Assembly: GCF_003351105.1 (NCBI RefSeq) | Contig: NZ_NKRG01000003.1 | Span: 124,001 to 188,000 of the forward strand | Reading direction: 5' to 3' | DNA length: 64,000 bases | Origin: Thermosipho africanus Ob7 | GTDB taxonomy: Bacteria; Thermotogota; Thermotogae; Thermotogales; Fervidobacteriaceae | Part shown: one piece after another, positions 1-64,000 of the stretch | How the letters are laid out: each line of letters begins with the position of its first letter | Numbering within the stretch: position 1 is the first letter of the stretch | Made by a program: the position numbers and the translations under genes | The notes under the pieces: model-generated | The model's input: only the letters and a program-made list of their open reading frames with translations | The model's database searches: none | Told to the model about the DNA's origin: nothing

Positions 1-334
1 CTCCAAGATTTTGGGCATATACAGGATCAAGTGCATGCTCTGCATCAATAAATGCTGCAACTCCCCCATTTTTTTGAGCCGAAGCTATAGCATGCAAAGC
101 AATCGTAGTTTTTCCACTTGACTCTGGACCATATATTTCAATTATCCTCCCACGTGGATATCCACCAACACCAGATGCTATATCGATTGCAACAGAACCA
201 CTTGGAATAGTCTCAATATTTTGTATACTTGATTCTTCACCCAAAAACATTATTGAACCCTTACCGTAAGTTTTTTCAATCTTTCCTATAGCTTTTTTCA
301 AAACCTCTCTTTTTTTTGCATTATCATTGCTCAT
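1..334 (-). CDS. recA: RecA recombinase, N-terminal part (runs off window)
   Basis: RecA binds single-stranded DNA, drives homologous strand exchange and triggers SOS repressor cleavage. The minus strand from 334 reads [20 protein letters not shown], followed by the [12 protein letters not shown] segment and the Walker A motif GPESSGKTT near residue 70, then [10 protein letters not shown]. Only about 111 residues are inside the window; the rest lies beyond position 1. The ATG at 334 lies within the last bases of thpR (11-nt overlap), so the two are probably translationally coupled. It is the last visible gene of a minus-strand housekeeping operon. The identification is firm because the motif string is specific to RecA. 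Confidence 0.95.
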
Positions 335-896
335 TCTTTTCCAAACCTCCTTCAAATTTTACCTTGTAAAGCCACTTATAAATAGGACCAGCTGGAGTTA
401 AAGTTGACGAATATATCGTCACCTTGTCAACTGAAACTATTGTTTTAGGAACAGTAATACCTTTTATTAACTCTTCCCAATTTTCTGGACTAAATTTTAA
501 CCTGCCAAGTGTAATATGTGGAACAAAATTACCCTTATCGTCAAAAGACAACCTGAGCTTTTTCAGCTCAGACCTCATTTCAAGATAAAGTGTTTGCAAA
601 ATTTTATCTTGGGTAACCTTCAAAAAGAATACCCGCGGTAAATGTTTAAATCTAAAAAACCCAAAATCAGAAACTTCATACGAAAAACTAGGAAAACCTG
701 CCAACCTTTTATGCAAACGTTGGGCAAGTAAATCAACCTTTTCTTCGCTTAAATCACCCATAAAAAATAATGTCAGATGCAAATTTTCAGGACTTGTCCA
801 TGAAGCTTTAAAGCCCATTTTTTTAAGTTTTTCAATAACTTCCTCTGCTATGCTTCTTACCTCTGAATTTATATCGATAGCAATAAAGGTACGCAA
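324..896 (-). CDS. thpR: RNA 2',3'-cyclic phosphodiesterase (ThpR/LigT family)
   Basis: This 190-residue protein belongs to the 2H phosphoesterase family, which opens 2',3'-cyclic phosphates on RNA to 2'-phosphomonoesters. Both signature HxTx motifs are visible: HLTL at residues 40-43 and HITL at 127-130, the two halves of the active site. The length fits bacterial ThpR (about 180-190 residues). The ATG start gives MRTFIAIDI, the usual family N-terminus. It sits between pgsA (7-nt gap) and recA (11-nt overlap). The in vivo substrate in bacteria is not well settled. Confidence 0.88.
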
Positions 897-903
897 ATTA
901 AAA

Positions 904-1428
904 TCACCCCTTTAATATCTCTTTATTTTGTACCATATAAACCAAGCCCGATACCACGGTTAAAAACACAACTAAATAAGAAAGCAATACATTGAAAATT
1001 ACCAAACTTTCAAAGCCTACAAGTTGTAAAAAAATACCAATAGTCCAAACCATCTGTGAAACAGTCTTTAGCTTTCCAAAATAATTTGCAGCAATAACCT
1101 TGTTTCCATATGCAGCTGCCATTCTTACTGTGCTTACAAGTGTATCTCTGAAAACTATAACAACTAAAATCCATGATGGAACTAATCCAAGTTGGACAAA
1201 AACAATTAAAATGCTAGTAATAAGAATTTTGTCACTCATTTGGTCAAATATCTTTCCAAAGTTAGTAACCTGATTTAGTTTTCTTGCAAAATAACCGTCA
1301 AAGTAATCACTAATAGAAGCTATTAAAAATAAAACAAAAGCACTTAAATAAAAACCATTTAATAAAAGAAAAACAATAATAGCCGTTAAAACTACTCTCA
1401 CCCAGGTTATAAAATTTGGTACGTTCAT
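904..1428 (-). CDS. pgsA: CDP-diacylglycerol-glycerol-3-phosphate phosphatidyltransferase
   Basis: This inner-membrane enzyme makes phosphatidylglycerophosphate from CDP-diacylglycerol and glycerol-3-phosphate, the committed step to phosphatidylglycerol. The CDP-alcohol phosphotransferase motif is complete: D41, D44-G45, A48-R49, G58, D62 and D66. Several hydrophobic helices surround it. An upstream TTG at 1446 would extend the ORF by six residues, but the ATG at 1428 has GAGGAG about 8 nt upstream and gives the family N-terminus MNVPNFITWVR, so it is preferred. It starts 4 nt after the rimO stop, in the rodZ-rimO-pgsA-recA order seen in many Gram-positive and Thermotogae genomes. Confidence 0.92.
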   Translation of the reverse strand: MNVPNFITWVRVVLTAIIVFLLLNGFYLSAFVLFLIASISDYFDGYFARKLNQVTNFGKIFDQMSDKILITSILIVFVQLGLVPSWILVVIVFRDTLVSTVRMAAAYGNKVIAANYFGKLKTVSQMVWTIGIFLQLVGFESLVIFNVLLSYLVVFLTVVSGLVYMVQNKEILKG

Positions 1429-1432
1429 AAAC

Positions 1433-2716
1433 TCACTCCTCAACAATTTTACCTTCTAAATCGTATACATCAGCAGAGGTCACTTTTACCTTGAAAAATC
1501 CTTCTTCAAACTTTCCTGGAACAAAAATATTACCATCAATTTCTGGGGCATCCATATAGCTTCTTGCAATTAAAACACCTTCTTCTTCCTCATCAAAAAG
1601 CACTTTAAAAGTTTTTCCAACCATCTTTTCATTTATTTCGAAAGAAATCTTAGACTGTTCTTCCATCAAAATATCAAGCCTTTCTTGAGCTACTATCTCT
1701 GGAACTTTTCCTTCAAAATGATAAGATGGTGCTTCTTCTTCATCTGAATAAATAAATGCTCCAAGCCTCTCAAATCTAACCATTTTTATAAAATCTAATA
1801 ACTCTTCAAAATCTTCATCAGTTTCTCCAGGAAAGCCAACGATAATACTAGTTCTCAAAACCGCATCTTCATACCTTTTCCTTATTTTTTCAACCAGCTT
1901 TAATATATGCTCAGATTTTTTTGTTCTGTTCATAAGTTTTAATACCTTGTCACTCCCATGTTGAACTGGTATATCAAAATATTTCAAAACCTTGTCATAT
2001 GAAAAGGCTTCAATAATCTCATCTGTTATATGATCAGGATGCATGTACATTACTCTTATCCAAAAATCTCCAGGTATATCATTAATTCTCTTCAAAAGTT
2101 CAGGAAGCATTTGCTTTCCATACAAATCGATCCCATATCCTGTTGTATCTTGAGCAACAAGAATAATTTCCTTCTTACCAGATAAAATGAGATATTCTAC
2201 TTCTTTTACAATATCATCTATCTTTCTACTCTTAAAGCTTCCTTTAAAAAGTGGAATTGTACAAAAGCTACAAGCTCTATCACATCCATCGGAAATTTTA
2301 ACATATGCATACTGCTTTTCATCAACCCTGCCACCAAATTCATACACAGGCTCCGGGTTTTTAGGTATTATACTTTCTTTACCAATATTTTCAGCTATCT
2401 TTTCAGGTGGCAATATTCCAAACCATCCATCAACCTCAGGTATCTCCTTTTTTAATTCCTCTCCATATCGTTGAACCAAACATCCTGTTACGTATACTTT
2501 TAGATCTCTTTCTTTTTTTAATTCTAGATAAGTAAGTATTTCTTCAATAGATTCTTTTTTTGCTTCTAAAATAAAGCCACAGGTATCAATAACCACTGCA
2601 TCTGCATCTTCAATGGTATTAACAATATTGTTGCCTTTCTTTTCTAAATAAGCCTTTAAAAGTGCACAATCTGCTTCATTTTTTGGACATCCTAAAACAT
2701 CAACATAAAAATTCAT
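1433..2716 (-). CDS. rimO: Ribosomal protein S12 methylthiotransferase RimO
   Basis: RimO is a radical SAM enzyme that methylthiolates an aspartate of ribosomal protein S12. The 427-residue protein has the N-terminal methylthiotransferase domain with cluster ligands C10, C46 and C79, the radical SAM triad C145-x3-C149-x2-C152, and a C-terminal TRAM-like segment. The LGCPKNEAD opening distinguishes RimO from MiaB. The T. maritima homologue is a well-studied RimO. The ATG is preceded by GAGGTGA. It is in line with the DUF4416 gene upstream and pgsA downstream. Confidence 0.93.
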   Translation of the reverse strand: MNFYVDVLGCPKNEADCALLKAYLEKKGNNIVNTIEDADAVVIDTCGFILEAKKESIEEILTYLELKKERDLKVYVTGCLVQRYGEELKKEIPEVDGWFGILPPEKIAENIGKESIIPKNPEPVYEFGGRVDEKQYAYVKISDGCDRACSFCTIPLFKGSFKSRKIDDIVKEVEYLILSGKKEIILVAQDTTGYGIDLYGKQMLPELLKRINDIPGDFWIRVMYMHPDHITDEIIEAFSYDKVLKYFDIPVQHGSDKVLKLMNRTKKSEHILKLVEKIRKRYEDAVLRTSIIVGFPGETDEDFEELLDFIKMVRFERLGAFIYSDEEEAPSYHFEGKVPEIVAQERLDILMEEQSKISFEINEKMVGKTFKVLFDEEEEGVLIARSYMDAPEIDGNIFVPGKFEEGFFKVKVTSADVYDLEGKIVEE

Positions 2717-2723
2717 ATAATTT

Positions 2724-3263
2724 TCACCTCAAAAATTTTTTTCTTTTTTCCAAATATTTCAGTCTAATTTTTTCCAATTCTCTTTTATATTCTTCTTCTT
2801 TATAATTTGGATAAGTAAAATCATAATCCTTCCATCTTCCATTTATATACATTAACGTAGTTTCTGCATAAATCCCTTTTCCTATATATATCCTATGAGG
2901 CCACATTTTTGTAGTTGCAAGAACAAATTGCATATGATGAATATATCCCGGATCAATGTTAAATCTTCTATTACCTTTTACTGCATATCTCTGTTCAATT
3001 TCGTTTGTCATATTTTTAATATCTGCAAGCTGATAAGGATGTATAAGTCTTTCAAAACTCAATAATATTCCTTTTACTCCTTCCCCCATCTCCTTGTTGT
3101 AATATAAAGTATATTTTTCAAAATCTAATATATCAGATTTGTAATCTATCGGTCCAAATTTCTCTATTAACTCATTCTCTACCTCAGACAGCCAATATTC
3201 AACTTGCGAAGAGAAAAAAAACATTACCAAATTTACTAAATCCACACGCCTTACTTTTCCCAT
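2724..3263 (-). CDS. DUF4416 family protein
   Basis: This 179-residue protein matches the DUF4416 family by its characteristic segments: YYNKEMGEG near residue 54, FERLIHPYQLADIKNMTNEIE, NIDPGYI near residue 105 and the AETTLMYINGRW stretch. Members are common in Thermotogae and deltaproteobacteria, sometimes labelled GTP-binding, but no Walker motif is visible here. The function is unknown. The start overlaps the 3' end of the RodZ-like gene by 13 nt, and rimO begins 8 nt after its stop, so it belongs to the same transcript. Confidence 0.75.
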   Translation of the reverse strand: MGKVRRVDLVNLVMFFFSSQVEYWLSEVENELIEKFGPIDYKSDILDFEKYTLYYNKEMGEGVKGILLSFERLIHPYQLADIKNMTNEIEQRYAVKGNRRFNIDPGYIHHMQFVLATTKMWPHRIYIGKGIYAETTLMYINGRWKDYDFTYPNYKEEEYKRELEKIRLKYLEKRKKFLR

Positions 3264-3775
3264 CCAACCACCACCTTGTATTTTTCCATAACCACCTTTT
3301 TCGTCTCTTTATTAATCTTTTTCAAAAGTGAAGGACCTTCCACTATATATTCTCCTTCATCCATAAAAAAAGTTTTTACCACTTTACCATTTACTTTTAC
3401 CTCATCTCCTATCGAATTTAATCTTACTAAGGGAGTTTCATATACATTTAAAAATAAAATAACCGAACCTATAAATAAAAAAACAGTAAAGATTAGAAAT
3501 ATGTACAAATTAGACTTAGAAATTTTGGAATCTTTTATTCTTTTACTACTTCCCAGCTCATATAACATTATCAAATCTTCTTTTAAATTAAAAACCTCTT
3601 TTATCTTTCTAAGATGCTCTTCTACAATAGAAGGTTCCCCAGAAAAGTTCCCTTCATAATATTTCCTGAAGGTATTTATATCTATTCCAACCCTTTTAGA
3701 AAACTCCAATAACGAAAGATTAGAGGATATTACCTCTTTTTTTAAAATCTCTGATATTTCCTTCCATCCATCCAT
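3251..3775 (-). CDS. RodZ-like helix-turn-helix membrane protein
   Basis: The 174-residue protein has an N-terminal XRE-like helix-turn-helix (residues about 17-70, LSLLEFSKRVGIDINTFRKY), a basic linker, one transmembrane helix (about 92-110, YIFLIFTVFLFIGSVILFL) and about 65 extracytoplasmic residues. This is the architecture of RodZ, which links MreB filaments to the cell-wall elongation machinery. The operon position before rimO and pgsA is where RodZ-like genes are found in many bacteria. The extracytoplasmic part is short compared with E. coli RodZ. The start ATG has only AAAAAGGT directly before it, so the ribosome site is poor. Confidence 0.65.
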   Translation of the reverse strand: MDGWKEISEILKKEVISSNLSLLEFSKRVGIDINTFRKYYEGNFSGEPSIVEEHLRKIKEVFNLKEDLIMLYELGSSKRIKDSKISKSNLYIFLIFTVFLFIGSVILFLNVYETPLVRLNSIGDEVKVNGKVVKTFFMDEGEYIVEGPSLLKKINKETKKVVMEKYKVVVGWEK

Positions 3776-3785
3776 ACCTTTTTAT

Positions 3786-3815
3786 ATTATACTCTATTTT
3801 TTTCTACTTTTGCAA
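3786..3815 (-). promoter_or_regulatory. Possible promoter for the RodZ-like/rimO/pgsA/recA operon
   Basis: Minus-strand TTGCAA (3815-3810), an 18-nt spacer and TATAAT (3791-3786). Most of it lies in the 3' end of the exporter gene. The predicted start point would be about 4 nt before the ATG at 3775, so the transcript would be essentially leaderless, in agreement with the poor ribosome site. Confidence 0.4.
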
Positions 3816-5898
3816 GAAATAATAAACTTGGTAAAAGCGTCAAGCTAAATAAAGAGCTTGAAATCATTGAAACCCACATAATTCCAATTAAATATTCATG
3901 AATTTTAAATGGTGACACCAATAAAACACTCAATCCTATTGCAAGCCCCAATGCATTAGCAAGAATAGGCTTTGAAGTTACTCTAAATGCTTCATCTAAT
4001 GCTTGTTTTTTATTCTTAAATTTCTTGTAGTTATAGTTGTAACTTTCTATAAAATGGATCGCATAATCGATCCCGACTCCAACAACAATGCTTCCCATAG
4101 TTGCGGTAATTATACTCAACTTAACATTGAAATATCCCATAAAACCGAATAATACTATTAACGTCAAAGATATTGGCAATATTGAAATAAGCGCCTCCTT
4201 AAGATTTTTTATCCTTATCAAAACAATTATAAAGACAAATATTACTGCCAAAATTAATGAAACTATCTGCTGAGGAACTATTATTTCGTTCATCTCCTTC
4301 ATTATATATGGTATCCCGGTAATTTTTACAAAGCTCGGTGCACTCTTTTCTATGTAGTTTAATGTTTGCTTTGAAATCTCCTTTGGAAATATCAAAATTC
4401 TTCCAGAAGATGTTTTAATATTCAAAAAGTTTGAATAAACGTCCGGCATTAAATTCAATAAAAGACCAGCCTGGACAATATTTGGTGGATAGCCTTCTCT
4501 TCCAAGAATTTTTTCGTTGATATTTTTCATTAAATCATAAACCGAAACTGCTTTTATGTCTTTTTCTCTTATTTTTTCTTCAAATTGCAAAACTTGATTT
4601 GCGATTTCTGGTGATACTATTTTTTCTGCTTTAAAGTATCCAAAAACAGGTACAGAAATCCCTGCAATTTCACTTACTTTATCAATATTTTTCTTTACCT
4701 GAGTCGTGTTCTTATACATATCTATCATATAAAATTCTGAATTTAAGAAAAATGCCCCTGGAGCAAAAATTAATGCCAGCAAAATTGAAACTAAAATTGA
4801 TTTTTTTCCAATTAAATTTTCAAGGAACATACCTATTTTACTTTTATCCTCTTTTATTTTTAATTTTGCATTTAATAAAATAATTGGTAAAAATAACCAT
4901 GTTGCAACTGCTGCAAAGGAAATACCCAGAGAACTAAAAAAAGCAACCTCTGCAAGAGAATCTGAATTTACATATATCAACGATAAAAATCCCACTACAG
5001 TCGTTATTGTTGTCAAAATCATTGCTATTCCGGTGCTTTCCAGTGCTTTTGAAAGTGCTTTTTTATTATCACTTTCAACTTTTTTTATGTCCATAAAATG
5101 AGAAACGAAATGAAGACCATCTGCACTTCCCATAACAATTGTAAAAATAGGTGCTAGTATGCTTAACACCGATATTTCACCTTTGTACCATCCTATAAAT
5201 CCCATTGTCCATAAAGCACCCATACCAGCTGGAAAGACAGAAAAAAATGTAGCTTTTCTACTTCCAAGTCTCCATTTAAAAACAAAAAAGATTGTCAATA
5301 TTGCAAGTGGTGGTATCGTCAAAACTATAAAAAGCAAGTAATCAAATATTTTTTCCTGCAAATATGAAGTTCCTGCAAAATAGTGTGGAACATCAATTAC
5401 TTTGTTGATTTCAGAAACAACTCTTTTGTTGGGAAAAATATAAAACATTAAATAATATTTACCATCTTTTTCTATTATATTTTCCGAAGAAATCTTTTTT
5501 AAAAAGTTTAGTACATAGTCTATATTACTTTCATTTATCTGACTTACATCAACTTTTCTAAAGCCGACAGGGATCTGAGTTGGTAATGGAGATACAATCT
5601 CTACAACTCCATCAATTTTCTTTAATCTATTTTCATATTCTCTTATCTTTTTAATTCCTTCTAAAGAATATGGACTAACATTAAATTCAATCAGTAAATT
5701 AAGCTGATCTTTTGATGAAAAATCCTTTTCAATTTCGTTTAATATATCTTCATACTTTGAATTTTTAGGCATAAATAAAGTAAAGTCAGTATTAAAACGA
5801 ATTCTAAATACACCAATAAGTGATATAATATTAATTAAAATCAAAAGAACTAGTAGCTTTTTTCTATGTTTTTCATAAAAATCTACTATCTTATCCAT
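3787..5898 (-). CDS. MMPL/RND-family exporter
   Basis: This 703-residue integral membrane protein has the RND/MMPL layout. There is a transmembrane helix near the N-terminus (about 13-32), a large extracytoplasmic domain, a bundle of helices around 185-345, a second extracytoplasmic domain, and a second bundle around 540-700. Motifs such as GSADGLHFVSHF and VGVGIDYAIHFIESY are the conserved helix-4-type segments of this superfamily, with charged residues for proton coupling. Lipid or hydrophobic cargo is usual for MMPL proteins, but the substrate here is unknown. The ATG at 5898 has AAGGAG 9-10 nt upstream; a GTG at 5907 has no spacing and is rejected. It starts 3 nt after the holA stop. Confidence 0.8.
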   Translation of the reverse strand: MDKIVDFYEKHRKKLLVLLILINIISLIGVFRIRFNTDFTLFMPKNSKYEDILNEIEKDFSSKDQLNLLIEFNVSPYSLEGIKKIREYENRLKKIDGVVEIVSPLPTQIPVGFRKVDVSQINESNIDYVLNFLKKISSENIIEKDGKYYLMFYIFPNKRVVSEINKVIDVPHYFAGTSYLQEKIFDYLLFIVLTIPPLAILTIFFVFKWRLGSRKATFFSVFPAGMGALWTMGFIGWYKGEISVLSILAPIFTIVMGSADGLHFVSHFMDIKKVESDNKKALSKALESTGIAMILTTITTVVGFLSLIYVNSDSLAEVAFFSSLGISFAAVATWLFLPIILLNAKLKIKEDKSKIGMFLENLIGKKSILVSILLALIFAPGAFFLNSEFYMIDMYKNTTQVKKNIDKVSEIAGISVPVFGYFKAEKIVSPEIANQVLQFEEKIREKDIKAVSVYDLMKNINEKILGREGYPPNIVQAGLLLNLMPDVYSNFLNIKTSSGRILIFPKEISKQTLNYIEKSAPSFVKITGIPYIMKEMNEIIVPQQIVSLILAVIFVFIIVLIRIKNLKEALISILPISLTLIVLFGFMGYFNVKLSIITATMGSIVVGVGIDYAIHFIESYNYNYKKFKNKKQALDEAFRVTSKPILANALGLAIGLSVLLVSPFKIHEYLIGIMWVSMISSSLFSLTLLPSLLFLAKVEKNRV

Positions 5899-5900
5899 GT

Positions 5901-6839
5901 TTAACACTCCTTGATAAATTTTATTAAATTTAAAATTTCAACTTCGGTAGTTCCTCCCGATTTTACACTTCTATCAATAAAGTATAGTCTTTTAATTATA
6001 TCTTTTAATTTCTCTTCTGAATAAATTAAAAGATGATTTACTGGTTCAAATTTCTGACCTTTAAATTTAAATCCTAAAAATCTTGCAACTTTTGGAGAAG
6101 GAATTTTTAATTCTTTTGACAGTTTTGAAATCTCTGGCCAGGAAAATGAGGTTTTCTTTTTTGTGTATGCAAAAATTCTGAATAAAGAAATAAAATGAGA
6201 TGAAAGTGTGTAAACAATTATAATTGGCTCATAGTCGTTTACCACGTCTTTTAACAATCTAAATGATTCTTCTTTCATCTCAGAAATTGCAAAGCAAAAA
6301 TCATCCAACTTTGAAAGTGTATATTTATGAATCACATCTTTTAAAATATCTAAATTTAAATTTTTTTCAAAAACTTTTAATTTTTTTATTTCATTGTAAA
6401 GTGCAAACTCATCAGGCCCAACATTTTCAAATAAAAAGTCAATTATTTCTCCTTTTACTTCAAGACCATGTTCTTTTAACATTTCAGAAATTAAATTTTT
6501 CCATTTTTCTTCTTCCCAAACATTGGGAAGTTTAAACTCTTCTCCTGAAATACCTTTTATTTTTTTCTGTGTCCTTAGAATAAGATAAACATCATCTAAA
6601 ATAAGTAATGATAAAATTTCTTTTTTCTCTGATGCCTTAAATTTTTCAAAATCCACAACATCAACTACCGTTTTTTTAGAAAACAAACCTATATTCGATA
6701 CTTTTTCTTTTATAATCTCTAATCTATCTGTGTAATCTGAATATACCCTCACATATTCTGCATTAAGCTTACTTACCAGTTCCTTTACATATTCTTCTTT
6801 TTTTAACTCGGAATTCCCCGATAAATTGATAATTGGCAT
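5901..6839 (-). CDS. holA: DNA polymerase III, delta subunit
   Basis: The delta subunit of the clamp loader opens the beta sliding clamp. The 312-residue protein shows the HolA pattern: a degenerate N-terminal AAA+ domain without a Walker motif (VYSDYTDRLEIIKEKVSNIGLFSKKTVVDV), a middle section with ENVGPDEFALYNEIKKL, and a helical C-terminal collar (FLGFKFKGQKF ... SVKSGGTTEVEILNLIKFI). The GTG at 6848 falls in the ribosome site; the ATG at 6839 has GAGGTG 6 nt upstream and is chosen. It is the first gene of the minus-strand run, divergent from cheR across 68 bp. Confidence 0.82.
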   Translation of the reverse strand: MPIINLSGNSELKKEEYVKELVSKLNAEYVRVYSDYTDRLEIIKEKVSNIGLFSKKTVVDVVDFEKFKASEKKEILSLLILDDVYLILRTQKKIKGISGEEFKLPNVWEEEKWKNLISEMLKEHGLEVKGEIIDFLFENVGPDEFALYNEIKKLKVFEKNLNLDILKDVIHKYTLSKLDDFCFAISEMKEESFRLLKDVVNDYEPIIIVYTLSSHFISLFRIFAYTKKKTSFSWPEISKLSKELKIPSPKVARFLGFKFKGQKFEPVNHLLIYSEEKLKDIIKRLYFIDRSVKSGGTTEVEILNLIKFIKEC

Positions 6840-6907
6840 TCTAATCACCTCAAAGTGTATTATAACATCAATTTTATATTATAATATTAACCAAGAGGAG
6901 GAAAAAT

Positions 6908-7921
6908 ATGAAAGGTAAAATTATTCAAATTTTAAACAAGCATAACTTAAAAGCAAACCCAAAACAAATTGAAAACTTCTACAAAATTATTGATAAAGAA
7001 GATATAGATGATAAAACATTAGAAAATCTTGTTCTAATGAACTTAACTATTGGTGAATCTTACTTTTTTAGAGATAAAGAAATACTGGAAAAACTCAAAA
7101 ATATTTTAAAAACAAAAAAATTCTGGAAAATACTAAGTGTCGGATGCTCCAGAGGGGAAGAAGTTTATACACTTTCGTTTATTGCACAAGAATTAGACAT
7201 AAATATGGAAATTACAGGAATTGATATAAATAAAGAAAGAATTAAGCAAGCAAGAGAAGGAAAATACAAAAACTGGAGTGTAAGATTTTTAAACAAGGAG
7301 CAAATTGAAAAATATTTTGAAATAAAAGATGGATATTTTTACGTAAAAGAACAATATAGAAAAAATGTAAATTTTGAAAATTTAAATATATTAGATTTAA
7401 ATAATACAGATAAAAAATTTGATATAATATTTTTAAGAAGGGTGTTGATTTACATTTCAAACCCAGAAAAAATTATAGAAAAAATATACTCATTATTAAA
7501 AGATGATGGATATTTAGTAATAGGACTTGGTGAATATTTTCCGGACTTGTTTAAGTATTTTTCTCCGCTTCTTCCAATATCAAGTTCTATACTAGTTAAA
7601 AATCCTAAAAAGATCGAAAACAAACAGATTCACAAAAAAGTTTTGTCTGAAATAAAAAAACAAAAAATAGAACTAAATCTTGAAGAAAGTATAGTAATTT
7701 TGGAAAAATATATAGAAAAAAAAGAATTTGATTCCGCATACAAAATGGTAAAACAGCTTTCAAAGAAATTCCCTCTCGCATTTATAGTATGGAAATATAA
7801 AGCGTATATAGAATTAGAGCTCAATCTTAAAAATGACGCAAAAAAATCATTAAAAAGAGCTTTAATTTTAAACAATAAAGACGAGGAAATTTGGCAATTA
7901 AAATATGCTATTGAAGAGTGA
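6908..7921 (+). CDS. CheR-type chemoreceptor methyltransferase with C-terminal helical repeats
   Basis: CheR transfers methyl groups from SAM to receptor glutamates. The 337-residue protein has the N-terminal helical domain with TIGESYFFRD (47-56, canonical T-N-E-T-x-FFRD), the SAM-binding GCSRGEEVYTLS (79-90, canonical GCSTGEEPYS) and LRRVLIYIS near residue 178. The C-terminal 90 or so residues (IVILEKYIEKKEFDSAYKMV and following) look like two TPR-type helical hairpins, as in WspC and FrzF. These often mediate protein contacts. The start ATG has GAGGAGG upstream. It heads a six-gene chemosensory operon with 15-nt or smaller gaps. A weak TATAAT at 6880-6885 lies upstream without a good -35. 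Confidence 0.85.
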   Translation: MKGKIIQILNKHNLKANPKQIENFYKIIDKEDIDDKTLENLVLMNLTIGESYFFRDKEILEKLKNILKTKKFWKILSVGCSRGEEVYTLSFIAQELDINMEITGIDINKERIKQAREGKYKNWSVRFLNKEQIEKYFEIKDGYFYVKEQYRKNVNFENLNILDLNNTDKKFDIIFLRRVLIYISNPEKIIEKIYSLLKDDGYLVIGLGEYFPDLFKYFSPLLPISSSILVKNPKKIENKQIHKKVLSEIKKQKIELNLEESIVILEKYIEKKEFDSAYKMVKQLSKKFPLAFIVWKYKAYIELELNLKNDAKKSLKRALILNNKDEEIWQLKYAIEE

Positions 7922-7935
7922 TAGGGAGTGATAAT

Positions 7936-8619
7936 ATGTATTATCTTTGTGAAATTGAAGATGATAATGATCTAATTAAAATAGCTCTACCAAAAGAAAA
8001 AGTAATAGGTATAAGTGACAAAGTGGTAAAATCTACTAAAACTTGCGATTTTGCACTTCATAAAAATAAGTTATACCCGATTTTAACTCACGCAGATCTT
8101 AAAAATCCAAAACTTAAATTCTTTCTTATATTCAAAGATTTTGCTTTTGGAATAACAAGATTAGTTAAAGAAACAAAAAGCACTCCAATTGAGATAATTA
8201 AAAATGAACTATATACAGGTTTGATAAAAGATATAGAAGAGTACTTTATATATAATATTGAAAAATTAAAACCAGCTCAAAAAGTAAGATATTTAGATAG
8301 AAATGATAATAATAAATTTGATGAGGGAAAATTCAATTATGTAATTGTTGATAGAAAATATGCTATTTCAATAAACAATATCTTAACGATATTACTAAGT
8401 AAAGAAATCGTTAAATATCCAATGGAAAAGTTTATAGGATTTGTAGAGTATAAAAAAATAATTCCAGTAAAACAAGTAAAAGAAGGAAAATACGTTATAA
8501 TTACAAAAGATATAGCCTATCAATGTAGTGATATAGAAACTGCAAACGGAAAAGTATTAGAGGGTGAAGATGAAAAAGTATTAGAAAGTAATATTGGTAA
8601 ATTTCCAATTTTGGAGTGA
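7936..8619 (+). CDS. CheW-like coupling protein, two divergent CheW-like domains
   Basis: This 227-residue protein is not an obvious family member at first reading. Two halves each resemble the CheW/P5 beta-barrel pattern. The first has IKIALPKEKVIGI, then NKLYPIL, then KFFLIFKDFAFGITRLV. The second has YVIVDRKYAISINNILTILL, then MEKFIGFVEYKKIIPV, then KYVIITKDIAY. CheW couples receptors to CheA. The gene lies directly between cheR and cheA, which supports the role. The GTG at 7918 is rejected because the ATG at 7936 has GGGAG 7 nt upstream. The assignment rests on pattern and context; strong sequence motifs are lacking. Confidence 0.55.
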   Translation: MYYLCEIEDDNDLIKIALPKEKVIGISDKVVKSTKTCDFALHKNKLYPILTHADLKNPKLKFFLIFKDFAFGITRLVKETKSTPIEIIKNELYTGLIKDIEEYFIYNIEKLKPAQKVRYLDRNDNNKFDEGKFNYVIVDRKYAISINNILTILLSKEIVKYPMEKFIGFVEYKKIIPVKQVKEGKYVIITKDIAYQCSDIETANGKVLEGEDEKVLESNIGKFPILE

Positions 8620-8624
8620 TATGT

Positions 8625-10388
8625 ATGGATTTTTCTGAAATTTTTTTCTCAGAATTAAAAGATAAAGTTTCTGAAACAATGAATATTATTGAAGAGTTAA
8701 AAAAATCAAAAGATAAAAAATACATAAAAGATCTCTATAGGATATTTCATACGCTTAAAGGATCTGCAAGCCTTGTAAACCTTGAGAATTTCAGAGATTT
8801 TTCACACAAAGTAGAACAATACTTTAAAGAAAGCCTTGAATCGGAAAAACTTCCCGATGAATCTTTTCTAGATAATTTAATAGCAGTAATAAGTAATTTT
8901 TCTAAAAAAAATACAGACCTAACAGAAACTGAAGTCAAAGATTTTCTAGAAATACTTGAAGGTAAAAAGAATGCAAGTGAAAATATAGTAATAACCGAAA
9001 AAGAAATTTTTAAAATTTCTGAAATTAGCGAGTACATTTCCAAAGTACTAGAAATTGAAAACAGTATCTTAAGAAATGATTTAAAAAGTGCTTTAAATGA
9101 AATCAGAAATTTGAAAAAATCTCTTTTAAATACTTTGGATGAAATAGTTTTTGTAAAACTAGAAAATATATTAAAAGACCTAAAAAAATTAGTATCAAGA
9201 GAAGCAAGTAGATACGGGAAAAAAGTTGAACTTTTACTAGAAATAGAAAACGTAAAAATCGAAAAAGAAGACTCAAAAGATATTATTGATATTCTTGTCC
9301 ACCTTGTAAGAAACTCAATAGCCCATGGAATAGAAAATCCTGATGAAAGAAAAAGTTTAGGAAAAGATGAAGTTGGAAAAATATGGATAAGATCGTACGT
9401 AGACCAAGGGAACATATTTATAGAGGTAGAAGATGATGGAAAAGGCTTAGATATTGAACAGATAGAAAAAAAGGTAAAAGAAAAAAATTTGAATGTAACT
9501 CCACTTGAAGCCATTTTTCTTCCTGGGTTTAGTTCTAAGGACAAAGCTGATGAACTCTCTGGAAGAGGTATTGGTCTTGACATGGTTAAAAACTTTGCTA
9601 CTTTGCGTGGCGGAGATGTAAAAGTAGAAACTCAAAAAGGAAAAGGAACAAAATTTATTGTATTTTTCAAAACTAAAAGCTTTATTACAAAAGTCTTAGT
9701 AGTCGAAGATAGTGAAAGAATTTTTGCAATAGAAACTTCTCATATATTAAAAATTGTAAACTACAACGAAAAAGAAATGCAAATAGATAATAAAATTGCT
9801 TCTGAAGGAAAATTATATGAGATTTACTATAAGTCAAAAAAACCAAAGTTTGTTATAATCACCAAAAATGAAAAGGCAATAGTTGTAAGTAATATTATTG
9901 GTACCTTTGACGGTCAATTAGTAGTTCAAGAAATTAGAGAATTAAAGGGCTTTATTAAAAACATTTTTTCAAGTCCTATTCCATTGTTAGACACCGATAC
10001 TTTAAAAAAGAAAGAAGCGTCTAAAAATGAGAAAAAAAAGCAAATACTCCTTATTGATGACTCGATAGTTACAAGAAATGTAGTCTCAAAGTTTTTAGAA
10101 AATCGCGGATATCAAGTTGTAACAGCAAAAGACGGATATGATGGTATAGAAAAATTCAAAAAGCAAGAGTTTGATCTAGTAATTTCAGATGTTGAAATGC
10201 CAGGAATTGATGGATTTGAAACTACAAAAAAGATAAAAGAAATTAATGATAACGTTCCTGTTATAATTTTTAGCACGCTTTCACAAGAGAATTTTGATAA
10301 AGCTATTGAATCTGGAGCCGATTCATTTATCTCAAAAGATGAACCACCAGAAAACTTATTAAGATTAATTGAAAAATTTTCAAAGTGA
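8625..10388 (+). CDS. Hybrid CheA histidine kinase with C-terminal receiver domain
   Basis: This 587-residue kinase has an Hpt domain (1-120) with the phosphorylatable H42 in HTLKGSA, a short dimerisation helix region, and a CheA-type ATPase with the N box LVRNSIAHGIENPDERK (about 225), DDGKGLD and GRGIGLDMV. A CheW-like domain (about 350-460) and a receiver domain (473-587) with DD, phospho-acceptor D522 in ISDVEMPG and a lysine near 571 follow. No P2 CheY-docking domain is apparent. Hybrid CheA-receiver proteins are typical of alternative (non-flagellar) chemosensory systems such as Frz and Wsp. The ATG at 8625 has GGAG 8 nt upstream and begins 5 nt after the previous stop. Confidence 0.9.
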   Translation: MDFSEIFFSELKDKVSETMNIIEELKKSKDKKYIKDLYRIFHTLKGSASLVNLENFRDFSHKVEQYFKESLESEKLPDESFLDNLIAVISNFSKKNTDLTETEVKDFLEILEGKKNASENIVITEKEIFKISEISEYISKVLEIENSILRNDLKSALNEIRNLKKSLLNTLDEIVFVKLENILKDLKKLVSREASRYGKKVELLLEIENVKIEKEDSKDIIDILVHLVRNSIAHGIENPDERKSLGKDEVGKIWIRSYVDQGNIFIEVEDDGKGLDIEQIEKKVKEKNLNVTPLEAIFLPGFSSKDKADELSGRGIGLDMVKNFATLRGGDVKVETQKGKGTKFIVFFKTKSFITKVLVVEDSERIFAIETSHILKIVNYNEKEMQIDNKIASEGKLYEIYYKSKKPKFVIITKNEKAIVVSNIIGTFDGQLVVQEIRELKGFIKNIFSSPIPLLDTDTLKKKEASKNEKKKQILLIDDSIVTRNVVSKFLENRGYQVVTAKDGYDGIEKFKKQEFDLVISDVEMPGIDGFETTKKIKEINDNVPVIIFSTLSQENFDKAIESGADSFISKDEPPENLLRLIEKFSK

Positions 10389-10398
10389 GGAAAATATA

Positions 10399-10950
10399 AT
10401 GGAAAAGGTTATTATTGCAGGTTCTGCTGGAAGCCCCAATAATGTTATTAAAATACTCAAAATAAATCAAAAATTAAATATTCCAATATTATTGTGCATT
10501 CACTTTTCAAAAAACGCAATAGAAAATTTTGCACATAATATTAAAAATGAAACTGGTCATGAGGTTATAATAGTAAAAAATCCAATAAAATTAAAACCAG
10601 TTGTCTATTTAGCTGAAGGCGGTAAAGATTTAGTGCTGAAAACAACCAAAATTGTTACTTCTGGAATATATAAAGAAACAAAAACTCATCCATCAATAGA
10701 AGTATTGCTCAATTCAATTGCAAAACTGAACGATAAAAACTCTCACATTTTTATCCTTGGTGGGCTTGGAGATGACGGTGCCAAAATAGCTAAAATCCTT
10801 GAGGAAAAAGGTATAAAATTTTATATAGAAAAAAATCCCTCTTTTGAATACCTAACAAATAATTTTTTAAAAAACTTAAAGTATCACAAAATATTAGGCT
10901 TAGAAGAAATGAAAAATGAGATCATTAAAATTAACGAAAAAAGAAGGTGA
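10399..10950 (+). CDS. CheB-type methylesterase, catalytic domain only
   Basis: CheB removes methyl groups from, and deamidates, chemoreceptors. This 183-residue protein is the catalytic domain alone, without the usual N-terminal receiver. By alignment of motifs the triad is kept: S9 in IAGSAGS (canonical IGASTGG), H35 in CIHFS (canonical VQHMP) and D126 in GGLGDDG (canonical GMGxDG); HPSIE at 97-101 matches HRPSVD. The ATG at 10399 has GTGAGG upstream; a longer start at 10369 would overlap cheA by 20 nt. Its activity is presumably not gated by an in-cis receiver; the neighbouring response regulator may serve instead. Confidence 0.75.
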   Translation: MEKVIIAGSAGSPNNVIKILKINQKLNIPILLCIHFSKNAIENFAHNIKNETGHEVIIVKNPIKLKPVVYLAEGGKDLVLKTTKIVTSGIYKETKTHPSIEVLLNSIAKLNDKNSHIFILGGLGDDGAKIAKILEEKGIKFYIEKNPSFEYLTNNFLKNLKYHKILGLEEMKNEIIKINEKRR

Positions 10951-10954
10951 TAAC

Positions 10955-12232
10955 TTGCCTTACAAAATCCTAATCGTAGATGATTCTGATGTTTGGCGTA
11001 GTTTTTTATCTAAACATCTAACAAACCATGGTTATACTGTAGAAGAAGCTTCTGATGGAATTGACGGAATAAACAAATTTTTTGAATTTCTTCCTGATGT
11101 TGTAATAGTAGATTATATTATGCCAAATTTAAATGGCATACAATTTTCAAGGTTTATAAGAAGTTTTTCATCCTGTAAAAATGTAGGAATAATTTTACTT
11201 ACTGCATCCAATGAAAGCATAAATGAATTTTGGGCTAAAAAAAGCGGAGCAAATCTATTCTTAAACAAAAGTATAGGTCAAGAAGAACTTCTTAAAGAAA
11301 TCGACAAATTTCTTAAAGGAACTTTCTCAATTGATTGGAGCAGAGAAGTATACAAAATTCATTCTCAACCATTTGGAGAGTTAATAGATATATTAGATGA
11401 GTCCTTAAAATACTCAACCATTTTATCAGAAATTACAAATCTTCTTGTCTATCTTAACGACGAAGAACTTTTATTTTCAAAACTCCATGAATTTTTTGCC
11501 GAGTTATTTTACTTTTCAAACCTTTATTTTCTTATTCTTACACCATCACGTCTAAGAATATATAATTTTTCTGATAATGAAAAAGCAACAATTAAAAGTA
11601 TTACAGAATTCTTATACAGTAAAATACCATTTCTACTTCCATTTACAAAAATTTCTTCAAATTATGAAGGGGAAAAACAGCTAGATGAAAATAACCTTTT
11701 ACTACCACTTGATTTAAATGATAATCTGCTGGGATTCTTAATATTTGAAAATCCTAAAAACGAAGAACAAATAATTTACAATTTTAATCTCTTAAAAGAT
11801 GCACTATCAAATCTTTTTGTTATTTTAAACGACTATTATTATCTTTTCAATAATATTACATACGATGATAATACTAAAACCCTAGTTTTTCCAATATTCA
11901 GGTCAAAAATTCAGCAATCAATAAAATTTGCAAAAAGAAATAATATAAATTTTAAAGTTTTTACAGTAGAAATAAAAAATATTCCTCATTTATTAAAGAA
12001 TAAAGGAACAAAATATGTCATAAATCTCTTAAAAAAAATAGCAGAAAAATTAAATTCAACTTTTCCAGATGCTACTTCAAGAATTACACAAACAAAATTT
12101 GCATGTATCTCATTTGAAGGAATAAATCTAGACAAAATGCTAAACTTTGAAGAAATTAAAATTAACGAATTTTACTGGGATAATAAAGATATTTTGGAAA
12201 TTTTAGATTTAATCTATCGGGGAGGGATTTAA
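10955..12232 (+). CDS. Response regulator with degenerate GGDEF-like C-terminal domain
   Basis: The 425-residue protein begins with a complete receiver domain (1-118): ILIVDDSD, phospho-acceptor D53 in VVIVDYIMP, LLTASN and FLNKS. A middle region (about 130-300) has a GAF-like alternation of strands and helices. The last 120 residues follow the GGDEF fold (FRSKIQQSIKFAKRNNINF, VFTVEIKNI, TSRITQTKFACISFEG), but the GGDEF signature is replaced by TQTKF, so no cyclase activity is expected. The TTG at 10955 has AAGGTGA upstream and gives the receiver N-terminus MPYKILIVDD. It is probably the output protein of the chemosensory operon. Confidence 0.7.
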   Translation: MPYKILIVDDSDVWRSFLSKHLTNHGYTVEEASDGIDGINKFFEFLPDVVIVDYIMPNLNGIQFSRFIRSFSSCKNVGIILLTASNESINEFWAKKSGANLFLNKSIGQEELLKEIDKFLKGTFSIDWSREVYKIHSQPFGELIDILDESLKYSTILSEITNLLVYLNDEELLFSKLHEFFAELFYFSNLYFLILTPSRLRIYNFSDNEKATIKSITEFLYSKIPFLLPFTKISSNYEGEKQLDENNLLLPLDLNDNLLGFLIFENPKNEEQIIYNFNLLKDALSNLFVILNDYYYLFNNITYDDNTKTLVFPIFRSKIQQSIKFAKRNNINFKVFTVEIKNIPHLLKNKGTKYVINLLKKIAEKLNSTFPDATSRITQTKFACISFEGINLDKMLNFEEIKINEFYWDNKDILEILDLIYRGGI

Positions 12233-13489
12233 ATGAAAAAAGATATTAAACCTGCGCTTATTATTTCTGGAGTGTTCTTAATAGTTATTTTGCTACTTGC
12301 TAATTTTTTTGTTTTCCCTCAAATAAAAACTACTTTTAAAAAGGACATTCTAGGCTCTTTTCTTTCAGAAATTAAAATTATTGCAAAAACAAAATCATAT
12401 GATGTCTTATTTGACAATTATCAAAGCAAAGGATACTATTTTATAATCTCAAAAAATGGAACGACATTAAATCATTCCGATCCCTCAAAAATTGGGAAAA
12501 ATATCGCAGATTATGTACCAAAATTGTTTGAAGCAATGAAAGAAAAACAAGAAGGAATAGTTGAATATGAATTTGAAAATGAAAAAAGATTAGCTGCCTT
12601 TGCATTTGATGGAAACGCATATGTAGTTCATTCTGTGACTGAGAGTGAATTATTTAAAGATTATAAAACTCTTATACGCAATATTCTTACAATAGGCCTT
12701 CCTATCGTAATTGTAGCAATACTTGTACTTGGAATTTTACTATCTAAATTACTCTCAAAAGATAACTTAAAGCAATTTGATTACATAAAAAATTTGTTTC
12801 AAAATATATCTGAAAATGTTCTTTCAACTTCATCTTCTACCTCAGAAATAAAATCAATGGCTGAAAATACAGAAAATGCCATTAATGAACTTGATAGATC
12901 AATAGATGAATTTGCAGCATATATGCAAGAAAATTCTACAGAAATTGAAACTGCAATAAATAAAGTAAAAGATTTTACAAATACAATTCAAGAGATAATC
13001 ACTTCTAGTTCAAAATTAAATGAACTAACAGATATATTAACAAACATAACTGAGAAAATCACGGATGTATCAGACACAATTACAGTTCTTGCAATAAATG
13101 CTTCAATTGAAACTAGTAAAGAAACAATTGATAGAGAAGGGCTTTCAAGGATTGCCGAAATGATAATGGAGCTTTCTAATACAACTAGAAAACTTGCAAA
13201 AGATTCAAAAAATTCACTTATGGATATTGAAAAAATAATTACTTCAAATATCCTTATCTCTGAAAAAGCTTCAAAAGAAACTGTAAATGTTGATGAATCT
13301 TTAAAAGCAATAGATACGGTTAACAGAGCAAGTGTTGAGAATATTGACAAATTGATTAGAATTTCAAAGAGCACTCATGATGCAGTTGAAGAGTTATACG
13401 AAGGTCTTGAACAAGTTGAAACAGCTATCAACAATATAAGTGAACAAGTAAACGAATTTGAAAAAGCTATGAAAAACTTAAAGATTTGA
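12233..13489 (+). CDS. Divergent methyl-accepting chemotaxis-type receptor
   Basis: The 418-residue protein has a transmembrane helix (about 9-29), an extracytoplasmic sensor of about 115 residues resembling a single Cache domain (YYFIISKNGTTLNHSDPSKIG), a second helix (about 147-170), and a long cytoplasmic coiled coil. There is no recognisable HAMP domain. The hairpin tip (about residues 278-320) is related to the MCP signalling tip: TITVLAINASIETSK corresponds to TNLLALNAAIEAAR, but the GRGFAVVAxEVRxLA part reads GLSRIAEMIMELS. Its stop is 10 nt before the next gene. It is the only receptor in the window and probably the dedicated input of this operon. Confidence 0.75.
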   Translation: MKKDIKPALIISGVFLIVILLLANFFVFPQIKTTFKKDILGSFLSEIKIIAKTKSYDVLFDNYQSKGYYFIISKNGTTLNHSDPSKIGKNIADYVPKLFEAMKEKQEGIVEYEFENEKRLAAFAFDGNAYVVHSVTESELFKDYKTLIRNILTIGLPIVIVAILVLGILLSKLLSKDNLKQFDYIKNLFQNISENVLSTSSSTSEIKSMAENTENAINELDRSIDEFAAYMQENSTEIETAINKVKDFTNTIQEIITSSSKLNELTDILTNITEKITDVSDTITVLAINASIETSKETIDREGLSRIAEMIMELSNTTRKLAKDSKNSLMDIEKIITSNILISEKASKETVNVDESLKAIDTVNRASVENIDKLIRISKSTHDAVEELYEGLEQVETAINNISEQVNEFEKAMKNLKI

Positions 13490-13499
13490 GGAGGAAGAT

Positions 13500-14363
13500 A
13501 TGCTAGAAAGATGTACTCTTTGTCCTAGAAAGTGTAAAGTCAATAGGTATGAACAAAAGGGAATATGTGGTGCTGATTATAAGGTAAGAGTTTCAAATAT
13601 TTTACTACACAAAGGTGAAGAACCTCCAATCTCTGGAGAAAATGGAGCAGGAATTATATTTTTTTCAGGCTGTCCCATGAAATGTATTTATTGTCAAAAT
13701 ATGGGATTTTCTCAAAAAGGAATTGGAAAGGAAATTTCCATTGAAAAGCTTGCTGAGGCATTTTTAACATTACAAGAAAATGGTGCAGAAACTCTAGATC
13801 TTGTAACAGCAACACAATACGTTCCCCAAGTAATTGAAGCATTAAAAATTGCGAAAAATAAAGGGTTTAATTTACCTGTCGTATATAATACCTCCAGTTA
13901 TGAAAATGTCGAAACTTTAAAAATGCTTGAAGGATATGTAGATATTTACCTTGCCGATATAAGGTATACCAATTCTATGTATGGTGAAAAATATTCCAAA
14001 GTTCAAAATTATTGGGAAATTGCTCAAGCAGCTATAAAAGAAATGTATAGACAAGTTGGAGCATTTAGTCAAGAAAACAAAAAAGGCGTAATAATTAGAA
14101 TCCTTGTTCTTCCAAATAATGTGTCAGGACATTTTAAAGCTTTAAGATTTATAGCAGAACTTGATCCAAAAATTCCTGTCTCGCTAATGTCGCAATATCT
14201 TCCCCATTTTGGTGCAAAGAATGATCCACTGATAGGTAGAAAAATTACAAAAGCTGAATATATTGAAGCAGTTGAATATATGGAACTTCTTGGTTTAAAT
14301 GGATGGATCCAACTTGATGAAAAAGATAGACTAACCACTAAGGCGGTGAATTTTAAATGGTAG
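13500..14363 (+). CDS. Radical SAM protein, PflX/PflA-like
   Basis: The 287-residue protein has an N-terminal cysteine set (C5, C8, C12, C23) followed by the radical SAM motif C58-x3-C62-x2-C65 in GCPMKCIYC, then GAETLDLVTATQYVP. This matches the uncharacterised PflX group (COG1313), homologues of pyruvate formate-lyase activating enzyme. Members may activate glycyl-radical enzymes or install a modification; the substrate is unknown. The ATG is preceded by GAGGAGG. The downstream radical SAM gene overlaps its 3' end by 7 nt, implying coupled expression. No glycyl-radical enzyme is visible in the window. Confidence 0.8.
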   Translation: MLERCTLCPRKCKVNRYEQKGICGADYKVRVSNILLHKGEEPPISGENGAGIIFFSGCPMKCIYCQNMGFSQKGIGKEISIEKLAEAFLTLQENGAETLDLVTATQYVPQVIEALKIAKNKGFNLPVVYNTSSYENVETLKMLEGYVDIYLADIRYTNSMYGEKYSKVQNYWEIAQAAIKEMYRQVGAFSQENKKGVIIRILVLPNNVSGHFKALRFIAELDPKIPVSLMSQYLPHFGAKNDPLIGRKITKAEYIEAVEYMELLGLNGWIQLDEKDRLTTKAVNFKW

Positions 14364-15097
14364 TTGTTAACCCCTCCGGAACTCTGCCAATATCTGTTAC
14401 CAAAGGATGTCCAATGAATTGTAAGCATTGTGGTGGTGTTTATGTAAAAAGTATGACACATATCGACAATATTGAAAGATATGTAAATAAATATAAATCT
14501 TTTTTGATAAGCGGCGGAATGTCTAAAGATGGCATTATACCTTTCTCACCATATCTAAACAAATTAAAAGAATTAAAAAGAACTTACAATTTACAATACA
14601 ATTTCCACATAGGATTTCCAAAAGAACCTCCATTTGAAATAATCGATGTTGCTGATGTAGTAAGTTTTGATTTTTTCTCAGATGAAAATGTAATGAAAGA
14701 AGTTTATACAATTAGAAGAACAAAAGATGAAATACTTTTTTCAGTTTTACCACTCCCTGTAAAAAAGGTGCCACACATAACTATTGGTATTTTGTGTGGT
14801 AAAATTACGCATGAGGAAAAAAGCATAGAAATATTAAAAGATTACTTTGATTCAATCGTTCTAAATATTCTTATTCCAACAAAAAACACGGCATACAAAG
14901 ATTGTAATCCGCCATCTGTTGATGAAGTTGCTAAGGTATTTAACTTTGCAAAAAAACATTTTAAAAGTGTAATACTTGGTTGTATGCATCCTCATGGAAG
15001 TTATAGAAAACAACTTTTAGAAAAAATTAGCCCCGATGTATTTGTAAATTCTGCAAGCAAGAATTACGATTTTAAAGGCTGTTGCTCATTTTTGTAA
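14357..15097 (+). CDS. Radical SAM protein of unknown function
   Basis: The 246-residue protein carries the radical SAM triad C18-x3-C22-x2-C25 (GCPMNCKHC) near its N-terminus, a glycine-rich LISGGMSKDG stretch near residue 52 that fits the SAM-binding GGE-type position, and a C-terminus ending in a CC pair (KGCCSFL). The overall look resembles the biotin-synthase-like group COG1856, of unknown role. It overlaps the preceding PflX-like gene by 7 nt (ATG within its stop region). Pairing of two radical SAM genes suggests a shared maturation or biosynthetic task, but the substrate cannot be inferred. Confidence 0.75.
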   Translation: MVVVNPSGTLPISVTKGCPMNCKHCGGVYVKSMTHIDNIERYVNKYKSFLISGGMSKDGIIPFSPYLNKLKELKRTYNLQYNFHIGFPKEPPFEIIDVADVVSFDFFSDENVMKEVYTIRRTKDEILFSVLPLPVKKVPHITIGILCGKITHEEKSIEILKDYFDSIVLNILIPTKNTAYKDCNPPSVDEVAKVFNFAKKHFKSVILGCMHPHGSYRKQLLEKISPDVFVNSASKNYDFKGCCSFL

Positions 15098-15120
15098 AAA
15101 TAAACAAAGGAGGATACAAA

Positions 15121-16053
15121 ATGAATATAGTAGGAGTAGACCTTGGGGGAACATACGTAAAAATTGGGTTAGTTGATTCCAAAAACGGGAAAATATTAAA
15201 AAAATCATCAATTGAAACAAAAGTTGAACTTGGTGGAGAAGAAGTAGTTAAAAGAATAGCAAATGCAATAGTAGAACTTACTGAAGGAAATGATTACCAC
15301 GCAGTAGGCATCGGCTCTCCAGGTTCAATAGACAAGGAAAATGGAATTGTTAGATTCTCTCCTAATTTTCCAGATTGGCATAATTTTCCTTTAGGTTCAC
15401 TTCTATCAGAACTTTTGGGTAAAAACGTATACGTTGAAAACGATGCAAATTCATTTGCGTTAGGAGAAAAATGGTTCGGTGCAGGAATAGGAAAAAATCA
15501 TATTGTTGCATTAACACTTGGAACCGGTGTTGGTGGTGGAGTAATTTCGCATGGAACTTTGATTACAGGTTCTACCGGAATAGGTGCAGAATTAGGCCAC
15601 GTTATTATAAATCCAAATGGGCCGCTTTGTGGTTGTGGAAACTATGGATGTCTCGAGTCATACGCTTCTGCAACAGCAATTGTAAGGATGGCGACAGAAA
15701 GGAAGAAAAAATTTCCAGATTCAATAATATTTAAAAATGAAAAAGTTACAGCTAAAGCAGTTTTTGACGCAGCACGAGACGGTGATAGACTTGCTTTAAT
15801 GCTAAGAGATGAAGTTGTTGAAGCACTTGCTATTGGTATAACAGGATTTGTTCATATTTTTAACCCTGAAGTAGTCATTATTGGTGGTGGTGTTTCAAGG
15901 GCTGGAGATATCTTGTTTGAACCACTTAGAAAAAGAGTTAATGAACTTGTAATGCCTACCTTTAAAGATACATTTGAAATAATTCAAAGCCCATTGGTTG
16001 AAAACGCTGGCATATTGGGGGCTGCTTCTATTGTTCTCCAAAGAGAAAACTGA
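15121..16053 (+). CDS. ROK-family glucokinase
   Basis: A sugar kinase of the ROK family, most likely glucokinase, phosphorylating glucose at C6 with ATP. The 310-residue protein starts MNIVGVDLGGTYVKIG (phosphate 1 motif), has VENDANSFALGE (catalytic aspartate region), LGTGVGGGVI, and the ROK zinc signature HVIINPNGPLCGCGNYGCLE (about residues 160-180). The ATG at 15121 has AAAGGAGG upstream; a longer reading from 15082 is rejected. The downstream kinase gene overlaps its 3' end. Confidence 0.87.
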   Translation: MNIVGVDLGGTYVKIGLVDSKNGKILKKSSIETKVELGGEEVVKRIANAIVELTEGNDYHAVGIGSPGSIDKENGIVRFSPNFPDWHNFPLGSLLSELLGKNVYVENDANSFALGEKWFGAGIGKNHIVALTLGTGVGGGVISHGTLITGSTGIGAELGHVIINPNGPLCGCGNYGCLESYASATAIVRMATERKKKFPDSIIFKNEKVTAKAVFDAARDGDRLALMLRDEVVEALAIGITGFVHIFNPEVVIIGGGVSRAGDILFEPLRKRVNELVMPTFKDTFEIIQSPLVENAGILGAASIVLQREN

Positions 16054-16855
16054 CGTTTTTTGTATTGGAAAAACTAATCTCGACATCTTTTATTACATTG
16101 ACAAAATTCAAATAGAAGAAAATCATGTAGCAAATAACTTTGCGTATTTTCCTGGTGGAAAAGCCACAAATGTCGCAATTAATCTTGCAAATTTAGGTCT
16201 TAAAGTTACTTTGATTTCTGCAATTGCTGATGATATTTTTGGAAGATATATAAAAGAAAAATTAGAAAACATGTTAATATTCAAACCACAAATAGTCAAA
16301 AATGAAAATACCGCTTTAACCAGCATCGTTGTAGAAGGTTCTGGAACAAATACTATGTTTCACAATCTTGGTGCAAACCAGTTTTTATCATCTCAAGCAA
16401 TACCTGATAATATTAATTTTGCATTTATACAAACTGGTATTCCTAAAGAAACTTTAATTAAATCTCTACAATCATCAAAAACAGCTTTTGTTGAACTTTC
16501 TGAAACTTCACAATTTGAAATATTAAAAAATTTTTCTGTTGAATATGTATCTTTGAATAAAGATGAACTAATAAAAATCTTCAAGGATGAAAATATCGAA
16601 AAAAATCTTGCAAAACTATCACATTTTGCAAAACACATAGTACTAAAAATGGGAAAAGAAGGAATAATTTATGCAGGCGATACAATAATAAGGAAAAAGG
16701 CAAAAAGCGTAAAAGTTGTAAATACGACAGGAGCTGGTGATGCAGTATCGGCTGCATTTATATATGGTACTATAAATGATTGGGAAATTGAAAAAACTTT
16801 GGATTTTTGTATCGAATTTGCAAGTAAAATAATTCAGAGTATTTACTCGACATAG
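16031..16855 (+). CDS. PfkB/ribokinase-family carbohydrate kinase
   Basis: The roughly 274-residue protein has both PfkB signatures: FPGGKATNVAINLANLGLKV near the N-terminus and NTTGAGDAVSAAF with the catalytic aspartate near the C-terminus. A ribokinase-like sugar kinase is likely, but the sugar cannot be told. The start is uncertain. The TTG at 16031 has a GGGG run (16017-16020) about 10 nt upstream and gives LFSKEKTDVFCIGKTNLDI, which matches the family opening. An ATG at 15998 would add 11 residues without a ribosome site. The gene overlaps the glucokinase by 23 nt. Confidence 0.8.
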   Translation: MFSKEKTDVFCIGKTNLDIFYYIDKIQIEENHVANNFAYFPGGKATNVAINLANLGLKVTLISAIADDIFGRYIKEKLENMLIFKPQIVKNENTALTSIVVEGSGTNTMFHNLGANQFLSSQAIPDNINFAFIQTGIPKETLIKSLQSSKTAFVELSETSQFEILKNFSVEYVSLNKDELIKIFKDENIEKNLAKLSHFAKHIVLKMGKEGIIYAGDTIIRKKAKSVKVVNTTGAGDAVSAAFIYGTINDWEIEKTLDFCIEFASKIIQSIYST

Positions 16856-16866
16856 GGGGTGTATCT

Positions 16867-17693
16867 TTGAAAAACAAGATCTTAGAAAAGAGAAAACTTG
16901 CATATGGTGTCCACGAATTTTGGATAGAAAATTCCATAGTTTCAAAAAACGCAAAAGCTGGGCAATTTGTTATATTCAGATTATATGAAAATGGTGAAAG
17001 AATCCCTTTAACAATTTCTGCTATAAATAAAGATTCATTTAGAGTAATAGTTAAAGCAATTGGAAAAAGCACATATGAACTTTGTCAATTAAATAAAGGG
17101 GACTTTATTTTAGATGTTGTAGGACCCCTTGGAATGCCAAGTGAAGTTAAATATTACGGTAATGTTTTAGTAGTTGGAGGAGGAGTTGGAATTGCAGCAA
17201 TTGCTCCTATTGTCAAAGAACTTTTAAAAGAAAAAAACAATGTTGATGTAATTCTTGGTGGTCGTAGTAAAGAATACATTATTCTCGAAGATGAATTTAA
17301 GAATGCAAATAATATATATATAGTAACGGATGACGGTAGTCTCGGAGAAAAAGCATATCCACATCAATTCATGGAAAAACTAATGCAAGAAAAAAAATAT
17401 GATATTATCTGGGCTATAGGTCCTTCAAAGATGATGAAAGCTTGTTCAGAAGTTGCAAAAAAGCATGACATAAAAATTTGGGTTTCATTAAATTCAATAA
17501 TGGTAGATGGTACAGGCATGTGTGGTGGTTGCAGGGTAAGAATTGGAAATGAATTAAAATACACCTGCGTCGATGGTCCAGAATTTGACGGGAGACTCGT
17601 TGATTGGGAAAGTTTTGAAAAAAGACTTAATCAATACAGAGAAGAAGAAAAGATAGCACTTTCAAGATACTTACAGGAAGTTGGTGAACCAAC

Positions 17694-17703
<10 letters not shown>
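16867..17703 (+). CDS. nfnA: NfnA: ferredoxin-NADP oxidoreductase small subunit (SudB-like)
   Basis: The small subunit of the electron-bifurcating NADH-dependent reduced ferredoxin:NADP+ oxidoreductase (also called sulfide dehydrogenase beta subunit). The 278-residue protein has an FAD-binding ferredoxin-reductase fold (RIPLTI, VVGPLGMPS), an NAD-binding GGGVGIAAIAP near residue 105, and a C-terminal cysteine group C219-x2-C222 and C234 (MCGGCRVRIG ... YTCVDGPEFDG) for the [2Fe-2S] cluster. The TTG start at 16867 has AGGGGGTG upstream. The end overlaps nfnB by 10 nt, the usual nfnAB arrangement. Confidence 0.88.
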
Positions 17704-19068
<1,365 letters not shown>

Positions 19069-19108
19069 ACTTTAAAAAGTTTTTTAACAGTTATATATCA
19101 AATATATA

Positions 19109-19152
19109 AAAACCCGTTTCTAGTTAATTCTAGAAACGGGTTTTACTTTTAT
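19109..19152 (+). terminator. Intrinsic terminator after nfnB
   Basis: A perfect 15-bp stem (19109-19123 with 19130-19144), AAAACCCGTTTCTAG, loop TTAATT, followed by a T-rich tract. It ends the unit that includes nfnAB. The 300-nt gap to the next gene otherwise holds only an AT-rich stretch (19153-19250) and the promoter at 19251. Confidence 0.9.
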
Positions 19153-19250
19153 TCAAACAACATTTAAACGAAGTTCTTTAAAATAGTCTATATTAAGCTT
19201 TTTTTCTTTTTTTAAAACAAAAATAAGTAAGAATCAAAATATTTCTCGGC

Positions 19251-19279
19251 TTAACATTTTAGTAACAAAAAGGTATAAT
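19251..19279 (+). promoter_or_regulatory. Promoter of the CoA-transferase/thiolase operon
   Basis: TTAACA (19251-19256), a 17-nt spacer and TATAAT (19274-19279). The transcript would start near 19286, leaving an AT-rich leader of about 87 nt before the TTG start at 19373. No riboswitch fold was recognised in this leader. Confidence 0.75.
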
Positions 19280-19372
19280 AATTATTGTGAATTTATACAC
19301 ATCTTTTTATATTAAAGTTATAAACTTAATAAATTTGTATATTATTAATTATATAAAAAGGAGGGAAAAGCA

Positions 19373-20023
19373 TTGAAAATCATTGATATTTCAGAGATAA
19401 AAAATTTGATTAAAGAAGGATCAACAATAATGATTGGTGGATTTTTGGGGGTTGGAACACCTGAAAAGATCATTGATGAAATCATTAAAAACAAAATTAA
19501 AAACCTAACGGTAATCGCAAACGATACGGCTTTTGAAGATAAGGGAATAGGAAAACTTGTAAAAAATAAACTCTGTAAAAAAGTAATAGTCTCACACATA
19601 GGAACAAATCCAGAAACACAAAGACAAATGATCGAAGGAACATTACAAGTAGAACTTGTACCTCAAGGAACCCTTGCTGAAAGAATTCGTGCAGGTGGTG
19701 TTGGTCTAGGAGGAATTTTAACACCAACAGGAGTTGGAACAATTGTTGAAGAAGGAAAACAAATTATAGAAATTGAAGGAAAAAAGTACTTATTAGAACT
19801 GCCACTTAGGGCTGACGTAGCATTAATAAAGGCAAAAAAAGCTGATTATATTGGAAACCTTGTTTTCAATTTAACCGCGGAAAATTTTAACCCCTTGATG
19901 GCACTTTCAGCCAACACAGTAATTGTAGAAGTAGAAGAAATTGTACCAACAGGAAGTCTTTCGCCAAATGAAATCAAAATTCCCGGAGTTGTAGTTGATT
20001 ATATTGTGGGGGTGGAAAAATGA
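19373..20023 (+). CDS. 3-oxoacid/acyl CoA-transferase, subunit A
   Basis: The alpha subunit of a two-subunit class I CoA-transferase (AtoD/CtfA/ScoA type), which moves CoA between short-chain acids such as acetate, butyrate or acetoacetate. The 216-residue protein has the CoA-binding opening [19 protein letters not shown] and the signature [20 protein letters not shown] near residue 105. The TTG start is preceded by AAAAGGAGG. It overlaps subunit B by 4 nt (ATGA). With the downstream thiolase it forms a C4 acid pathway cassette; which acid is used cannot be told from the sequence. Confidence 0.85.
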
Positions 20024-20664
20024 ACCCAAAAGAAAAAATTGCAATAAGAGTTGCTAAAGAGTTAAAAGAAGGACAGCTTGTAAATTTAGGAATAGGTCTT
20101 CCAACATTAGTTGCAAATTACATACCAGAAAACGTACATGTATTTTTTCAAAGTGAAAACGGTATTGTAGGAATGGGACCTGCGCCTGAATCTGGTTTTG
20201 AAAACAAAGATCTTACAAATGCTGGGGGACAATTTGTTACTGCACTCCCTGGTGCAATGACTTTTGACAGTGCATTTTCTTTTGCTCTAATTAGAGGAGG
20301 ACACCTAGATGTAACTGTACTTGGTGGATTACAAGTTGACGAAGAAGGTCATCTTGCAAATTGGATGATTCCTGGAAAGATGATCCCAGGCATGGGTGGT
20401 GCTATGGACCTTGTAACTGGAGCAAAAAAAGTAATCGTTGCCATGACACATACTGCAAAAGGAACACCTAAAATAGTTAAAAAATGCTCTTTGCCATTAA
20501 CATCAATACGCAGAGTTGATTTAATAGTTACTGAACTAGCAGTTATACAACCAACGGATAATGGTTTATTACTAAAAGAAATAGCAAAGGAAACAACTTT
20601 AGATGAAGTTTTGAGTCTAACTGAAGCAAAATTAATAATCTCTGATGAGTTAAAAACATTTTAA
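20020..20664 (+). CDS. 3-oxoacid/acyl CoA-transferase, subunit B
   Basis: The beta subunit of the class I CoA-transferase, carrying the catalytic glutamate that forms the enzyme-CoA thioester, here in [12 protein letters not shown] (SENG signature, around residue 47). The [16 protein letters not shown] opening, the [23 protein letters not shown] stretch and [19 protein letters not shown] are typical. At 214 residues it is of normal size (AtoA/CtfB). The ATG overlaps the stop of subunit A, and the thiolase follows 23 nt later. Confidence 0.87.
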
Positions 20665-20687
20665 ATAAAGAGAAGGGGTGGAGGGAT

Positions 20688-21890
20688 ATGGTATACATAA
20701 TAGGAGCAAAAAGAACGGCAATAGGGACATTTGCAGGGAGTTTAAAAGACATACCAGCTCCAAGACTTGGTGCAATTGCTGCAAAGGCAGCAATAAAACA
20801 AGCTGGGATTGAGCCATCTGATATTGATGAAACTATAATTGGCTCTATTCTTACAGCTGGACAAGGCATGGGACCTGGAAGACAAGTTGGAATTTATTCA
20901 GGTGTTCCAGTTGAAAAACCTGGATTTACTGTAAATATGCTTTGTGGCAGTGGAATGAAAGCAACAATGTTAGGTGCTGTTGACATTATGCAAAAGGAAG
21001 CAGAAGTCGTTTTGACAGGTGGTATAGAAAACATGTCAGCATCACCTTATCTTCTACCAGCAAGAGCAAGATATGGTCTTAAATTTGGAAATTTTGAAAT
21101 GATTGATCACATGATATTAGATGGTTTAACAGATGTATTTAATAACGTACACATGGGAATAACAGCAGAAAATCTTGCAGAAAAATACAATATAAGTAGA
21201 GAAGAACAAGACAAATTTGCATATGAAAGCCAAATGAAAGCAAAAGCAGCAATAGAAAGTGGAAAGTTTAAAGATGAAATAGAAAAAGTAGAAATTGAGA
21301 CAAAAAAAGGAACAATAATATTTGATACAGATGAGCATCCAAGATTCGATGTGACATTAGAAAAGCTTGCCAAACTAAAACCAGCATTCAAAAAAGATGG
21401 AACGGTAACGGCCGGAAATGCAAGTGGAATAAACGATGGAGGAAGTGCAATACTGCTTGCAAGCGAAAAATACATAGAAAAGAAAGGATTAAAACCTATG
21501 GCAAGGATAGTAGCATGGGCACAAGCAGGAGTAGATCCAATGGAAATGGGCCTTGGTCCGGTACCAGCAACAGAGAAGGTATTACAAAAGGCAGGAATGA
21601 AAATGGAAGACATAGAACTAATAGAACTAAACGAAGCATTTGCAGCACAAAGTTTGGCAGTAATAAAGGAATGGAGTAAAAGATTTGGAGTAAGTGAAGA
21701 ATGGATAAAAGAAAGGACTAACGTAAATGGAGGAGCAATAGCACTAGGACATCCAATAGGAACAAGTGGAAATAGAATAATAGTGACTCTTCTCTATGAG
21801 ATGAAGAAAAGAAATCTAAAATATGGACTTGCAACATTATGCATCGGTGGAGGTATGGGTACCGCTGTTATTATTGAAAATATTCAATAA
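20688..21890 (+). CDS. Acetyl-CoA C-acetyltransferase (thiolase)
   Basis: A thiolase that condenses two acetyl-CoA to acetoacetyl-CoA or runs in reverse. The 400-residue protein contains the acyl-enzyme cysteine in NMLCGSGMKA (about residue 88), the NVNGGAIALGHPIGTSGNRI histidine motif (about 345) and the C-terminal catalytic cysteine in CIGGGMGTA (about 385). It is preceded by AGAAGGGGTGGAGGG. It forms one operon with the two CoA-transferase subunits and ends at a strong terminator. A role in acetoacetate or butyrate metabolism is inferred from this context. Confidence 0.92.
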   Translation: MVYIIGAKRTAIGTFAGSLKDIPAPRLGAIAAKAAIKQAGIEPSDIDETIIGSILTAGQGMGPGRQVGIYSGVPVEKPGFTVNMLCGSGMKATMLGAVDIMQKEAEVVLTGGIENMSASPYLLPARARYGLKFGNFEMIDHMILDGLTDVFNNVHMGITAENLAEKYNISREEQDKFAYESQMKAKAAIESGKFKDEIEKVEIETKKGTIIFDTDEHPRFDVTLEKLAKLKPAFKKDGTVTAGNASGINDGGSAILLASEKYIEKKGLKPMARIVAWAQAGVDPMEMGLGPVPATEKVLQKAGMKMEDIELIELNEAFAAQSLAVIKEWSKRFGVSEEWIKERTNVNGGAIALGHPIGTSGNRIIVTLLYEMKKRNLKYGLATLCIGGGMGTAVIIENIQ

Positions 21891-21910
21891 TAATTCAACT
21901 TGAATCTTTA

Positions 21911-21942
21911 TCCCCAAGCAAAATTTGCTTGGGGATTTTTTA
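21911..21942 (+). terminator. Intrinsic terminator after the thiolase
   Basis: TCCCCAAGC (21911-21919) pairs with GCTTGGGGA (21927-21935), with further AAA/TTT pairing towards the loop, followed by TTTTTTATT. Confidence 0.9.
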
Positions 21943-21946
21943 TTAT

Positions 21947-21975
21947 TTGACAATTTTCTACTGTAATATTATAAT
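21947..21975 (+). promoter_or_regulatory. Consensus promoter of the GntR/ABC operon
   Basis: TTGACA (21947-21952), a 17-nt spacer and TATAAT (21970-21975): a perfect vegetative promoter. The start point would fall near 21982, giving a leader of about 17 nt that holds AAGGAGG. The -10 box lies inside the palindrome at 21958-21985. Confidence 0.9.
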
Positions 21976-21985
21976 ATTACAGTAG
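21958..21985 (+). promoter_or_regulatory. Perfect 28-bp palindromic operator, probable GntR site
   Basis: CTACTGTAATATT (21958-21970), AT, then AATATTACAGTAG (21973-21985). Every base matches its reverse complement. It covers the -10 box and the expected start point, directly upstream of a GntR-family gene, so repression by steric block and autoregulation are the natural reading. Confidence 0.85.
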
Positions 21986-21998
21986 AAGGAGGTAAAAT

Positions 21999-22385
21999 AT
22001 GTGGTTTACTATAAATTTTTCTTCACACAAACCTGTATATAAGCAGATTATAGAAAACATAAAACTACAAATCATGAATAAAAAATTAAAAAAAGGAGAT
22101 TTTTTACCATCTATTAGAAAAATGGCTGAAATGTTAGATGTAAATTTAAACACAGTTTCAAGAGCATACAGAGAGCTTGTAAGTGAAGGGATAATAGAGC
22201 CAATTAGAGGAGAAGGATACATAGTAAAAAAAGACATATTAGATAATTTTAATGAAGAACTTATCAATGAATTAACAATCATAGTAAAAAAGTGTATTAA
22301 TGCAGGGATGAAAGTTGATGATATTTGTAACATAATAAAATCAGCGGGAGGGATAACAAATGCTACTAAAAGTAGAAAATCTTAA
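21999..22385 (+). CDS. GntR-family transcriptional regulator, YtrA type
   Basis: This 128-residue repressor has an N-terminal winged helix (residues 10-78): PVYKQIIENIKLQI, LPSIRKMAEMLDVNLNTVSRAYRELVSEGII and the wing RGEGYIV. Only about 50 helical residues follow, as in the YtrA subfamily, which regulates adjacent ABC transporter operons in Gram-positive bacteria. The effector domain is too small for a classical sugar-binding fold. ATG 21999 has AAGGAGG upstream. The gene overlaps the ABC ATPase by 26 nt, so regulator and transporter are co-expressed. Confidence 0.9.
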   Translation: MWFTINFSSHKPVYKQIIENIKLQIMNKKLKKGDFLPSIRKMAEMLDVNLNTVSRAYRELVSEGIIEPIRGEGYIVKKDILDNFNEELINELTIIVKKCINAGMKVDDICNIIKSAGGITNATKSRKS

Positions 22386-23142
22386 AAAGTATTATAAATC
22401 AAAAAAAGCAGTAGATGGAATTTCTTTCAAAGTGGACAAGGGAGAAATTTTTGCACTTCTTGGCCCCAATGGTGCAGGAAAAACTACAACTCTAAAATGC
22501 ATAATCGGTTTAAGAAAAAAAGACGATGGCAAAGTAGAACTAAACGGAAGTTATACATATCTTCCTGAAAAAAAAGAATTGTATAAATCTTTAACAATAA
22601 AAAAGATGTTTGAAGTAACTCAAGAATTGTCAAAACATTTTAACATTGAAAAGGCATTTAATTATTTAAAAGAATTCAATATTGAAAAAGATGAAAAAAT
22701 AGCAAATCTTTCACATGGAATGACAACACTGGTATATCTTTCAATAATTCTTTCTGAAGACGTTGATATATACTTTTTAGATGAGCCAACATGGGGCCTT
22801 GATCCTTTAATGCAAAAAAAGGTAATTGAATCCATAAGAAGATTAGCTTTTGATGGAAAAACAGTATTTTACACAAGTCATATACTTTCTGAAGTAGAAA
22901 AAATTGCCGATAAAGTTGCAATCATGAGCAAAGGACATATAGTAGAAATGGGATATTTGGATGAAATAAAAGAAAAATACGTTCTCTGTTCAACAAAAGA
23001 ACACATCCAAGGATATTTGTACAAAAAAACAAACGATGAAAATATTTATCTATGTAAAAAAGAAGAAGCAAAGGGCGATATTCAACCTGCAAATTTTGAA
23101 ACTATCTTTGAAGCTCTTGTCAAAGGAGGAGATAAAATATGA
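22360..23142 (+). CDS. ABC transporter ATP-binding protein
   Basis: The 260-residue nucleotide-binding subunit has Walker A GPNGAGKTT near residue 34, the signature region NLSHGMTTL, Walker B IYFLDEPTWGLDP and the switch histidine in FYTSHILSEVEKIAD. The short signature (SHGM) and the YtrA context place it with the YtrB/CcmA-type exporters. It is encoded between the GntR gene and the permease, overlapping the latter by 4 nt. The substrate is unknown; related systems respond to cell-wall-active agents, but that is not shown here. Confidence 0.88.
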   Translation: MLLKVENLKKYYKSKKAVDGISFKVDKGEIFALLGPNGAGKTTTLKCIIGLRKKDDGKVELNGSYTYLPEKKELYKSLTIKKMFEVTQELSKHFNIEKAFNYLKEFNIEKDEKIANLSHGMTTLVYLSIILSEDVDIYFLDEPTWGLDPLMQKKVIESIRRLAFDGKTVFYTSHILSEVEKIADKVAIMSKGHIVEMGYLDEIKEKYVLCSTKEHIQGYLYKKTNDENIYLCKKEEAKGDIQPANFETIFEALVKGGDKI

Positions 23143-23882
23143 AAAGAGAATGGCTACAAATGAAAGTTAGAGTTATTAGCCTTTTTATTTTATTCACAAT
23201 TCTTTTCTTTTCACTTGCACCATTTCAAAACTTTACAATAAACATATTAAATGAAAACTCAGAAGCTATTAAAAAATTCGTTGGAGAAAATTTTGTTGAA
23301 AAATTAAAAAACTGGGATTACTATATACTCTCTCAATGGTTTGGAAAAAACTTCGGCCAATTTATTCCAATACTAGCTATAATAATTGCGTTTCCACTTT
23401 TTTCAAGAGAATATGAAAATGAAACAATAACATTTTTATTATCAAGGCAAAATAGAAAAACTATCTTTCTTCAAAAAACTTTATTAAGTATTTTTGTACT
23501 CCTTATTTTAATTACCTACTTTTCTTACCTACCATCGATATATTCGTTGATAACCTCAAAAGAGTTATCAATTCTTACTGTTTCAAAATTTTATATCCAC
23601 TCTCTCATTGGTTCATTCTTTTGGTTTTCAATAGCATTAGTATTCACAACATACTTTACCGACCAAGTAAAACCTATTCTTTCTTCTGCAGTAGTTTTAG
23701 GTTTAACAACCACACTAGGACTACTAAAACCACTTAAATTTTTTAATACATATAAATATATCCTCGGGTATTCAATCTTTGAAAAAGGAAAAGTTGATAT
23801 TTCATATACAATTGCACTTACTATACTAAGTTTTATCTGTATCTACTTTTCATATCTAATCTTTAAAGAAAAGGAGGTTTAA
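23139..23882 (+). CDS. ABC-2 type transporter permease
   Basis: The 247-residue membrane protein has about six hydrophobic helices (around 14-32, 74-88, 110-130, 150-168, 180-195 and 225-242), and FSREYENETITFLLSRQ after the second, a motif typical of ABC-2 permeases. It overlaps the ATPase gene by 4 nt and is followed 2 nt later by the hydrolase gene. Together with the ATPase it should form an exporter of unknown cargo. Confidence 0.8.
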   Translation: MKREWLQMKVRVISLFILFTILFFSLAPFQNFTINILNENSEAIKKFVGENFVEKLKNWDYYILSQWFGKNFGQFIPILAIIIAFPLFSREYENETITFLLSRQNRKTIFLQKTLLSIFVLLILITYFSYLPSIYSLITSKELSILTVSKFYIHSLIGSFFWFSIALVFTTYFTDQVKPILSSAVVLGLTTTLGLLKPLKFFNTYKYILGYSIFEKGKVDISYTIALTILSFICIYFSYLIFKEKEV

Positions 23883-23884
23883 AT

Positions 23885-25138
23885 ATGAAAAAAGTTATTT
23901 TTGCATTACTTGTTGTTTCAATAACTATTTTTCCTATAGAATACCAATTAGTAGCCCAATCATATTTTGAAGGTTTAATTTCCAAAAATTTTGAAAAGTG
24001 CTATGAGCTTTCTTCAGATATCTTGAAAAAACATCTTCCAATTGGCAAATTAAAAGAAATATGGGAAGGTATTGAACAAACCTATGGTCCATTTTCAAAT
24101 ATTATTAAAATCACTCCTATTGAAAAAAGTCCATATATGATTTACATATACACAGCAAAATTTCAAAAAGGAGCACTAAATATCTCAATAACTGTAAATA
24201 ACCAAGGTAAAATAGATGGCTTATTTTTTAACATTGCTCAAAACCTTGAGTACAAAGCACCAAACTATGTAAAAAATGATAACTTTACTGAAAAAGATAT
24301 TAAAGTAGGAGATTTACCCGGGAAACTAACGATCCCAAAAAATCCAACTGATGTTGCAGTAATTCTAATACATGGATCAGGACCAAATGATATGGATGAA
24401 ACAATTGGCCCAAATAAAATTTTTAAAGATATTGCATATGGACTTTCAAGCAATAATATAGCTGTATTAAGATACGATAAAAGAACTTTGCATCCTGAGC
24501 TTCTAAAAGATCCAGAGAATATAACTGTAAAAGAGGAAGTAATAGATGATGTAGAGCGTGCTGTTAAACTTTTAAAAAAAGAAGGATATAAAAAAATATA
24601 TCTGTTAGGTCACAGCCTTGGAGCATATCTTGCTCCATACATAGCCTATAAAAATCAAGATATATATGGATTAATTCTTCTTGCACCTCCTGCAAGAAAT
24701 ATAGAAGAAATAACACTAGATCAATTAGAATTTCTTGAAAAACTTTACTCTGGAAAAAATAAAGAAGAAATTAAAAAAGCAAAAGAAGAGGTAATAAAAC
24801 TAACAAATAACAAAGCAAGCAAAAATGAAATAATTCTTGGAGCACCAGCAAGTTATTGGTACGATCTTAGAAATTACAATCCTTTAAAATATATAAAACA
24901 ATTAAAAATTCCAGTACTAATGCTTTTTGGAGAAAATGATTATCAAGTTACTACAAAAGAATTTGAAATTTTCAAAAAAGAACTTTCAGAAAAGAAAAAT
25001 ATTAAAATTAAGATGTATTCTAATCTGACACATATTTTTACTCCAGGTGAAAAATCTCCATATTCATATTATATTGAAAACCAAGTTAGTAGAAAGGTAA
25101 TCGAGGATATCGTATCATTTATAGAAGGGAGGAATTAA
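23885..25138 (+). CDS. Secreted alpha/beta hydrolase with N-terminal DUF3887-like domain
   Basis: The 417-residue protein has an N-terminal hydrophobic signal segment (MKKVIFALLVVSITIFPI), a DUF3887-like domain (about 20-120, QSYFEGLISKNFEKCYELSS), and an alpha/beta hydrolase domain from about 140 with oxyanion segment ILIHGSGPNDMDE, nucleophile GHSLG (about 250), a candidate acid in LFGENDYQV and a histidine in LTHIF. It probably acts outside the cytoplasmic membrane. A co-transcribed hydrolase with a YtrA-regulated exporter suggests related substrates. The enzymatic target is unknown. Confidence 0.78.
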   Translation: MKKVIFALLVVSITIFPIEYQLVAQSYFEGLISKNFEKCYELSSDILKKHLPIGKLKEIWEGIEQTYGPFSNIIKITPIEKSPYMIYIYTAKFQKGALNISITVNNQGKIDGLFFNIAQNLEYKAPNYVKNDNFTEKDIKVGDLPGKLTIPKNPTDVAVILIHGSGPNDMDETIGPNKIFKDIAYGLSSNNIAVLRYDKRTLHPELLKDPENITVKEEVIDDVERAVKLLKKEGYKKIYLLGHSLGAYLAPYIAYKNQDIYGLILLAPPARNIEEITLDQLEFLEKLYSGKNKEEIKKAKEEVIKLTNNKASKNEIILGAPASYWYDLRNYNPLKYIKQLKIPVLMLFGENDYQVTTKEFEIFKKELSEKKNIKIKMYSNLTHIFTPGEKSPYSYYIENQVSRKVIEDIVSFIEGRN

Positions 25139-25139
25139 A

Positions 25140-25466
25140 ATGATAATAACTACAACAGAGAATATTCATGGTTATGAAATTGTTGAAATATTAGGAATTG
25201 TAATGGGAAATATAGTTCAATCAAAACACTTAGGAAAAGATATCGCTGCCGCATTTAAAACCCTCGCCGGTGGAGAAATTAAAGCATATACAGAAATGAT
25301 GACAGAAGCTAGAAACAAAGCAATAGAAAGAATGATAGACGAAGCAGAAAAAATAGGAGCAGATGCAGTGGTAAATGTAAGATTTTCAAGTTCTTCAGTA
25401 ATGAGTGGTGCCGCAGAAATGCTTGCTTACGGAACAGCTGTAAAGATTAAAAAGTCAAATGAATAA
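25140..25466 (+). CDS. YbjQ/UPF0145 family protein
   Basis: The 108-residue protein matches the YbjQ family (heavy-metal-binding-domain fold): EILGIVMGNIVQSKHLGKDI, GGEIKAYTEMMTEARNKAIERMIDEAEKIGADAVV and AYGTAVKI. Members form pentamers; their function is not established. It begins 1 nt after the hydrolase stop and is the last gene before a terminator, so it belongs to the GntR/ABC operon. Confidence 0.88.
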   Translation: MIITTTENIHGYEIVEILGIVMGNIVQSKHLGKDIAAAFKTLAGGEIKAYTEMMTEARNKAIERMIDEAEKIGADAVVNVRFSSSSVMSGAAEMLAYGTAVKIKKSNE

Positions 25467-25514
25467 CAAACTTATGTAACAATTGCTATAATTTTTAGTA
25501 AATTTTCAATTACA

Positions 25515-25556
25515 ATCAAGAATGCCTCTATTTATAGGCATTCTTGATTTTTATTA
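25515..25556 (+). terminator. Intrinsic terminator of the GntR/ABC operon
   Basis: ATCAAGAATGCCT (25515-25527) pairs with AGGCATTCTTGAT (25536-25548), an 8-nt loop between, followed by a T-rich tract. Confidence 0.9.
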
Positions 25557-25571
25557 TCTATATTATCACTC

Positions 25572-25600
25572 TTGACAAAAGACTGCTAATGTCATATAAT
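25572..25600 (+). promoter_or_regulatory. Consensus promoter of dnaK
   Basis: TTGACA (25572-25577), a 17-nt spacer and TATAAT (25595-25600). The leader would be only about 15 nt and contains GGGAGGTGA. No CIRCE inverted repeat is seen near it. Confidence 0.9.
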
Positions 25601-25621
25601 ATGTATCGGGAGGTGAAAGAT

Positions 25622-27418
25622 ATGGCAAATAAAAAAGAATATGTCGTAGGTATAGACCTGGGTACAACAAATAGTGTTATTGCATGGATGAAACCAGATT
25701 CTTCAGTTGAAGTTATACCAAATGCTGAAGGTGCAAGAACAACTCCATCAATAGTTGCATTCAGTAAAACTGGTGAAATTCTTGTAGGTGAACCTGCAAA
25801 AAGGCAGCTCATATTAAATTCTGAAAGAACTATTAAATCAATAAAAAGAAAAATGGGAACCGATTATAAAGTAAAAATCGATGACAAAGACTATACCCCA
25901 CAAGAAATTAGTGCATTTATACTAAAGAAGCTAAAAAGAGACGCAGAAGAATACTTGGGCGGAGAAGTTAAAAAAGCTGTCATTACCTGTCCTGCATACT
26001 TCAATGATGCTCAAAGACAGGCAACAAAAGAAGCTGGTATAATTGCAGGTTTTGAAGTCTTAAGAATTATAAACGAACCAACTGCAGCAGCTCTTGCATA
26101 TGGCCTTGATAAAAAAGGAAAAGAAGAAAAAGTTCTTGTATACGACTTGGGTGGAGGTACATTTGACGTTTCAATACTTGAAATTGGTGATGGAGTCATT
26201 CAAGTAGTTGCAACTTCCGGTAATAACCATCTTGGTGGTGACGATTTTGACCAAAGAATAATCGATTGGTTAGCAGAAGAATTTAAAAAACAACACGGTG
26301 TCGATTTAAGAGAGGACAAGCAAGCTCTTCAAAGATTGAGAGATGCTGCTGAAAAAGCTAAAATTGAGCTTTCAAGCAAACTTGAAACTGATATAAGCTT
26401 GCCATACATTACAGCTACAGCAGAAGGTCCATTACATCTTGAAATGAGACTAACACGTTCAATGTTTGAATCCTTAACAAGGGATCTTGTTGAAATGACA
26501 AGAAAACCAGTTGAACAAGCTCTTTCAGATGCTAAATTAAAACCAGAAGATATCGATGAAATAATCCTAGTAGGTGGTATGACAAGAGTTCCAATGGTTC
26601 AAAAATTCATCAAAGAAATATTTGGTAAAGATCCTAACAGAGGAGTCAATCCAGACGAAGCAGTAGCAGTTGGTGCAGCAATTCAAGCAGCAATTCTTGC
26701 AGGAGAAGAAGGAGCACAAGGAAAAGATATCGTATTAGTTGATGTTACACCATTAACACTTGGCATAGAAGTAAAAGGTGGTTTGTTTGAACCAATTATC
26801 CCAAGAAATTCAACTATACCAATTAAAAAGAGTAAAGTCTTTACAACTGCAGAAGACGGTCAAACAGAAGTAGAAGTAAGAGTATACCAAGGCGAAAGAC
26901 CAATTGCAGCAGATAACATTTTACTTGGAAGCTTTAGACTTGTAGGAATTCCACCTGCACCAAGGGGCGTTCCACAAATCGAAGTAACATTCGATATTGA
27001 CAGCGATGGTATTGTTCACGTTTCTGCAAAAGACCTTGGTACTGGAAAAGAACAATCAATGGTTGTATCCGGTAGACATCAATTAAGCGAAGATGATATC
27101 AACAAGATCATTGAAGATGCTAAGAAATTTGAAGAACAAGACAAGAGAAGAAAAGAAGAAGTAGAGCTTAAGAACAAAGCAGATGACCTTGCATACTACA
27201 TAGAAAAATCACTAAAAGAATATGGTGACAAAATACCAGCAGATGAAAAAGACAAACTCGAAAACCTTGTTAAAGACTTAAGGGATGCAATAAATAAAAA
27301 CGATATACCAAGAATAAAAATGTTGTTTGATGAACTTGACAGAGAAAAGACAAAAATCGGAGAGTATATATACAAGCAAAATCAACAAGGCGGAAATCAA
27401 CAGGCTGAAAATCAATAA
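25622..27418 (+). CDS. dnaK: Chaperone DnaK (Hsp70)
   Basis: The ATP-dependent chaperone Hsp70. The 598-residue protein begins [20 protein letters not shown], has the second phosphate motif [13 protein letters not shown], the adenosine motif [13 protein letters not shown], the linker region [15 protein letters not shown], and a substrate-binding domain and helical lid. The ATG at 25622 has GGGAGGTGA upstream; a longer reading from 25544 runs through the promoter and is rejected. No grpE or dnaJ flanks it here; hsp20 follows. Confidence 0.98.
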
Positions 27419-27444
27419 TAAAAAATATAAAGGGAGGTGAGAGT

Positions 27445-27873
27445 ATGTTAGCAAGAAGAAATTACTTTGACCCATTTGTAGAACTTCAAAGAGAGATTGA
27501 CAGATTATTTGAAGACTTTGTAAGACCATCAAGATTTGATACCACTCACTTCCCAAAAGTAGATGTTTATGAAACGGATAAAGAAGTTGTCATTGAAGCT
27601 GAACTTCCAGGTCTTAAAAAAGATGACGTTAAAATAACAATTGAAGATAACGTTCTTACAATAAAAGGAGAAAGAAAATTCAATCGCGAGGATAAAGGAA
27701 AGAACTACAAAATAATTGAAAGGGCAGAAGGATACTTCGAAAGGTCATTTGGACTTCCAGAATATGTTGACATGGAAAAAATTAAAGCAAAATTCAATGA
27801 TGGGGTATTGACAATTGAACTTCCAAAGAAAGAAACAAAAGACAAAAAAGTTATTGATATACAAGTTGAATAA
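27445..27873 (+). CDS. Small heat-shock protein, Hsp20/alpha-crystallin family
   Basis: An ATP-independent holdase. The 142-residue protein has an N-terminal arm (FDPFVELQREIDRLFEDF), the alpha-crystallin domain (about 38-130, KVDVYETDKEVVIEAELPGLKKDDVKI ... FNDGVLTIELPK) and a short C-terminal tail. The start has AGGGAGGTGA upstream. It lies 26 nt after dnaK with no terminator between, so the two are likely co-transcribed, then a bidirectional terminator follows. Confidence 0.95.
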   Translation: MLARRNYFDPFVELQREIDRLFEDFVRPSRFDTTHFPKVDVYETDKEVVIEAELPGLKKDDVKITIEDNVLTIKGERKFNREDKGKNYKIIERAEGYFERSFGLPEYVDMEKIKAKFNDGVLTIELPKKETKDKKVIDIQVE

Positions 27874-27876
27874 TAA

Positions 27877-27912
27877 AAGAAGGCTCCGAAAATTCGGAGC
27901 CTTCTTATTTTT
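27877..27912. terminator. Bidirectional terminator between hsp20 and fliE
   Basis: A 14-bp stem, AAGAAGGCTCCGAA (27877-27890) with 27893-27906, flanked by T-rich sequence on the plus strand (TATTTTTTC) and, read from the minus strand, TTATTATTC. It separates convergent genes. Confidence 0.88.
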
Positions 27913-27924
27913 TCACATAGTTAT

Positions 27925-28212
27925 TTAAAATTGCATCCTCATAATTTCCTTATACGCGTCAACAATCTTATTTCTTACCTCGACTGTAAGCCTCAATGAG
28001 ACTGATGCTTTTTCAGCTTCTACAATAACTTCGTGGATATTACTAATTTTTCCAGTTGCGAAATCATCTGCCATCTGCTCTGCTTTTTTTTGCTGATCAT
28101 TTACGCTCTTTAGAGCATCATTAAGTATTTTAGTAAAATCCGTATTCTGTTTTTTTACACTTGAAGGTTTTAGATTTCCATAATTTCCTACACCGTTTAT
28201 TTTATCTATCAT
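27925..28212 (-). CDS. fliE: Flagellar hook-basal body protein FliE
   Basis: FliE links the MS ring to the flagellar rod. The 95-residue protein has the family C-terminus [30 protein letters not shown] and the [19 protein letters not shown] stretch. The GTG at 28221 sits inside the ribosome site; the ATG at 28212 with GGGAGGTGA upstream is preferred. It follows flgC by 5 nt. It is the last gene before the terminator. Confidence 0.92.
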
Positions 28213-28217
28213 ACAAA

Positions 28218-28631
28218 TCACCTCCCAATTTGGAGAGCACTATTTATCATAGCTTTTGTAGTGTTAAATGCAGTAACGTTTGCTTCGTATGCTCTTTGAG
28301 CATTAATCATATCCACCATTTCCCTTACAACATTTACATTTGGAAGTTTAACATAACCATTTTCATCAGCATCTGGATGTGTTGGATCGTATACTATCCT
28401 AAATGGAGATTTATCCTCGTAAATTTTTTTCACAACTACTCCACCATTTTCCAATCTACCATTAATATTTCTCAAAAGTTCCTGGAATACTGGTACCTTT
28501 CTTCTATACGGCTCGCCATTTTCAGTTCGTGTTGTTTCTGAATTTGCTAGATTATTTGATATAACATCTATTCTGAGCCTTTGAGCTGACATTCCTGTTG
28601 CAGAAATCGTCATTATATTAAATTCATTCAT
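28218..28631 (-). CDS. flgC: Flagellar basal-body rod protein FlgC
   Basis: A proximal rod protein. The 137-residue sequence has the rod-family N-terminus with [20 protein letters not shown] and the FlgC-specific [17 protein letters not shown] segment followed by [24 protein letters not shown]. The ATG is preceded by GGAGGT. It lies between flgB and fliE, the common rod gene order. Confidence 0.95.
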
Positions 28632-28642
28632 GTTTTACCTCC

Positions 28643-29026
28643 TTACCTAATATTCCTAATAACTGTATTGTATCTATCAATATTAGCGCTCATAAGCCTG
28701 GATAAAGTTTGATATCTAAGCGCATTCTTTACCATTTCTACCATTTCAATATCAATATCTACGTTATTACCATCGTTAGTTAATGAAGTATTTTTTTGAG
28801 CCTTAATAATAGGATTTACAACCTTTGGAGTTCTTTCTATATGTTTTCCTGAAGTCGTTTTTAAACTCAACTTCATTTTTGATTCATTTAACAATTCTTC
28901 AAAAACAATATATTTTCTTTTGTAATTTGGAGTTTCAGCATTAGCGATATTCTGTGAATGTATTTCCTGCCTTTTAAGTGCAACATCCATTGCCGCTTTC
29001 AATGTTGAAAAATTTGAATTGAACAT
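28643..29026 (-). CDS. flgB: Flagellar basal-body rod protein FlgB
   Basis: A proximal rod protein of 127 residues with the rod-family N-terminus (ALKRQEIHSQNIANAETPNYKRK) and the C-terminal DIEMVEMVKNALRYQTLSRLM. It precedes flgC by 11 nt. The upstream gene is a DMT transporter ending 21 nt before it, so the rod genes may depend on read-through from the promoter at 30666-30694; no separate promoter was recognised. Confidence 0.93.
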   Translation of the reverse strand: MFNSNFSTLKAAMDVALKRQEIHSQNIANAETPNYKRKYIVFEELLNESKMKLSLKTTSGKHIERTPKVVNPIIKAQKNTSLTNDGNNVDIDIEMVEMVKNALRYQTLSRLMSANIDRYNTVIRNIR

Positions 29027-29047
29027 GTCTTTACCCCCTTTTCATAG

Positions 29048-29890
29048 TTATTTTTCTACGTGTCTAAAAAAATTCCTAAAATATTTTTCGGGAATTATTG
29101 ATAATATCAAAGCAAACATTGTTAAAACCACACCAAAAATCTGTAACATATCAAGCCTTTCAGAAAGCAAAATAATTGAAAAAATAGTTGCAAATACAGG
29201 CTCGCCTACAAAAATAAGTGCAGAAGTATTACTTCCAACCACTTTTTGGTACTTTGCCTGTGCTATTAACGCATAAATCGTAGCAAAAATCGCCGTGAAT
29301 AAAGCTACACTAAATATTTTAACATCTATTTTCCACGATTGATTCAAACCAAAGAGTGAATTTAATAGTGCAACCATTAAAAATTGAGAGGTAAGCAAAT
29401 CTTTTTCGGGGCTTTTTTTAGAAAATTCTGTAACCAAAACAACATGTAACGCGTAAAGAATTGCACAAAAAAACGTTAAAATATCCCCAAAATTTATACT
29501 ATCAATACCTCCAGAAAGGAGATACTCACCTATCATAGCAATTAAAAATGAAAATATTTGTACCTTAGTGGGCTTTTCTTTTTCAATAAAATAGGAAAAA
29601 ATAGGAATTAATACTATATAAAAAGCTGTAATAAAACCACTTTTAGAAGATGTTGTTAGTGTAAGACCCCACGTTTGAGCAGCGTATGATATTCCAAGTA
29701 CTACACCTAATATTAAACCATATTTATTACCTTTTCCAAAAACAAAAAAAGATAGGACTGTTGCAATCCAAAATCTTATAGCATTGTAAGCAAAAGGAGA
29801 AATATCAACTAAAACCATCTTTTGGATGGGAAAGGTTAATCCCCAAATTAATGTAACTAACAACAGATTTACGATAGCAACTATCTTCAT
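29048..29890 (-). CDS. EamA/DMT-superfamily transporter
   Basis: The 280-residue protein has about ten hydrophobic helices in two EamA repeats. The opening IVNLLLVTLIWGLTFPIQKMVL and the second-repeat end GEPVFATIFSIILLSERLDMLQIFGVVLTM are typical of drug/metabolite exporters of this family. The substrate is unknown. It overlaps the preceding phosphatase gene by 4 nt and has GGAGGAG upstream of its ATG. Confidence 0.82.
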   Translation of the reverse strand: MKIVAIVNLLLVTLIWGLTFPIQKMVLVDISPFAYNAIRFWIATVLSFFVFGKGNKYGLILGVVLGISYAAQTWGLTLTTSSKSGFITAFYIVLIPIFSYFIEKEKPTKVQIFSFLIAMIGEYLLSGGIDSINFGDILTFFCAILYALHVVLVTEFSKKSPEKDLLTSQFLMVALLNSLFGLNQSWKIDVKIFSVALFTAIFATIYALIAQAKYQKVVGSNTSALIFVGEPVFATIFSIILLSERLDMLQIFGVVLTMFALILSIIPEKYFRNFFRHVEK

Positions 29891-30648
29891 AAATCTCCTC
29901 CTAGTTCAAAAATTGATATTTTTTCCTCATCAATTTTTTCATTAATGGCAATTAAATTATAACTTGTTTCTTTCAATTCCTGCTCGTTTTCAGGAATAAG
30001 CAAAGTAGTTAAATGGCCACCAAAAACACAACCAGTATCTATATTTATATCTACTATTTTGTCATTTATCTTTAAAAAAGAAATTTTGCCATCATATGTT
30101 GGTGTATGCCCATGAACCAGCACATAACCTTCAATTGGCTCAGCTATTCTATACCAAATATTGCTTTCAGAAAGAGGAATTTCATTTTCCATTAAAAACG
30201 AACTATAGTCACCTTTCCATCTAATTGCCTCATCTAAGGGATAATTTGAAGGTAAATTTGCATGGGAAAATAAGAATCTAACCTTTCCAAATAAAGTTTC
30301 AACATGTAAAAATTTTAGGTTCTCAAAAAAGAAAAAGTAATCTTTAATCTTTTCTATGCTCGAAAATGATTTTAAAGTATAAATGCCTCCGTTATTTTCA
30401 GACAACCAACTAGATCTACCTGTTTTTATATACCTAATCATCATATCCTCATGATTTCCCAGCAAACAAACTTTAGGCCCAATTTCAATAATTTTATCAA
30501 CAACCTCTTTTGAACTAGGACCTCTATCAATATAGTCTCCCAAAAATATATACCTTATTTTAAATTTTCCAAATTTTTTATTAATATAATCCAATAACAA
30601 ATGAAATTCATAGAAACAACCGTGTATATCAGAAAAAACAGCTATCAT
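29887..30648 (-). CDS. Metallophosphoesterase (PP1/PP2A-like or diadenosine tetraphosphatase-like)
   Basis: The 253-residue protein has the calcineurin-type metal-binding motifs FSDIHG (5-10), GDYIDRG (about 37-43), GNHED (about 67-71) and HGHTPTYDG near residue 180, plus IDTGCVFGGHLT near the end. It is a phosphatase acting on phosphoproteins or dinucleoside polyphosphates; sequence alone does not decide. It is the first gene of a minus-strand unit with the DMT transporter. Confidence 0.82.
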   Translation of the reverse strand: MIAVFSDIHGCFYEFHLLLDYINKKFGKFKIRYIFLGDYIDRGPSSKEVVDKIIEIGPKVCLLGNHEDMMIRYIKTGRSSWLSENNGGIYTLKSFSSIEKIKDYFFFFENLKFLHVETLFGKVRFLFSHANLPSNYPLDEAIRWKGDYSSFLMENEIPLSESNIWYRIAEPIEGYVLVHGHTPTYDGKISFLKINDKIVDINIDTGCVFGGHLTTLLIPENEQELKETSYNLIAINEKIDEEKISIFELGGDL

Positions 30649-30665
30649 AATTTATCACCAAAAAA

Positions 30666-30694
30666 ATTATATAATAGATATATAAAATAATCAA
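30666..30694 (-). promoter_or_regulatory. Promoter of the phosphatase/DMT/flagellar-rod unit
   Basis: On the minus strand TTGATT (30694-30689), a 17-nt spacer and TATAAT (30671-30666). The start would be near 30659, giving a leader of about 11 nt with GGTGA. A plus-strand TATAAT (30670-30675) overlaps it and may serve the divergent gene, but it lacks a good -35. Confidence 0.7.
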
Positions 30695-30709
30695 AAGGTG
30701 GTGAGAAAG

Positions 30710-31651
30710 ATGTTGGTAAAATTTGTCGGAAGCATAAAATATTTACTTGGTAAAAGTAGCATAGAAATTGATTTTAAAGGCGAAAATGATTTATTCAAGC
30801 AAATAAGTAAAAAGCTTAACAAAGAAGTTCTAATAAAAATAGACAAGGAAAATAAGAAAACTTTTTTGATAATAAATGACACACAACCGATAAAGTTATC
30901 TGTTGTAATACTGAATAATGGGGAAAATATATTGAGAAAAAGCAAAATAGAAGACGGCGAATTAGCAATTATATTACCGGTAGGTGGGGGGATAATGCTT
31001 GACATTTCAAGGCATAAAAAATTAATAAGCGGGTTAAATCTTAAAAATATAAAAATATTAGTGGCAGGGGCTGGAGGTTTAGGATCTACCGTCCTAAATA
31101 ATCTTGTAAGATTAGGCTTTGAAAACATAATTATTTACGATCCTAAAATGATAGATCCTCCAGACCTAAACAGACAAATTCTTTATAACCAAGAAGATCT
31201 ATATCAAAACAAAGCATTCACAGCATTGAAAAAACTTAAAAAAATAAACCCAAATTGCAATATTAAAGCAATAGATAAAGCTCTTCCTTCCCACTTTAAT
31301 GAAAAAGTAGATATTGCTTTTGATTGTATGGACAATATTGAGGGCCGATTAGTTTTGGAAAAAATCTGCAAAAAACTACAAATACCAATGATACATGGAG
31401 CCGTCCAAGAATTTTCTGGACAGGTTACGGTAATAGTACCTGGAATTACAAAATCTCTTTTAGATATATACGAAGGATTTGACATTCAAAAAACTCCAGA
31501 GGTATTTCCTCCAACAGTTCTTGTAACTGCATCAATTCAAGTTTCTGAAGCTATCAAAATTCTTAAAGATGATTTTAAAAATGCATTGGTTAATAAAATT
31601 CTCTTTTTTAATCTGTTATATAACGACTTTGAAATTCTACAACTAAATTAA
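30710..31651 (+). CDS. MoaD-like domain fused to ThiF/MoeB-type adenylyltransferase (E1-like)
   Basis: The 313-residue protein is a two-domain fusion. Residues 1-94 have the MoaD/ThiS beta-grasp pattern ending in EDGELAIILPVGGG, matching the MoaD C-terminus (DGDEVAxxPPVxGG). Residues 110-313 are a ThiF/MoeB/HesA E1 domain with the ATP-binding VAGAGGLGSTVLNNL, the DLNRQILY arginine motif, DCMDN and an IHGAVQEFSGQVTV segment. MoeB activates MoaD by C-terminal adenylation for molybdopterin or tungstopterin sulfur insertion. Here the diglycine is internal and the usual structural CxxC zinc pairs are absent. The ATG at 30710 has AAGGTGGTGA upstream. No moaE lies nearby. Confidence 0.75.
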   Translation: MLVKFVGSIKYLLGKSSIEIDFKGENDLFKQISKKLNKEVLIKIDKENKKTFLIINDTQPIKLSVVILNNGENILRKSKIEDGELAIILPVGGGIMLDISRHKKLISGLNLKNIKILVAGAGGLGSTVLNNLVRLGFENIIIYDPKMIDPPDLNRQILYNQEDLYQNKAFTALKKLKKINPNCNIKAIDKALPSHFNEKVDIAFDCMDNIEGRLVLEKICKKLQIPMIHGAVQEFSGQVTVIVPGITKSLLDIYEGFDIQKTPEVFPPTVLVTASIQVSEAIKILKDDFKNALVNKILFFNLLYNDFEILQLN

Positions 31652-31691
31652 AAGTGTGTTAGAATAGATAATATAAAGGAGGTTGTTAACT

Positions 31692-32741
31692 TTGGGATAT
31701 GGAAAACTAATCTTCATGCTTGGTAATTTATTTACAATTCAAAGGTGGAATAACAAACCTGCAATTGTTAAATTTTCCGAAGCTGATAATGCATACACTA
31801 CCTTGCTAATATCATTTGCGTTAAGAGACTACTACAAATTAGATATTGAACCTTCTTTAAAATGGCGATTGAATAGAATACTTCCTAAGCTCGTACTCTC
31901 AGACGTTTCACTTGAATTAAAAGAAAGAATAGAAAGATTATCACCAGATGTCTGGGAAAAAGTGAGAGAAAAAGCTTTCTTAGAGCTATATAATATAGTT
32001 GACCAAAGCTCTATTACAAATATAACTTCAGAAGAATTTGACCCAATCGACAAATTTTCTGATATCTCAACAAGTCTTTTTGAAGCAAAGGTCAACGGAA
32101 AAGTTTTCGATTTTAACAAGCCAATAAAGGAACTTGAAGAAAAGCTCCAACCATATTTAAAAAATTTCTCTGAAGTTTCCGATATACCTAAATTAATATT
32201 TTCAATAGCCTTAAACATGATTTCAATGACAAGATGGAATAGAATGTACAGAAACATAAAGTCCACAGTTGCAGGTCATTCTTTTGTGGTTACAACAATT
32301 GCATATATTATCTCTGTACAACTTGGTCTTAGTAAAGATAAAAAAGAAGAGGTGATAAAAAAGGCACTTCTTCATGACCTTCCTGAAGCTTTTACAGGAG
32401 ATGTAATAACTCCAACAAAAAAGAAAACCCCAGAACTTGATTCTCTTGTCTCTTTAGTTGAAAAACAAATGTTTAATGAATGGGTTAAAGAAAATAAATC
32501 ACTTAGTCACTTAGAAAAATATGAAGATTTTGCAGCTGAACCATTTTCAGGAGATACTGGAAAAATAGTAAGGACAGCCGATCTTTTTGCTGCTTTACTT
32601 GAATGTGCTCTTGAAATTTTTTCTGGAAATAAGGAAAAATTATTCCAAAGTGTATTTTTCGACTTAAAAAAGACTTTGAAAAAATTTAATGAAATTGATC
32701 TCGGCCAATGGATTGACGAAATCGAAGAAATTGTTTTTTAG
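31692..32741 (+). CDS. HD-domain phosphohydrolase, YfbR-like
   Basis: The 349-residue protein has a C-terminal HD domain (about 190-345): VAGHSFVVTTIAYIIS, ALLHDLPEAFTGD and KIVRTADLFAALLE give the metal ligands H, HD and D of the HD superfamily. The arrangement resembles YfbR-like 5'-deoxynucleotidases. The N-terminal half (FSEADNAYTTLLISFALRDYYKL) looks like an eroded copy of the same fold. The start is taken as TTG 31692, which is 9 nt from GGAGG; an earlier TTG at 31683 directly abuts the ribosome site. The substrate is unknown. Confidence 0.72.
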   Translation: MGYGKLIFMLGNLFTIQRWNNKPAIVKFSEADNAYTTLLISFALRDYYKLDIEPSLKWRLNRILPKLVLSDVSLELKERIERLSPDVWEKVREKAFLELYNIVDQSSITNITSEEFDPIDKFSDISTSLFEAKVNGKVFDFNKPIKELEEKLQPYLKNFSEVSDIPKLIFSIALNMISMTRWNRMYRNIKSTVAGHSFVVTTIAYIISVQLGLSKDKKEEVIKKALLHDLPEAFTGDVITPTKKKTPELDSLVSLVEKQMFNEWVKENKSLSHLEKYEDFAAEPFSGDTGKIVRTADLFAALLECALEIFSGNKEKLFQSVFFDLKKTLKKFNEIDLGQWIDEIEEIVF

Positions 32742-32757
32742 TTAGGGGGGAGCTCTC

Positions 32758-33366
32758 TTGTTTAACTTAAAAATCTTTAAATCTGGAATTGTTTTTTACA
32801 TTGATAAATATGAAAAATTAGACACATTATTTAAAGAGATCGACAATAAAATGCATGATATAAGGCAGTTTTTTGATGATAGTGAAAAAATAATGATCAA
32901 AATTGAAAATTTTAAGGAAAAGATTAATGATATTCCTAAGATAATTGAAAAATTTGAAAGTTATAATCTAAAAGTTAAAGGAATATTGACTGAATATTAT
33001 GATGAAAAAGAAACTCCAATAAAAAGAGAAGAAGATAAAGAAACAACGTTAATTATAATTAAAAATATAAGATCGGGTCAAAAACTAAATCACACAGGCC
33101 ATTTAATAATTGTAGGTAATGTACATTCGGGTTCTGAAATAACTGCAAATGGTTCTATCGTAATTTTTGGCCAATGTAGTGGAGTTGTACGTGCAGGTAT
33201 TAAGATTAAGCCTTCATATGTTCTTGCACTTTCAATGAACACTCCTCTAGTTCAAATTGGAGAAGTAAAACATCAGGTAAACAATAATTATAAAAATCCA
33301 GTCTTTATTTATGAAAAAGGCGGAAAATTATTTTTTGATGAGTTTAAAAAGGAGGAAGAATTGTGA
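32758..33366 (+). CDS. minC: Septum-site determining protein MinC-like
   Basis: MinC inhibits FtsZ assembly away from mid-cell. The 202-residue protein has an N-terminal alpha/beta domain (1-85) and the C-terminal beta-helix of Min[47 protein letters not shown] and the C-terminal EYVKHQ-like portion. The TTG start has GGGGGGAG upstream. It overlaps secA by 4 nt. No minD or minE is adjacent, unlike the usual minCD pair. The length (about 200) is normal for Thermotogae MinC. Confidence 0.78.
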
Positions 33367-35933
33367 AATTATTCGACAAAAATGAAAGGGTTATAAAAAA
33401 ATATTGGAAAAAAGTAAATAAAATAAACAAGATAAACCTTGAAAGTAAAAATTTAACCGAATTAATTAATTCCTTGAAAACAATTAAAGAAAATATTACT
33501 CCTGAAAATATTGACGAATATATTCCAGAAGTTTTTGCAATAGTAAGAGAAGTATCCAAACGAGTAATTGGATTAAGACCATTTGATGTACAACTTATAG
33601 GTGCAATGGTTCTTCATGAGGGAAAAGTTGCAGAAATGAAAACAGGTGAAGGAAAAACTCTAGTTGCAACTATGCCAGTTGTATTAAATGCACTACTTGG
33701 AAAAGGCGTTCACCTTGTAACTGTAAACGATTATCTTGCAAAAAGAGACGCCATGTGGATGGGACCTATATATCTTGCTTTGGGACTTAGAGTAGGTGTT
33801 ATAAATACACAAAACAAGTCATATGAAGTTATTTGGAAAAATGAAGAACTTGCAAAAAAGGCGTTAAATGAAAATTTGAGTGTTTGGCCTCAAGGTTTTA
33901 ATGGAGAATTTCTTGAAGATGAAGCCAAAAATAAAGAAGCAGTAGAAGCTTATCAGGTTGAATTGAAGGAAATCAGCAGAAAAGAAGCATATGAGTGTGA
34001 TATAACATACGGAACAAATACAGAGTTTGGGTTTGACTACTTAAGAGACAATCTTGTAATAGACCTGGAAGATAGAGTTCAAAGAGGACATTTTTATGCA
34101 ATAGTGGACGAAGTAGATAGCATCCTTATAGACGAGGCAAGAACTCCTTTAATAATAAGTGGTCCATCAAAAACAAAAGCTTCAGATTATATTCGCTTCA
34201 ATCAAATTGCTAAAAAACTCGTAAAAGACAAGCATTTTACTATAGACGAGCAGAAAAAATCTGTAATATTAACAGACGAAGGTATAGAATATATAGAAAA
34301 ACTTTTAAATATAGAAAATCTCTATGATCCTGAACACGTGAATAAAATGTATTTCTTATTAAATGCTTTAAAAGCACATTACCTGTTTAAAAAAGATGTA
34401 GATTATATTATTCATAACGGTGAGATTGTAATAGTAGACGAATTCACAGGTAGACTTCTTCCAGGAAGAAGATACAGTGGAGGACTTCACCAAGCTATTG
34501 AAGCAAAAGAAGGAGTTAAAATCAAAGAAGAGTCGGTTACTTATGCAACTATAACATACCAGAATTACTTTAGAATGTATGAAAAACTTTCCGGTATGAC
34601 AGGAACTGCTAAAACAGAGGAAGAAGAATTTAAACAAATATACGGTATGGAAGTAGTTGTTATCCCAACTCACAAACCAATGATCAGAATAGATAGAGAC
34701 GATTTAATTTACAGAACAGAAGACGAAAAATTTGAGGCAGTAGTAAAAGAAATAAAAAAACGCTATGAAAAAGGGCAACCTGTTTTAGTAGGTACAACAT
34801 CCATTGAAAAAAGCGAAAGATTGAGTAAAATGCTAAGCAAAGAAAAAATACCTCACAACGTTTTAAATGCAAAACATCATGAAAAGGAAGCTCAAATCGT
34901 TGCATTAGCTGGTCAAAAAGGTTCAGTTACAATTGCAACTAATATGGCTGGTAGGGGGACAGACATTAAATTAGGCCCCGGTGTAAAGGAATTAGGCGGG
35001 TTACTTATAATTGGAACTGAAAGACATGAAAGTAGAAGGATAGACAACCAACTTAGAGGTAGAGCTGGAAGACAAGGTGACCCAGGTGAATCTATATTCT
35101 TCTTGTCCTTAGAAGATGATATTATAAGAATATTTGGTGGAGAAAAACTTGAAAAAATAATGAATCTAGTAAAAATTGAAAAAGGTGAGCCAATATATCA
35201 TCCTATGCTTACAAAATTAATAGAAAGGGTCCAAAAAAAGGTTGAAAGTATAAATTTTGGAATAAGAAAAAATTTACTTCAAATGGATACTGTTTTGGAT
35301 ACACAAAGACGAGCAATATATAGCTATAGAGAATATCTACTTTCAGGAAATATCGATGAACACTTCAACGATGCAATAGATGATTTTATTGAAAGAAGGC
35401 TCGAAGAATTTTGTGAAAAAGGCGTTTGTAATGTAGAAGAAATAAAAGAATCTTTAAAAATATTAAATATTAGCCTTGATAAACTGCCTGATACTAGAAA
35501 TGAACTTAAAGAATATCTAAAAAATCTTTTAATGGAAAAATTTGAAAATAAAAAGAAAGAATTGGGAGAAGATTTCCCAAAAATTGGAAAGTTCATAGCA
35601 TTGCGTGTAATAGATGAGAATTGGAGGCAGTACCTTGAAGAAGTTGAACACGTAAAAGAAGCAGTAAGCCTTAGAGCGTATGGACAAAAAGATCCAATCT
35701 TGGAATTTAAAAAGGAAACATTTAGAATGTTTGATGAGATGATGGCTAAAATATTTGAGCAAACTATAATTTATACTTTAAACATTAGAAAAATCACTGA
35801 TGAAGCCGAAAAAGAGTCAGAAAACGAGCTGAAAAAAATAAATACCCAACACGATGAATTTACACTTGTAAACAGAAAAGAGAGAAGAGTTGCAGAAAAG
35901 AAAGGAAAAAAGAAATTAAAGGTCAAGAGGTGA
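33363..35933 (+). CDS. secA: Preprotein translocase ATPase SecA
   Basis: The motor of the Sec export pathway. The 856-residue protein has Walker [12 protein letters not shown], the preprotein-binding region, [17 protein letters not shown], the second helicase half with [13 protein letters not shown] and [13 protein letters not shown], and the helical scaffold and wing domains. The C-terminal zinc-binding tail found in many SecAs is missing; it ends in a basic [11 protein letters not shown] stretch, as in other Thermotogae. The GTG start has GGAGG about 8 nt upstream and overlaps minC. Confidence 0.97.
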
Positions 35934-35937
35934 AATA

Positions 35938-36657
35938 ATGAAAATCCAGGGAATTATTTTTACAACTAATGAAGTACCTAGAAAACTTTATAAGCTAAAA
36001 AGTGGAAAAGTACGTGAGTTAAAAAAATCTGGACCTGTAATATTGAACCCTGGTGATTATATAGCAATTGCCGAATATTTACTGGAAATTCCTCTTTTTG
36101 GCGATGTCTCTGCTATCGAAGAATCGGAAATTGAAGAGGTAGAATTATCAGATGAATTTGAAAATATTTTAAAAAGATTAATAGAATTAAGAAAGAATAA
36201 AAATGCTGAAGAAAATTTCTCTTTAGAAGACTTCGTAATTGACGAGGAGAATATTGATAACGTAATAGAAGAAGTAGAAACGCTTTTGTCACTTACTTCA
36301 GATAATCTACCCGATGATGAAGAAGCAGCTATAAATCTAATTGAATCAATAGATGATTCAAAAATGATTACAAAAGTAAATTATATAAAAAGTTTTTTCA
36401 AAAAATTCCCAGACTCAAAACTTGGCGGAGAGCTTATATTGGATACTGCAAAGAAAGTTTATTCCACACTTGGAGATAGATATATAGCAAAACTACTTTG
36501 CAAGAAAATAATTTTACATTATTCAGATGATTTAAATTTATGCCTCAATGCACTAAATTTATTAGCACTTGTTTACAAAGAAGAAGGAAATGTAATGTGG
36601 CTTACTTATTCGGAAATTGCCAAGCATGTTGAGGTGATGTTAAATGAAAACAAATGA
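35938..36657 (+). CDS. Protein with degenerate cyclic-nucleotide-binding-like N-terminus
   Basis: This 239-residue protein has no recognised name. The first 75 residues (YKLKSGKVRELKKSGPVILNPGDYIAIAEYLLEIPLFGDVSAIEESEIEEVE) follow the cNMP-binding beta-roll, including the PGD turn and the GxxxAxE stretch, but lack the full phosphate-binding cassette. The rest is acidic and helical, with a possible TPR-like C-terminal part (YIKSFFKKFPDSKLGGELILDTAKKVY). It starts 4 nt after secA and overlaps the next gene by 14 nt. Confidence 0.6.
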   Translation: MKIQGIIFTTNEVPRKLYKLKSGKVRELKKSGPVILNPGDYIAIAEYLLEIPLFGDVSAIEESEIEEVELSDEFENILKRLIELRKNKNAEENFSLEDFVIDEENIDNVIEEVETLLSLTSDNLPDDEEAAINLIESIDDSKMITKVNYIKSFFKKFPDSKLGGELILDTAKKVYSTLGDRYIAKLLCKKIILHYSDDLNLCLNALNLLALVYKEEGNVMWLTYSEIAKHVEVMLNENK

Positions 36658-36961
36658 GATAAAAAAAGGAGAAAAAATATTTGAGGAAGGTCAAGAGGCA
36701 AATTCAGTTTATTTAATAAAGTCTGGTGAAGTAGTAGTAAAATTTGGTCAATTAGAAGAAAAACTCGAAAAAAATGACGTTATTGGAATTGAGTCACTAA
36801 TTAATGAAAATTATACAGAGAGTGCAATTGCTCATACAGATGTAAAATTAACCGAATTAACTCCCGAAGAGTTTAAAGAATTATATAGTGGCACAGATGT
36901 TGAAAAAAAAGCTATTAAATCATTTACTAAAAGGACTATGAAGCTGCTTGGCTGGCTTTAA
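36644..36961 (+). CDS. Small cyclic-nucleotide-binding-domain protein
   Basis: The 105-residue protein is a single cNMP-binding-like beta-roll: KKGEKIFEEGQEANSVYLIKSGEVVV, KNDVIGIESLINENYTESAIAHTDVKLTELTPEEF. There is no DNA-binding helix-turn-helix, so it is not a CRP/FNR regulator. The arginine of the phosphate-binding cassette is not evident. It pairs with the preceding gene, which has a similar fold, and may form a heteromer with it. The function is unknown. Confidence 0.7.
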   Translation: MKTNEIKKGEKIFEEGQEANSVYLIKSGEVVVKFGQLEEKLEKNDVIGIESLINENYTESAIAHTDVKLTELTPEEFKELYSGTDVEKKAIKSFTKRTMKLLGWL

Positions 36962-36977
36962 TCGTAATTTTCTATAT

Positions 36978-37006
36978 TTGATTAACCACCTTGGCAATGT
37001 TAAAAT
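36978..37006 (+). promoter_or_regulatory. Candidate promoter of the methylmalonyl-CoA module
   Basis: TTGATT (36978-36983), a 17-nt spacer and TAAAAT (37001-37006). The start would fall near 37013, leaving a leader of about 13 nt with GGAGGTG before the TTG at 37026. No cobalamin riboswitch fold is seen. Confidence 0.55.
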
Positions 37007-37025
37007 TTTAGCGGAGGTGATGATT

Positions 37026-37433
37026 TTGAAATCAAATAAAATAGATCATATTGGCATAGCAGTAAAAAATGCCAAAGAAAGATTAAAACTTTACAAAGAT
37101 TTTCTTGGGCTTGAAGTTAGTGGAGAAGAAGAACTACCAGAAAGAGGATTAAAAGTATACTTTGTAAAAATTGGTGAAACAAGATTTGAACTGCTCGAAC
37201 CTCTTAATGAAAATTCTGAAATTTCATCATTTTTAGAGAAAAAAGCTGAAGGAATTCACCATGTAGCTATTAATGTAACAGGCATTGATGAAGCTGTAGA
37301 ACTTGCCAAAAATCTTGGTTTTAAACCACTTTCAGATGAGCCAAAAAAAGGTGCTGGAGGAACCAAAGTACTGTTCTTACATCCAAAAACAACTGGTGGC
37401 GTGTTGTTAGAATTAGTTGAAGGAAATCACTAA
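37026..37433 (+). CDS. mce: Methylmalonyl-CoA epimerase
   Basis: Interconverts (R)- and (S)-methylmalonyl-CoA. The 135-residue protein is a vicinal-oxygen-chelate fold with the metal histidines in KIDHIGIAVKN and IHHVAINV and the glutamates in ELLEPL and VLLELVEG. The ATG at 37020 has no spacing to the ribosome site GGAGGTG; the TTG at 37026 has 6 nt and is chosen. It starts the methylmalonyl-CoA cassette. Confidence 0.9.
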   Translation: MKSNKIDHIGIAVKNAKERLKLYKDFLGLEVSGEEELPERGLKVYFVKIGETRFELLEPLNENSEISSFLEKKAEGIHHVAINVTGIDEAVELAKNLGFKPLSDEPKKGAGGTKVLFLHPKTTGGVLLELVEGNH

Positions 37434-37447
37434 AAGGAGGAAAAACG

Positions 37448-38989
37448 ATGGAAGAATTAATAAAAAAACTTAAAGAATTAGAAGAAAACATTGAACTTGG
37501 CGGAGGAGAAAAACAAATTGAAAAGCAACATAAAGCAGGAAAATTAACTGCAAGAGAAAGGATTGCTCTTCTATTTGACGAAGGAACTTTTGAAGAAATT
37601 GATAAATTTGTAAAACATAGAAACACTAACTTTGGACTTGATAAAAAAGAATTACCAGCAGATGGAGTAATTGTTGGAATTGGAAAAATTAATGGAAGAC
37701 CTGTTGCAGCATTTTCTCAGGATTTCACAGTAATGGGTGGCTCTTTAGGAGAAATGCATGCAAAAAAAATCGTTAAAATAATGGATCTTGCAATGAAACT
37801 TGGCATACCAATTATAGGAATTAACGATTCAGGTGGCGCAAGAATACAAGAAGGCGTTGATGCCTTGTACGGTTATGGTGAAATATTCTTTAGAAATACC
37901 CTTGCTTCAGGTGTAATACCTCAAATTACAATTATTGCCGGTCCCTGCGCTGGAGGTGCAGTCTATTCACCAGCAATTACTGATTTTGTAATAATGGTTG
38001 ACAAAACTGCTCAAATGTTCATCACAGGCCCAAATGTAATTAAAGCAGTTACAGGCGAAGAAATAAGTAAAGAAGATCTTGGAGGAGCTTTCATTCACAA
38101 TTCAAAAAGTGGAAATGCACACTTTGTAGCACAAAGCGATGAAGATGCAATCAATATTGCAAAAAAATTACTTTCATATATTCCTCAAAATAACATGGAA
38201 GAACCGTTATTAACATCTTCTACACAAGATTTAGATATTGATGACTCAATACTCAATATTGTTTCACCAGATTCTAAAAAAGGATACGATGTTAAAAATG
38301 TAATTAAAAAAATTGTGGATAATGGCGAATTCTTAGAAGTTCACGAACATTTTGCAAAGAATATAGTAGTAGGTTTTGCAAGGATAAATGGTTATCCAGT
38401 AGGTATAATTGCAAATCAACCAAATGTATTTGCAGGTGTTCTTGACATTGATTCTTCAGACAAAGCTGCAAGATTTATAAGATTCTTAGATGCATTTAAT
38501 ATTCCTATTGTCACATTTGTAGACACTCCAGGATATCTTCCTGGCACAAAACAAGAACACGGTGGAATAATACGTCACGGAGCTAAATTACTTTATGCCT
38601 ATAGTGAAGCAACTGTTCCAAAAATAACAATAATATTAAGGAAAGCCTTCGGTGGAGCATATATAGCAATGGGAAGTAAACACCTTGGTGCAGACTTTGT
38701 TGCAGCTTGGCCAACAGCCGAAATTGCAGTTATGGGACCTGAAGGTGCTGCAAATATTATTTTTAAACGCGACATCGAAATTTCTGAAAATCCTGAAGAA
38801 ACCAGAAAACAAAAGATTGAAGAATATAAAAATGCATTTTCAAACCCATATGTGGCTGCTTCAAGAGGTTATATTGACGCAGTAATTGATCCAAGACAAA
38901 CTAGAAGATTTATTGCTCAATCTCTAGAATACGGAAAAACAAAAGTTGAACCAAGGCCAAAGAAAAAGCATGGAAATATACCATTATGA
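37448..38989 (+). CDS. Methylmalonyl-CoA decarboxylase alpha subunit / acyl-CoA carboxyltransferase
   Basis: The 513-residue carboxyltransferase moves CO2 between an acyl-CoA and biotin. Typical features are ELGGGEKQIEKQHKAGKLTARERI, INDSGGARIQEGVDALYGYGEIF, IAGPCAGGAVYSPAITDF, FVDTPGYLPGTKQEHGGI and RKAFGGAYIAMGS. The MmdA role, rather than PccB, is favoured because a delta-type membrane subunit and a biotin carrier follow, and no biotin carboxylase is in the window. A transcarboxylase role is possible too. It starts 14 nt after mce with AAAAGGAGG. Confidence 0.88.
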   Translation: MEELIKKLKELEENIELGGGEKQIEKQHKAGKLTARERIALLFDEGTFEEIDKFVKHRNTNFGLDKKELPADGVIVGIGKINGRPVAAFSQDFTVMGGSLGEMHAKKIVKIMDLAMKLGIPIIGINDSGGARIQEGVDALYGYGEIFFRNTLASGVIPQITIIAGPCAGGAVYSPAITDFVIMVDKTAQMFITGPNVIKAVTGEEISKEDLGGAFIHNSKSGNAHFVAQSDEDAINIAKKLLSYIPQNNMEEPLLTSSTQDLDIDDSILNIVSPDSKKGYDVKNVIKKIVDNGEFLEVHEHFAKNIVVGFARINGYPVGIIANQPNVFAGVLDIDSSDKAARFIRFLDAFNIPIVTFVDTPGYLPGTKQEHGGIIRHGAKLLYAYSEATVPKITIILRKAFGGAYIAMGSKHLGADFVAAWPTAEIAVMGPEGAANIIFKRDIEISENPEETRKQKIEEYKNAFSNPYVAASRGYIDAVIDPRQTRRFIAQSLEYGKTKVEPRPKKKHGNIPL

Positions 38990-38999
38990 GGTGAAATAA

Positions 39000-39347
39000 A
39001 TGCAAATGTTTATAATTACCTTCATAGGTCTAGTAACGGTATTTTTAATATTTTTTATCCTATATTTCGTTTTCTTGCTTTTTGGATTTTTTTCAAAAAA
39101 AGCTTCCATGAAACTACCTAAAAAAATTCACTCTCAAGAAGTAACAAACGAAAAAAATATTCTACTTGAGAGTGAAGAAAGTGAAGAAGAAATCGCAGCT
39201 GTCATGGCTGCTATATACGCGTTAATGGGGAGTAATATAAGAATAATATCTGTATCAAAGAAAAACAGAAAAAGAGAATGGACCTTCTGGAAAAAAACTG
39301 GATGGAGAGGTGTAAAAGGATGGTCAGAAAGTTCAAGGTTAGAGTAA
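39000..39347 (+). CDS. Decarboxylase membrane-anchor subunit (OadG/MmdD-like)
   Basis: The 115-residue protein has one N-terminal transmembrane helix (about 4-32, FIGLVTVFLIFFILYFVFLLFGFF), an acidic linker (SEEEIAAVMAAIYALMG) and a basic C-terminal part ending in a WTFWKKTGWRG stretch. This is the pattern of the small gamma/delta subunit of sodium-pumping decarboxylases, which anchors the soluble transferase and biotin carrier to the membrane. It overlaps the biotin carrier gene by 28 nt. Confidence 0.8.
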   Translation: MQMFIITFIGLVTVFLIFFILYFVFLLFGFFSKKASMKLPKKIHSQEVTNEKNILLESEESEEEIAAVMAAIYALMGSNIRIISVSKKNRKREWTFWKKTGWRGVKGWSESSRLE

Positions 39348-39727
39348 ACGGAAAAGAATACACAGTAGAAGTTGAAGAATTAGGTGGCGCTCAATCGATA
39401 CAGAGTGTTCCAACCCCTGAGCCAGTTGTCGAAAATGAAACAAAGTCAATACAAACTCAATCAACTGTTGAAGAAAAAACTGCTCCAAAACAAGAAGTAG
39501 CAAGCCCATCTTCTGGAGCAAAAATTGTTGCTCCAATGTCAGGAATAGTATTAAAAGTTTTAGTTTCAGCCGGGCAAAAAATTAATTCAGGTGATAAAGT
39601 AGCCATTTTAGAAGCTATGAAAATGGAAAATGAAATTATTTCTGAATTTTCAGGAACTGTTAAAAATGTATTGGTTAAAGAAGGAGACAACGTAGATACA
39701 GGTCAAGTATTAATTGAACTTGAATAG
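39320..39727 (+). CDS. Biotin carboxyl carrier subunit (decarboxylase gamma, MmdC-like)
   Basis: The 135-residue protein has an N-terminal lead ([20 protein letters not shown]), a proline/glutamine-rich flexible linker (about 25-65) and a biotinyl domain with [10 protein letters not shown]101 is the predicted biotinylation site. The start is the ATG at 39320, with GAGAGGTG about 7 nt upstream; the longer reading from 39278 lies in the upstream gene. The 5' end overlaps the delta-type subunit. Confidence 0.9.
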
Positions 39728-39738
39728 GGGGAGAAAAA

Positions 39739-40137
39739 ATGGAAAAAAAGATAAGAGTATTAATTGCTAAACCAGGGCTTGATGGTCATGATAGAGGAGC
39801 TAAAGTTGTCTCAAAAGCTTTGAGAGATGCTGGTATGGAAGTAATATATACAGGTCTTAGACAAACTCCCGAACAAATAGTCAAAGCTGCAATCCAAGAA
39901 GATGTTGATGTTATAGGACTTTCAATACTTTCTGGGGCACATATGAGTATTTGCAAAAAAGTATTAGATCTTATGAAAGAAAATGATATAGAAAATATTC
40001 CTGTATTTGTCGGTGGAATAATTCCAGAAGATGATGCAAGAGAACTAAAAAAAATGGGAATAAAAGAGGTTTTTGGACCTGGAACACCTCTTTCAACAAT
40101 TGTTGAAAAAATAAAAGGACTTTTTGCGGAGGTATAG
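39739..40137 (+). CDS. Methylmalonyl-CoA mutase small subunit, B12-binding domain
   Basis: The cobalamin-binding subunit of an adenosylcobalamin-dependent acyl-CoA mutase. The 132-residue protein has the base-off/His-on motif D15-x-H17-x-x-G20 ([12 protein letters not shown]), [10 protein letters not shown] and [18 protein letters not shown]. It is encoded without the large catalytic subunit, which is presumably elsewhere. The spacing to the biotin carrier is 11 nt and to meaB 2 nt. Confidence 0.92.
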
Positions 40138-40139
40138 AA

Positions 40140-41015
40140 TTGAAAGAATTAATTGAAAAATTAAAACAAAAAGATCAAAAAGCACTGGCAAAACTTATAA
40201 CGTATGTTGAAAACAATGAAGATACATCTTTTATAGAAGAATTGCCATCTTCAGGGTCAAAAATTATTGGAATTACTGGAAGTCCTGGCGCAGGAAAAAG
40301 CTCACTTGTCGATGCTATTATTACAAAGCTAAGAGAGACTGGTAAAACTGTAGGTATTATTGCAATCGACCCTTCCAGCCCTTTCACGGGCGGTGCATTC
40401 TTAGGTGATAGAATAAGAATGAAAAAGCATTTTCTGGACGATGGAGTTTTTATCAGAAGCATGGGTAGTGGTAATAGTCTTGGCGGGCTTAATGAGAGTA
40501 TATTTGATGTAATAAAATTAATGGATGCATTTGGTTTTGATTATATACTTATAGAAACTGTTGGGGCAGGGCAAAGCGAAATTGACATTGTATTTGCATC
40601 GGATGTGGTAATATTGGTTTTATCTCCAGGAAATGGTGATGAAATTCAACTATTAAAGGCTGGTATAATGGAAATCGGTGATATTTATGTTATAAATAAA
40701 GCAGATTTAGATGGTGCAAATTCTCTAAAAGTACAATTGGAATATACATTATCATTTTCCAATGTTAAAAAACCTATCATAGAAACTATTGCAACTTCTG
40801 GAGTAGGAGTAGAAAAATTAGTTGAGAGTATAAACGATTGTTTTAATAATTTTTCAAAAAATGGAGAATTAAAAAAACGTCTAAATAGAAGGATAAAAAA
40901 ACATGCTGAAACAATTGTTTTAAAGAAAGTCAAACATATTATCAATAGCAAAGAAACCAAGAGTGTATCATCATTAGTAGAAGAAACAATAAAAAGTTTG
41001 TGTAATATGGTATAA
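40140..41015 (+). CDS. meaB: MeaB/ArgK-type G-protein chaperone of the B12 mutase
   Basis: A P-loop GTPase that guards and reloads adenosylcobalamin in methylmalonyl-CoA mutase. The 291-residue protein has Walker A GSPGAGKSS (47-55), the DPSSPFTGGAFLGDRIRMKKH switch region, ETVGAGQSE and NKADLDG. The TTG start at 40140 has GCGGAGG upstream. It is translationally close to the B12-binding subunit, as expected. Confidence 0.93.
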   Translation: MKELIEKLKQKDQKALAKLITYVENNEDTSFIEELPSSGSKIIGITGSPGAGKSSLVDAIITKLRETGKTVGIIAIDPSSPFTGGAFLGDRIRMKKHFLDDGVFIRSMGSGNSLGGLNESIFDVIKLMDAFGFDYILIETVGAGQSEIDIVFASDVVILVLSPGNGDEIQLLKAGIMEIGDIYVINKADLDGANSLKVQLEYTLSFSNVKKPIIETIATSGVGVEKLVESINDCFNNFSKNGELKKRLNRRIKKHAETIVLKKVKHIINSKETKSVSSLVEETIKSLCNMV

Positions 41016-41047
41016 TTGCTTAAAAACGGGGGATAGGGGGAGTTTCT

Positions 41048-41740
41048 ATGAAAAAAGTTGCTCTTATTTTTTTGATTCTTTTATCTAGTGTATTTTTCTC
41101 AAATAGTCTTGAAGAAAATTTTATAAAAGCAAGGAATTTTCATGACATTGACCTAATAAAAGATGTTATATCAACTGCAAAAAAAGAACAAAATAATGTT
41201 ATTTACGCAGAAGCCTTGATGGAATACGCTCTATGGGGAGATTCTGAAGATAAAGAAAAGTTGTATACTGAAGCACTTGAAGTGATTAAAAAAGAAATTG
41301 AAAAAGATCCAAATAACGGTAGAGCATATTATGTTGCAGGCGCTATAGTTGGAAGGTTGGCTCAGTATAAAGGAATCGTTCAAAGTCTTTTTATGTTAAA
41401 TGATTTTGACAACTACATTGAAAAGGCTATTGAAATTCTTGATGATAACTTTTATAAAGGACTTGCATTAATTGCAATGGGAATGAGGTTTAGAGATGTT
41501 CCATGGCCTTTGAGAAGCTATAAAAAAGCAGAAAAATATTTGCTTGATGCCTTGGAAATTCTTCCAAATTACCCAAATATACATCTAGAACTTGGGAAGT
41601 TATACGAAAAAATGGGAAAGGTTGAAGAGGCAAAAAAAGAGTATGAAATAGTTATAAATTCAAATGCTCATCCACTGTTAAATGCTACACATGAAGAAGC
41701 AAAAGAAGAAGCAAGGCAACTTTTGCAAAATTTAAAGTGA
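41048..41740 (+). CDS. Exported TPR-repeat protein
   Basis: The 230-residue protein has a signal peptide (MKKVALIFLILLSSVFFSNS), then helical repeats. A clear TPR unit near the C-terminus reads NIHLELGKLYEKMGKVEEAKKEYEIVI, and RAYYVAGAIVGRLAQ is an earlier one. It probably acts outside the cytoplasmic membrane, as a scaffold; no catalytic motif is seen. It stands between meaB and phoH. Confidence 0.75.
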   Translation: MKKVALIFLILLSSVFFSNSLEENFIKARNFHDIDLIKDVISTAKKEQNNVIYAEALMEYALWGDSEDKEKLYTEALEVIKKEIEKDPNNGRAYYVAGAIVGRLAQYKGIVQSLFMLNDFDNYIEKAIEILDDNFYKGLALIAMGMRFRDVPWPLRSYKKAEKYLLDALEILPNYPNIHLELGKLYEKMGKVEEAKKEYEIVINSNAHPLLNATHEEAKEEARQLLQNLK

Positions 41741-41749
41741 GGTGCTTAC

Positions 41750-42697
41750 GTGTTAAAAAAGATATCTATTCCAAAAGACGTATTTGTCGTTGAAGTGTTT
41801 GGGCAATACGATAATAGACTGAGATACTTGAAAAAGAAATTCGGACTTGAAATTAGTTTAAGAGGAAATGATATTTTCATTCGAGGTGATGACGAAAAGA
41901 AAATTGAAATTGTAGAAAGTATAATAAAAGAGATGATTAATATTACACGTGATGGTCATTTGTTAGATAAGCATGAATTTGAATACCTTGTTTCTGAAAA
42001 AGAAGAGGAAACTCAAGAAGAAGCTCTTTCAAATGTTGTTACAAAAACTATTGCTCGAGGCAGGGTAAAACCAAAAACAAAGGGGCAAAAGGCCTATATT
42101 GATGCGGTAGAAAAAAATGATATAGTATTTGTAATTGGACCTGCTGGGACTGGAAAGACGTACCTCGCCTCTGCACTTGCTGTAGATTATTTAAGAAGTG
42201 GAAAAGTTAGTAGAATAATATTAACACGTCCTGCAGTTGAAGCAGGGGAAAAGCTTGGTTTTTTACCAGGTGATCTTTCTGAAAAAGTTGATCCTTATCT
42301 AAGGCCACTATTTGATTCATTAATGGATATGTTGCCACTCGAAAAGTTTATATCTTATAGAGAAAAAAATATAATAGAAATCGCACCTCTTGCATATATG
42401 AGAGGCAGAACTTTAAATAATGCATTTATAATACTTGATGAAGCTCAGAATACAACTTATGAACAAATGAAAATGTTTCTAACAAGAATTGGCTTTAATT
42501 CAAAGGCGATTATAACGGGAGACATAACACAGATTGATATTAAAGAAAATTCAGGACTTGTAATGGCAGAAAAAATTCTTAAAGGAATTGAAGGTATTGG
42601 TTTTGTCTATCTTAGCGAAGCAGACGTTGTTAGACATCCTCTTGTAAAAAAAATAATAAAAGCTTATGAAGTTTATGAAAAAGGGGTAAAAGAGTGA
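41750..42697 (+). CDS. phoH: PhoH-family ATPase
   Basis: The 315-residue protein has an N-terminal KH-like domain (1-70), Walker A GPAGTGKT (130-137), RPAVEAGEKLGFLPGDLSEKVDPYLRPL and Walker B FIILDEAQNTT. PhoH proteins are thought to act on RNA, often together with YbeY. The GTG start at 41750 has GAGGTG upstream and it overlaps the HD protein gene by 4 nt. The phoH-pgpH-ybeY order is conserved in many bacteria. Confidence 0.92.
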   Translation: MLKKISIPKDVFVVEVFGQYDNRLRYLKKKFGLEISLRGNDIFIRGDDEKKIEIVESIIKEMINITRDGHLLDKHEFEYLVSEKEEETQEEALSNVVTKTIARGRVKPKTKGQKAYIDAVEKNDIVFVIGPAGTGKTYLASALAVDYLRSGKVSRIILTRPAVEAGEKLGFLPGDLSEKVDPYLRPLFDSLMDMLPLEKFISYREKNIIEIAPLAYMRGRTLNNAFIILDEAQNTTYEQMKMFLTRIGFNSKAIITGDITQIDIKENSGLVMAEKILKGIEGIGFVYLSEADVVRHPLVKKIIKAYEVYEKGVKE

Positions 42698-44073
42698 AAA
42701 AAATACCGTTAAAAAACTTTGATGGTGTAATTGTTTCTTTTATTACTGTTGCTTTATTAAATTTTTTTGATTTTAATATTATAAAAGCAATTTACGAACT
42801 TATTTTTTTAATTATTATTTGGTATTTAGTAATAGAAAAAGTGTTTGAAGAAGTCTTTTATTTTAAATTACACAAAATATACAAAAATACTTTTTATTTC
42901 CTTTTTATTTTTGGAGTATTTATAACTTATATTTCAATTAAGCGCTTTGATTTAACACTTTCTCCTTTTCTAATATCTTCTTTGCTTCTAACGCTATTAA
43001 CTTCTTATATAGTTGGGTTTTCAGCAGGAATACTGCAAAGTATTTTAATAGCTTTCCATATAAATGATTTTTATAGCGCTATATACATGATATCTCAAAT
43101 ATTATTAATGAACTATTTGATAAGGAATATAAACAGAAGAATAGAGATTGCTAAATCTGCCGTTTTCACCTCTTTGCTATCGTTTGCATTACTTCTTGAT
43201 CAAATCCCTCTAAAACCTTTATATTTAAATATCTACGACATTTCCTATGGAGTTCTAAATCCTTTCATTTCAACTATAATAATACTTGGTACACTACCAT
43301 ATATAGAATATTTTACAAGAATATACTCGAATATCGGGCTTTCAGAACTTGCAAACATGAATCATCCACTTTTAAAAAGACTGTCTCTTCAAGCACCTGG
43401 AACATATTATCACAGTATTATGGTAGCAACCCTTGCTGAAGCAGCAGCAGAAAGGATTGGTGCTAATTCAACTTTTGCACGTGTTGCCTCATATTTTCAT
43501 GACATAGGTAAAATGATAAGGCCTTATTTCTTTGTAGAAAATATTCCAGACAATCAAGAAAATCCTCATGATAGCATAAGTCCTTTCTTAAGTCATCTTA
43601 TTCTAGAAGACCATGTTAAATCAGGTATAGAATTAGCAAGAAAATATAGACTTCCTCTAACGATAGAATTTATAATACCGCAGCATCACGGTACAAGAGT
43701 ACAAAAATATTTTTATCATAAAGCAAAAGAACTTGAAGAAAATGTATCTGAAGATTCATTTAGATATCCTGGTCCAAAACCTCAATTCAAAGAAGCTGGA
43801 ATAATAATGCTTGCCGATAGTGTTGAAGCTGCATTAAAGAGTTTAAATTCTTCAAATTATCAGAGAATAAAAGACTTGGTAGAAAATATTGTTTCATCTA
43901 TTTACAACGAAAGGCAATTAGATGAATCTGGGTTAAATCTAAAAGAATTGGAATTGATAATAGATGAATTTATAAAAGTTATTGTAAACATAACAAAAGC
44001 AAGAATAGAGTATCCTAAAGAAGAGATAAAAAAGGTGGTGCAGGCAAATGGTGACAACAAACAAACAAATTGA
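42694..44073 (+). CDS. 7TM-HD phosphohydrolase, PgpH-like, without extracytoplasmic domain
   Basis: PgpH hydrolyses c-di-AMP. The 459-residue protein has about six hydrophobic helices (about 12-215) followed by a cytoplasmic HD domain: [48 protein letters not shown] and [11 protein letters not shown] give the metal-binding H, HD and D. Typical PgpH proteins have about 700 residues with an N-terminal extracytoplasmic 7TMR-HDED domain, which is absent here. The GTG start overlaps phoH; it overlaps ybeY by 26 nt. Confidence 0.85.
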
Positions 44074-44452
44074 AGAAGGATACTTAAAATATATGGATGA
44101 AATTCTAAAAACCGAGATTGGCAAAGATGTTAATGTAAATTTAGTCTTTATTGATAAAGGAGAAATTGAAAGATTAAACAACCAGTATAGAAATATAAAT
44201 GCTCCAACGGATGTACTAACTTTTGTATACGGAGATGATGATTTATATGCAGAAATATTCGTATGTGAAGATGTTATAAAAGAAAATGCCGAGAAATTTT
44301 ATAATACCTTTGAAAAGGAATTACTTACAGTTTTAATACACGCAGCATTGCATGTAGCAGGCTATGACCATGAATATGATACAACCAATGCAAAAGAAAT
44401 GTTTCAAAAACAAGAAGAGTACTTAAAAAAATATGATGTGGATAACAATTAG
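44048..44452 (+). CDS. ybeY: Endoribonuclease YbeY (rRNA maturation factor)
   Basis: A metal-dependent endoribonuclease for 16S rRNA 3'-end maturation and ribosome quality control. The 134-residue protein has the zinc motif H98-x3-H102-x5-H108 in [11 protein letters not shown] (canonical HGxLHLxGYDH, with Gly replaced by Ala), plus NAPTDVLTF, the conserved core. It overlaps pgpH by 26 nt and the downstream transporter by 20 nt. Confidence 0.92.
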
Positions 44453-45266
44453 AATTATTTTGCTAGGTTTTGAAAGAATATTTGGAAAAATCTTAACTAA
44501 AAATTCTTCCCCAATTATATCTGCATGGGGATTTTTCGGTTTTTCAACTTTAATGTTTTTGCCTTTTATAAACTATCTCAGTTTTGATATAATAAAAGTA
44601 TCTTTAATAAGTGGAACGATCTATTCTTTTTCTTTTTTCTTATATATGTATGCACTATCAAAAGAAGATGTTTCAGTTGTTGCACCACTTTATAATATTA
44701 ACGCTATATTTTTAATTTTCATTAGCTTTTTGTTTTTAAGTGAAAAAATTACCATACAAAAAATTGTTGGTAGCATTTTAATGATATACGGTGTTTCATA
44801 TCTAAAAAAAGAAAAATCAATCTCAAGTTCATACAAAAATATATTAAAAAGTAAAGGCGCACTTGCTATGATTATTTCTTCCCTACTCATGGCCATAGGT
44901 AGAGTCGTCGATGGGTTTCTTACCACATCATTTAACAAACTTGGCTATTCCCTTGGAGTTTATTTAATAATTACGATATACTTTTTTACTGTAAGCCTTT
45001 TATCACATAAAAATGTAAAGGTACATATAGACTATACAAAGAAAAATATAATATATCTATTATTAGGTGGTTTTTGTAATGCATATGCATATTTTGCGCT
45101 GCTCATGGCCTTCAAATACATGGATGTTAGCATTGCAGAACCTGTATCAATGATTTCAGCATTAGTTTCTGTACTATTTTCTTACATTTTCTTTAAAGAA
45201 AAAATTAAAGTGAGAATATTTGGAACAATTTTATTAATCTCAGGGGCATTTGTAATATACCTTTAG
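44433..45266 (+). CDS. EamA/DMT-superfamily transporter
   Basis: The 277-residue protein has about ten hydrophobic helices in two EamA repeats; [27 protein letters not shown] and [27 protein letters not shown] are the matched helix pairs of the two halves. The substrate is unknown. The ATG at 44433 lies inside ybeY, so translation is probably coupled to it. The TAG stop lies in the ribosome site of the DUF554 gene. Confidence 0.8.
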
Positions 45267-45269
45267 GAG

Positions 45270-45944
45270 GTGAAAAATATACTTACTCCTGTTGTAAATG
45301 CAATAGCAGTTGTCATAGGAAGTTTAATTGGAATGATCCTAAAAAAAGGATTTCCGGAAAATATTAGAAAAATTCTATTTTTGGCAGTCGGGCTAAGCAC
45401 AATTGGTATGGCTATAAATATGATAATAAAGGCCAATAACTTTTTAATAGTGTTAGGATCTATGGTTATTGGTGGAATAATAGGAGAATTAATAAATATA
45501 GAAGATAAATTAAAAAAAATTGGCGATAGTATTAAAGAAGGGGATTTTTCAACAGGTTTTGTAGCATCTTCAATTCTTTTTTTAGTAGGACCGCTAACAA
45601 TTGTAGGATCAATTACCGCAGGTCTTACCAAAGATGGTTCTTTGATTTATATGAAATCACTACTTGATGGAATTTCTTCAATAGTTCTCTCATCAATATA
45701 CGGACTTGGGGTTATGTTATCTGCTATTTCGGTATTATTGGTTCAAGGTACTATAGTGCTTCTTTCTTCAAAACTTTCTTTTTTGACAAATCCTTTGTAT
45801 TTAAATGATTTAGTTGCAGTAGGTGGAGTAATGGTACTTGGTATAGGATTAAAGATACTTGATATAAAGGATACAAAAGTTGGAAATTTTCTTCCAGCAC
45901 TTTTTATATCACCAATATTAAGTTTTTTAACTAGCTTATTTTAG
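45270..45944 (+). CDS. DUF554 family membrane protein
   Basis: The 224-residue protein matches DUF554: an opening VVNAIAVVIGSLIGMILKKGFP, a GLSTIGMAINM stretch, VGPLTIVGSITAGLTKDGSLIYMKSLLDGISS near the middle and six or so helices. The function is unknown. The start is unusual. The GTG at 45270 abuts AGGAGG (45265-45270) with no spacing, while an ATA at 45279 has 8 nt and gives the family N-terminus. The coordinates use the GTG; the real start may be 45279. Confidence 0.8.
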   Translation: MKNILTPVVNAIAVVIGSLIGMILKKGFPENIRKILFLAVGLSTIGMAINMIIKANNFLIVLGSMVIGGIIGELINIEDKLKKIGDSIKEGDFSTGFVASSILFLVGPLTIVGSITAGLTKDGSLIYMKSLLDGISSIVLSSIYGLGVMLSAISVLLVQGTIVLLSSKLSFLTNPLYLNDLVAVGGVMVLGIGLKILDIKDTKVGNFLPALFISPILSFLTSLF

Positions 45945-45954
45945 GGGGGAAATT

Positions 45955-46743
45955 ATGAAAATAAACATAGTTGGAATTGGAAAGGTAACTACTGCTATTT
46001 TATTCAATTTAAAAGATAAAGTAGATATTGGGTACATAGTTTCAAGGGACTTAAACAAGGCAAAAAAACTTTCTGATGAACTTGGAAAAGGCATTCCAGT
46101 AACATACAATGACAATTTTAAATTTGAAGATATAGTACTTGTAGGTTTAAACGACTCAACTTTACCAGATTCTGTTGACCTAATTAAAAATTTTGTTTCT
46201 GAAGGTAACACTGTAATCCATTTTAGCGGATTCCATCCCTCAACAATATTTCCAAAAGAGTGGAATCCAGCATCGATGCATCCTAATTGCCCTGTTTTAG
46301 GTAAAGAAACAAGTTTTAAAGATATTGTATTTGGAATTGAGGGAAATACAAAAATTACAAAAGAAATAGTAAACTTACTTGGTGGAAAATATTTTGAAAT
46401 ACCTTCTGAGTCAAAAGTTCTCTATCATCTTTCTGCTGTTTTAATGAGCAACTTTCCACTTGCACTTGTATATCTTGCAGAAAAATTTTATAAAAACGCA
46501 AATTTACCACATGAAATGTTCCTTGAAGTTATGGAAAGTCTTCTAAAAACAACAATTGAAAATGTTAAAAAAAATGGGACCTTAAACTCTATAACTGGTC
46601 CCATTTACAGAGAGGATGTTGATATTGTAAACGTTGAAATGGAAATATTTTGTAGTACTTTTCCTGAGTTATGCAATCTTTTTGATGGATTTATTCAGAT
46701 CATACTCTCAATGAAAGAAGAAAAGGAATCTGAAAGTTCTTGA
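45955..46743 (+). CDS. Rossmann-fold/DUF2520 protein
   Basis: The 262-residue protein has an N-terminal NAD(P)-binding Rossmann fold (INIVGIGKVTTAILFNL, VSRDLNKAKKLSDELG), HFSGFHPSTIF and ASMHPNCPVLG, then a helical DUF2520 domain (about 125-250). It resembles F420-dependent or 6-phosphogluconate-type dehydrogenases; the substrate is unknown. It is encoded 10 nt after the DUF554 gene with AGGGGGG. Its last 49 nt overlap the 3' end of the convergent phosphohexomutase gene. Confidence 0.75.
   Translation: MKINIVGIGKVTTAILFNLKDKVDIGYIVSRDLNKAKKLSDELGKGIPVTYNDNFKFEDIVLVGLNDSTLPDSVDLIKNFVSEGNTVIHFSGFHPSTIFPKEWNPASMHPNCPVLGKETSFKDIVFGIEGNTKITKEIVNLLGGKYFEIPSESKVLYHLSAVLMSNFPLALVYLAEKFYKNANLPHEMFLEVMESLLKTTIENVKKNGTLNSITGPIYREDVDIVNVEMEIFCSTFPELCNLFDGFIQIILSMKEEKESESS
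46567..46606 (-). terminator. Minus-strand terminator of the phosphohexomutase gene, inside the opposite gene
   Basis: On the minus strand AAATGGGACC (46606-46597) pairs with GGTCCCATTT (46581-46572) across a 15-nt loop and is followed by a run of T down to 46567. It lies about 90-130 nt after the stop of the minus gene and within the DUF2520 coding sequence. Confidence 0.8.
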
Positions 46744-48125
46744 AGTCTTTTTTCAGCATATTCTCTATTATCTGAGTGAACCATAACATAAGCTTTTAGT
46801 TTTGGTTCAGTTCCAGATGGTCTAACAAAAATAGATGCATCTTCAAATTCTAACTTTATAGTTTCATTAGGTTCAATATCTTTGTATCCCTTTGAATAAT
46901 CTACTATATTAGCATCAAATGGGATATTCCCTGCTTTAATTTTTTCATAAAGTTTTTTTGCAATTGAAAGTTCTTTGAATTTAAAATTCAACAATTTTTC
47001 AAAATAATATCCATATTTTTCATACAAATGATTCAATCTTTCAATTAAATCATAGTGTTTTGCAACAGATGCAATCAAAGCAGAACCTATTACTGCATCT
47101 TTGTCTCGTGCTATATCACCTGTAAGATATCCACAACTTTCCTCAAAACCAAATAAAAATTTATATCTACTTTTTTCTGCAAGATCTCCAATAAATTTAA
47201 ACCCTGTCGGAGTCTCAAATAGCTTTACTCCTTTTTCATCACATATTGGCTTTACCATATTAGTAGTAACAATAGTTTTTACAATCATCGATGATTCATC
47301 TGCATCTTTTAATAAATAATCTGCTATTAAAACTCCTACTTGATTTCCAGTAAGTCTTTTACCTTTCCAAACAACCCCCACTCTATCACAATCTGGATCA
47401 GTAGCTATTGCTAAATCTGCACCGTACTGTTTTTGATATTTATATAACAACACCAACGCTTCATCATCCTCAGGATTTGGTGTAGTAACCGTTGGAAAAT
47501 TACCATCTGGAACCATTTGTTCTTCTACTTTAATAACTTCTGCTCCCAATTTTTCTAAAACTTTAACTACAGGGAATGCACCTGTACCATGAAGAGGAGT
47601 ATAAAGTACCTTAAGACCACTCAAATCTGTAGAAATTAATTCTACTACTTTATCAATATAAACATTTAAAATATTATCTCCAACAAATTCATAATTTTCT
47701 GATAAATTTATTGGTAAATTCCAAGCGTTTTCTACATACCTTGATAATACATTAGTTACACTTGGTACTGCCTGAACTCCGTTTGAAGTATAAACTTTGT
47801 AACCATTATATTCTGGTGGATTATGACTTGCTGTAATTACAACTCCCATGTCATATTTTAGATATCTAACTGCAAACGATAAAACAGGTGTTGGTACAGG
47901 TCTATCAAAAATTTTAACTTCGTGATTATCCGCAGAAAAAACTTGAGCTGCTAATTCTGCAAATTTTCTTGAATTGTTTCGAGTATCGTATGCTATTATA
48001 ACTTTGTTAAGATTATTATCTTTCATGTAATTTGAAACACCCTTACTTGCAACCATAACAGTTTTCTCATCAAATTCTCCCTCTCTCATAACTCCACGTA
48101 TTCCACCAGTACCAAACAATATCAC
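46695..48125 (-). CDS. Phosphohexomutase (phosphoglucomutase/phosphomannomutase)
   Basis: The enzyme interconverts hexose 1- and 6-phosphates. The 476-residue protein has the catalytic serine S100 in TASHNPPEYNG, the metal loop ATDPDCDRVGV, the sugar-binding GFEESCGYLTG and the phosphate-binding VRPSGTEPKLKAYV. The specificity (glucose, mannose or glucosamine) cannot be told. The GTG start at 48125 has AGGGGGAG upstream. The 3' end overlaps the DUF2520 gene by 49 nt. Confidence 0.9.
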   Translation of the reverse strand: MILFGTGGIRGVMREGEFDEKTVMVASKGVSNYMKDNNLNKVIIAYDTRNNSRKFAELAAQVFSADNHEVKIFDRPVPTPVLSFAVRYLKYDMGVVITASHNPPEYNGYKVYTSNGVQAVPSVTNVLSRYVENAWNLPINLSENYEFVGDNILNVYIDKVVELISTDLSGLKVLYTPLHGTGAFPVVKVLEKLGAEVIKVEEQMVPDGNFPTVTTPNPEDDEALVLLYKYQKQYGADLAIATDPDCDRVGVVWKGKRLTGNQVGVLIADYLLKDADESSMIVKTIVTTNMVKPICDEKGVKLFETPTGFKFIGDLAEKSRYKFLFGFEESCGYLTGDIARDKDAVIGSALIASVAKHYDLIERLNHLYEKYGYYFEKLLNFKFKELSIAKKLYEKIKAGNIPFDANIVDYSKGYKDIEPNETIKLEFEDASIFVRPSGTEPKLKAYVMVHSDNREYAEKRLQELSDSFSSFIESMI

Positions 48126-48158
48126 TATCTTCTCCCCCTTTCGTTATTCTATTTATTT

Positions 48159-48186
48159 ATTATACATTATACATGACTACTTTCAA
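48159..48186 (-). promoter_or_regulatory. Promoter of the phosphohexomutase gene
   Basis: On the minus strand TTGAAA (48186-48181), a 16-nt spacer and TATAAT (48164-48159). The start would be near 48152, leaving a leader of about 27 nt. It is divergent from the polyamine locus. Confidence 0.65.
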
Positions 48187-48274
48187 ATAACAACTTTCCA
48201 TACGTACGGTATCAATATCAAATTTGTTACATTAAAGTTACCCTTTTTTCACACAAAAAATAGCAAAATGGTTA

Positions 48275-48323
48275 TATAATATGTTCTGTATCATAGACAT
48301 ATTTTGTTCAGTATTATAGACAT
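48275..48323 (+). promoter_or_regulatory. -10 box and repeated operator-like sites before the XRE-cupin regulator
   Basis: TATAAT at 48275-48280 (no convincing -35) is followed by two direct repeats of 19 nt: TGTTCTGTATCATAGACAT (48282-48300) and TGTTCAGTATTATAGACAT (48305-48323). They match at 17 of 19 positions and are spaced 23 bp apart. They cover the expected start point and leader, so they probably bind the regulator. Confidence 0.6.
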
Positions 48324-48339
48324 CACATGGGGTGGGATA

Positions 48340-48873
48340 TTGAAATTAGGTAAGAAAATAAAGACTTTACGCATTGCAAGGGGGTACACGCAAGAAGAGC
48401 TAGCAGACAGATGTGATCTTTCAAGGAGCTTTATTTCTCAACTCGAAAATGATCAAGTATCACCTTCAATAGACACTTTAGAAAGGATTTTAAGAGTTTT
48501 AGGTAGCGATTTAAAAACTTTCTTTTCTACAGATAAAAGACAAGAAAAGATAGTTTTTAAAGCAAGCGAAAGAGTTCCAATGTACCTGGATGAATACGGA
48601 ATAAAAGGATATATACTCATGGACAATATCGAAGATAAATCGATTGACCCGAAACTTATTGAATTAGCACCAGGTGCTGAGACAGAAGAAGAAGATCCAC
48701 ATGAAGGCGATGAATTTGGATACGTAATAAGTGGGAAGTTGGAATTAATTTTAGATGGAAAAGTATATAAAGTAAATCAAGGCGACTGTTTTTACTACTG
48801 TTCAGATAGGAAACATAAAATAAGAAATCCATATGAAAAGAGCGTAAAATTTCTCTGGATAGATATTGAATAA
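48340..48873 (+). CDS. XRE-family regulator with cupin sensor domain (PuuR-like)
   Basis: The 177-residue protein has an N-terminal XRE helix-turn-helix (residues 3-60, LGKKIKTLRIARGYTQEELADRCDLSRSFISQLEN) and a C-terminal cupin barrel (about 105-177, PHEGDEFGYVISGKLELILDG, with KVNQGDCFYYCSDRKHKIRN). This is the architecture of PuuR-type polyamine or amino-acid repressors. The TTG at 48340 has GGGGTGGG upstream; longer readings lie in the operator region. Its position at the head of the speD-speE-potDABC locus makes a polyamine-responsive regulator likely. Confidence 0.87.
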   Translation: MKLGKKIKTLRIARGYTQEELADRCDLSRSFISQLENDQVSPSIDTLERILRVLGSDLKTFFSTDKRQEKIVFKASERVPMYLDEYGIKGYILMDNIEDKSIDPKLIELAPGAETEEEDPHEGDEFGYVISGKLELILDGKVYKVNQGDCFYYCSDRKHKIRNPYEKSVKFLWIDIE

Positions 48874-48900
48874 AAAATCTTTAAAAGGGGAGGGATTGTT

Positions 48901-49293
48901 ATGAAAAGCTTAGGAAGACATATCATAGCAGAATTTTATGACTGTGACAAGGAAATTCTTGACAATGTTGAAAAAATTGAGCAATCAATGAAAAATGCAG
49001 CGTATGAAACTGGTGCTACGCTAGTTAACTCCTCATTCCATAGATTCCTCCCTTACGGAGTAAGTGGAGTAGTAGTTATATCAGAATCTCATTTAACAAT
49101 CCATACATGGCCTGAATACGGTTACGCCGCTGTAGATTTGTTTACATGTGGAGATGATGTAGATCCATGGAAGGCTTTTACATATCTTAAAGAAGTTTTG
49201 AAATCCCAAAGAGTACATGTTGTAGAACATTTAAGGGGGAAATACGACGAAATAGGAATTCCAGAAAATTCCCCGCATAAAATGGAGGTGTAA
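48901..49293 (+). CDS. speD: S-adenosylmethionine decarboxylase proenzyme
   Basis: The pyruvoyl enzyme makes decarboxylated SAM, the aminopropyl donor for spermidine. The 130-residue proenzyme has the cleavage site E62-S63 in [16 protein letters not shown]63 becomes the pyruvoyl group. H68 and C83 match the catalytic residues of the T. maritima enzyme exactly. The ATG has AGGGGAGGG upstream. It precedes speE by 2 nt. Confidence 0.96.
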
Positions 49294-49295
49294 GT

Positions 49296-50195
49296 ATGTC
49301 CGAAAAAAAAATAATCGATGGAATGCAATATGGCTTTGTACCTAATAGACATCTCTGGTACTTTGAATATTACACTCCAGGTAATTGTGGTATTTTCATG
49401 AAAATGAATAAACATCTTTATAGTGCACAAAGTAAATATCAAAGAATAGATATTTTCGAAACGGATTTCTTTGGTAGAGTCTTTTCATTAGATGGAATTA
49501 CAATGACTACAGAAAAGGATGACTTTTTCTACCACGAAATGCTAGTTCATGTACCAATGTTCATGCATCCAAACCCAAAAAAGGTATTAGTAATTGGTGG
49601 CGGTGACGGTGGAAGTGTAAGAGAAGTATTGAAACACAAAAGTGTAGAAAAAGTTATAATGTGTGAAATTGACGAAATGGTTGTCGAAGCAGCAAAAAAA
49701 TATCTTCCTGTCACAGCTTCAAAATTGGATGACCCAAGGGTAGAACTTGTCTTTGAAGATGGTTCTCAATTTGTAAGGAATTTTAAAAATGAATTTGATG
49801 TAATTATAATTGATTCAACAGATCCAACAGCAGGTGAAGGAGGGCACCTATTTACTGAAGATTTTTACAAAGCATGTTTTGATGCTCTCAAGGAAAATGG
49901 TACTTTTTCTGCTGAATCAGAAGATTGGTTATATGATGGTGCATGGTTAAGACTTGCATATTCTAGAATAAAGAAAGTATTCCCTGTTACAAAACTATAC
50001 CTTGGATTTATGCCAACTTATCCAAGTGGTATGTGGGGTTACACATTTGCATCAAAAGGAGTTGATCCTATTAAAGATTTTGATCCTGAAAAAGTTAAGA
50101 ACTTTGGCGAAGAATTAAAATATTACAACGAAGAAATTCATAAAGCTGCATTTGCCTTGCCAACTTTCTTAAAAAAGGAATTAGAGAATTTATAA
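49296..50195 (+). CDS. speE: Polyamine aminopropyltransferase (spermidine synthase)
   Basis: Transfers an aminopropyl group from decarboxylated SAM to a diamine. The 299-residue protein has VLVIGGGDGGSVREVLKH, CEIDEMVVEAAKKYLP, the active-site IIIDSTDPTAGEGGHLFTEDFY (with Asp as general base) and an N-terminal beta domain LDGITMTTEKDDFFYHEMLVH. It is the second enzyme of the speDE pair; the amine accepted (putrescine or another) is not shown. It ends before a hairpin and the pot operon. Confidence 0.95.
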   Translation: MSEKKIIDGMQYGFVPNRHLWYFEYYTPGNCGIFMKMNKHLYSAQSKYQRIDIFETDFFGRVFSLDGITMTTEKDDFFYHEMLVHVPMFMHPNPKKVLVIGGGDGGSVREVLKHKSVEKVIMCEIDEMVVEAAKKYLPVTASKLDDPRVELVFEDGSQFVRNFKNEFDVIIIDSTDPTAGEGGHLFTEDFYKACFDALKENGTFSAESEDWLYDGAWLRLAYSRIKKVFPVTKLYLGFMPTYPSGMWGYTFASKGVDPIKDFDPEKVKNFGEELKYYNEEIHKAAFALPTFLKKELENL

Positions 50196-50220
50196 TGTAT
50201 AAATCAATTTAATAATTTGT

Positions 50221-50249
50221 TGGATGGACAAGTCGTCCATCCATTTTTA
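50221..50249 (+). terminator. Hairpin terminator or attenuator between speE and potD
   Basis: TGGATGGAC (50221-50229) pairs with GTCCATCCA (50235-50243), loop AAGTC, followed by TTTTTATTG. It lies between the biosynthesis and transport genes and may make transport expression lower than that of speDE. Confidence 0.8.
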
Positions 50250-50280
50250 TTGAAAAAATATAGTGAAGGAGGTTGAAAAA

Positions 50281-51303
50281 ATGAAAAAATTTTGGATTAC
50301 TTTAATATTAATTGCCGTCGTCGTAGTTGTTACATTTGTTGCTATTCCTAAAAAGAAAGTACTTTACATATACAACTGGGAAGAATATATTCCAGAAGAG
50401 GTAATTAAATCTTTTGAAGAAAAATACAATTGTAAAGTGGTTTACGATTCTTTTGCTTCGAATGAAGAAATGTATGCAAAAATCAAAGCTGGTGGTGGGG
50501 GATACGATATAGTTTTCCCATCGGGAGATCACGTATCAATAATGAAAAAAGAAGGTTTGTTATTAAAATTAGATCTTTCAAAAATACCTAATTTTAAATA
50601 TCTAGACAAAGAAATCCTTTCAAAAACAATTTATGATCCAAATCACGAATATAGCGTACCATACATGCTAGGATCAACAGGAATTGCTGTTAACAAAAAA
50701 TATGTTAAAGATTATGAACATTCATGGGCTATATTTGAAGATGAAAGATTGAAAGGAAAAATGACACTTCTTGACGATATGAGAGAAGTATTTGGTGGAG
50801 CATTAAAATATCTAGGGTATTCTGTTAATACAACAAATCCTAAAGAAATAGAAGAAGCAAAACAATTGATACTTAAATGGAAAAAAAATATTGTAAAATT
50901 TGATGCATCTTCATATGCAAATGGAATAGTGAATGGTGAATACTGGGTAGTTCATGGATACGGTGAAGATATATTCCAGAGAGTTCCAGAAGGTGAAGAA
51001 GATAATTTTGATTTCTTTATTCCAAAAGAAGGTGGAACTTTATGGATCGATAACATGGTTATACTCAAAGATGCAAAAAATGTTGACCTTGCATACAAAT
51101 TTATAAATCACATTCTTGATCCTAAAAATGCTGCAATAATTGCCGAATTTTTAGGACTTCCTTCACCAAATACAGAAGCAAGAAAATATATTACAAGTGA
51201 ACCTATTTATACTTTAGAAGATCTCAAAAACTGTGAATTTATAAATGATTTAGGCGATGCAATAGAATTATATAACAAAGCATGGCAAGAAATAATTATG
51301 TAA
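50281..51303 (+). CDS. potD: Spermidine/putrescine ABC transporter, substrate-binding protein
   Basis: The 340-residue protein has an N-terminal hydrophobic signal or anchor (KFWITLILIAVVVVVTFVAI) and then the PotD/PotF fold: VLYIYNWEEYIPEEVIKSFEE, the GGGGYDIVFPSGDHV motif, YMLGSTGIAVNKKYV and IDNMVILKDAKN. No cysteine for lipid attachment is seen; an uncleaved anchor is possible. ATG 50281 has AAGGAGG 8 nt upstream. It is followed by potA, potB and potC. Confidence 0.92.
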   Translation: MKKFWITLILIAVVVVVTFVAIPKKKVLYIYNWEEYIPEEVIKSFEEKYNCKVVYDSFASNEEMYAKIKAGGGGYDIVFPSGDHVSIMKKEGLLLKLDLSKIPNFKYLDKEILSKTIYDPNHEYSVPYMLGSTGIAVNKKYVKDYEHSWAIFEDERLKGKMTLLDDMREVFGGALKYLGYSVNTTNPKEIEEAKQLILKWKKNIVKFDASSYANGIVNGEYWVVHGYGEDIFQRVPEGEEDNFDFFIPKEGGTLWIDNMVILKDAKNVDLAYKFINHILDPKNAAIIAEFLGLPSPNTEARKYITSEPIYTLEDLKNCEFINDLGDAIELYNKAWQEIIM

Positions 51304-51318
51304 ATAAGGTGAAAAAGA

Positions 51319-52410
51319 ATGATAGGAAGTCACGTATCAATTAAAGGTATTAATAAATGGTTTGGAGATTTTCAAGTATTAAAAAATGTTAACCTTGAAG
51401 TCAAGAAGGGAGAATTTTTCTCCCTTCTTGGTCCTTCAGGTTGTGGTAAAACAACTCTTTTGAGAATAATAGCAGGTCTTGAAAACGCTGATGAAGGAGA
51501 TATAAAATTTGACAATGTTTCTATTCTTTCTATACCTCCTCATAAAAGACCTGTAAATACAATTTTCCAAAACTATGCACTCTTTCCACATTTAAACGTA
51601 TTTGAAAATATTGCCTTTTCACTGAGGTTAAAAAAATATTCAGAAAATGAAATTAAAGAAAAAGTTGAAAAATTACTAAATTTAATTAGATTGGAAGAAC
51701 ATGCATATAAAAAACCTAACCAACTCTCAGGTGGTCAAAGACAAAGAGTAGCCATTGCAAGAGCTCTTGCAAATGAACCAAAAGTTCTCTTACTTGACGA
51801 ACCTGTAAGTGCACTTGATGCTAAACTTAGACAGGAATTATTGATTGAGCTTGACAATCTTCACGATCAAGTTGGAATAACTTTCATATATGTAACTCAC
51901 GATCAGGCAGAAGCAATAAGCATTTCTGACCATGTTGCTGTAATGAATGAAGGAAAAATAGTGCAATATGGTACACCATATGAAATTTATGAAAGTCCCG
52001 CCGATAAATTTGTTGCAACATTTATTGGTGAGACAAACTTAATGAAAGCTATTGTTTTAGAAATTAATGAAGAATTGCTAAAGATCGAAGCACCCGGTAT
52101 AGGAGAATTCTATTGTTATAAAGATAAAGAAGTAAAGGAAAAAAATCAAATACTTCTCACCTTACGGCCTGAAAAGATTAAAATTTCTAAAAAGCCTTTA
52201 ACCGGTAAAAATGTATTTCACGGAATTATTGAAGAAGAAATTTACATGGGATATCAAACAAGATACTTTGTAAAACTTGACAATGGTTTTATTTTAAGAG
52301 TATACAAACAACATGTAAATTATCTTCTCGATGAACCTATTTTGACTTGGAAAGACGAAGTATTTGTTAGCTGGGATCCAAACGACAGTTTTATTGTTGA
52401 GGTGAACTAA
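51319..52410 (+). CDS. potA: Spermidine/putrescine ABC transporter, ATP-binding protein
   Basis: The 363-residue protein has Walker A GPSGCGKTT, the ABC signature LSGGQRQRVAIARAL, Walker B LLLDEPVSALDAKLR and switch histidine YVTHDQAEAIS. The C-terminal TOBE-like regulatory domain (about 240-360) is intact. It is the PotA-type subunit of the polyamine importer. The ATG is 15 nt after the potD stop. Confidence 0.93.
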   Translation: MIGSHVSIKGINKWFGDFQVLKNVNLEVKKGEFFSLLGPSGCGKTTLLRIIAGLENADEGDIKFDNVSILSIPPHKRPVNTIFQNYALFPHLNVFENIAFSLRLKKYSENEIKEKVEKLLNLIRLEEHAYKKPNQLSGGQRQRVAIARALANEPKVLLLDEPVSALDAKLRQELLIELDNLHDQVGITFIYVTHDQAEAISISDHVAVMNEGKIVQYGTPYEIYESPADKFVATFIGETNLMKAIVLEINEELLKIEAPGIGEFYCYKDKEVKEKNQILLTLRPEKIKISKKPLTGKNVFHGIIEEEIYMGYQTRYFVKLDNGFILRVYKQHVNYLLDEPILTWKDEVFVSWDPNDSFIVEVN

Positions 52411-52412
52411 TT

Positions 52413-53228
52413 GTGAAATACGTTTCTGGGTACAGTATATGGTTAGTTCTTTTTTTCATAGTTCCCGTTTTAATAGTCCTCAGCTTTAGTTTTATGGAAA
52501 AATCCACATATGGCGGTGTGGAATTCTCCTTTTCTTTAGAAGGTTATAAGTCACTTTTTTCCATAGGCTACTTAAAAATTTTATGGCGAAGCATATGGAT
52601 CTCACTTGTTGCAACCTTACTAACAATTTTATTAGCACTTCCTGTTGCATACTACATTGCAAATAGTAAAATAAAAGACTTATTACTTTTACTAGTTGTA
52701 ATCCCATTTTGGACAAATTCACTAATAAGAATCTATGCATGGATATTTGTTTTAGGAAATAACGGTATCATTAATCAACTTTTAAGAAAAATAGGGTTAG
52801 TAAATGACTACATACAGTTTCTTTATAATCCTTATGCAGTAATTCTAGTTATAGTCTATACTTATTTGCCGTATGCAATTATTCCACTTTTTGCTTCTAT
52901 AGATAGGCTTGAAAAATCTATATTGGAAGCTGCTTTTGACCTAGGTTGCAACAAAACTAAGGCTTTTTTCAAGGTTTTAATTCCTAATATTAAGAGTGGA
53001 CTTATTACTGCTACCTTATTTGTTTTCATACCCGCTCTTGGCTCTTATGCCATTCCAGATCTTGTTGGAGGAGTAAACTCAAAAATGATAGGAAATGAAA
53101 TTGTACGGCAGCTAACTGTAGCAAAAAATTGGCCTGCAGCCTCTGCAATCTCTTCTATATTAACTCTTGCAACACTAATTGGCGTATTACTATTTGTAAA
53201 ATCCACTCAAAAGGAAGTGCATACATGA
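52413..53228 (+). CDS. potB: Spermidine/putrescine ABC transporter, permease
   Basis: The 271-residue protein has about six transmembrane helices and the MetI-type EAA loop LEAAFDLGCNKTKAFFKVLIPNIKSGL. The VVIPFWTNSLIRIYAW stretch is typical of PotB. The GTG start at 52413 has GAGGTGA upstream. The stop overlaps the start of potC (ATGA). Confidence 0.92.
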   Translation: MKYVSGYSIWLVLFFIVPVLIVLSFSFMEKSTYGGVEFSFSLEGYKSLFSIGYLKILWRSIWISLVATLLTILLALPVAYYIANSKIKDLLLLLVVIPFWTNSLIRIYAWIFVLGNNGIINQLLRKIGLVNDYIQFLYNPYAVILVIVYTYLPYAIIPLFASIDRLEKSILEAAFDLGCNKTKAFFKVLIPNIKSGLITATLFVFIPALGSYAIPDLVGGVNSKMIGNEIVRQLTVAKNWPAASAISSILTLATLIGVLLFVKSTQKEVHT

Positions 53229-53995
53229 AACCTGGAGCACTATCAAAAACAATTACAATTTTTACTTTTGTATTCTTCTATGTACCAATCTTTATAGTTA
53301 TTCTATTTTCTTTTAACAACTCTAAGTCTCCAATATGGACAGGTTTTAGCTTGCACTGGTATAAAGAACTCTTCTTTGATTCGTACGATGTATGGAGAGC
53401 ATTTTTTAATTCTATATTAGTTGCTGTTAGCTCAAGTTTAGTAGCAACGGCTCTTGGAACTTTAGCTGCAATTGGACTTTATTGGGAAAAGTTTAGAGGT
53501 AAAAATACAATTTGGATTATTTCTTATCTTCCTCTAATAATTCCAGATATAATAATAGGTGTTTCTCTACTTATATTTTTTGTTATGATAAAGATTCGTC
53601 TTAGTTTGCTTACAATCTTTATTGCACATACTACTTTTTCTCTTTCATATGCTATGATGATTGTTTATTCAAGACTTCAAGACTTTGAATACAGCATTGT
53701 TGAAGCTGCATACGATTTGGGAGCTACAAAAAGTGTTGCATTGTATAAAGTAATAATTCCTGTGGCATTCCCTGGAATTTTAGCAGCATTTTTCATGTCT
53801 TTTACTTTGTCGATTGACGATTTTGTTATAACATTCTTTGTTGCAGGGCCTGGTTCTACAACATTACCTCTTAAAATATATTCAATGATAAGATTTGGAA
53901 TTTCACCAACAATTAACGCTATATCTACATTGCTCCTTGTTGGAACAATTGCAATTAGTCTAACAATGAAAAAATACTTAAAGTATATTTTTTAA
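53225..53995 (+). CDS. potC: Spermidine/putrescine ABC transporter, permease
   Basis: The 256-residue protein has six helices, IPDIIIGVSLLIFF, the EAA loop VEAAYDLGATKSVALYKVIIP and SLSIDDFVITFFVAGPG, all PotC/PotH-like. The start ATG 53225 has AAGGAAGTG upstream; the reading from 53129 lies inside potB. The last 18 nt overlap the convergent rsmD, and a terminator lies within rsmD. Confidence 0.92.
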   Translation: MKPGALSKTITIFTFVFFYVPIFIVILFSFNNSKSPIWTGFSLHWYKELFFDSYDVWRAFFNSILVAVSSSLVATALGTLAAIGLYWEKFRGKNTIWIISYLPLIIPDIIIGVSLLIFFVMIKIRLSLLTIFIAHTTFSLSYAMMIVYSRLQDFEYSIVEAAYDLGATKSVALYKVIIPVAFPGILAAFFMSFTLSIDDFVITFFVAGPGSTTLPLKIYSMIRFGISPTINAISTLLLVGTIAISLTMKKYLKYIF

Positions 53996-54517
53996 CTTAA
54001 ATAAATCAATCAATACATCCCCATATTTTTTTGAAGATAGCACCTCCAAATAATCAGGAGGTGTTAATTTTTCTTTTTTAGAATGCTCAACAATAAGAAT
54101 GCTATCTTCTTTTAGCACATTACCAACAAAGTTTAGTAATTCATTAACTATTCCAAGGTTAAAAGGTGGATCCATAAATACAATGTCAAATTTCTCCTTT
54201 GCACTTTTTAAAAATATCCTCGCATCTTTTTTTATTACTTTTATATTATCTTTCACATTTAAATTTTTTGCATTTTTTTCAATTGTCTTTATAGATCTTA
54301 TTGAAACATCCACAAAAAATACATTGCTTGCTCCATTACTCAAAAATTCAAACCCCACCACTCCACTACCTGCACAAAGTTCAAGAACTTTTTTTCCTTT
54401 TAAATCAAGCATACTTACAAGCGCCAACCTTACTTTCCCTGGAGTGTACCTTGTATTTGCATTTGGAACCAGTTCAATTTTTCTACCTTTTAATTCTCCG
54501 GATTCAATATATAACAA
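53978..54517 (-). CDS. rsmD: 16S rRNA (guanine966-N2)-methyltransferase RsmD
   Basis: Methylates G966 of 16S rRNA. The 179-residue protein has the N-terminal GRKIELVPNANTRYTPGKVRLALVSML, the SAM site ELCAGSGVVGFEFLSNGA, and the catalytic motif MDPPFNLG (DPPF). The start is TTG 54517, with GGGGTGA 6 nt upstream; a GTG at 54526 lies in the ribosome site. It is convergent with potC, overlapping it by 18 nt. Confidence 0.9.
   Translation of the reverse strand: MLYIESGELKGRKIELVPNANTRYTPGKVRLALVSMLDLKGKKVLELCAGSGVVGFEFLSNGASNVFFVDVSIRSIKTIEKNAKNLNVKDNIKVIKKDARIFLKSAKEKFDIVFMDPPFNLGIVNELLNFVGNVLKEDSILIVEHSKKEKLTPPDYLEVLSSKKYGDVLIDLFKLKNIL
54039..54076 (+). terminator. Terminator of the pot operon, inside antisense rsmD
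   Basis: CACCTCC (54041-54047) pairs with GGAGGTG (54057-54063), extended by one G-T and one A-T pair, 9-nt loop, followed by TAATTTTTCTTTTTT. It lies 45-80 nt after the potC stop on the plus strand. Confidence 0.7.
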
Positions 54518-54570
54518 GCAAATCACCCCTTTGCACTTATATATTTTATCAAAATTATTATTGTATTAAT

Positions 54571-54600
54571 TTGACTTATCTGTTTCATTTTTTGTATAAT
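54571..54600 (+). promoter_or_regulatory. Promoter of the oligopeptide ABC operon
   Basis: TTGACT (54571-54576), an 18-nt spacer and TATAAT (54595-54600). The start would be near 54607, with a leader of about 57 nt before the ATG at 54664. Confidence 0.75.
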
Positions 54601-54663
54601 AATAGTTGTCTTGTTACAAAAAGGTATTTTTTATTACACTTTCATAAAGGAGGGGGTCGTTTT

Positions 54664-56487
54664 ATGAAGCGTTTGTTCGTATTCGTAACTATTTTGTTAT
54701 CATTATTTTTGTTTGCTGAAACAGTAGTTAACTATGCATTACTAGAAGATATCACCACCACAAATATTTGGAACTTACTTGGATCAGGTTCATCAGCTTG
54801 GAATTTTTATATCCAACTCTGGAAATATCCATCACTCCTTGGAATGAATAAAGATGGAATGTTAATCCCATCCGCAGCAGCTGAAATCCCAGAAATTGTT
54901 GAAGAAAATGGAATGTATACAGTAACTGTAAAACTAAGAAAAGACTTAAGATGGAGCGACGGCTCACCATTTACCGCAGACGATGTTGTTTTCACATACA
55001 ATACCATACAAGAAATGCAAATTCCTGGAGGAAACTGGACCGGTGCATATGAACCTAAGAAAGTTGAAAAAATAGATCCATGGACAGTAAAATTCTACTT
55101 TGAAGAAAAGAAAACAATGACAATTTACTACGACACACTTATGACAGCTATCGTCTCCAAAAACTTTTGGCAACCATATGTAGAAAAAGCAAAAGAACAA
55201 GAAAATCCTGTTAATTGGCTATTAAGCCAAGAAGTAGTAGATCCAGGAATCACTGCATTAAATCTTGGAAAAATCGAAAAAGGTGCATTCGTTGAAGTAA
55301 AAAGAGAAGTTGATAAAGATTTCTACTGGGCTCAAGGTGAAAAAAGTATTTTCTATGAAAATGGAGGATTTGTCATTGAAAATCCAAATTCTGGTTATAA
55401 ATGGACAAGTGTAAATCCATCTCCAGAAGGCAATGTAAAGCTAACTGTCGAAAATGGACCTTACGTAGATAAAATAATCTACAGGATCTATGGAAATAAG
55501 TCAGTAGCACTTCAAGCACTCCAAAAAGGTGATGTTGATTTTGTTTTAAATCCAAATGGATTAACATCAGGTGAATTTGAATCATTAAAAGGTGTACCTG
55601 GAATAAAACTTACAGTTAATCCTTCACTAGGCTTTAGATATTTAGCATTTAACTTAAGGAAATTCCCATTCAATATTAAAGAATTCAGACAAGCAATCGC
55701 AGCATTAATAGATAGAGATTATATCTGTAATAGGGTATTGCAAGGAAAAGCAATTCCACTTGCAACTCCTGTTCCACCTGCAAATACATTCTGGTATAAC
55801 TCTGACGTCAAAACAATAGGCGAGGGACTTTCAAGAGGAGAAAGATATCAACTTGCAATAGAACTTTTGAAAAAAGCTGGATTTAGCTGGGACCAAGAAC
55901 CAATTCTTGATTTAAATAACACCGCAAACCCAGTAGTCAAAAAAGGTAAAGGCTTGAAGGGGCCAGATGGAAATTATGTTCCAGATCTTGAACTTCTCTC
56001 TCCATCAGGAGAATACGATCCTATGAGAGCAACCACTGCTATTTACATAGAACAATGGGCAAAAGATTTAGGAATTCCAATCGACGTAAAACTTACAGAC
56101 TTTAATGAAATAGTTACAAGGGCATTTGATGAAGTTGATTTTGATATGTACATGTTGGGTTGGGGTATAGGAAGAGTTCCAACATATTTCAAGAGTTTCT
56201 GGGCATCAGATCAAATGGCACCAGAAGGATTCAATACTCCAGGATACAACAATCCAGAATTTGATGCTCTTGTTGAAGAATTTGAAATGGCAGACAGCTT
56301 TGATGAAGCAGTTGAAGCTATTAAGGCTGCACAAGAACTTCTAGCAGAAGATCTTCCTTACATTATTCTCTTTACAACTCCAATATATGAAGCATACAGA
56401 GATAGCATAGCATTCCCATACACAGACATTCTTGATGGTATTCAAAATTACAATGGATTCCCAGAAAATGTTATGAAAGTAAAATAA
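54664..56487 (+). CDS. Oligopeptide/sugar ABC transporter substrate-binding protein (DppA/OppA family)
   Basis: The 607-residue extracytoplasmic protein has a signal peptide (MKRLFVFVTILLSLFLFAET) and the SBP family 5 signature: LRKDLRWSDGSPFTADDVVFTYNT, then FRQAIAALIDRDYICNRVL and MLGWGIGRVPTYFKSFW. Thermotogales members of this family bind oligosaccharides as well as peptides. The ATG has AAGGAGGGGG upstream; longer readings from 54301 cross the promoter. It is the first gene of a five-gene operon. Confidence 0.92.
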   Translation: MKRLFVFVTILLSLFLFAETVVNYALLEDITTTNIWNLLGSGSSAWNFYIQLWKYPSLLGMNKDGMLIPSAAAEIPEIVEENGMYTVTVKLRKDLRWSDGSPFTADDVVFTYNTIQEMQIPGGNWTGAYEPKKVEKIDPWTVKFYFEEKKTMTIYYDTLMTAIVSKNFWQPYVEKAKEQENPVNWLLSQEVVDPGITALNLGKIEKGAFVEVKREVDKDFYWAQGEKSIFYENGGFVIENPNSGYKWTSVNPSPEGNVKLTVENGPYVDKIIYRIYGNKSVALQALQKGDVDFVLNPNGLTSGEFESLKGVPGIKLTVNPSLGFRYLAFNLRKFPFNIKEFRQAIAALIDRDYICNRVLQGKAIPLATPVPPANTFWYNSDVKTIGEGLSRGERYQLAIELLKKAGFSWDQEPILDLNNTANPVVKKGKGLKGPDGNYVPDLELLSPSGEYDPMRATTAIYIEQWAKDLGIPIDVKLTDFNEIVTRAFDEVDFDMYMLGWGIGRVPTYFKSFWASDQMAPEGFNTPGYNNPEFDALVEEFEMADSFDEAVEAIKAAQELLAEDLPYIILFTTPIYEAYRDSIAFPYTDILDGIQNYNGFPENVMKVK

Positions 56488-56493
56488 TTTCTT

Positions 56494-56520
56494 GCCCCCT
56501 CGTTCGAGGGGGGCTATTTT
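56494..56520 (+). terminator. Intercistronic hairpin after the binding-protein gene
   Basis: GCCCCCTCG (56494-56502) pairs with CGAGGGGG(G)C (56505-56514), followed by TATTTT. It sits between the binding-protein gene and the permease and probably lets the binding protein be made in excess. Confidence 0.75.
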
Positions 56521-56540
56521 AACAAAAAGGAGAGGTGAAA

Positions 56541-57974
56541 ATGAAGACAAAACTTTCGATACAGCTTACAGTAGGAATATTGTTCATAATTACGTTGTTT
56601 TTTTCATCTAAAATTGCTTTTGGATTAATTCTTCCACTTTTAGGAGTTATAATCACTGCATCTAACACAAAAAAAATCCATCACTATGTATTTTTAATTA
56701 TTACCTTAGTTCTTTACTTTTCAGCCTTTTTTAATTTCAAGTATTTATTCATTTTCAGCCCAAGATTCAATTATTTACTTTCAATAGTATTGTACTTATT
56801 TTCACTTCCACTACCTGGACTATTCAAATTTATTAGAAATAGACTATATCAAATGCTAATATTACTCATTATATATGTTACAGTTGTTTTCTTTATATTC
56901 CTTGCTATGCCCGGAGATTACACTTCGAAATTTTTGGACCCAAAAATAATGAAACAACCTGAAATGATGGAAAAAATAAAAAGATTATTTGGTGTTGATG
57001 ACCCGTGGTATGTAAAATATGCAAAACATATGAGAAATTTCTTTAATCTTGAACTTGGAATTTCTTTTTCTGAATATCCGAAAAGAGTCGAAGATATAAT
57101 TGCAGAAAGACTTCCAAGAACAGTTTTTCTATTTTTAATGACAACTTTATCTTCATATATTTTGGGATACAATCTTGGAAAAAGAATAGCTTGGAAAAGG
57201 GGAGGTATTTCAGATAAAGTCGCAACATTTGTCGGAATTGTATTTTGGACAATATTTACACCATTCTTTATGTTAATTATGATATGGTTATTTGGTGTCG
57301 TATTAGGTATTTTCCCATTAAGCGGTTTTATAGAACCATCAAAATGGCTAAATGTAAGCTTCTCAACTCAAGATGTATTTATACGATTATTGCTAAGTGC
57401 TTTTGTTTTAGTAGCATTCTGGGTAGTTGGTATAATCGTTGCTTCATTCATGAAAACGAAAAAAGCTAAAAATATATCAGTACTTTCTATATCGCTTTCG
57501 GGAATTATATTAGTAGTATTATATTGGTTCTTTAATGGATATGGCTATTATGCACTCGATATTATATACCACGTTGTTCTTCCGGTTATATCTCTTACCA
57601 TTCTTGGTTTTGCAGGAAGCATGTTAGTGATGAGGGATACAATGCTTGAAATTATAAAGGAAGATTATATTACAACTGCAAAAGCAAAAGGCCTTCCAGA
57701 CAAAATTGTAAGAGACAAGCATGCAGCAAGAACCGCACTTTTACCACTCGTTACAAGCTTTGTATTATCTCTCGCCTCAACAGTAAGTGGTGGTGTTATC
57801 ACTGAAACTATGTTTTCTTGGAAGGGTATGGGACTTACTCTCTTAAATGCAACACTTGTTCAAGATACCCCACTTGCTATGGGCTGCCTTACCTTTACAG
57901 GCGTGTTTATTTTAGTTGCTCATTTGGTAGCCGATATTTTATACGCAATCCTAGATCCTAGAATCAGATATTGA
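56541..57974 (+). CDS. ABC transporter permease, DppB-like, with N-terminal extension
   Basis: The 477-residue membrane protein carries the usual DppB core from about residue 95: FIRNRLYQMLILLIIYVTVVFFIF, MPGDY, VDDPWYVKYAKHMRNFFNLELGISF, and the EAA loop DYITTAKAKGLPDKIVRDKHAARTALLPL. The first 95 residues add about four hydrophobic helices that ordinary DppB proteins (about 310-340 residues) lack, and another helix pair is inserted around residue 280-330. ATG 56541 has AGGAGAGG upstream. Confidence 0.85.
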   Translation: MKTKLSIQLTVGILFIITLFFSSKIAFGLILPLLGVIITASNTKKIHHYVFLIITLVLYFSAFFNFKYLFIFSPRFNYLLSIVLYLFSLPLPGLFKFIRNRLYQMLILLIIYVTVVFFIFLAMPGDYTSKFLDPKIMKQPEMMEKIKRLFGVDDPWYVKYAKHMRNFFNLELGISFSEYPKRVEDIIAERLPRTVFLFLMTTLSSYILGYNLGKRIAWKRGGISDKVATFVGIVFWTIFTPFFMLIMIWLFGVVLGIFPLSGFIEPSKWLNVSFSTQDVFIRLLLSAFVLVAFWVVGIIVASFMKTKKAKNISVLSISLSGIILVVLYWFFNGYGYYALDIIYHVVLPVISLTILGFAGSMLVMRDTMLEIIKEDYITTAKAKGLPDKIVRDKHAARTALLPLVTSFVLSLASTVSGGVITETMFSWKGMGLTLLNATLVQDTPLAMGCLTFTGVFILVAHLVADILYAILDPRIRY

Positions 57975-57987
57975 AGGGGTGAAGCAA

Positions 57988-60516
57988 ATGGCAAATGAAT
58001 CAATCACCAAAATAAAAATAAAATTATTTTTGAAGAATTTTAAAAAGAATTGGGAACTATTTAAAGAAAATAAAATGGGAGTTTTTGGTTTAAGCATTAT
58101 TATAATATTTGGGCTTTTTGCAATTTCCTACCCAATTGCCTGGCAATTTGTTGACCATAGTATATATAATCCAGTTACTGGGACAGATCCTAGAATACAT
58201 GATATATCATACATTTCAAAATACATGTCACCACAAAATGTTATAAAAGGAATAGAAATTCCTCCATCAATAATATTTACATATTCTTTCTTGGATCAAG
58301 GGGAAGAATTTAAAAAACAGATAGAACAAAAAATAGATCAGGCACAAAGAAAATTCGTAAATTTAGATTATGCACAAGCTTTTAGGCATGTACTTGATTC
58401 AATTGTTGATAATTACTTTCCTATGAAAGAAAGAATAAGATTTCAAACACAAGTAAATCAATTAGCTGAACATGATCTAATAACAATAAAACCTATTGCA
58501 CAAGTTATCGAAATAGGTGACAGAAAAAAATTCTCACTAACTTCATTTAAAAAATTGCTTGAGAATATAGATATAGCAACTCTGGCAAGTGCATTATCAC
58601 CTTATAAGGACGAAAAAGAAATTTCAACTATTTCACTATGGATTAAAATTGCTTCCGGAAAGGATAAAAGAGAACTCTTTATAGAACTACTCAACAAAGA
58701 ATATTCTAATGAAGAGATCAAAGAAGCACAAAATAAAATTTACAAAGCTATTTCTACACTTGCAAAAGAAAACATAATCGATGTTCAAGTATCCGTTTCA
58801 AATCAATCTGATCTTGAATCAACAATAGAATTTGAAAAAATCCCCACATTTGATCTTGCTAAAGCAACTGTATTCAATACTTTAGTTGATATTCTTACAT
58901 TATCAAAAATTAACAATAATTATGATGAAACAATTAAAATGCTTAAAAGTTCAAAATATGAAAACCTATTAGATTTTGCAATTTCAAAAATTCCTGACCT
59001 CAGTGTTACAGAAAATAAAGAATCAAATAAAAACAGAATAACAAAATATTTTGAAGAACTTTCAAAAGAATTTTCAAAATTAGGCTTAGAATTTAATTTA
59101 AAAGAACCAGCAAAACTTCTTGATAATCTTTCTGGGATAAACCTTGCGATTATAACCTTTGATCTTTCGCCAAGTATTAAAGCAAAATTAGAAGATAATC
59201 TTTTTGATTATCCACAAATACTTGAAAGCTTTAGGAAAAAACAAGAAAATCTATTTAAAATTGTTGCAAATTCAAGAGCCTACATGTTATCAGTTGTAAG
59301 TAAAATAACCAATATTCAATTAAACAGTATCGATATTCCAAAAATATATTTGTCATTAGACTTTACAAAACTTATTCCTGCATTGGATGACCCAATGATA
59401 AACCTTCTAGCACTTGCAACTTATAACGCAAAACACTTTGATCTTATAGTTGAAAATTTAGAAAGTGCTGGTGATGCTAATTATAGAAGAATAGATATTG
59501 TTGAAAAATTAAAGAATCATTCACCTGTAACAAACCATATAAAGTTATTAACCAATAGTGAAGATAAGATAATATCAAAAACTATTCTTTCACAAATCAT
59601 AAAAGAATATACAAATAATCTATCTGAAAATAGTAGGAAATACTGGGAAGAAAAATATTCAGATATTTTGACTTCAAGCAATGACTTAAAAGAAGCATTG
59701 AATTATCTAAATCAACCGCTTAATTTATCTGAAAAAGAAGCAAAAGAGCTAGTTGTAAGCATTTATAACGATCTTGCTCTTGCATCCAAATTAGGCATAC
59801 AACATCCTTTACCACCAAACAGATGGCATATACTTGGTACAGATCCAGGTGGTAGAGATATATTCATGCAACTTTGGAGAAGTACCCCAAGTGAATTTAT
59901 GCTCGGTTTCTTGGCAGCAATCATTACCGTAACTATAGGTACCATTATTGGAACAACTGCTGCTTATTATGGCGGTCTTATAGATACTTTTTTCATGAGA
60001 CTTGCAGATTTAATGTTGTTATTCCCCGGTATCGCATTCTTAATAGTACTTTCAGGATTTTTCAAACTTAATCTTTTCTGGTTAGCTCTTATTCTAGGTC
60101 TTTTAGGTGGTTTTGGAGGAATTACATTGGTTATAAAAGCTCAGGCACTTACAATTAAAGTAAAACCTTACATAGAAGCTGCAAAAGTTGCCGGAGCTTC
60201 AAACAGATATATTATCTTTAACCATATAATTCCTAATGTTATGCCTCTTTCTTTTCTATACATGATGTTTAATGTCACAGGAGCAGTTTTTTCAGAAGCT
60301 TCTTTAAGCTTCTTTGGACTTCTAAGAATAAGAATTAGTTGGGGTATTATGATAAATACTGCTTGGACTTCTGGTTATCTTTCATCTGGTAATATAGGTT
60401 CATACTGGTGGTTATGGGTTCCAGCCGGTTTAATAATCACAATATTCTGTTCAGGATTTTATTTCTTGGGTAGAGGTCTGGAAGAAATTGTAAATCCAAG
60501 ACTTAGAAAGAGGTGA
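57988..60516 (+). CDS. ABC transporter permease, DppC-like, with a very large extracytoplasmic insertion
   Basis: The 842-residue protein has an N-terminal cytoplasmic segment and TM1 (about 33-53) like DppC, then about 550 residues predicted to lie outside the membrane, and only then the normal DppC remainder: PLPPNRWHILGTDPGGRDIF near residue 605-620, five helices, the EAA loop IEAAKVAGASNRYIIFNHIIPNVMPLSF and the C-terminus GRGLEEIVNPRLRKR. Ordinary DppC is about 280-310 residues. The insertion is mainly helical, lysine- and glutamate-rich and unlike any domain I recognise. The frame is open throughout, so it is a true fusion. ATG 57988; GTG 57979 is too close to the ribosome site. Confidence 0.85.
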   Translation: MANESITKIKIKLFLKNFKKNWELFKENKMGVFGLSIIIIFGLFAISYPIAWQFVDHSIYNPVTGTDPRIHDISYISKYMSPQNVIKGIEIPPSIIFTYSFLDQGEEFKKQIEQKIDQAQRKFVNLDYAQAFRHVLDSIVDNYFPMKERIRFQTQVNQLAEHDLITIKPIAQVIEIGDRKKFSLTSFKKLLENIDIATLASALSPYKDEKEISTISLWIKIASGKDKRELFIELLNKEYSNEEIKEAQNKIYKAISTLAKENIIDVQVSVSNQSDLESTIEFEKIPTFDLAKATVFNTLVDILTLSKINNNYDETIKMLKSSKYENLLDFAISKIPDLSVTENKESNKNRITKYFEELSKEFSKLGLEFNLKEPAKLLDNLSGINLAIITFDLSPSIKAKLEDNLFDYPQILESFRKKQENLFKIVANSRAYMLSVVSKITNIQLNSIDIPKIYLSLDFTKLIPALDDPMINLLALATYNAKHFDLIVENLESAGDANYRRIDIVEKLKNHSPVTNHIKLLTNSEDKIISKTILSQIIKEYTNNLSENSRKYWEEKYSDILTSSNDLKEALNYLNQPLNLSEKEAKELVVSIYNDLALASKLGIQHPLPPNRWHILGTDPGGRDIFMQLWRSTPSEFMLGFLAAIITVTIGTIIGTTAAYYGGLIDTFFMRLADLMLLFPGIAFLIVLSGFFKLNLFWLALILGLLGGFGGITLVIKAQALTIKVKPYIEAAKVAGASNRYIIFNHIIPNVMPLSFLYMMFNVTGAVFSEASLSFFGLLRIRISWGIMINTAWTSGYLSSGNIGSYWWLWVPAGLIITIFCSGFYFLGRGLEEIVNPRLRKR

Positions 60517-60521
60517 TTTAC

Positions 60522-61529
60522 GTGGCATTATTAGAAGTTAAAGATTTAAAAATGCACTATAAAACAAAAATGGGATATGTAAAAGCGGTTGATGGAATCA
60601 GTTTTACTTTAGATAGAGGAGAAAGTTTAGGAATAGTTGGTGAATCTGGTTGTGGAAAAACTTCCGTTTCTATGACAATGTTAAGACTCCTTCCAGAAAA
60701 TGGAGAATTCAGAGGTGGTAATGTCTTCTTTGAAGATGATAACGGAAAAAAGGTAGACTTAGTTTCTTTACCAGAAAATGAAATGAGAAAATATAGATGG
60801 AAAGGTCTTGCGATGGTTTTTCAAGCTGCAATGAATTCATTAAACCCTGTATACAAAGTAGGCGATCAAATTGTTGAAGCTATATTAACACATTATCCAG
60901 AAAAAACAATAGATGAAGCCAAAGAAAAAGTAGCAGAATTGTTTGAACTGGTAGGTCTTGATCCAAAAAGAATGGAACAATATCCACATCAATATAGTGG
61001 TGGAATGAAGCAAAGAGCAGTAATTGCACTTGCCTTATCTTGTGATCCAAAAGTAATAATTGCAGATGAACCAACAACTGCATTGGACGTTATCGTACAA
61101 GATAAAATATTGAAAGAAATGAAAAAAATTCAAGAAAAACTTAATATGGCAATGATTTATATTTCTCATGATATAGCCGTAATTGCGGAAGTTAGTGATA
61201 AAATAGCCGTTATGTATGCAGGAAAATTTGTAGAGCTTGCAGATTCAATTACAATTTTTAAAAATCCAATGCACCCTTACACCTTCTTATTGATGAACGC
61301 ATTTCCAAGTACTATTGGAGAAAAGAAAAAACTTCTAACTATTCCAGGAGAACCCCCAAACCTTTTAAATCCTCCAAAAGGATGTAGATTTGCTCCAAGA
61401 TGTCCCTTTGCAACGGAAAAATGTAAAGAAGAAGAACCAGAGTACAGGGAAATTGAAGAAGGTCATTATGTTGCATGTTGGTATCCATTAACAAAAGAGG
61501 TGAGAGATAATGCAAAAAACAATCTATAA
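60522..61529 (+). CDS. Oligopeptide ABC transporter ATP-binding protein, DppD-like
   Basis: The 335-residue protein has Walker A GESGCGKTS, the signature YSGGMKQRAVIALAL, Walker B VIIADEPTTALD, and the C-terminal cysteine motif GCRFAPRCPFATEKCKEEEPE typical of DppD/OppD. GTG 60522 has GAGGTGA upstream. It overlaps dppF-like by 20 nt and follows the large permease. Confidence 0.92.
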   Translation: MALLEVKDLKMHYKTKMGYVKAVDGISFTLDRGESLGIVGESGCGKTSVSMTMLRLLPENGEFRGGNVFFEDDNGKKVDLVSLPENEMRKYRWKGLAMVFQAAMNSLNPVYKVGDQIVEAILTHYPEKTIDEAKEKVAELFELVGLDPKRMEQYPHQYSGGMKQRAVIALALSCDPKVIIADEPTTALDVIVQDKILKEMKKIQEKLNMAMIYISHDIAVIAEVSDKIAVMYAGKFVELADSITIFKNPMHPYTFLLMNAFPSTIGEKKKLLTIPGEPPNLLNPPKGCRFAPRCPFATEKCKEEEPEYREIEEGHYVACWYPLTKEVRDNAKNNL

Positions 61530-62511
61530 AACTGATACAATTTTAAAAATTGAGAATTTAAAAAAGTATTTTGCTGCAGATAGAGGCCTTTTTTCTCGTG
61601 TAAAACATTTTGTTCATGCAGTTGATGATGTATCTTTTGAAATAAAAAGAGGAAAATCACTTGGGCTTGTTGGTGAATCTGGGTGTGGAAAAACTACAAC
61701 TGGAAAAGTTATAGTTGGTCTTGAAAAACCAACCGACGGAAAAGTCTATATTGATGGAAAAGAAATTAGTGAATATGAATCAAAGCTTGAATATCATAAA
61801 AAGGTACAAATGATTTTCCAGGATCCGTATGAATCACTAAATCCAAGAATGACTATTTTTGATATTATTGCTGAACCACTTAACATTCACAACATTGGAA
61901 ACTTAAAAGAAAGAGAAGAAAAAGTTTTAAAATTGCTTCAAGATGTTGGCCTTACACCACCTTCAAGTTTTCTATGGAGATATCCACATGAGCTCTCAGG
62001 AGGACAAAGGCAAAGAGTAGCAATAGCTAGGGCTTTGGTACTTAACCCAACATTTATAGTAGCAGATGAACCAACTTCAATGCTTGACGTGTCTGTTAGG
62101 ACAGGAGTTATGAACCTTTTAATGGAGCTGCAAGAAAAATACAACATGAGCTATTTGTATATCACTCACGATTTTGCAGTGGCAAGATACATGTGTGATA
62201 AAATTGCTGTAATGTATCTAGGAAAAATAGTAGAATATGCTGAAACAGAAGAGTTACTCTTTAATCCAATGCATCCATATACAAGAGCACTCCTTACAGC
62301 AGTGCCAGTACCTGATCCAGAACATAAAAAAGATGAACCAAATATAATTGGTAGCGTTAGCAAACCAATAAATCCACCTCCTCGCTGTAGATTCTACGAT
62401 AGATGTCCATTCAGGACGGAAAAATGTAAAAATGAACCACACCCTCAATTAAAAGATATAGGAAACAACCATTATGTTGCATGCTACTTGGTACAAGAAG
62501 GAAAAATATAA
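61510..62511 (+). CDS. Oligopeptide ABC transporter ATP-binding protein, DppF-like
   Basis: The 333-residue protein has Walker A GESGCGKTT, the Q-loop MIFQDPYESLNPRMT, signature LSGGQRQRVAIARAL, Walker B FIVADEPTSMLD and C-terminal RCRFYDRCPFRTEKCKNEPHP. It is the second ATPase of the dipeptide/oligopeptide transporter. It overlaps the DppD-like gene by 20 nt. The operon ends in a terminator just after it. Confidence 0.92.
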   Translation: MQKTIYKTDTILKIENLKKYFAADRGLFSRVKHFVHAVDDVSFEIKRGKSLGLVGESGCGKTTTGKVIVGLEKPTDGKVYIDGKEISEYESKLEYHKKVQMIFQDPYESLNPRMTIFDIIAEPLNIHNIGNLKEREEKVLKLLQDVGLTPPSSFLWRYPHELSGGQRQRVAIARALVLNPTFIVADEPTSMLDVSVRTGVMNLLMELQEKYNMSYLYITHDFAVARYMCDKIAVMYLGKIVEYAETEELLFNPMHPYTRALLTAVPVPDPEHKKDEPNIIGSVSKPINPPPRCRFYDRCPFRTEKCKNEPHPQLKDIGNNHYVACYLVQEGKI

Positions 62512-62518
62512 AGTTTAC

Positions 62519-62551
62519 AAGGTCCTAGTTAAAAACTAGGACCTTTTTTTG
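62519..62551 (+). terminator. Intrinsic terminator of the oligopeptide operon
   Basis: AAGGTCCTAGTT (62519-62530) pairs with AACTAGGACCTT (62534-62545), followed by TTTTT. Confidence 0.92.
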
Positions 62552-62623
62552 ATTATAAAAAAGCATAAAAAAGGATTCAAGTGATATGAATAACTCATTA
62601 TTTTATTTTAGCTTTTTTTAAAA

Positions 62624-62652
62624 TTGAAAGCCATATTCCCATATGTTAAAAT
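62624..62652 (+). promoter_or_regulatory. Promoter of the DUF1015 gene
   Basis: TTGAAA (62624-62629), a 17-nt spacer and TAAAAT (62647-62652); leader of about 27 nt with AAGGGGG. Confidence 0.65.
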
Positions 62653-62685
62653 GATTTTGAAAAAAATTACAAAGGGGGTAGAAAA

Positions 62686-63924
62686 ATGGTAGTAAGACCA
62701 TTTAGAGGATTAAGACCAAGAAAAGATATGATAGATAAAGTTGCTGCAAAACCATACGACGTAGTTTCAACTGAAGAAGCCAGAAAAGAAGCTGAAAGAA
62801 ATCCTTATACATTTTACAAAGTTACAAGACCAGAAATAAACTTTGATGGAGAAGTCGACACACACTCAGATGAAGTAATACTAAAAGGTAAAGAAGTTTT
62901 AGAAAACTTTCAAAAAGAAGGAGTTATGATTCTTGAAGACAAACCAGCTATATATGTTTATAAAGAAGAATGGAAAGGATATTCACAGATAGGTATATAT
63001 GCAACCTTCTCAACTCAAGAATACAGAGAAGGAAAGATCAAAAAACATGAACTTACTAGAAAAGATAAAGAAGACGAAAGAGCAAGACACGTTAAATTAA
63101 TGCAAGCTCATACTGGACCAGTATTTCTAATGTACCGTTCAAGACCAGAAATTGATCAATTAATCATTAAACACACTACAAAAGAGCCAGAATATGATTA
63201 CACCGATGAAAGTGGAATACACCACACTTTATGGGTAGTAAAAGACGAAAATGAAATAAAAGAAATCGTTGATGCTTTCAAAAGTGTAGATGCTTTCTAT
63301 ATAGCAGATGGTCACCATAGAGCTGCAGCTGCTGCAAGAGCTGCTGAAGAACTTGCAAAAGAAAATCCAAATCACACCGGAGAAGAAGAATACAACTTCT
63401 TCCTAGCCGTATTATTTCCACACAGCCAACTTCACATTCTTGACTATAACAGAGTAGTTAAAGATTTAAACGGAAATTCCAAAGAAGAATTTTTAAAGAA
63501 AATTTCAGCAAAATTTGATATCGAAGATGCTCCAAACTCTCCATTCAAGCCTGAAAAGAAACATGAATTTGGAATGTATCTAGATGGAAAATGGTACAAG
63601 CTAAGTGTAAAGGAAGGAACATTTGATAAAAATGATGTAGTATCTTCCTTAGATGTCGCCATCTTGCAAAATAATCTTTTAAATCCAATTCTTGGAATTG
63701 AAAATCCAAGAACTGATAAAAGAATTAATTTCGTTGGGGGTATTAAAGGAGTTGAAGAGCTCCAAAGACTTGTTGACAGTGGAGAATATACAGTTGCATT
63801 TGCTCTTTATCCAACATCGATAGAAGAACTGCTTCAAGTAGCTGATGAAGGAAAAATAATGCCACCAAAATCAACGTGGTTTGAACCAAAACTAAAGAGT
63901 GGTATAATAGTTCATCTTATGTAA
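62686..63924 (+). CDS. DUF1015 family protein
   Basis: The 412-residue protein matches DUF1015: opening VVRPFRGLRPRKDMIDKVAAKPYDVVS, RHVKLMQAHTGPVFLMY, ADGHHRAAAAARA near residue 208 (a conserved HH motif resembling a phospho-serine kinase or ParB-like core), and FALYPTSIEELLQVADEGKIMPPKSTWFEPK near the end. SbnI/SerK-type serine kinases are distant relatives, but a function for this protein is not established. It is monocistronic, flanked by terminators. Confidence 0.88.
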   Translation: MVVRPFRGLRPRKDMIDKVAAKPYDVVSTEEARKEAERNPYTFYKVTRPEINFDGEVDTHSDEVILKGKEVLENFQKEGVMILEDKPAIYVYKEEWKGYSQIGIYATFSTQEYREGKIKKHELTRKDKEDERARHVKLMQAHTGPVFLMYRSRPEIDQLIIKHTTKEPEYDYTDESGIHHTLWVVKDENEIKEIVDAFKSVDAFYIADGHHRAAAAARAAEELAKENPNHTGEEEYNFFLAVLFPHSQLHILDYNRVVKDLNGNSKEEFLKKISAKFDIEDAPNSPFKPEKKHEFGMYLDGKWYKLSVKEGTFDKNDVVSSLDVAILQNNLLNPILGIENPRTDKRINFVGGIKGVEELQRLVDSGEYTVAFALYPTSIEELLQVADEGKIMPPKSTWFEPKLKSGIIVHLM

Positions 63925-63927
63925 ACA

Positions 63928-63959
63928 AAATGGAGCGCAAAATGCGCTCCATTTTTTAC
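63928..63959. terminator. Terminator after the DUF1015 gene, possibly bidirectional
   Basis: AAATGGAGCGCA (63928-63939) pairs with TGCGCTCCATTT (63943-63954), a 3-nt loop, followed by TTTACT. Read from the minus strand it is followed by TGTTTAC, so it may also serve the partial gene at the right edge. Confidence 0.85.
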
Positions 63960-63960
63960 T

Positions 63961-64000
63961 CTACACAAAAAATGCTGTCAATCCAGAAAGTCCAAATAAA
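63961..64000 (-). CDS. Possible C-terminal end of a minus-strand gene (runs off window)
   Basis: The minus strand reads LFGLSGLTAFFV followed by a TAG stop at 63963-63961, directly next to a terminator-like hairpin. The residues are hydrophobic, as at the end of a membrane protein. Only twelve or so codons are visible, so the reading is tentative. Confidence 0.25.
   Translation of the reverse strand, partial: LFGLSGLTAFFV

Follow-up and report, generated by a model that had tools for sequence, protein, structure and literature searches.

In the textbook view of type I importers, the binding protein and short loops meet. In the E. coli peptide importer DppABCDF, DppA sits as a cap over DppB and DppC, and its cleft is entered by a scoop motif, the TM1-TM2 region of DppB (PMC12136057). 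The window analysed here, a stretch of 64,000 nucleotides from Thermosipho africanus Ob7 (contig NZ_NKRG01000003.1), encodes a DppC/OppC-type permease whose core matches the structures of the E. coli DppBCDF (8z1v-8z1z) and M. tuberculosis OppABCD (8j5t) importers at Z ~20. It shares with them TM1, the permease core, the coupling helix, and the operon context, in which a family 5 binding protein, DppB, and two ATPases are encoded together. In contrast to these known importers, the window protein has ~540 extra residues between TM1 and TM2.

The permease gene occupies 57988..60516 and encodes 842 aa from the ATG at 57988, with an alternative GTG start at 57979; like all features of the window described below, it lies on the forward strand, and the frame 57979/57988-60516 is intact, single, and open. 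The OppC_N/TM1 region is located at 58048..58146 (residues 21-53) by hydropathy and by the Pfam model (E 3e-5), which scores just above its cut-off (24.2 vs 23.9 bits). The BPD_transp_1 permease core, including the EAA-like coupling motif EAAKVAGAS, follows at 59938..60510 (residues 651-841; 74.3 vs 26.4 bits). Beyond these two, a Pfam scan of the whole protein gave no family above cut-off. NCBIfam assigns the C-terminal part to the Opp/Dpp permeases, and phmmer against PDB sequences aligns residues 605-840 with the OppC and DppC chains of solved transporters. Searches of Pfam, NCBIfam, and PDB sequences with the whole protein returned no match to the insert.

The operon (54664-62511) is complete. 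It consists of a family 5 solute-binding protein (54664..56487) that has a plain signal peptide without a lipobox and is hence soluble, the 479-aa partner permease DppB (56535..57974) with ~90 extra N-terminal residues that include extra hydrophobic segments, DppC itself, and two ATPases recognised by sequence motifs, one DppD-like (60513..61529) and one DppF-like (61510..62511). The gene thus encodes DppC in an importer of the type I peptide family whose subunits are all present. Its 842 residues exceed the usual ~300 residues with a short TM1-TM2 loop; as that length is usual and not defining, its classification as a variant of DppC/OppC stands. The initial annotation had described a real insertion after TM1 of an otherwise normal DppC, and the intact frame, the OppC_N and BPD_transp_1 flanks, and orthologues in 17 other genomes confirm it.

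Extent, topology and constraint of the insert

The insert spans 58189..59802 (residues 68-605, ~540 aa) and directly follows the motif YNPVTGTD (58165..58188, residues 60-67), which marks the insertion site. It is designated type A here, to distinguish it from a type B insert that lies before the motif. By hydropathy, no segment between TM1 (residues 32-50) and residue 637 is as hydrophobic as a membrane helix, which places the insert outside the membrane. The Lys-rich N-terminus before TM1 puts it on the extracytoplasmic side according to the positive-inside inference, in agreement with the earlier claim that it lies on the side of the binding protein. Given the DppA cap and the position of the DppB scoop in the DppA cleft, the DppC insert would start beside the binding protein. 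The size and mostly helical make-up that had been proposed hold as well, whereas the description as lysine- and glutamate-rich is only partly right: leucine (11.6%) and isoleucine (11.4%) exceed lysine (10.5%) and glutamate (8.1%), and serine makes up 9.0%.

Conservation is uneven along the insert. Residues 68-106 (58189..58305) are the best conserved part, with a mean column majority of 0.74 (the insert as a whole averages 0.56 and the permease core 0.90), and the last 20 residues of the insert are also among its best conserved parts. The orthologue alignment has 45 invariant positions in residues 58-605. In one close, unsaturated Thermosipho pair, dN is 0.024 and dS is 0.181 for the insert (ratio 0.13), whereas the core has a dN of 0.001 and a dS of 0.212 (ratio 0.007); in wider pairs, the dN of the insert is about ten-fold that of the core. 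The insert is under purifying selection, yet it evolves much faster than the core. Together, the shared orthologues and the dN/dS of ~0.13 indicate that it is translated and constrained, and is not an artefact of assembly or frame. An intein is not indicated either, as no splicing (Hint) domain model of Pfam or NCBIfam matched the protein at E below 1.

Distribution of large inserts in the TM1-TM2 loop

The segment profile detects the type A insert in the window genome and 17 others, that is, in 18 of 103 Thermotogota genomes. Within the phylum, it is confined to the window's Thermosipho-like genus, the nearest genus, Fervidobacterium, an allied genus, and one further family. The insert profile matched 0 of 299 Bacillota and 0 of 100 Bipolaricaulota genomes, counts that stand without a positive control within those phyla, though the profile of the FliG-like segment described below matches strongly in the 18 Thermotogota genomes. 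Both phyla contain insert-free relatives of the permease. The expectation of a lineage-specific part is thus supported. Insert-free orthologues of ~320-335 residues are present in Pseudothermotoga, Mesoaciditogaceae, Bipolaricaulota, and Bacillota. Their cores are up to 68-69% identical to those of insert-bearing proteins, and their loop reads ...Y[DN]PxxGxD...HPxPPS...GTDPxGRD.

The type B proteins (group L078-L082) have 950-960 residues and an insert of ~650 residues in which no domain is recognised. Type A follows YNPVTGTD and type B precedes YDPVTGND, and hhalign finds no similarity between the two inserts (probability 1.3%). In the core tree, type A forms one group of 16 rows (support 95/98), and type B forms another (99/95) that joins the insert-free Pseudothermotoga (100/98). 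One tree row marked 'A', L032, reflects an artefact of the ORF start; its matched region is ~305 aa, and it is read as insert-free. The opposite sides of the motif, the dissimilar inserts, and the core tree make two independent insertions in one orthologue group the simplest reading. The type A insert arose once, in one branch of Thermotogota. The partner permease also varies among these operons. The N-terminal extension of DppB (56535-56825) is present in type A operons and absent from the insert-free operons examined, and in type B operons DppB is instead longer (525 aa), with additional hydrophobic segments in its interior.

Large inserts after TM1 are not limited to this orthologue group. 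In the same genome, they occur in two sugar permeases, MalG (803 aa) and a second one of 721 aa, and in a further DppC of 543 aa, and inserts after TM1 are also present in a 433-aa permease, where the insert is coiled-coil-like, and in a 394-aa permease. MalG proteins of ~790-940 residues are found in almost all of the 103 Thermotogota genomes. They match the DppC insert in topological position and size class, as in L071:2818-5226, although the two inserts have no detectable sequence relation (hhalign probability 0.3%). The unrelated inserts in MalG and other permeases identify the TM1-TM2 loop as a recurrent expansion site in Thermotogota permeases. Among the OppC_N matches listed, frames of at least 420 residues make up ~45% in Thermotogota vs ~7% in the Bacillota sample, shares that were counted by eye from score-ordered lists of open frames and are indicative only. 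The earlier view of the DppC insert therefore has to be amended: in Thermotogota permeases, this loop often holds a large insert, such inserts have more than one origin, and DppC is one of several cases. The literature searched contained no paper on these inserts.

The inserts themselves are diverse. Four permeases of the same genome (L069:2240-4402, L073:2510-3808, L072:2500-3681, and L070:1589-3217) carry mutually different large inserts after TM1; that of the second DppC looks strand-rich by sequence, and one of the other three is coiled-coil-like. In MalG L071:2818-5226 (G000:C9:9317-11725) and at loci L089-L118, the insert after TM1 has ~500 residues. No Pfam domain scores above cut-off in the MalG insert, and neither the type B nor the MalG inserts match FliG by hhalign or Pfam. 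Homology among the type A, type B, and MalG inserts was considered and is unsupported (hhalign probability 0.3-1.3%).

Evidence for a FliG-like module

The lead to FliG came from helix motifs read by eye, and the tests followed. One AlphaFold2 model covered the full protein, from a 13-row alignment, and another the insert by itself, from 5 rows. In both, the insert is mostly helical, with a confidently predicted all-helical block at residues ~140-425 (58405..59262; pLDDT mostly 80-95), while pLDDT is mostly <50 at residues ~440-605. When the insert-only model was compared with the PDB by VIA-align, ranks 1-10 were all FliG structures, at Z 12.5 (3usw), 12.3, 12.2, 12.2, 12.0, 11.2, 11.1, 11.1, 11.0, and 10.7, and rank 11 was an unrelated structure at Z 4.1. 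Nine of the ten matches have an rmsd of 1.9-2.3 Å over 86-89 residues; the exception, 1lkv, is a flexible 152-residue alignment that includes upstream helices (rmsd 15 Å). The full-length model gives the same FliG match at Z 12.5, and Foldseek lists FliG at probability 0.63-0.96 with an E-value that is not significant. The matched residues 171-267 correspond to residues 235-323 of T. maritima FliG, its C-terminal domain, and the six-helix fold of that domain is present in the predicted models of this region. It is thus strongly supported, on the basis of predicted models, that residues ~171-267 (58498..58788) have the fold of the FliG C-terminal (torque) domain.

No fold was identified for the insert outside residues ~171-267; for the second half (~440-605), absence from the list of folds is no evidence of a new fold. 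The following residues 268-360 (58789-59067) form six helices similar in lengths and spacing to the preceding module, which resembles a duplication. Tandem FliG-like repeats were considered on this suggestive helix pattern, and self-comparison of the profile gave them no support.

The sequence evidence points in the same direction, though each test alone is marginal and the FliG sets, which come from related genomes, are not independent. FliG_C (PF01706) is the only family matched by most orthologue segments. It matches the segment in 14 of 16 orthologues (best E 6.6e-4; window protein E 0.013) and 8 of 15 full-length orthologues (best E 0.017), and its score for the window protein, 16.2 bits, is under the Pfam gathering cut-off of 23.3 bits. 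In a six-frame FliG_C search of the 103 genomes, the insert-bearing permease was matched in at least 10 genomes (E 0.0024-0.059), among weak matches that rank behind FliG itself; these also include FliG middle domains, a MotE-like protein, and MgtE. In reverse, the segment profile retrieved FliG in 31 genomes (E 0.01-0.6) beside its own orthologues; its best non-orthologous match was another protein, in G067 (E 0.0017), ahead of FliG, and about a dozen further matches were scattered, each found once or twice. By hhalign, the FliG-like region against Thermotogota FliG gives P 2.5e-4, and the segment alone against a broader FliG set gives P 0.0021. The whole insert against 60 more diverse FliG sequences gives P 0.018 (probability 2.6%) with a score of 26.7, and 100 column shuffles reach at most 24.3. 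A profile of five inserts did not retrieve FliG from PDB sequences, and NCBIfam gave only scattered weak matches to the segment, such as MnmH in 4 of 16 orthologues. Taken together, the fold and the marginal sequence tests make it likely that the module is a remote homologue of the FliG C-terminal domain.

The structure prediction and HMM search that the initial annotation had proposed for residues 55-605 point to a FliG_C-like module, albeit with a Pfam score below cut-off. Its statement that the domain was not recognised no longer applies to residues ~171-267, where the FliG_C fold is accompanied by a faint signature, and still applies to the rest of the insert.

Two side observations concern other FliG-related loci. 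The T. maritima protein L149:1656-2567 is MotE-like: it has a single hydrophobic segment at the N-terminus, a coiled coil, and a C-terminal part that resembles FliG, and it adjoins a long gene resembling the flagellar hook-length protein FliK. The genomes G081-G084 (genus g4, same family) have neither a FliG_C match nor an insert-bearing DppC, which may be mere parallel gene loss.

Possible roles and comparison with known systems

We tentatively favour the reading that the insert is an outward docking or capture arm for the soluble binding protein, bearing the FliG_C-like module. The short TM1-TM2 loop of DppC has been replaced by a ~540-residue helical platform with one FliG_C-like module, and this platform would stand beside the binding-protein dock and work as the arm. 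In the unusually large Thermotogota periplasm, it may locally enrich the soluble binding protein close to the translocator; at the ends of the rods, a large periplasm lies within the toga (PMC5487896). Seating of the arm, by packing against the permease, would fall to the proximal stretch (residues 68-106) and the distal linker (585-605), and contact with a partner to the fast-evolving distal part. The soluble binding protein, lacking a lipobox, and the N-terminally extended DppB of type A operons speak for this role. On the contrary, insert-free orthologues in Pseudothermotoga and Mesoaciditogaceae also have soluble binding proteins, and so an importer of this kind in the same phylum can do without the arm.

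Several other explanations have to be weighed against a docking arm. The loop may simply tolerate large insertions, with helical domains that stay folded as passengers, or by a ratchet, and do little for transport. The unrelated inserts in the same loop of different permeases of one genome would fit such tolerance, as would the independent type A and type B inserts in one orthologue group with close insert-free relatives and the far faster evolution of the insert than of the core. This explanation is nevertheless unlikely in view of the retention of the insert in 18 genomes of several lineages, its dN/dS of ~0.13, its strongly conserved proximal stretch and 45 invariant positions, and the accompanying DppB extension. 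FliG-type domains are protein-interaction modules, and the insert could instead be a platform for another partner, such as an assembly factor, a peptidase in the periplasm, or, if the helical modules self-associate, another copy of the transporter. The motility protein MotE resides in the periplasm and interacts with other proteins there (PMC10954123), and the FliG_C model matches the MotE-like L149:1656-2567. The operon encodes no candidate partner beyond the usual five subunits, however, and we consider such a platform quite unlikely.

A role as an anchor, holding the importer to the peptidoglycan or to the outer sheath (toga), would suit a long, helical, extracytoplasmic insert and the peculiar sheath of Thermotogota (PMC5487896). 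Such an anchor is improbable, since Pfam and NCBIfam show no peptidoglycan-binding, SLH, or OmpA-like domain in the insert, and relatives in the same phylum lack the insert. The FliG match itself might be a coincidental packing of helices in a predicted model, the insert being an unrelated new helical fold. The individually marginal sequence scores and the non-significant Foldseek E-values leave room for this, and the aligner cautions that a common arrangement of helices can bring helical models to Z 13. With the insert-only model, in contrast, Z exceeds 4.1 for FliG chains only. The insert residues and the FliG region picked out by the structure match are also those found by the Pfam HMM and by hhalign, which makes coincidence very unlikely.

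In a single phylum, this loop has grown by hundreds of residues, at two sites independently within one orthologue group and also in several other permeases, and this repetition points to a selective reason that lies in the particular envelope of the phylum. One such arm contains the predicted FliG torque-domain fold. It is possible, though on balance rather doubtful, that a FliG-type domain moved to the outer face of an importer as a receptor for the binding protein, and that the second permease subunit of Thermotogota importers repeatedly gained unrelated giant TM1-TM2 arms with which soluble binding proteins are caught in a periplasm of large volume. With identities of up to 68-69% between insert-bearing and insert-free cores, what the arm does is testable by clean domain deletion or transplantation.

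To our knowledge, the FliG torque-domain fold is otherwise known only from the flagellar rotor and its relatives MgtE and MotE. The predicted module shares with the FliG_C domain (PF01706; 3usw, 1qc7, 1lkv) its fold and the faint signature LLxxxDxxxLAxAL ... AQxKI. Unlike FliG, it is located in an extracytoplasmic permease loop; Pfam finds neither FliG_N nor FliG_M in DppC, and the window genome encodes its own FliG separately. The torque helix motif NMS[KQ]RA...GPVR of T. maritima FliG is absent from the window protein and its orthologues, and motor function is therefore not expected. At the superfamily level, the DppC insert resembles MotE and the N-terminal domains of MgtE in having a FliG-like helical module outside FliG, although these proteins are not part of an ABC permease. 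MotE is likewise periplasmic (PMC10954123).

As an importer permease with a large extracytoplasmic insertion, the window protein is comparable to MalF of the E. coli maltose importer, whose P2 loop lies against the binding protein (PMC2246101, PMC8134467). The P2 loop of E. coli MalF has 180 residues; in both E. coli and Thermotogales MalF, P2 is placed between TM3 and TM4 (PMC2246101). In contrast to this position in the first permease, the DppC insert is helical and follows TM1 of DppC. The arm could nonetheless act by analogy much as the unrelated P2 loop does, which reaches up along MalE.
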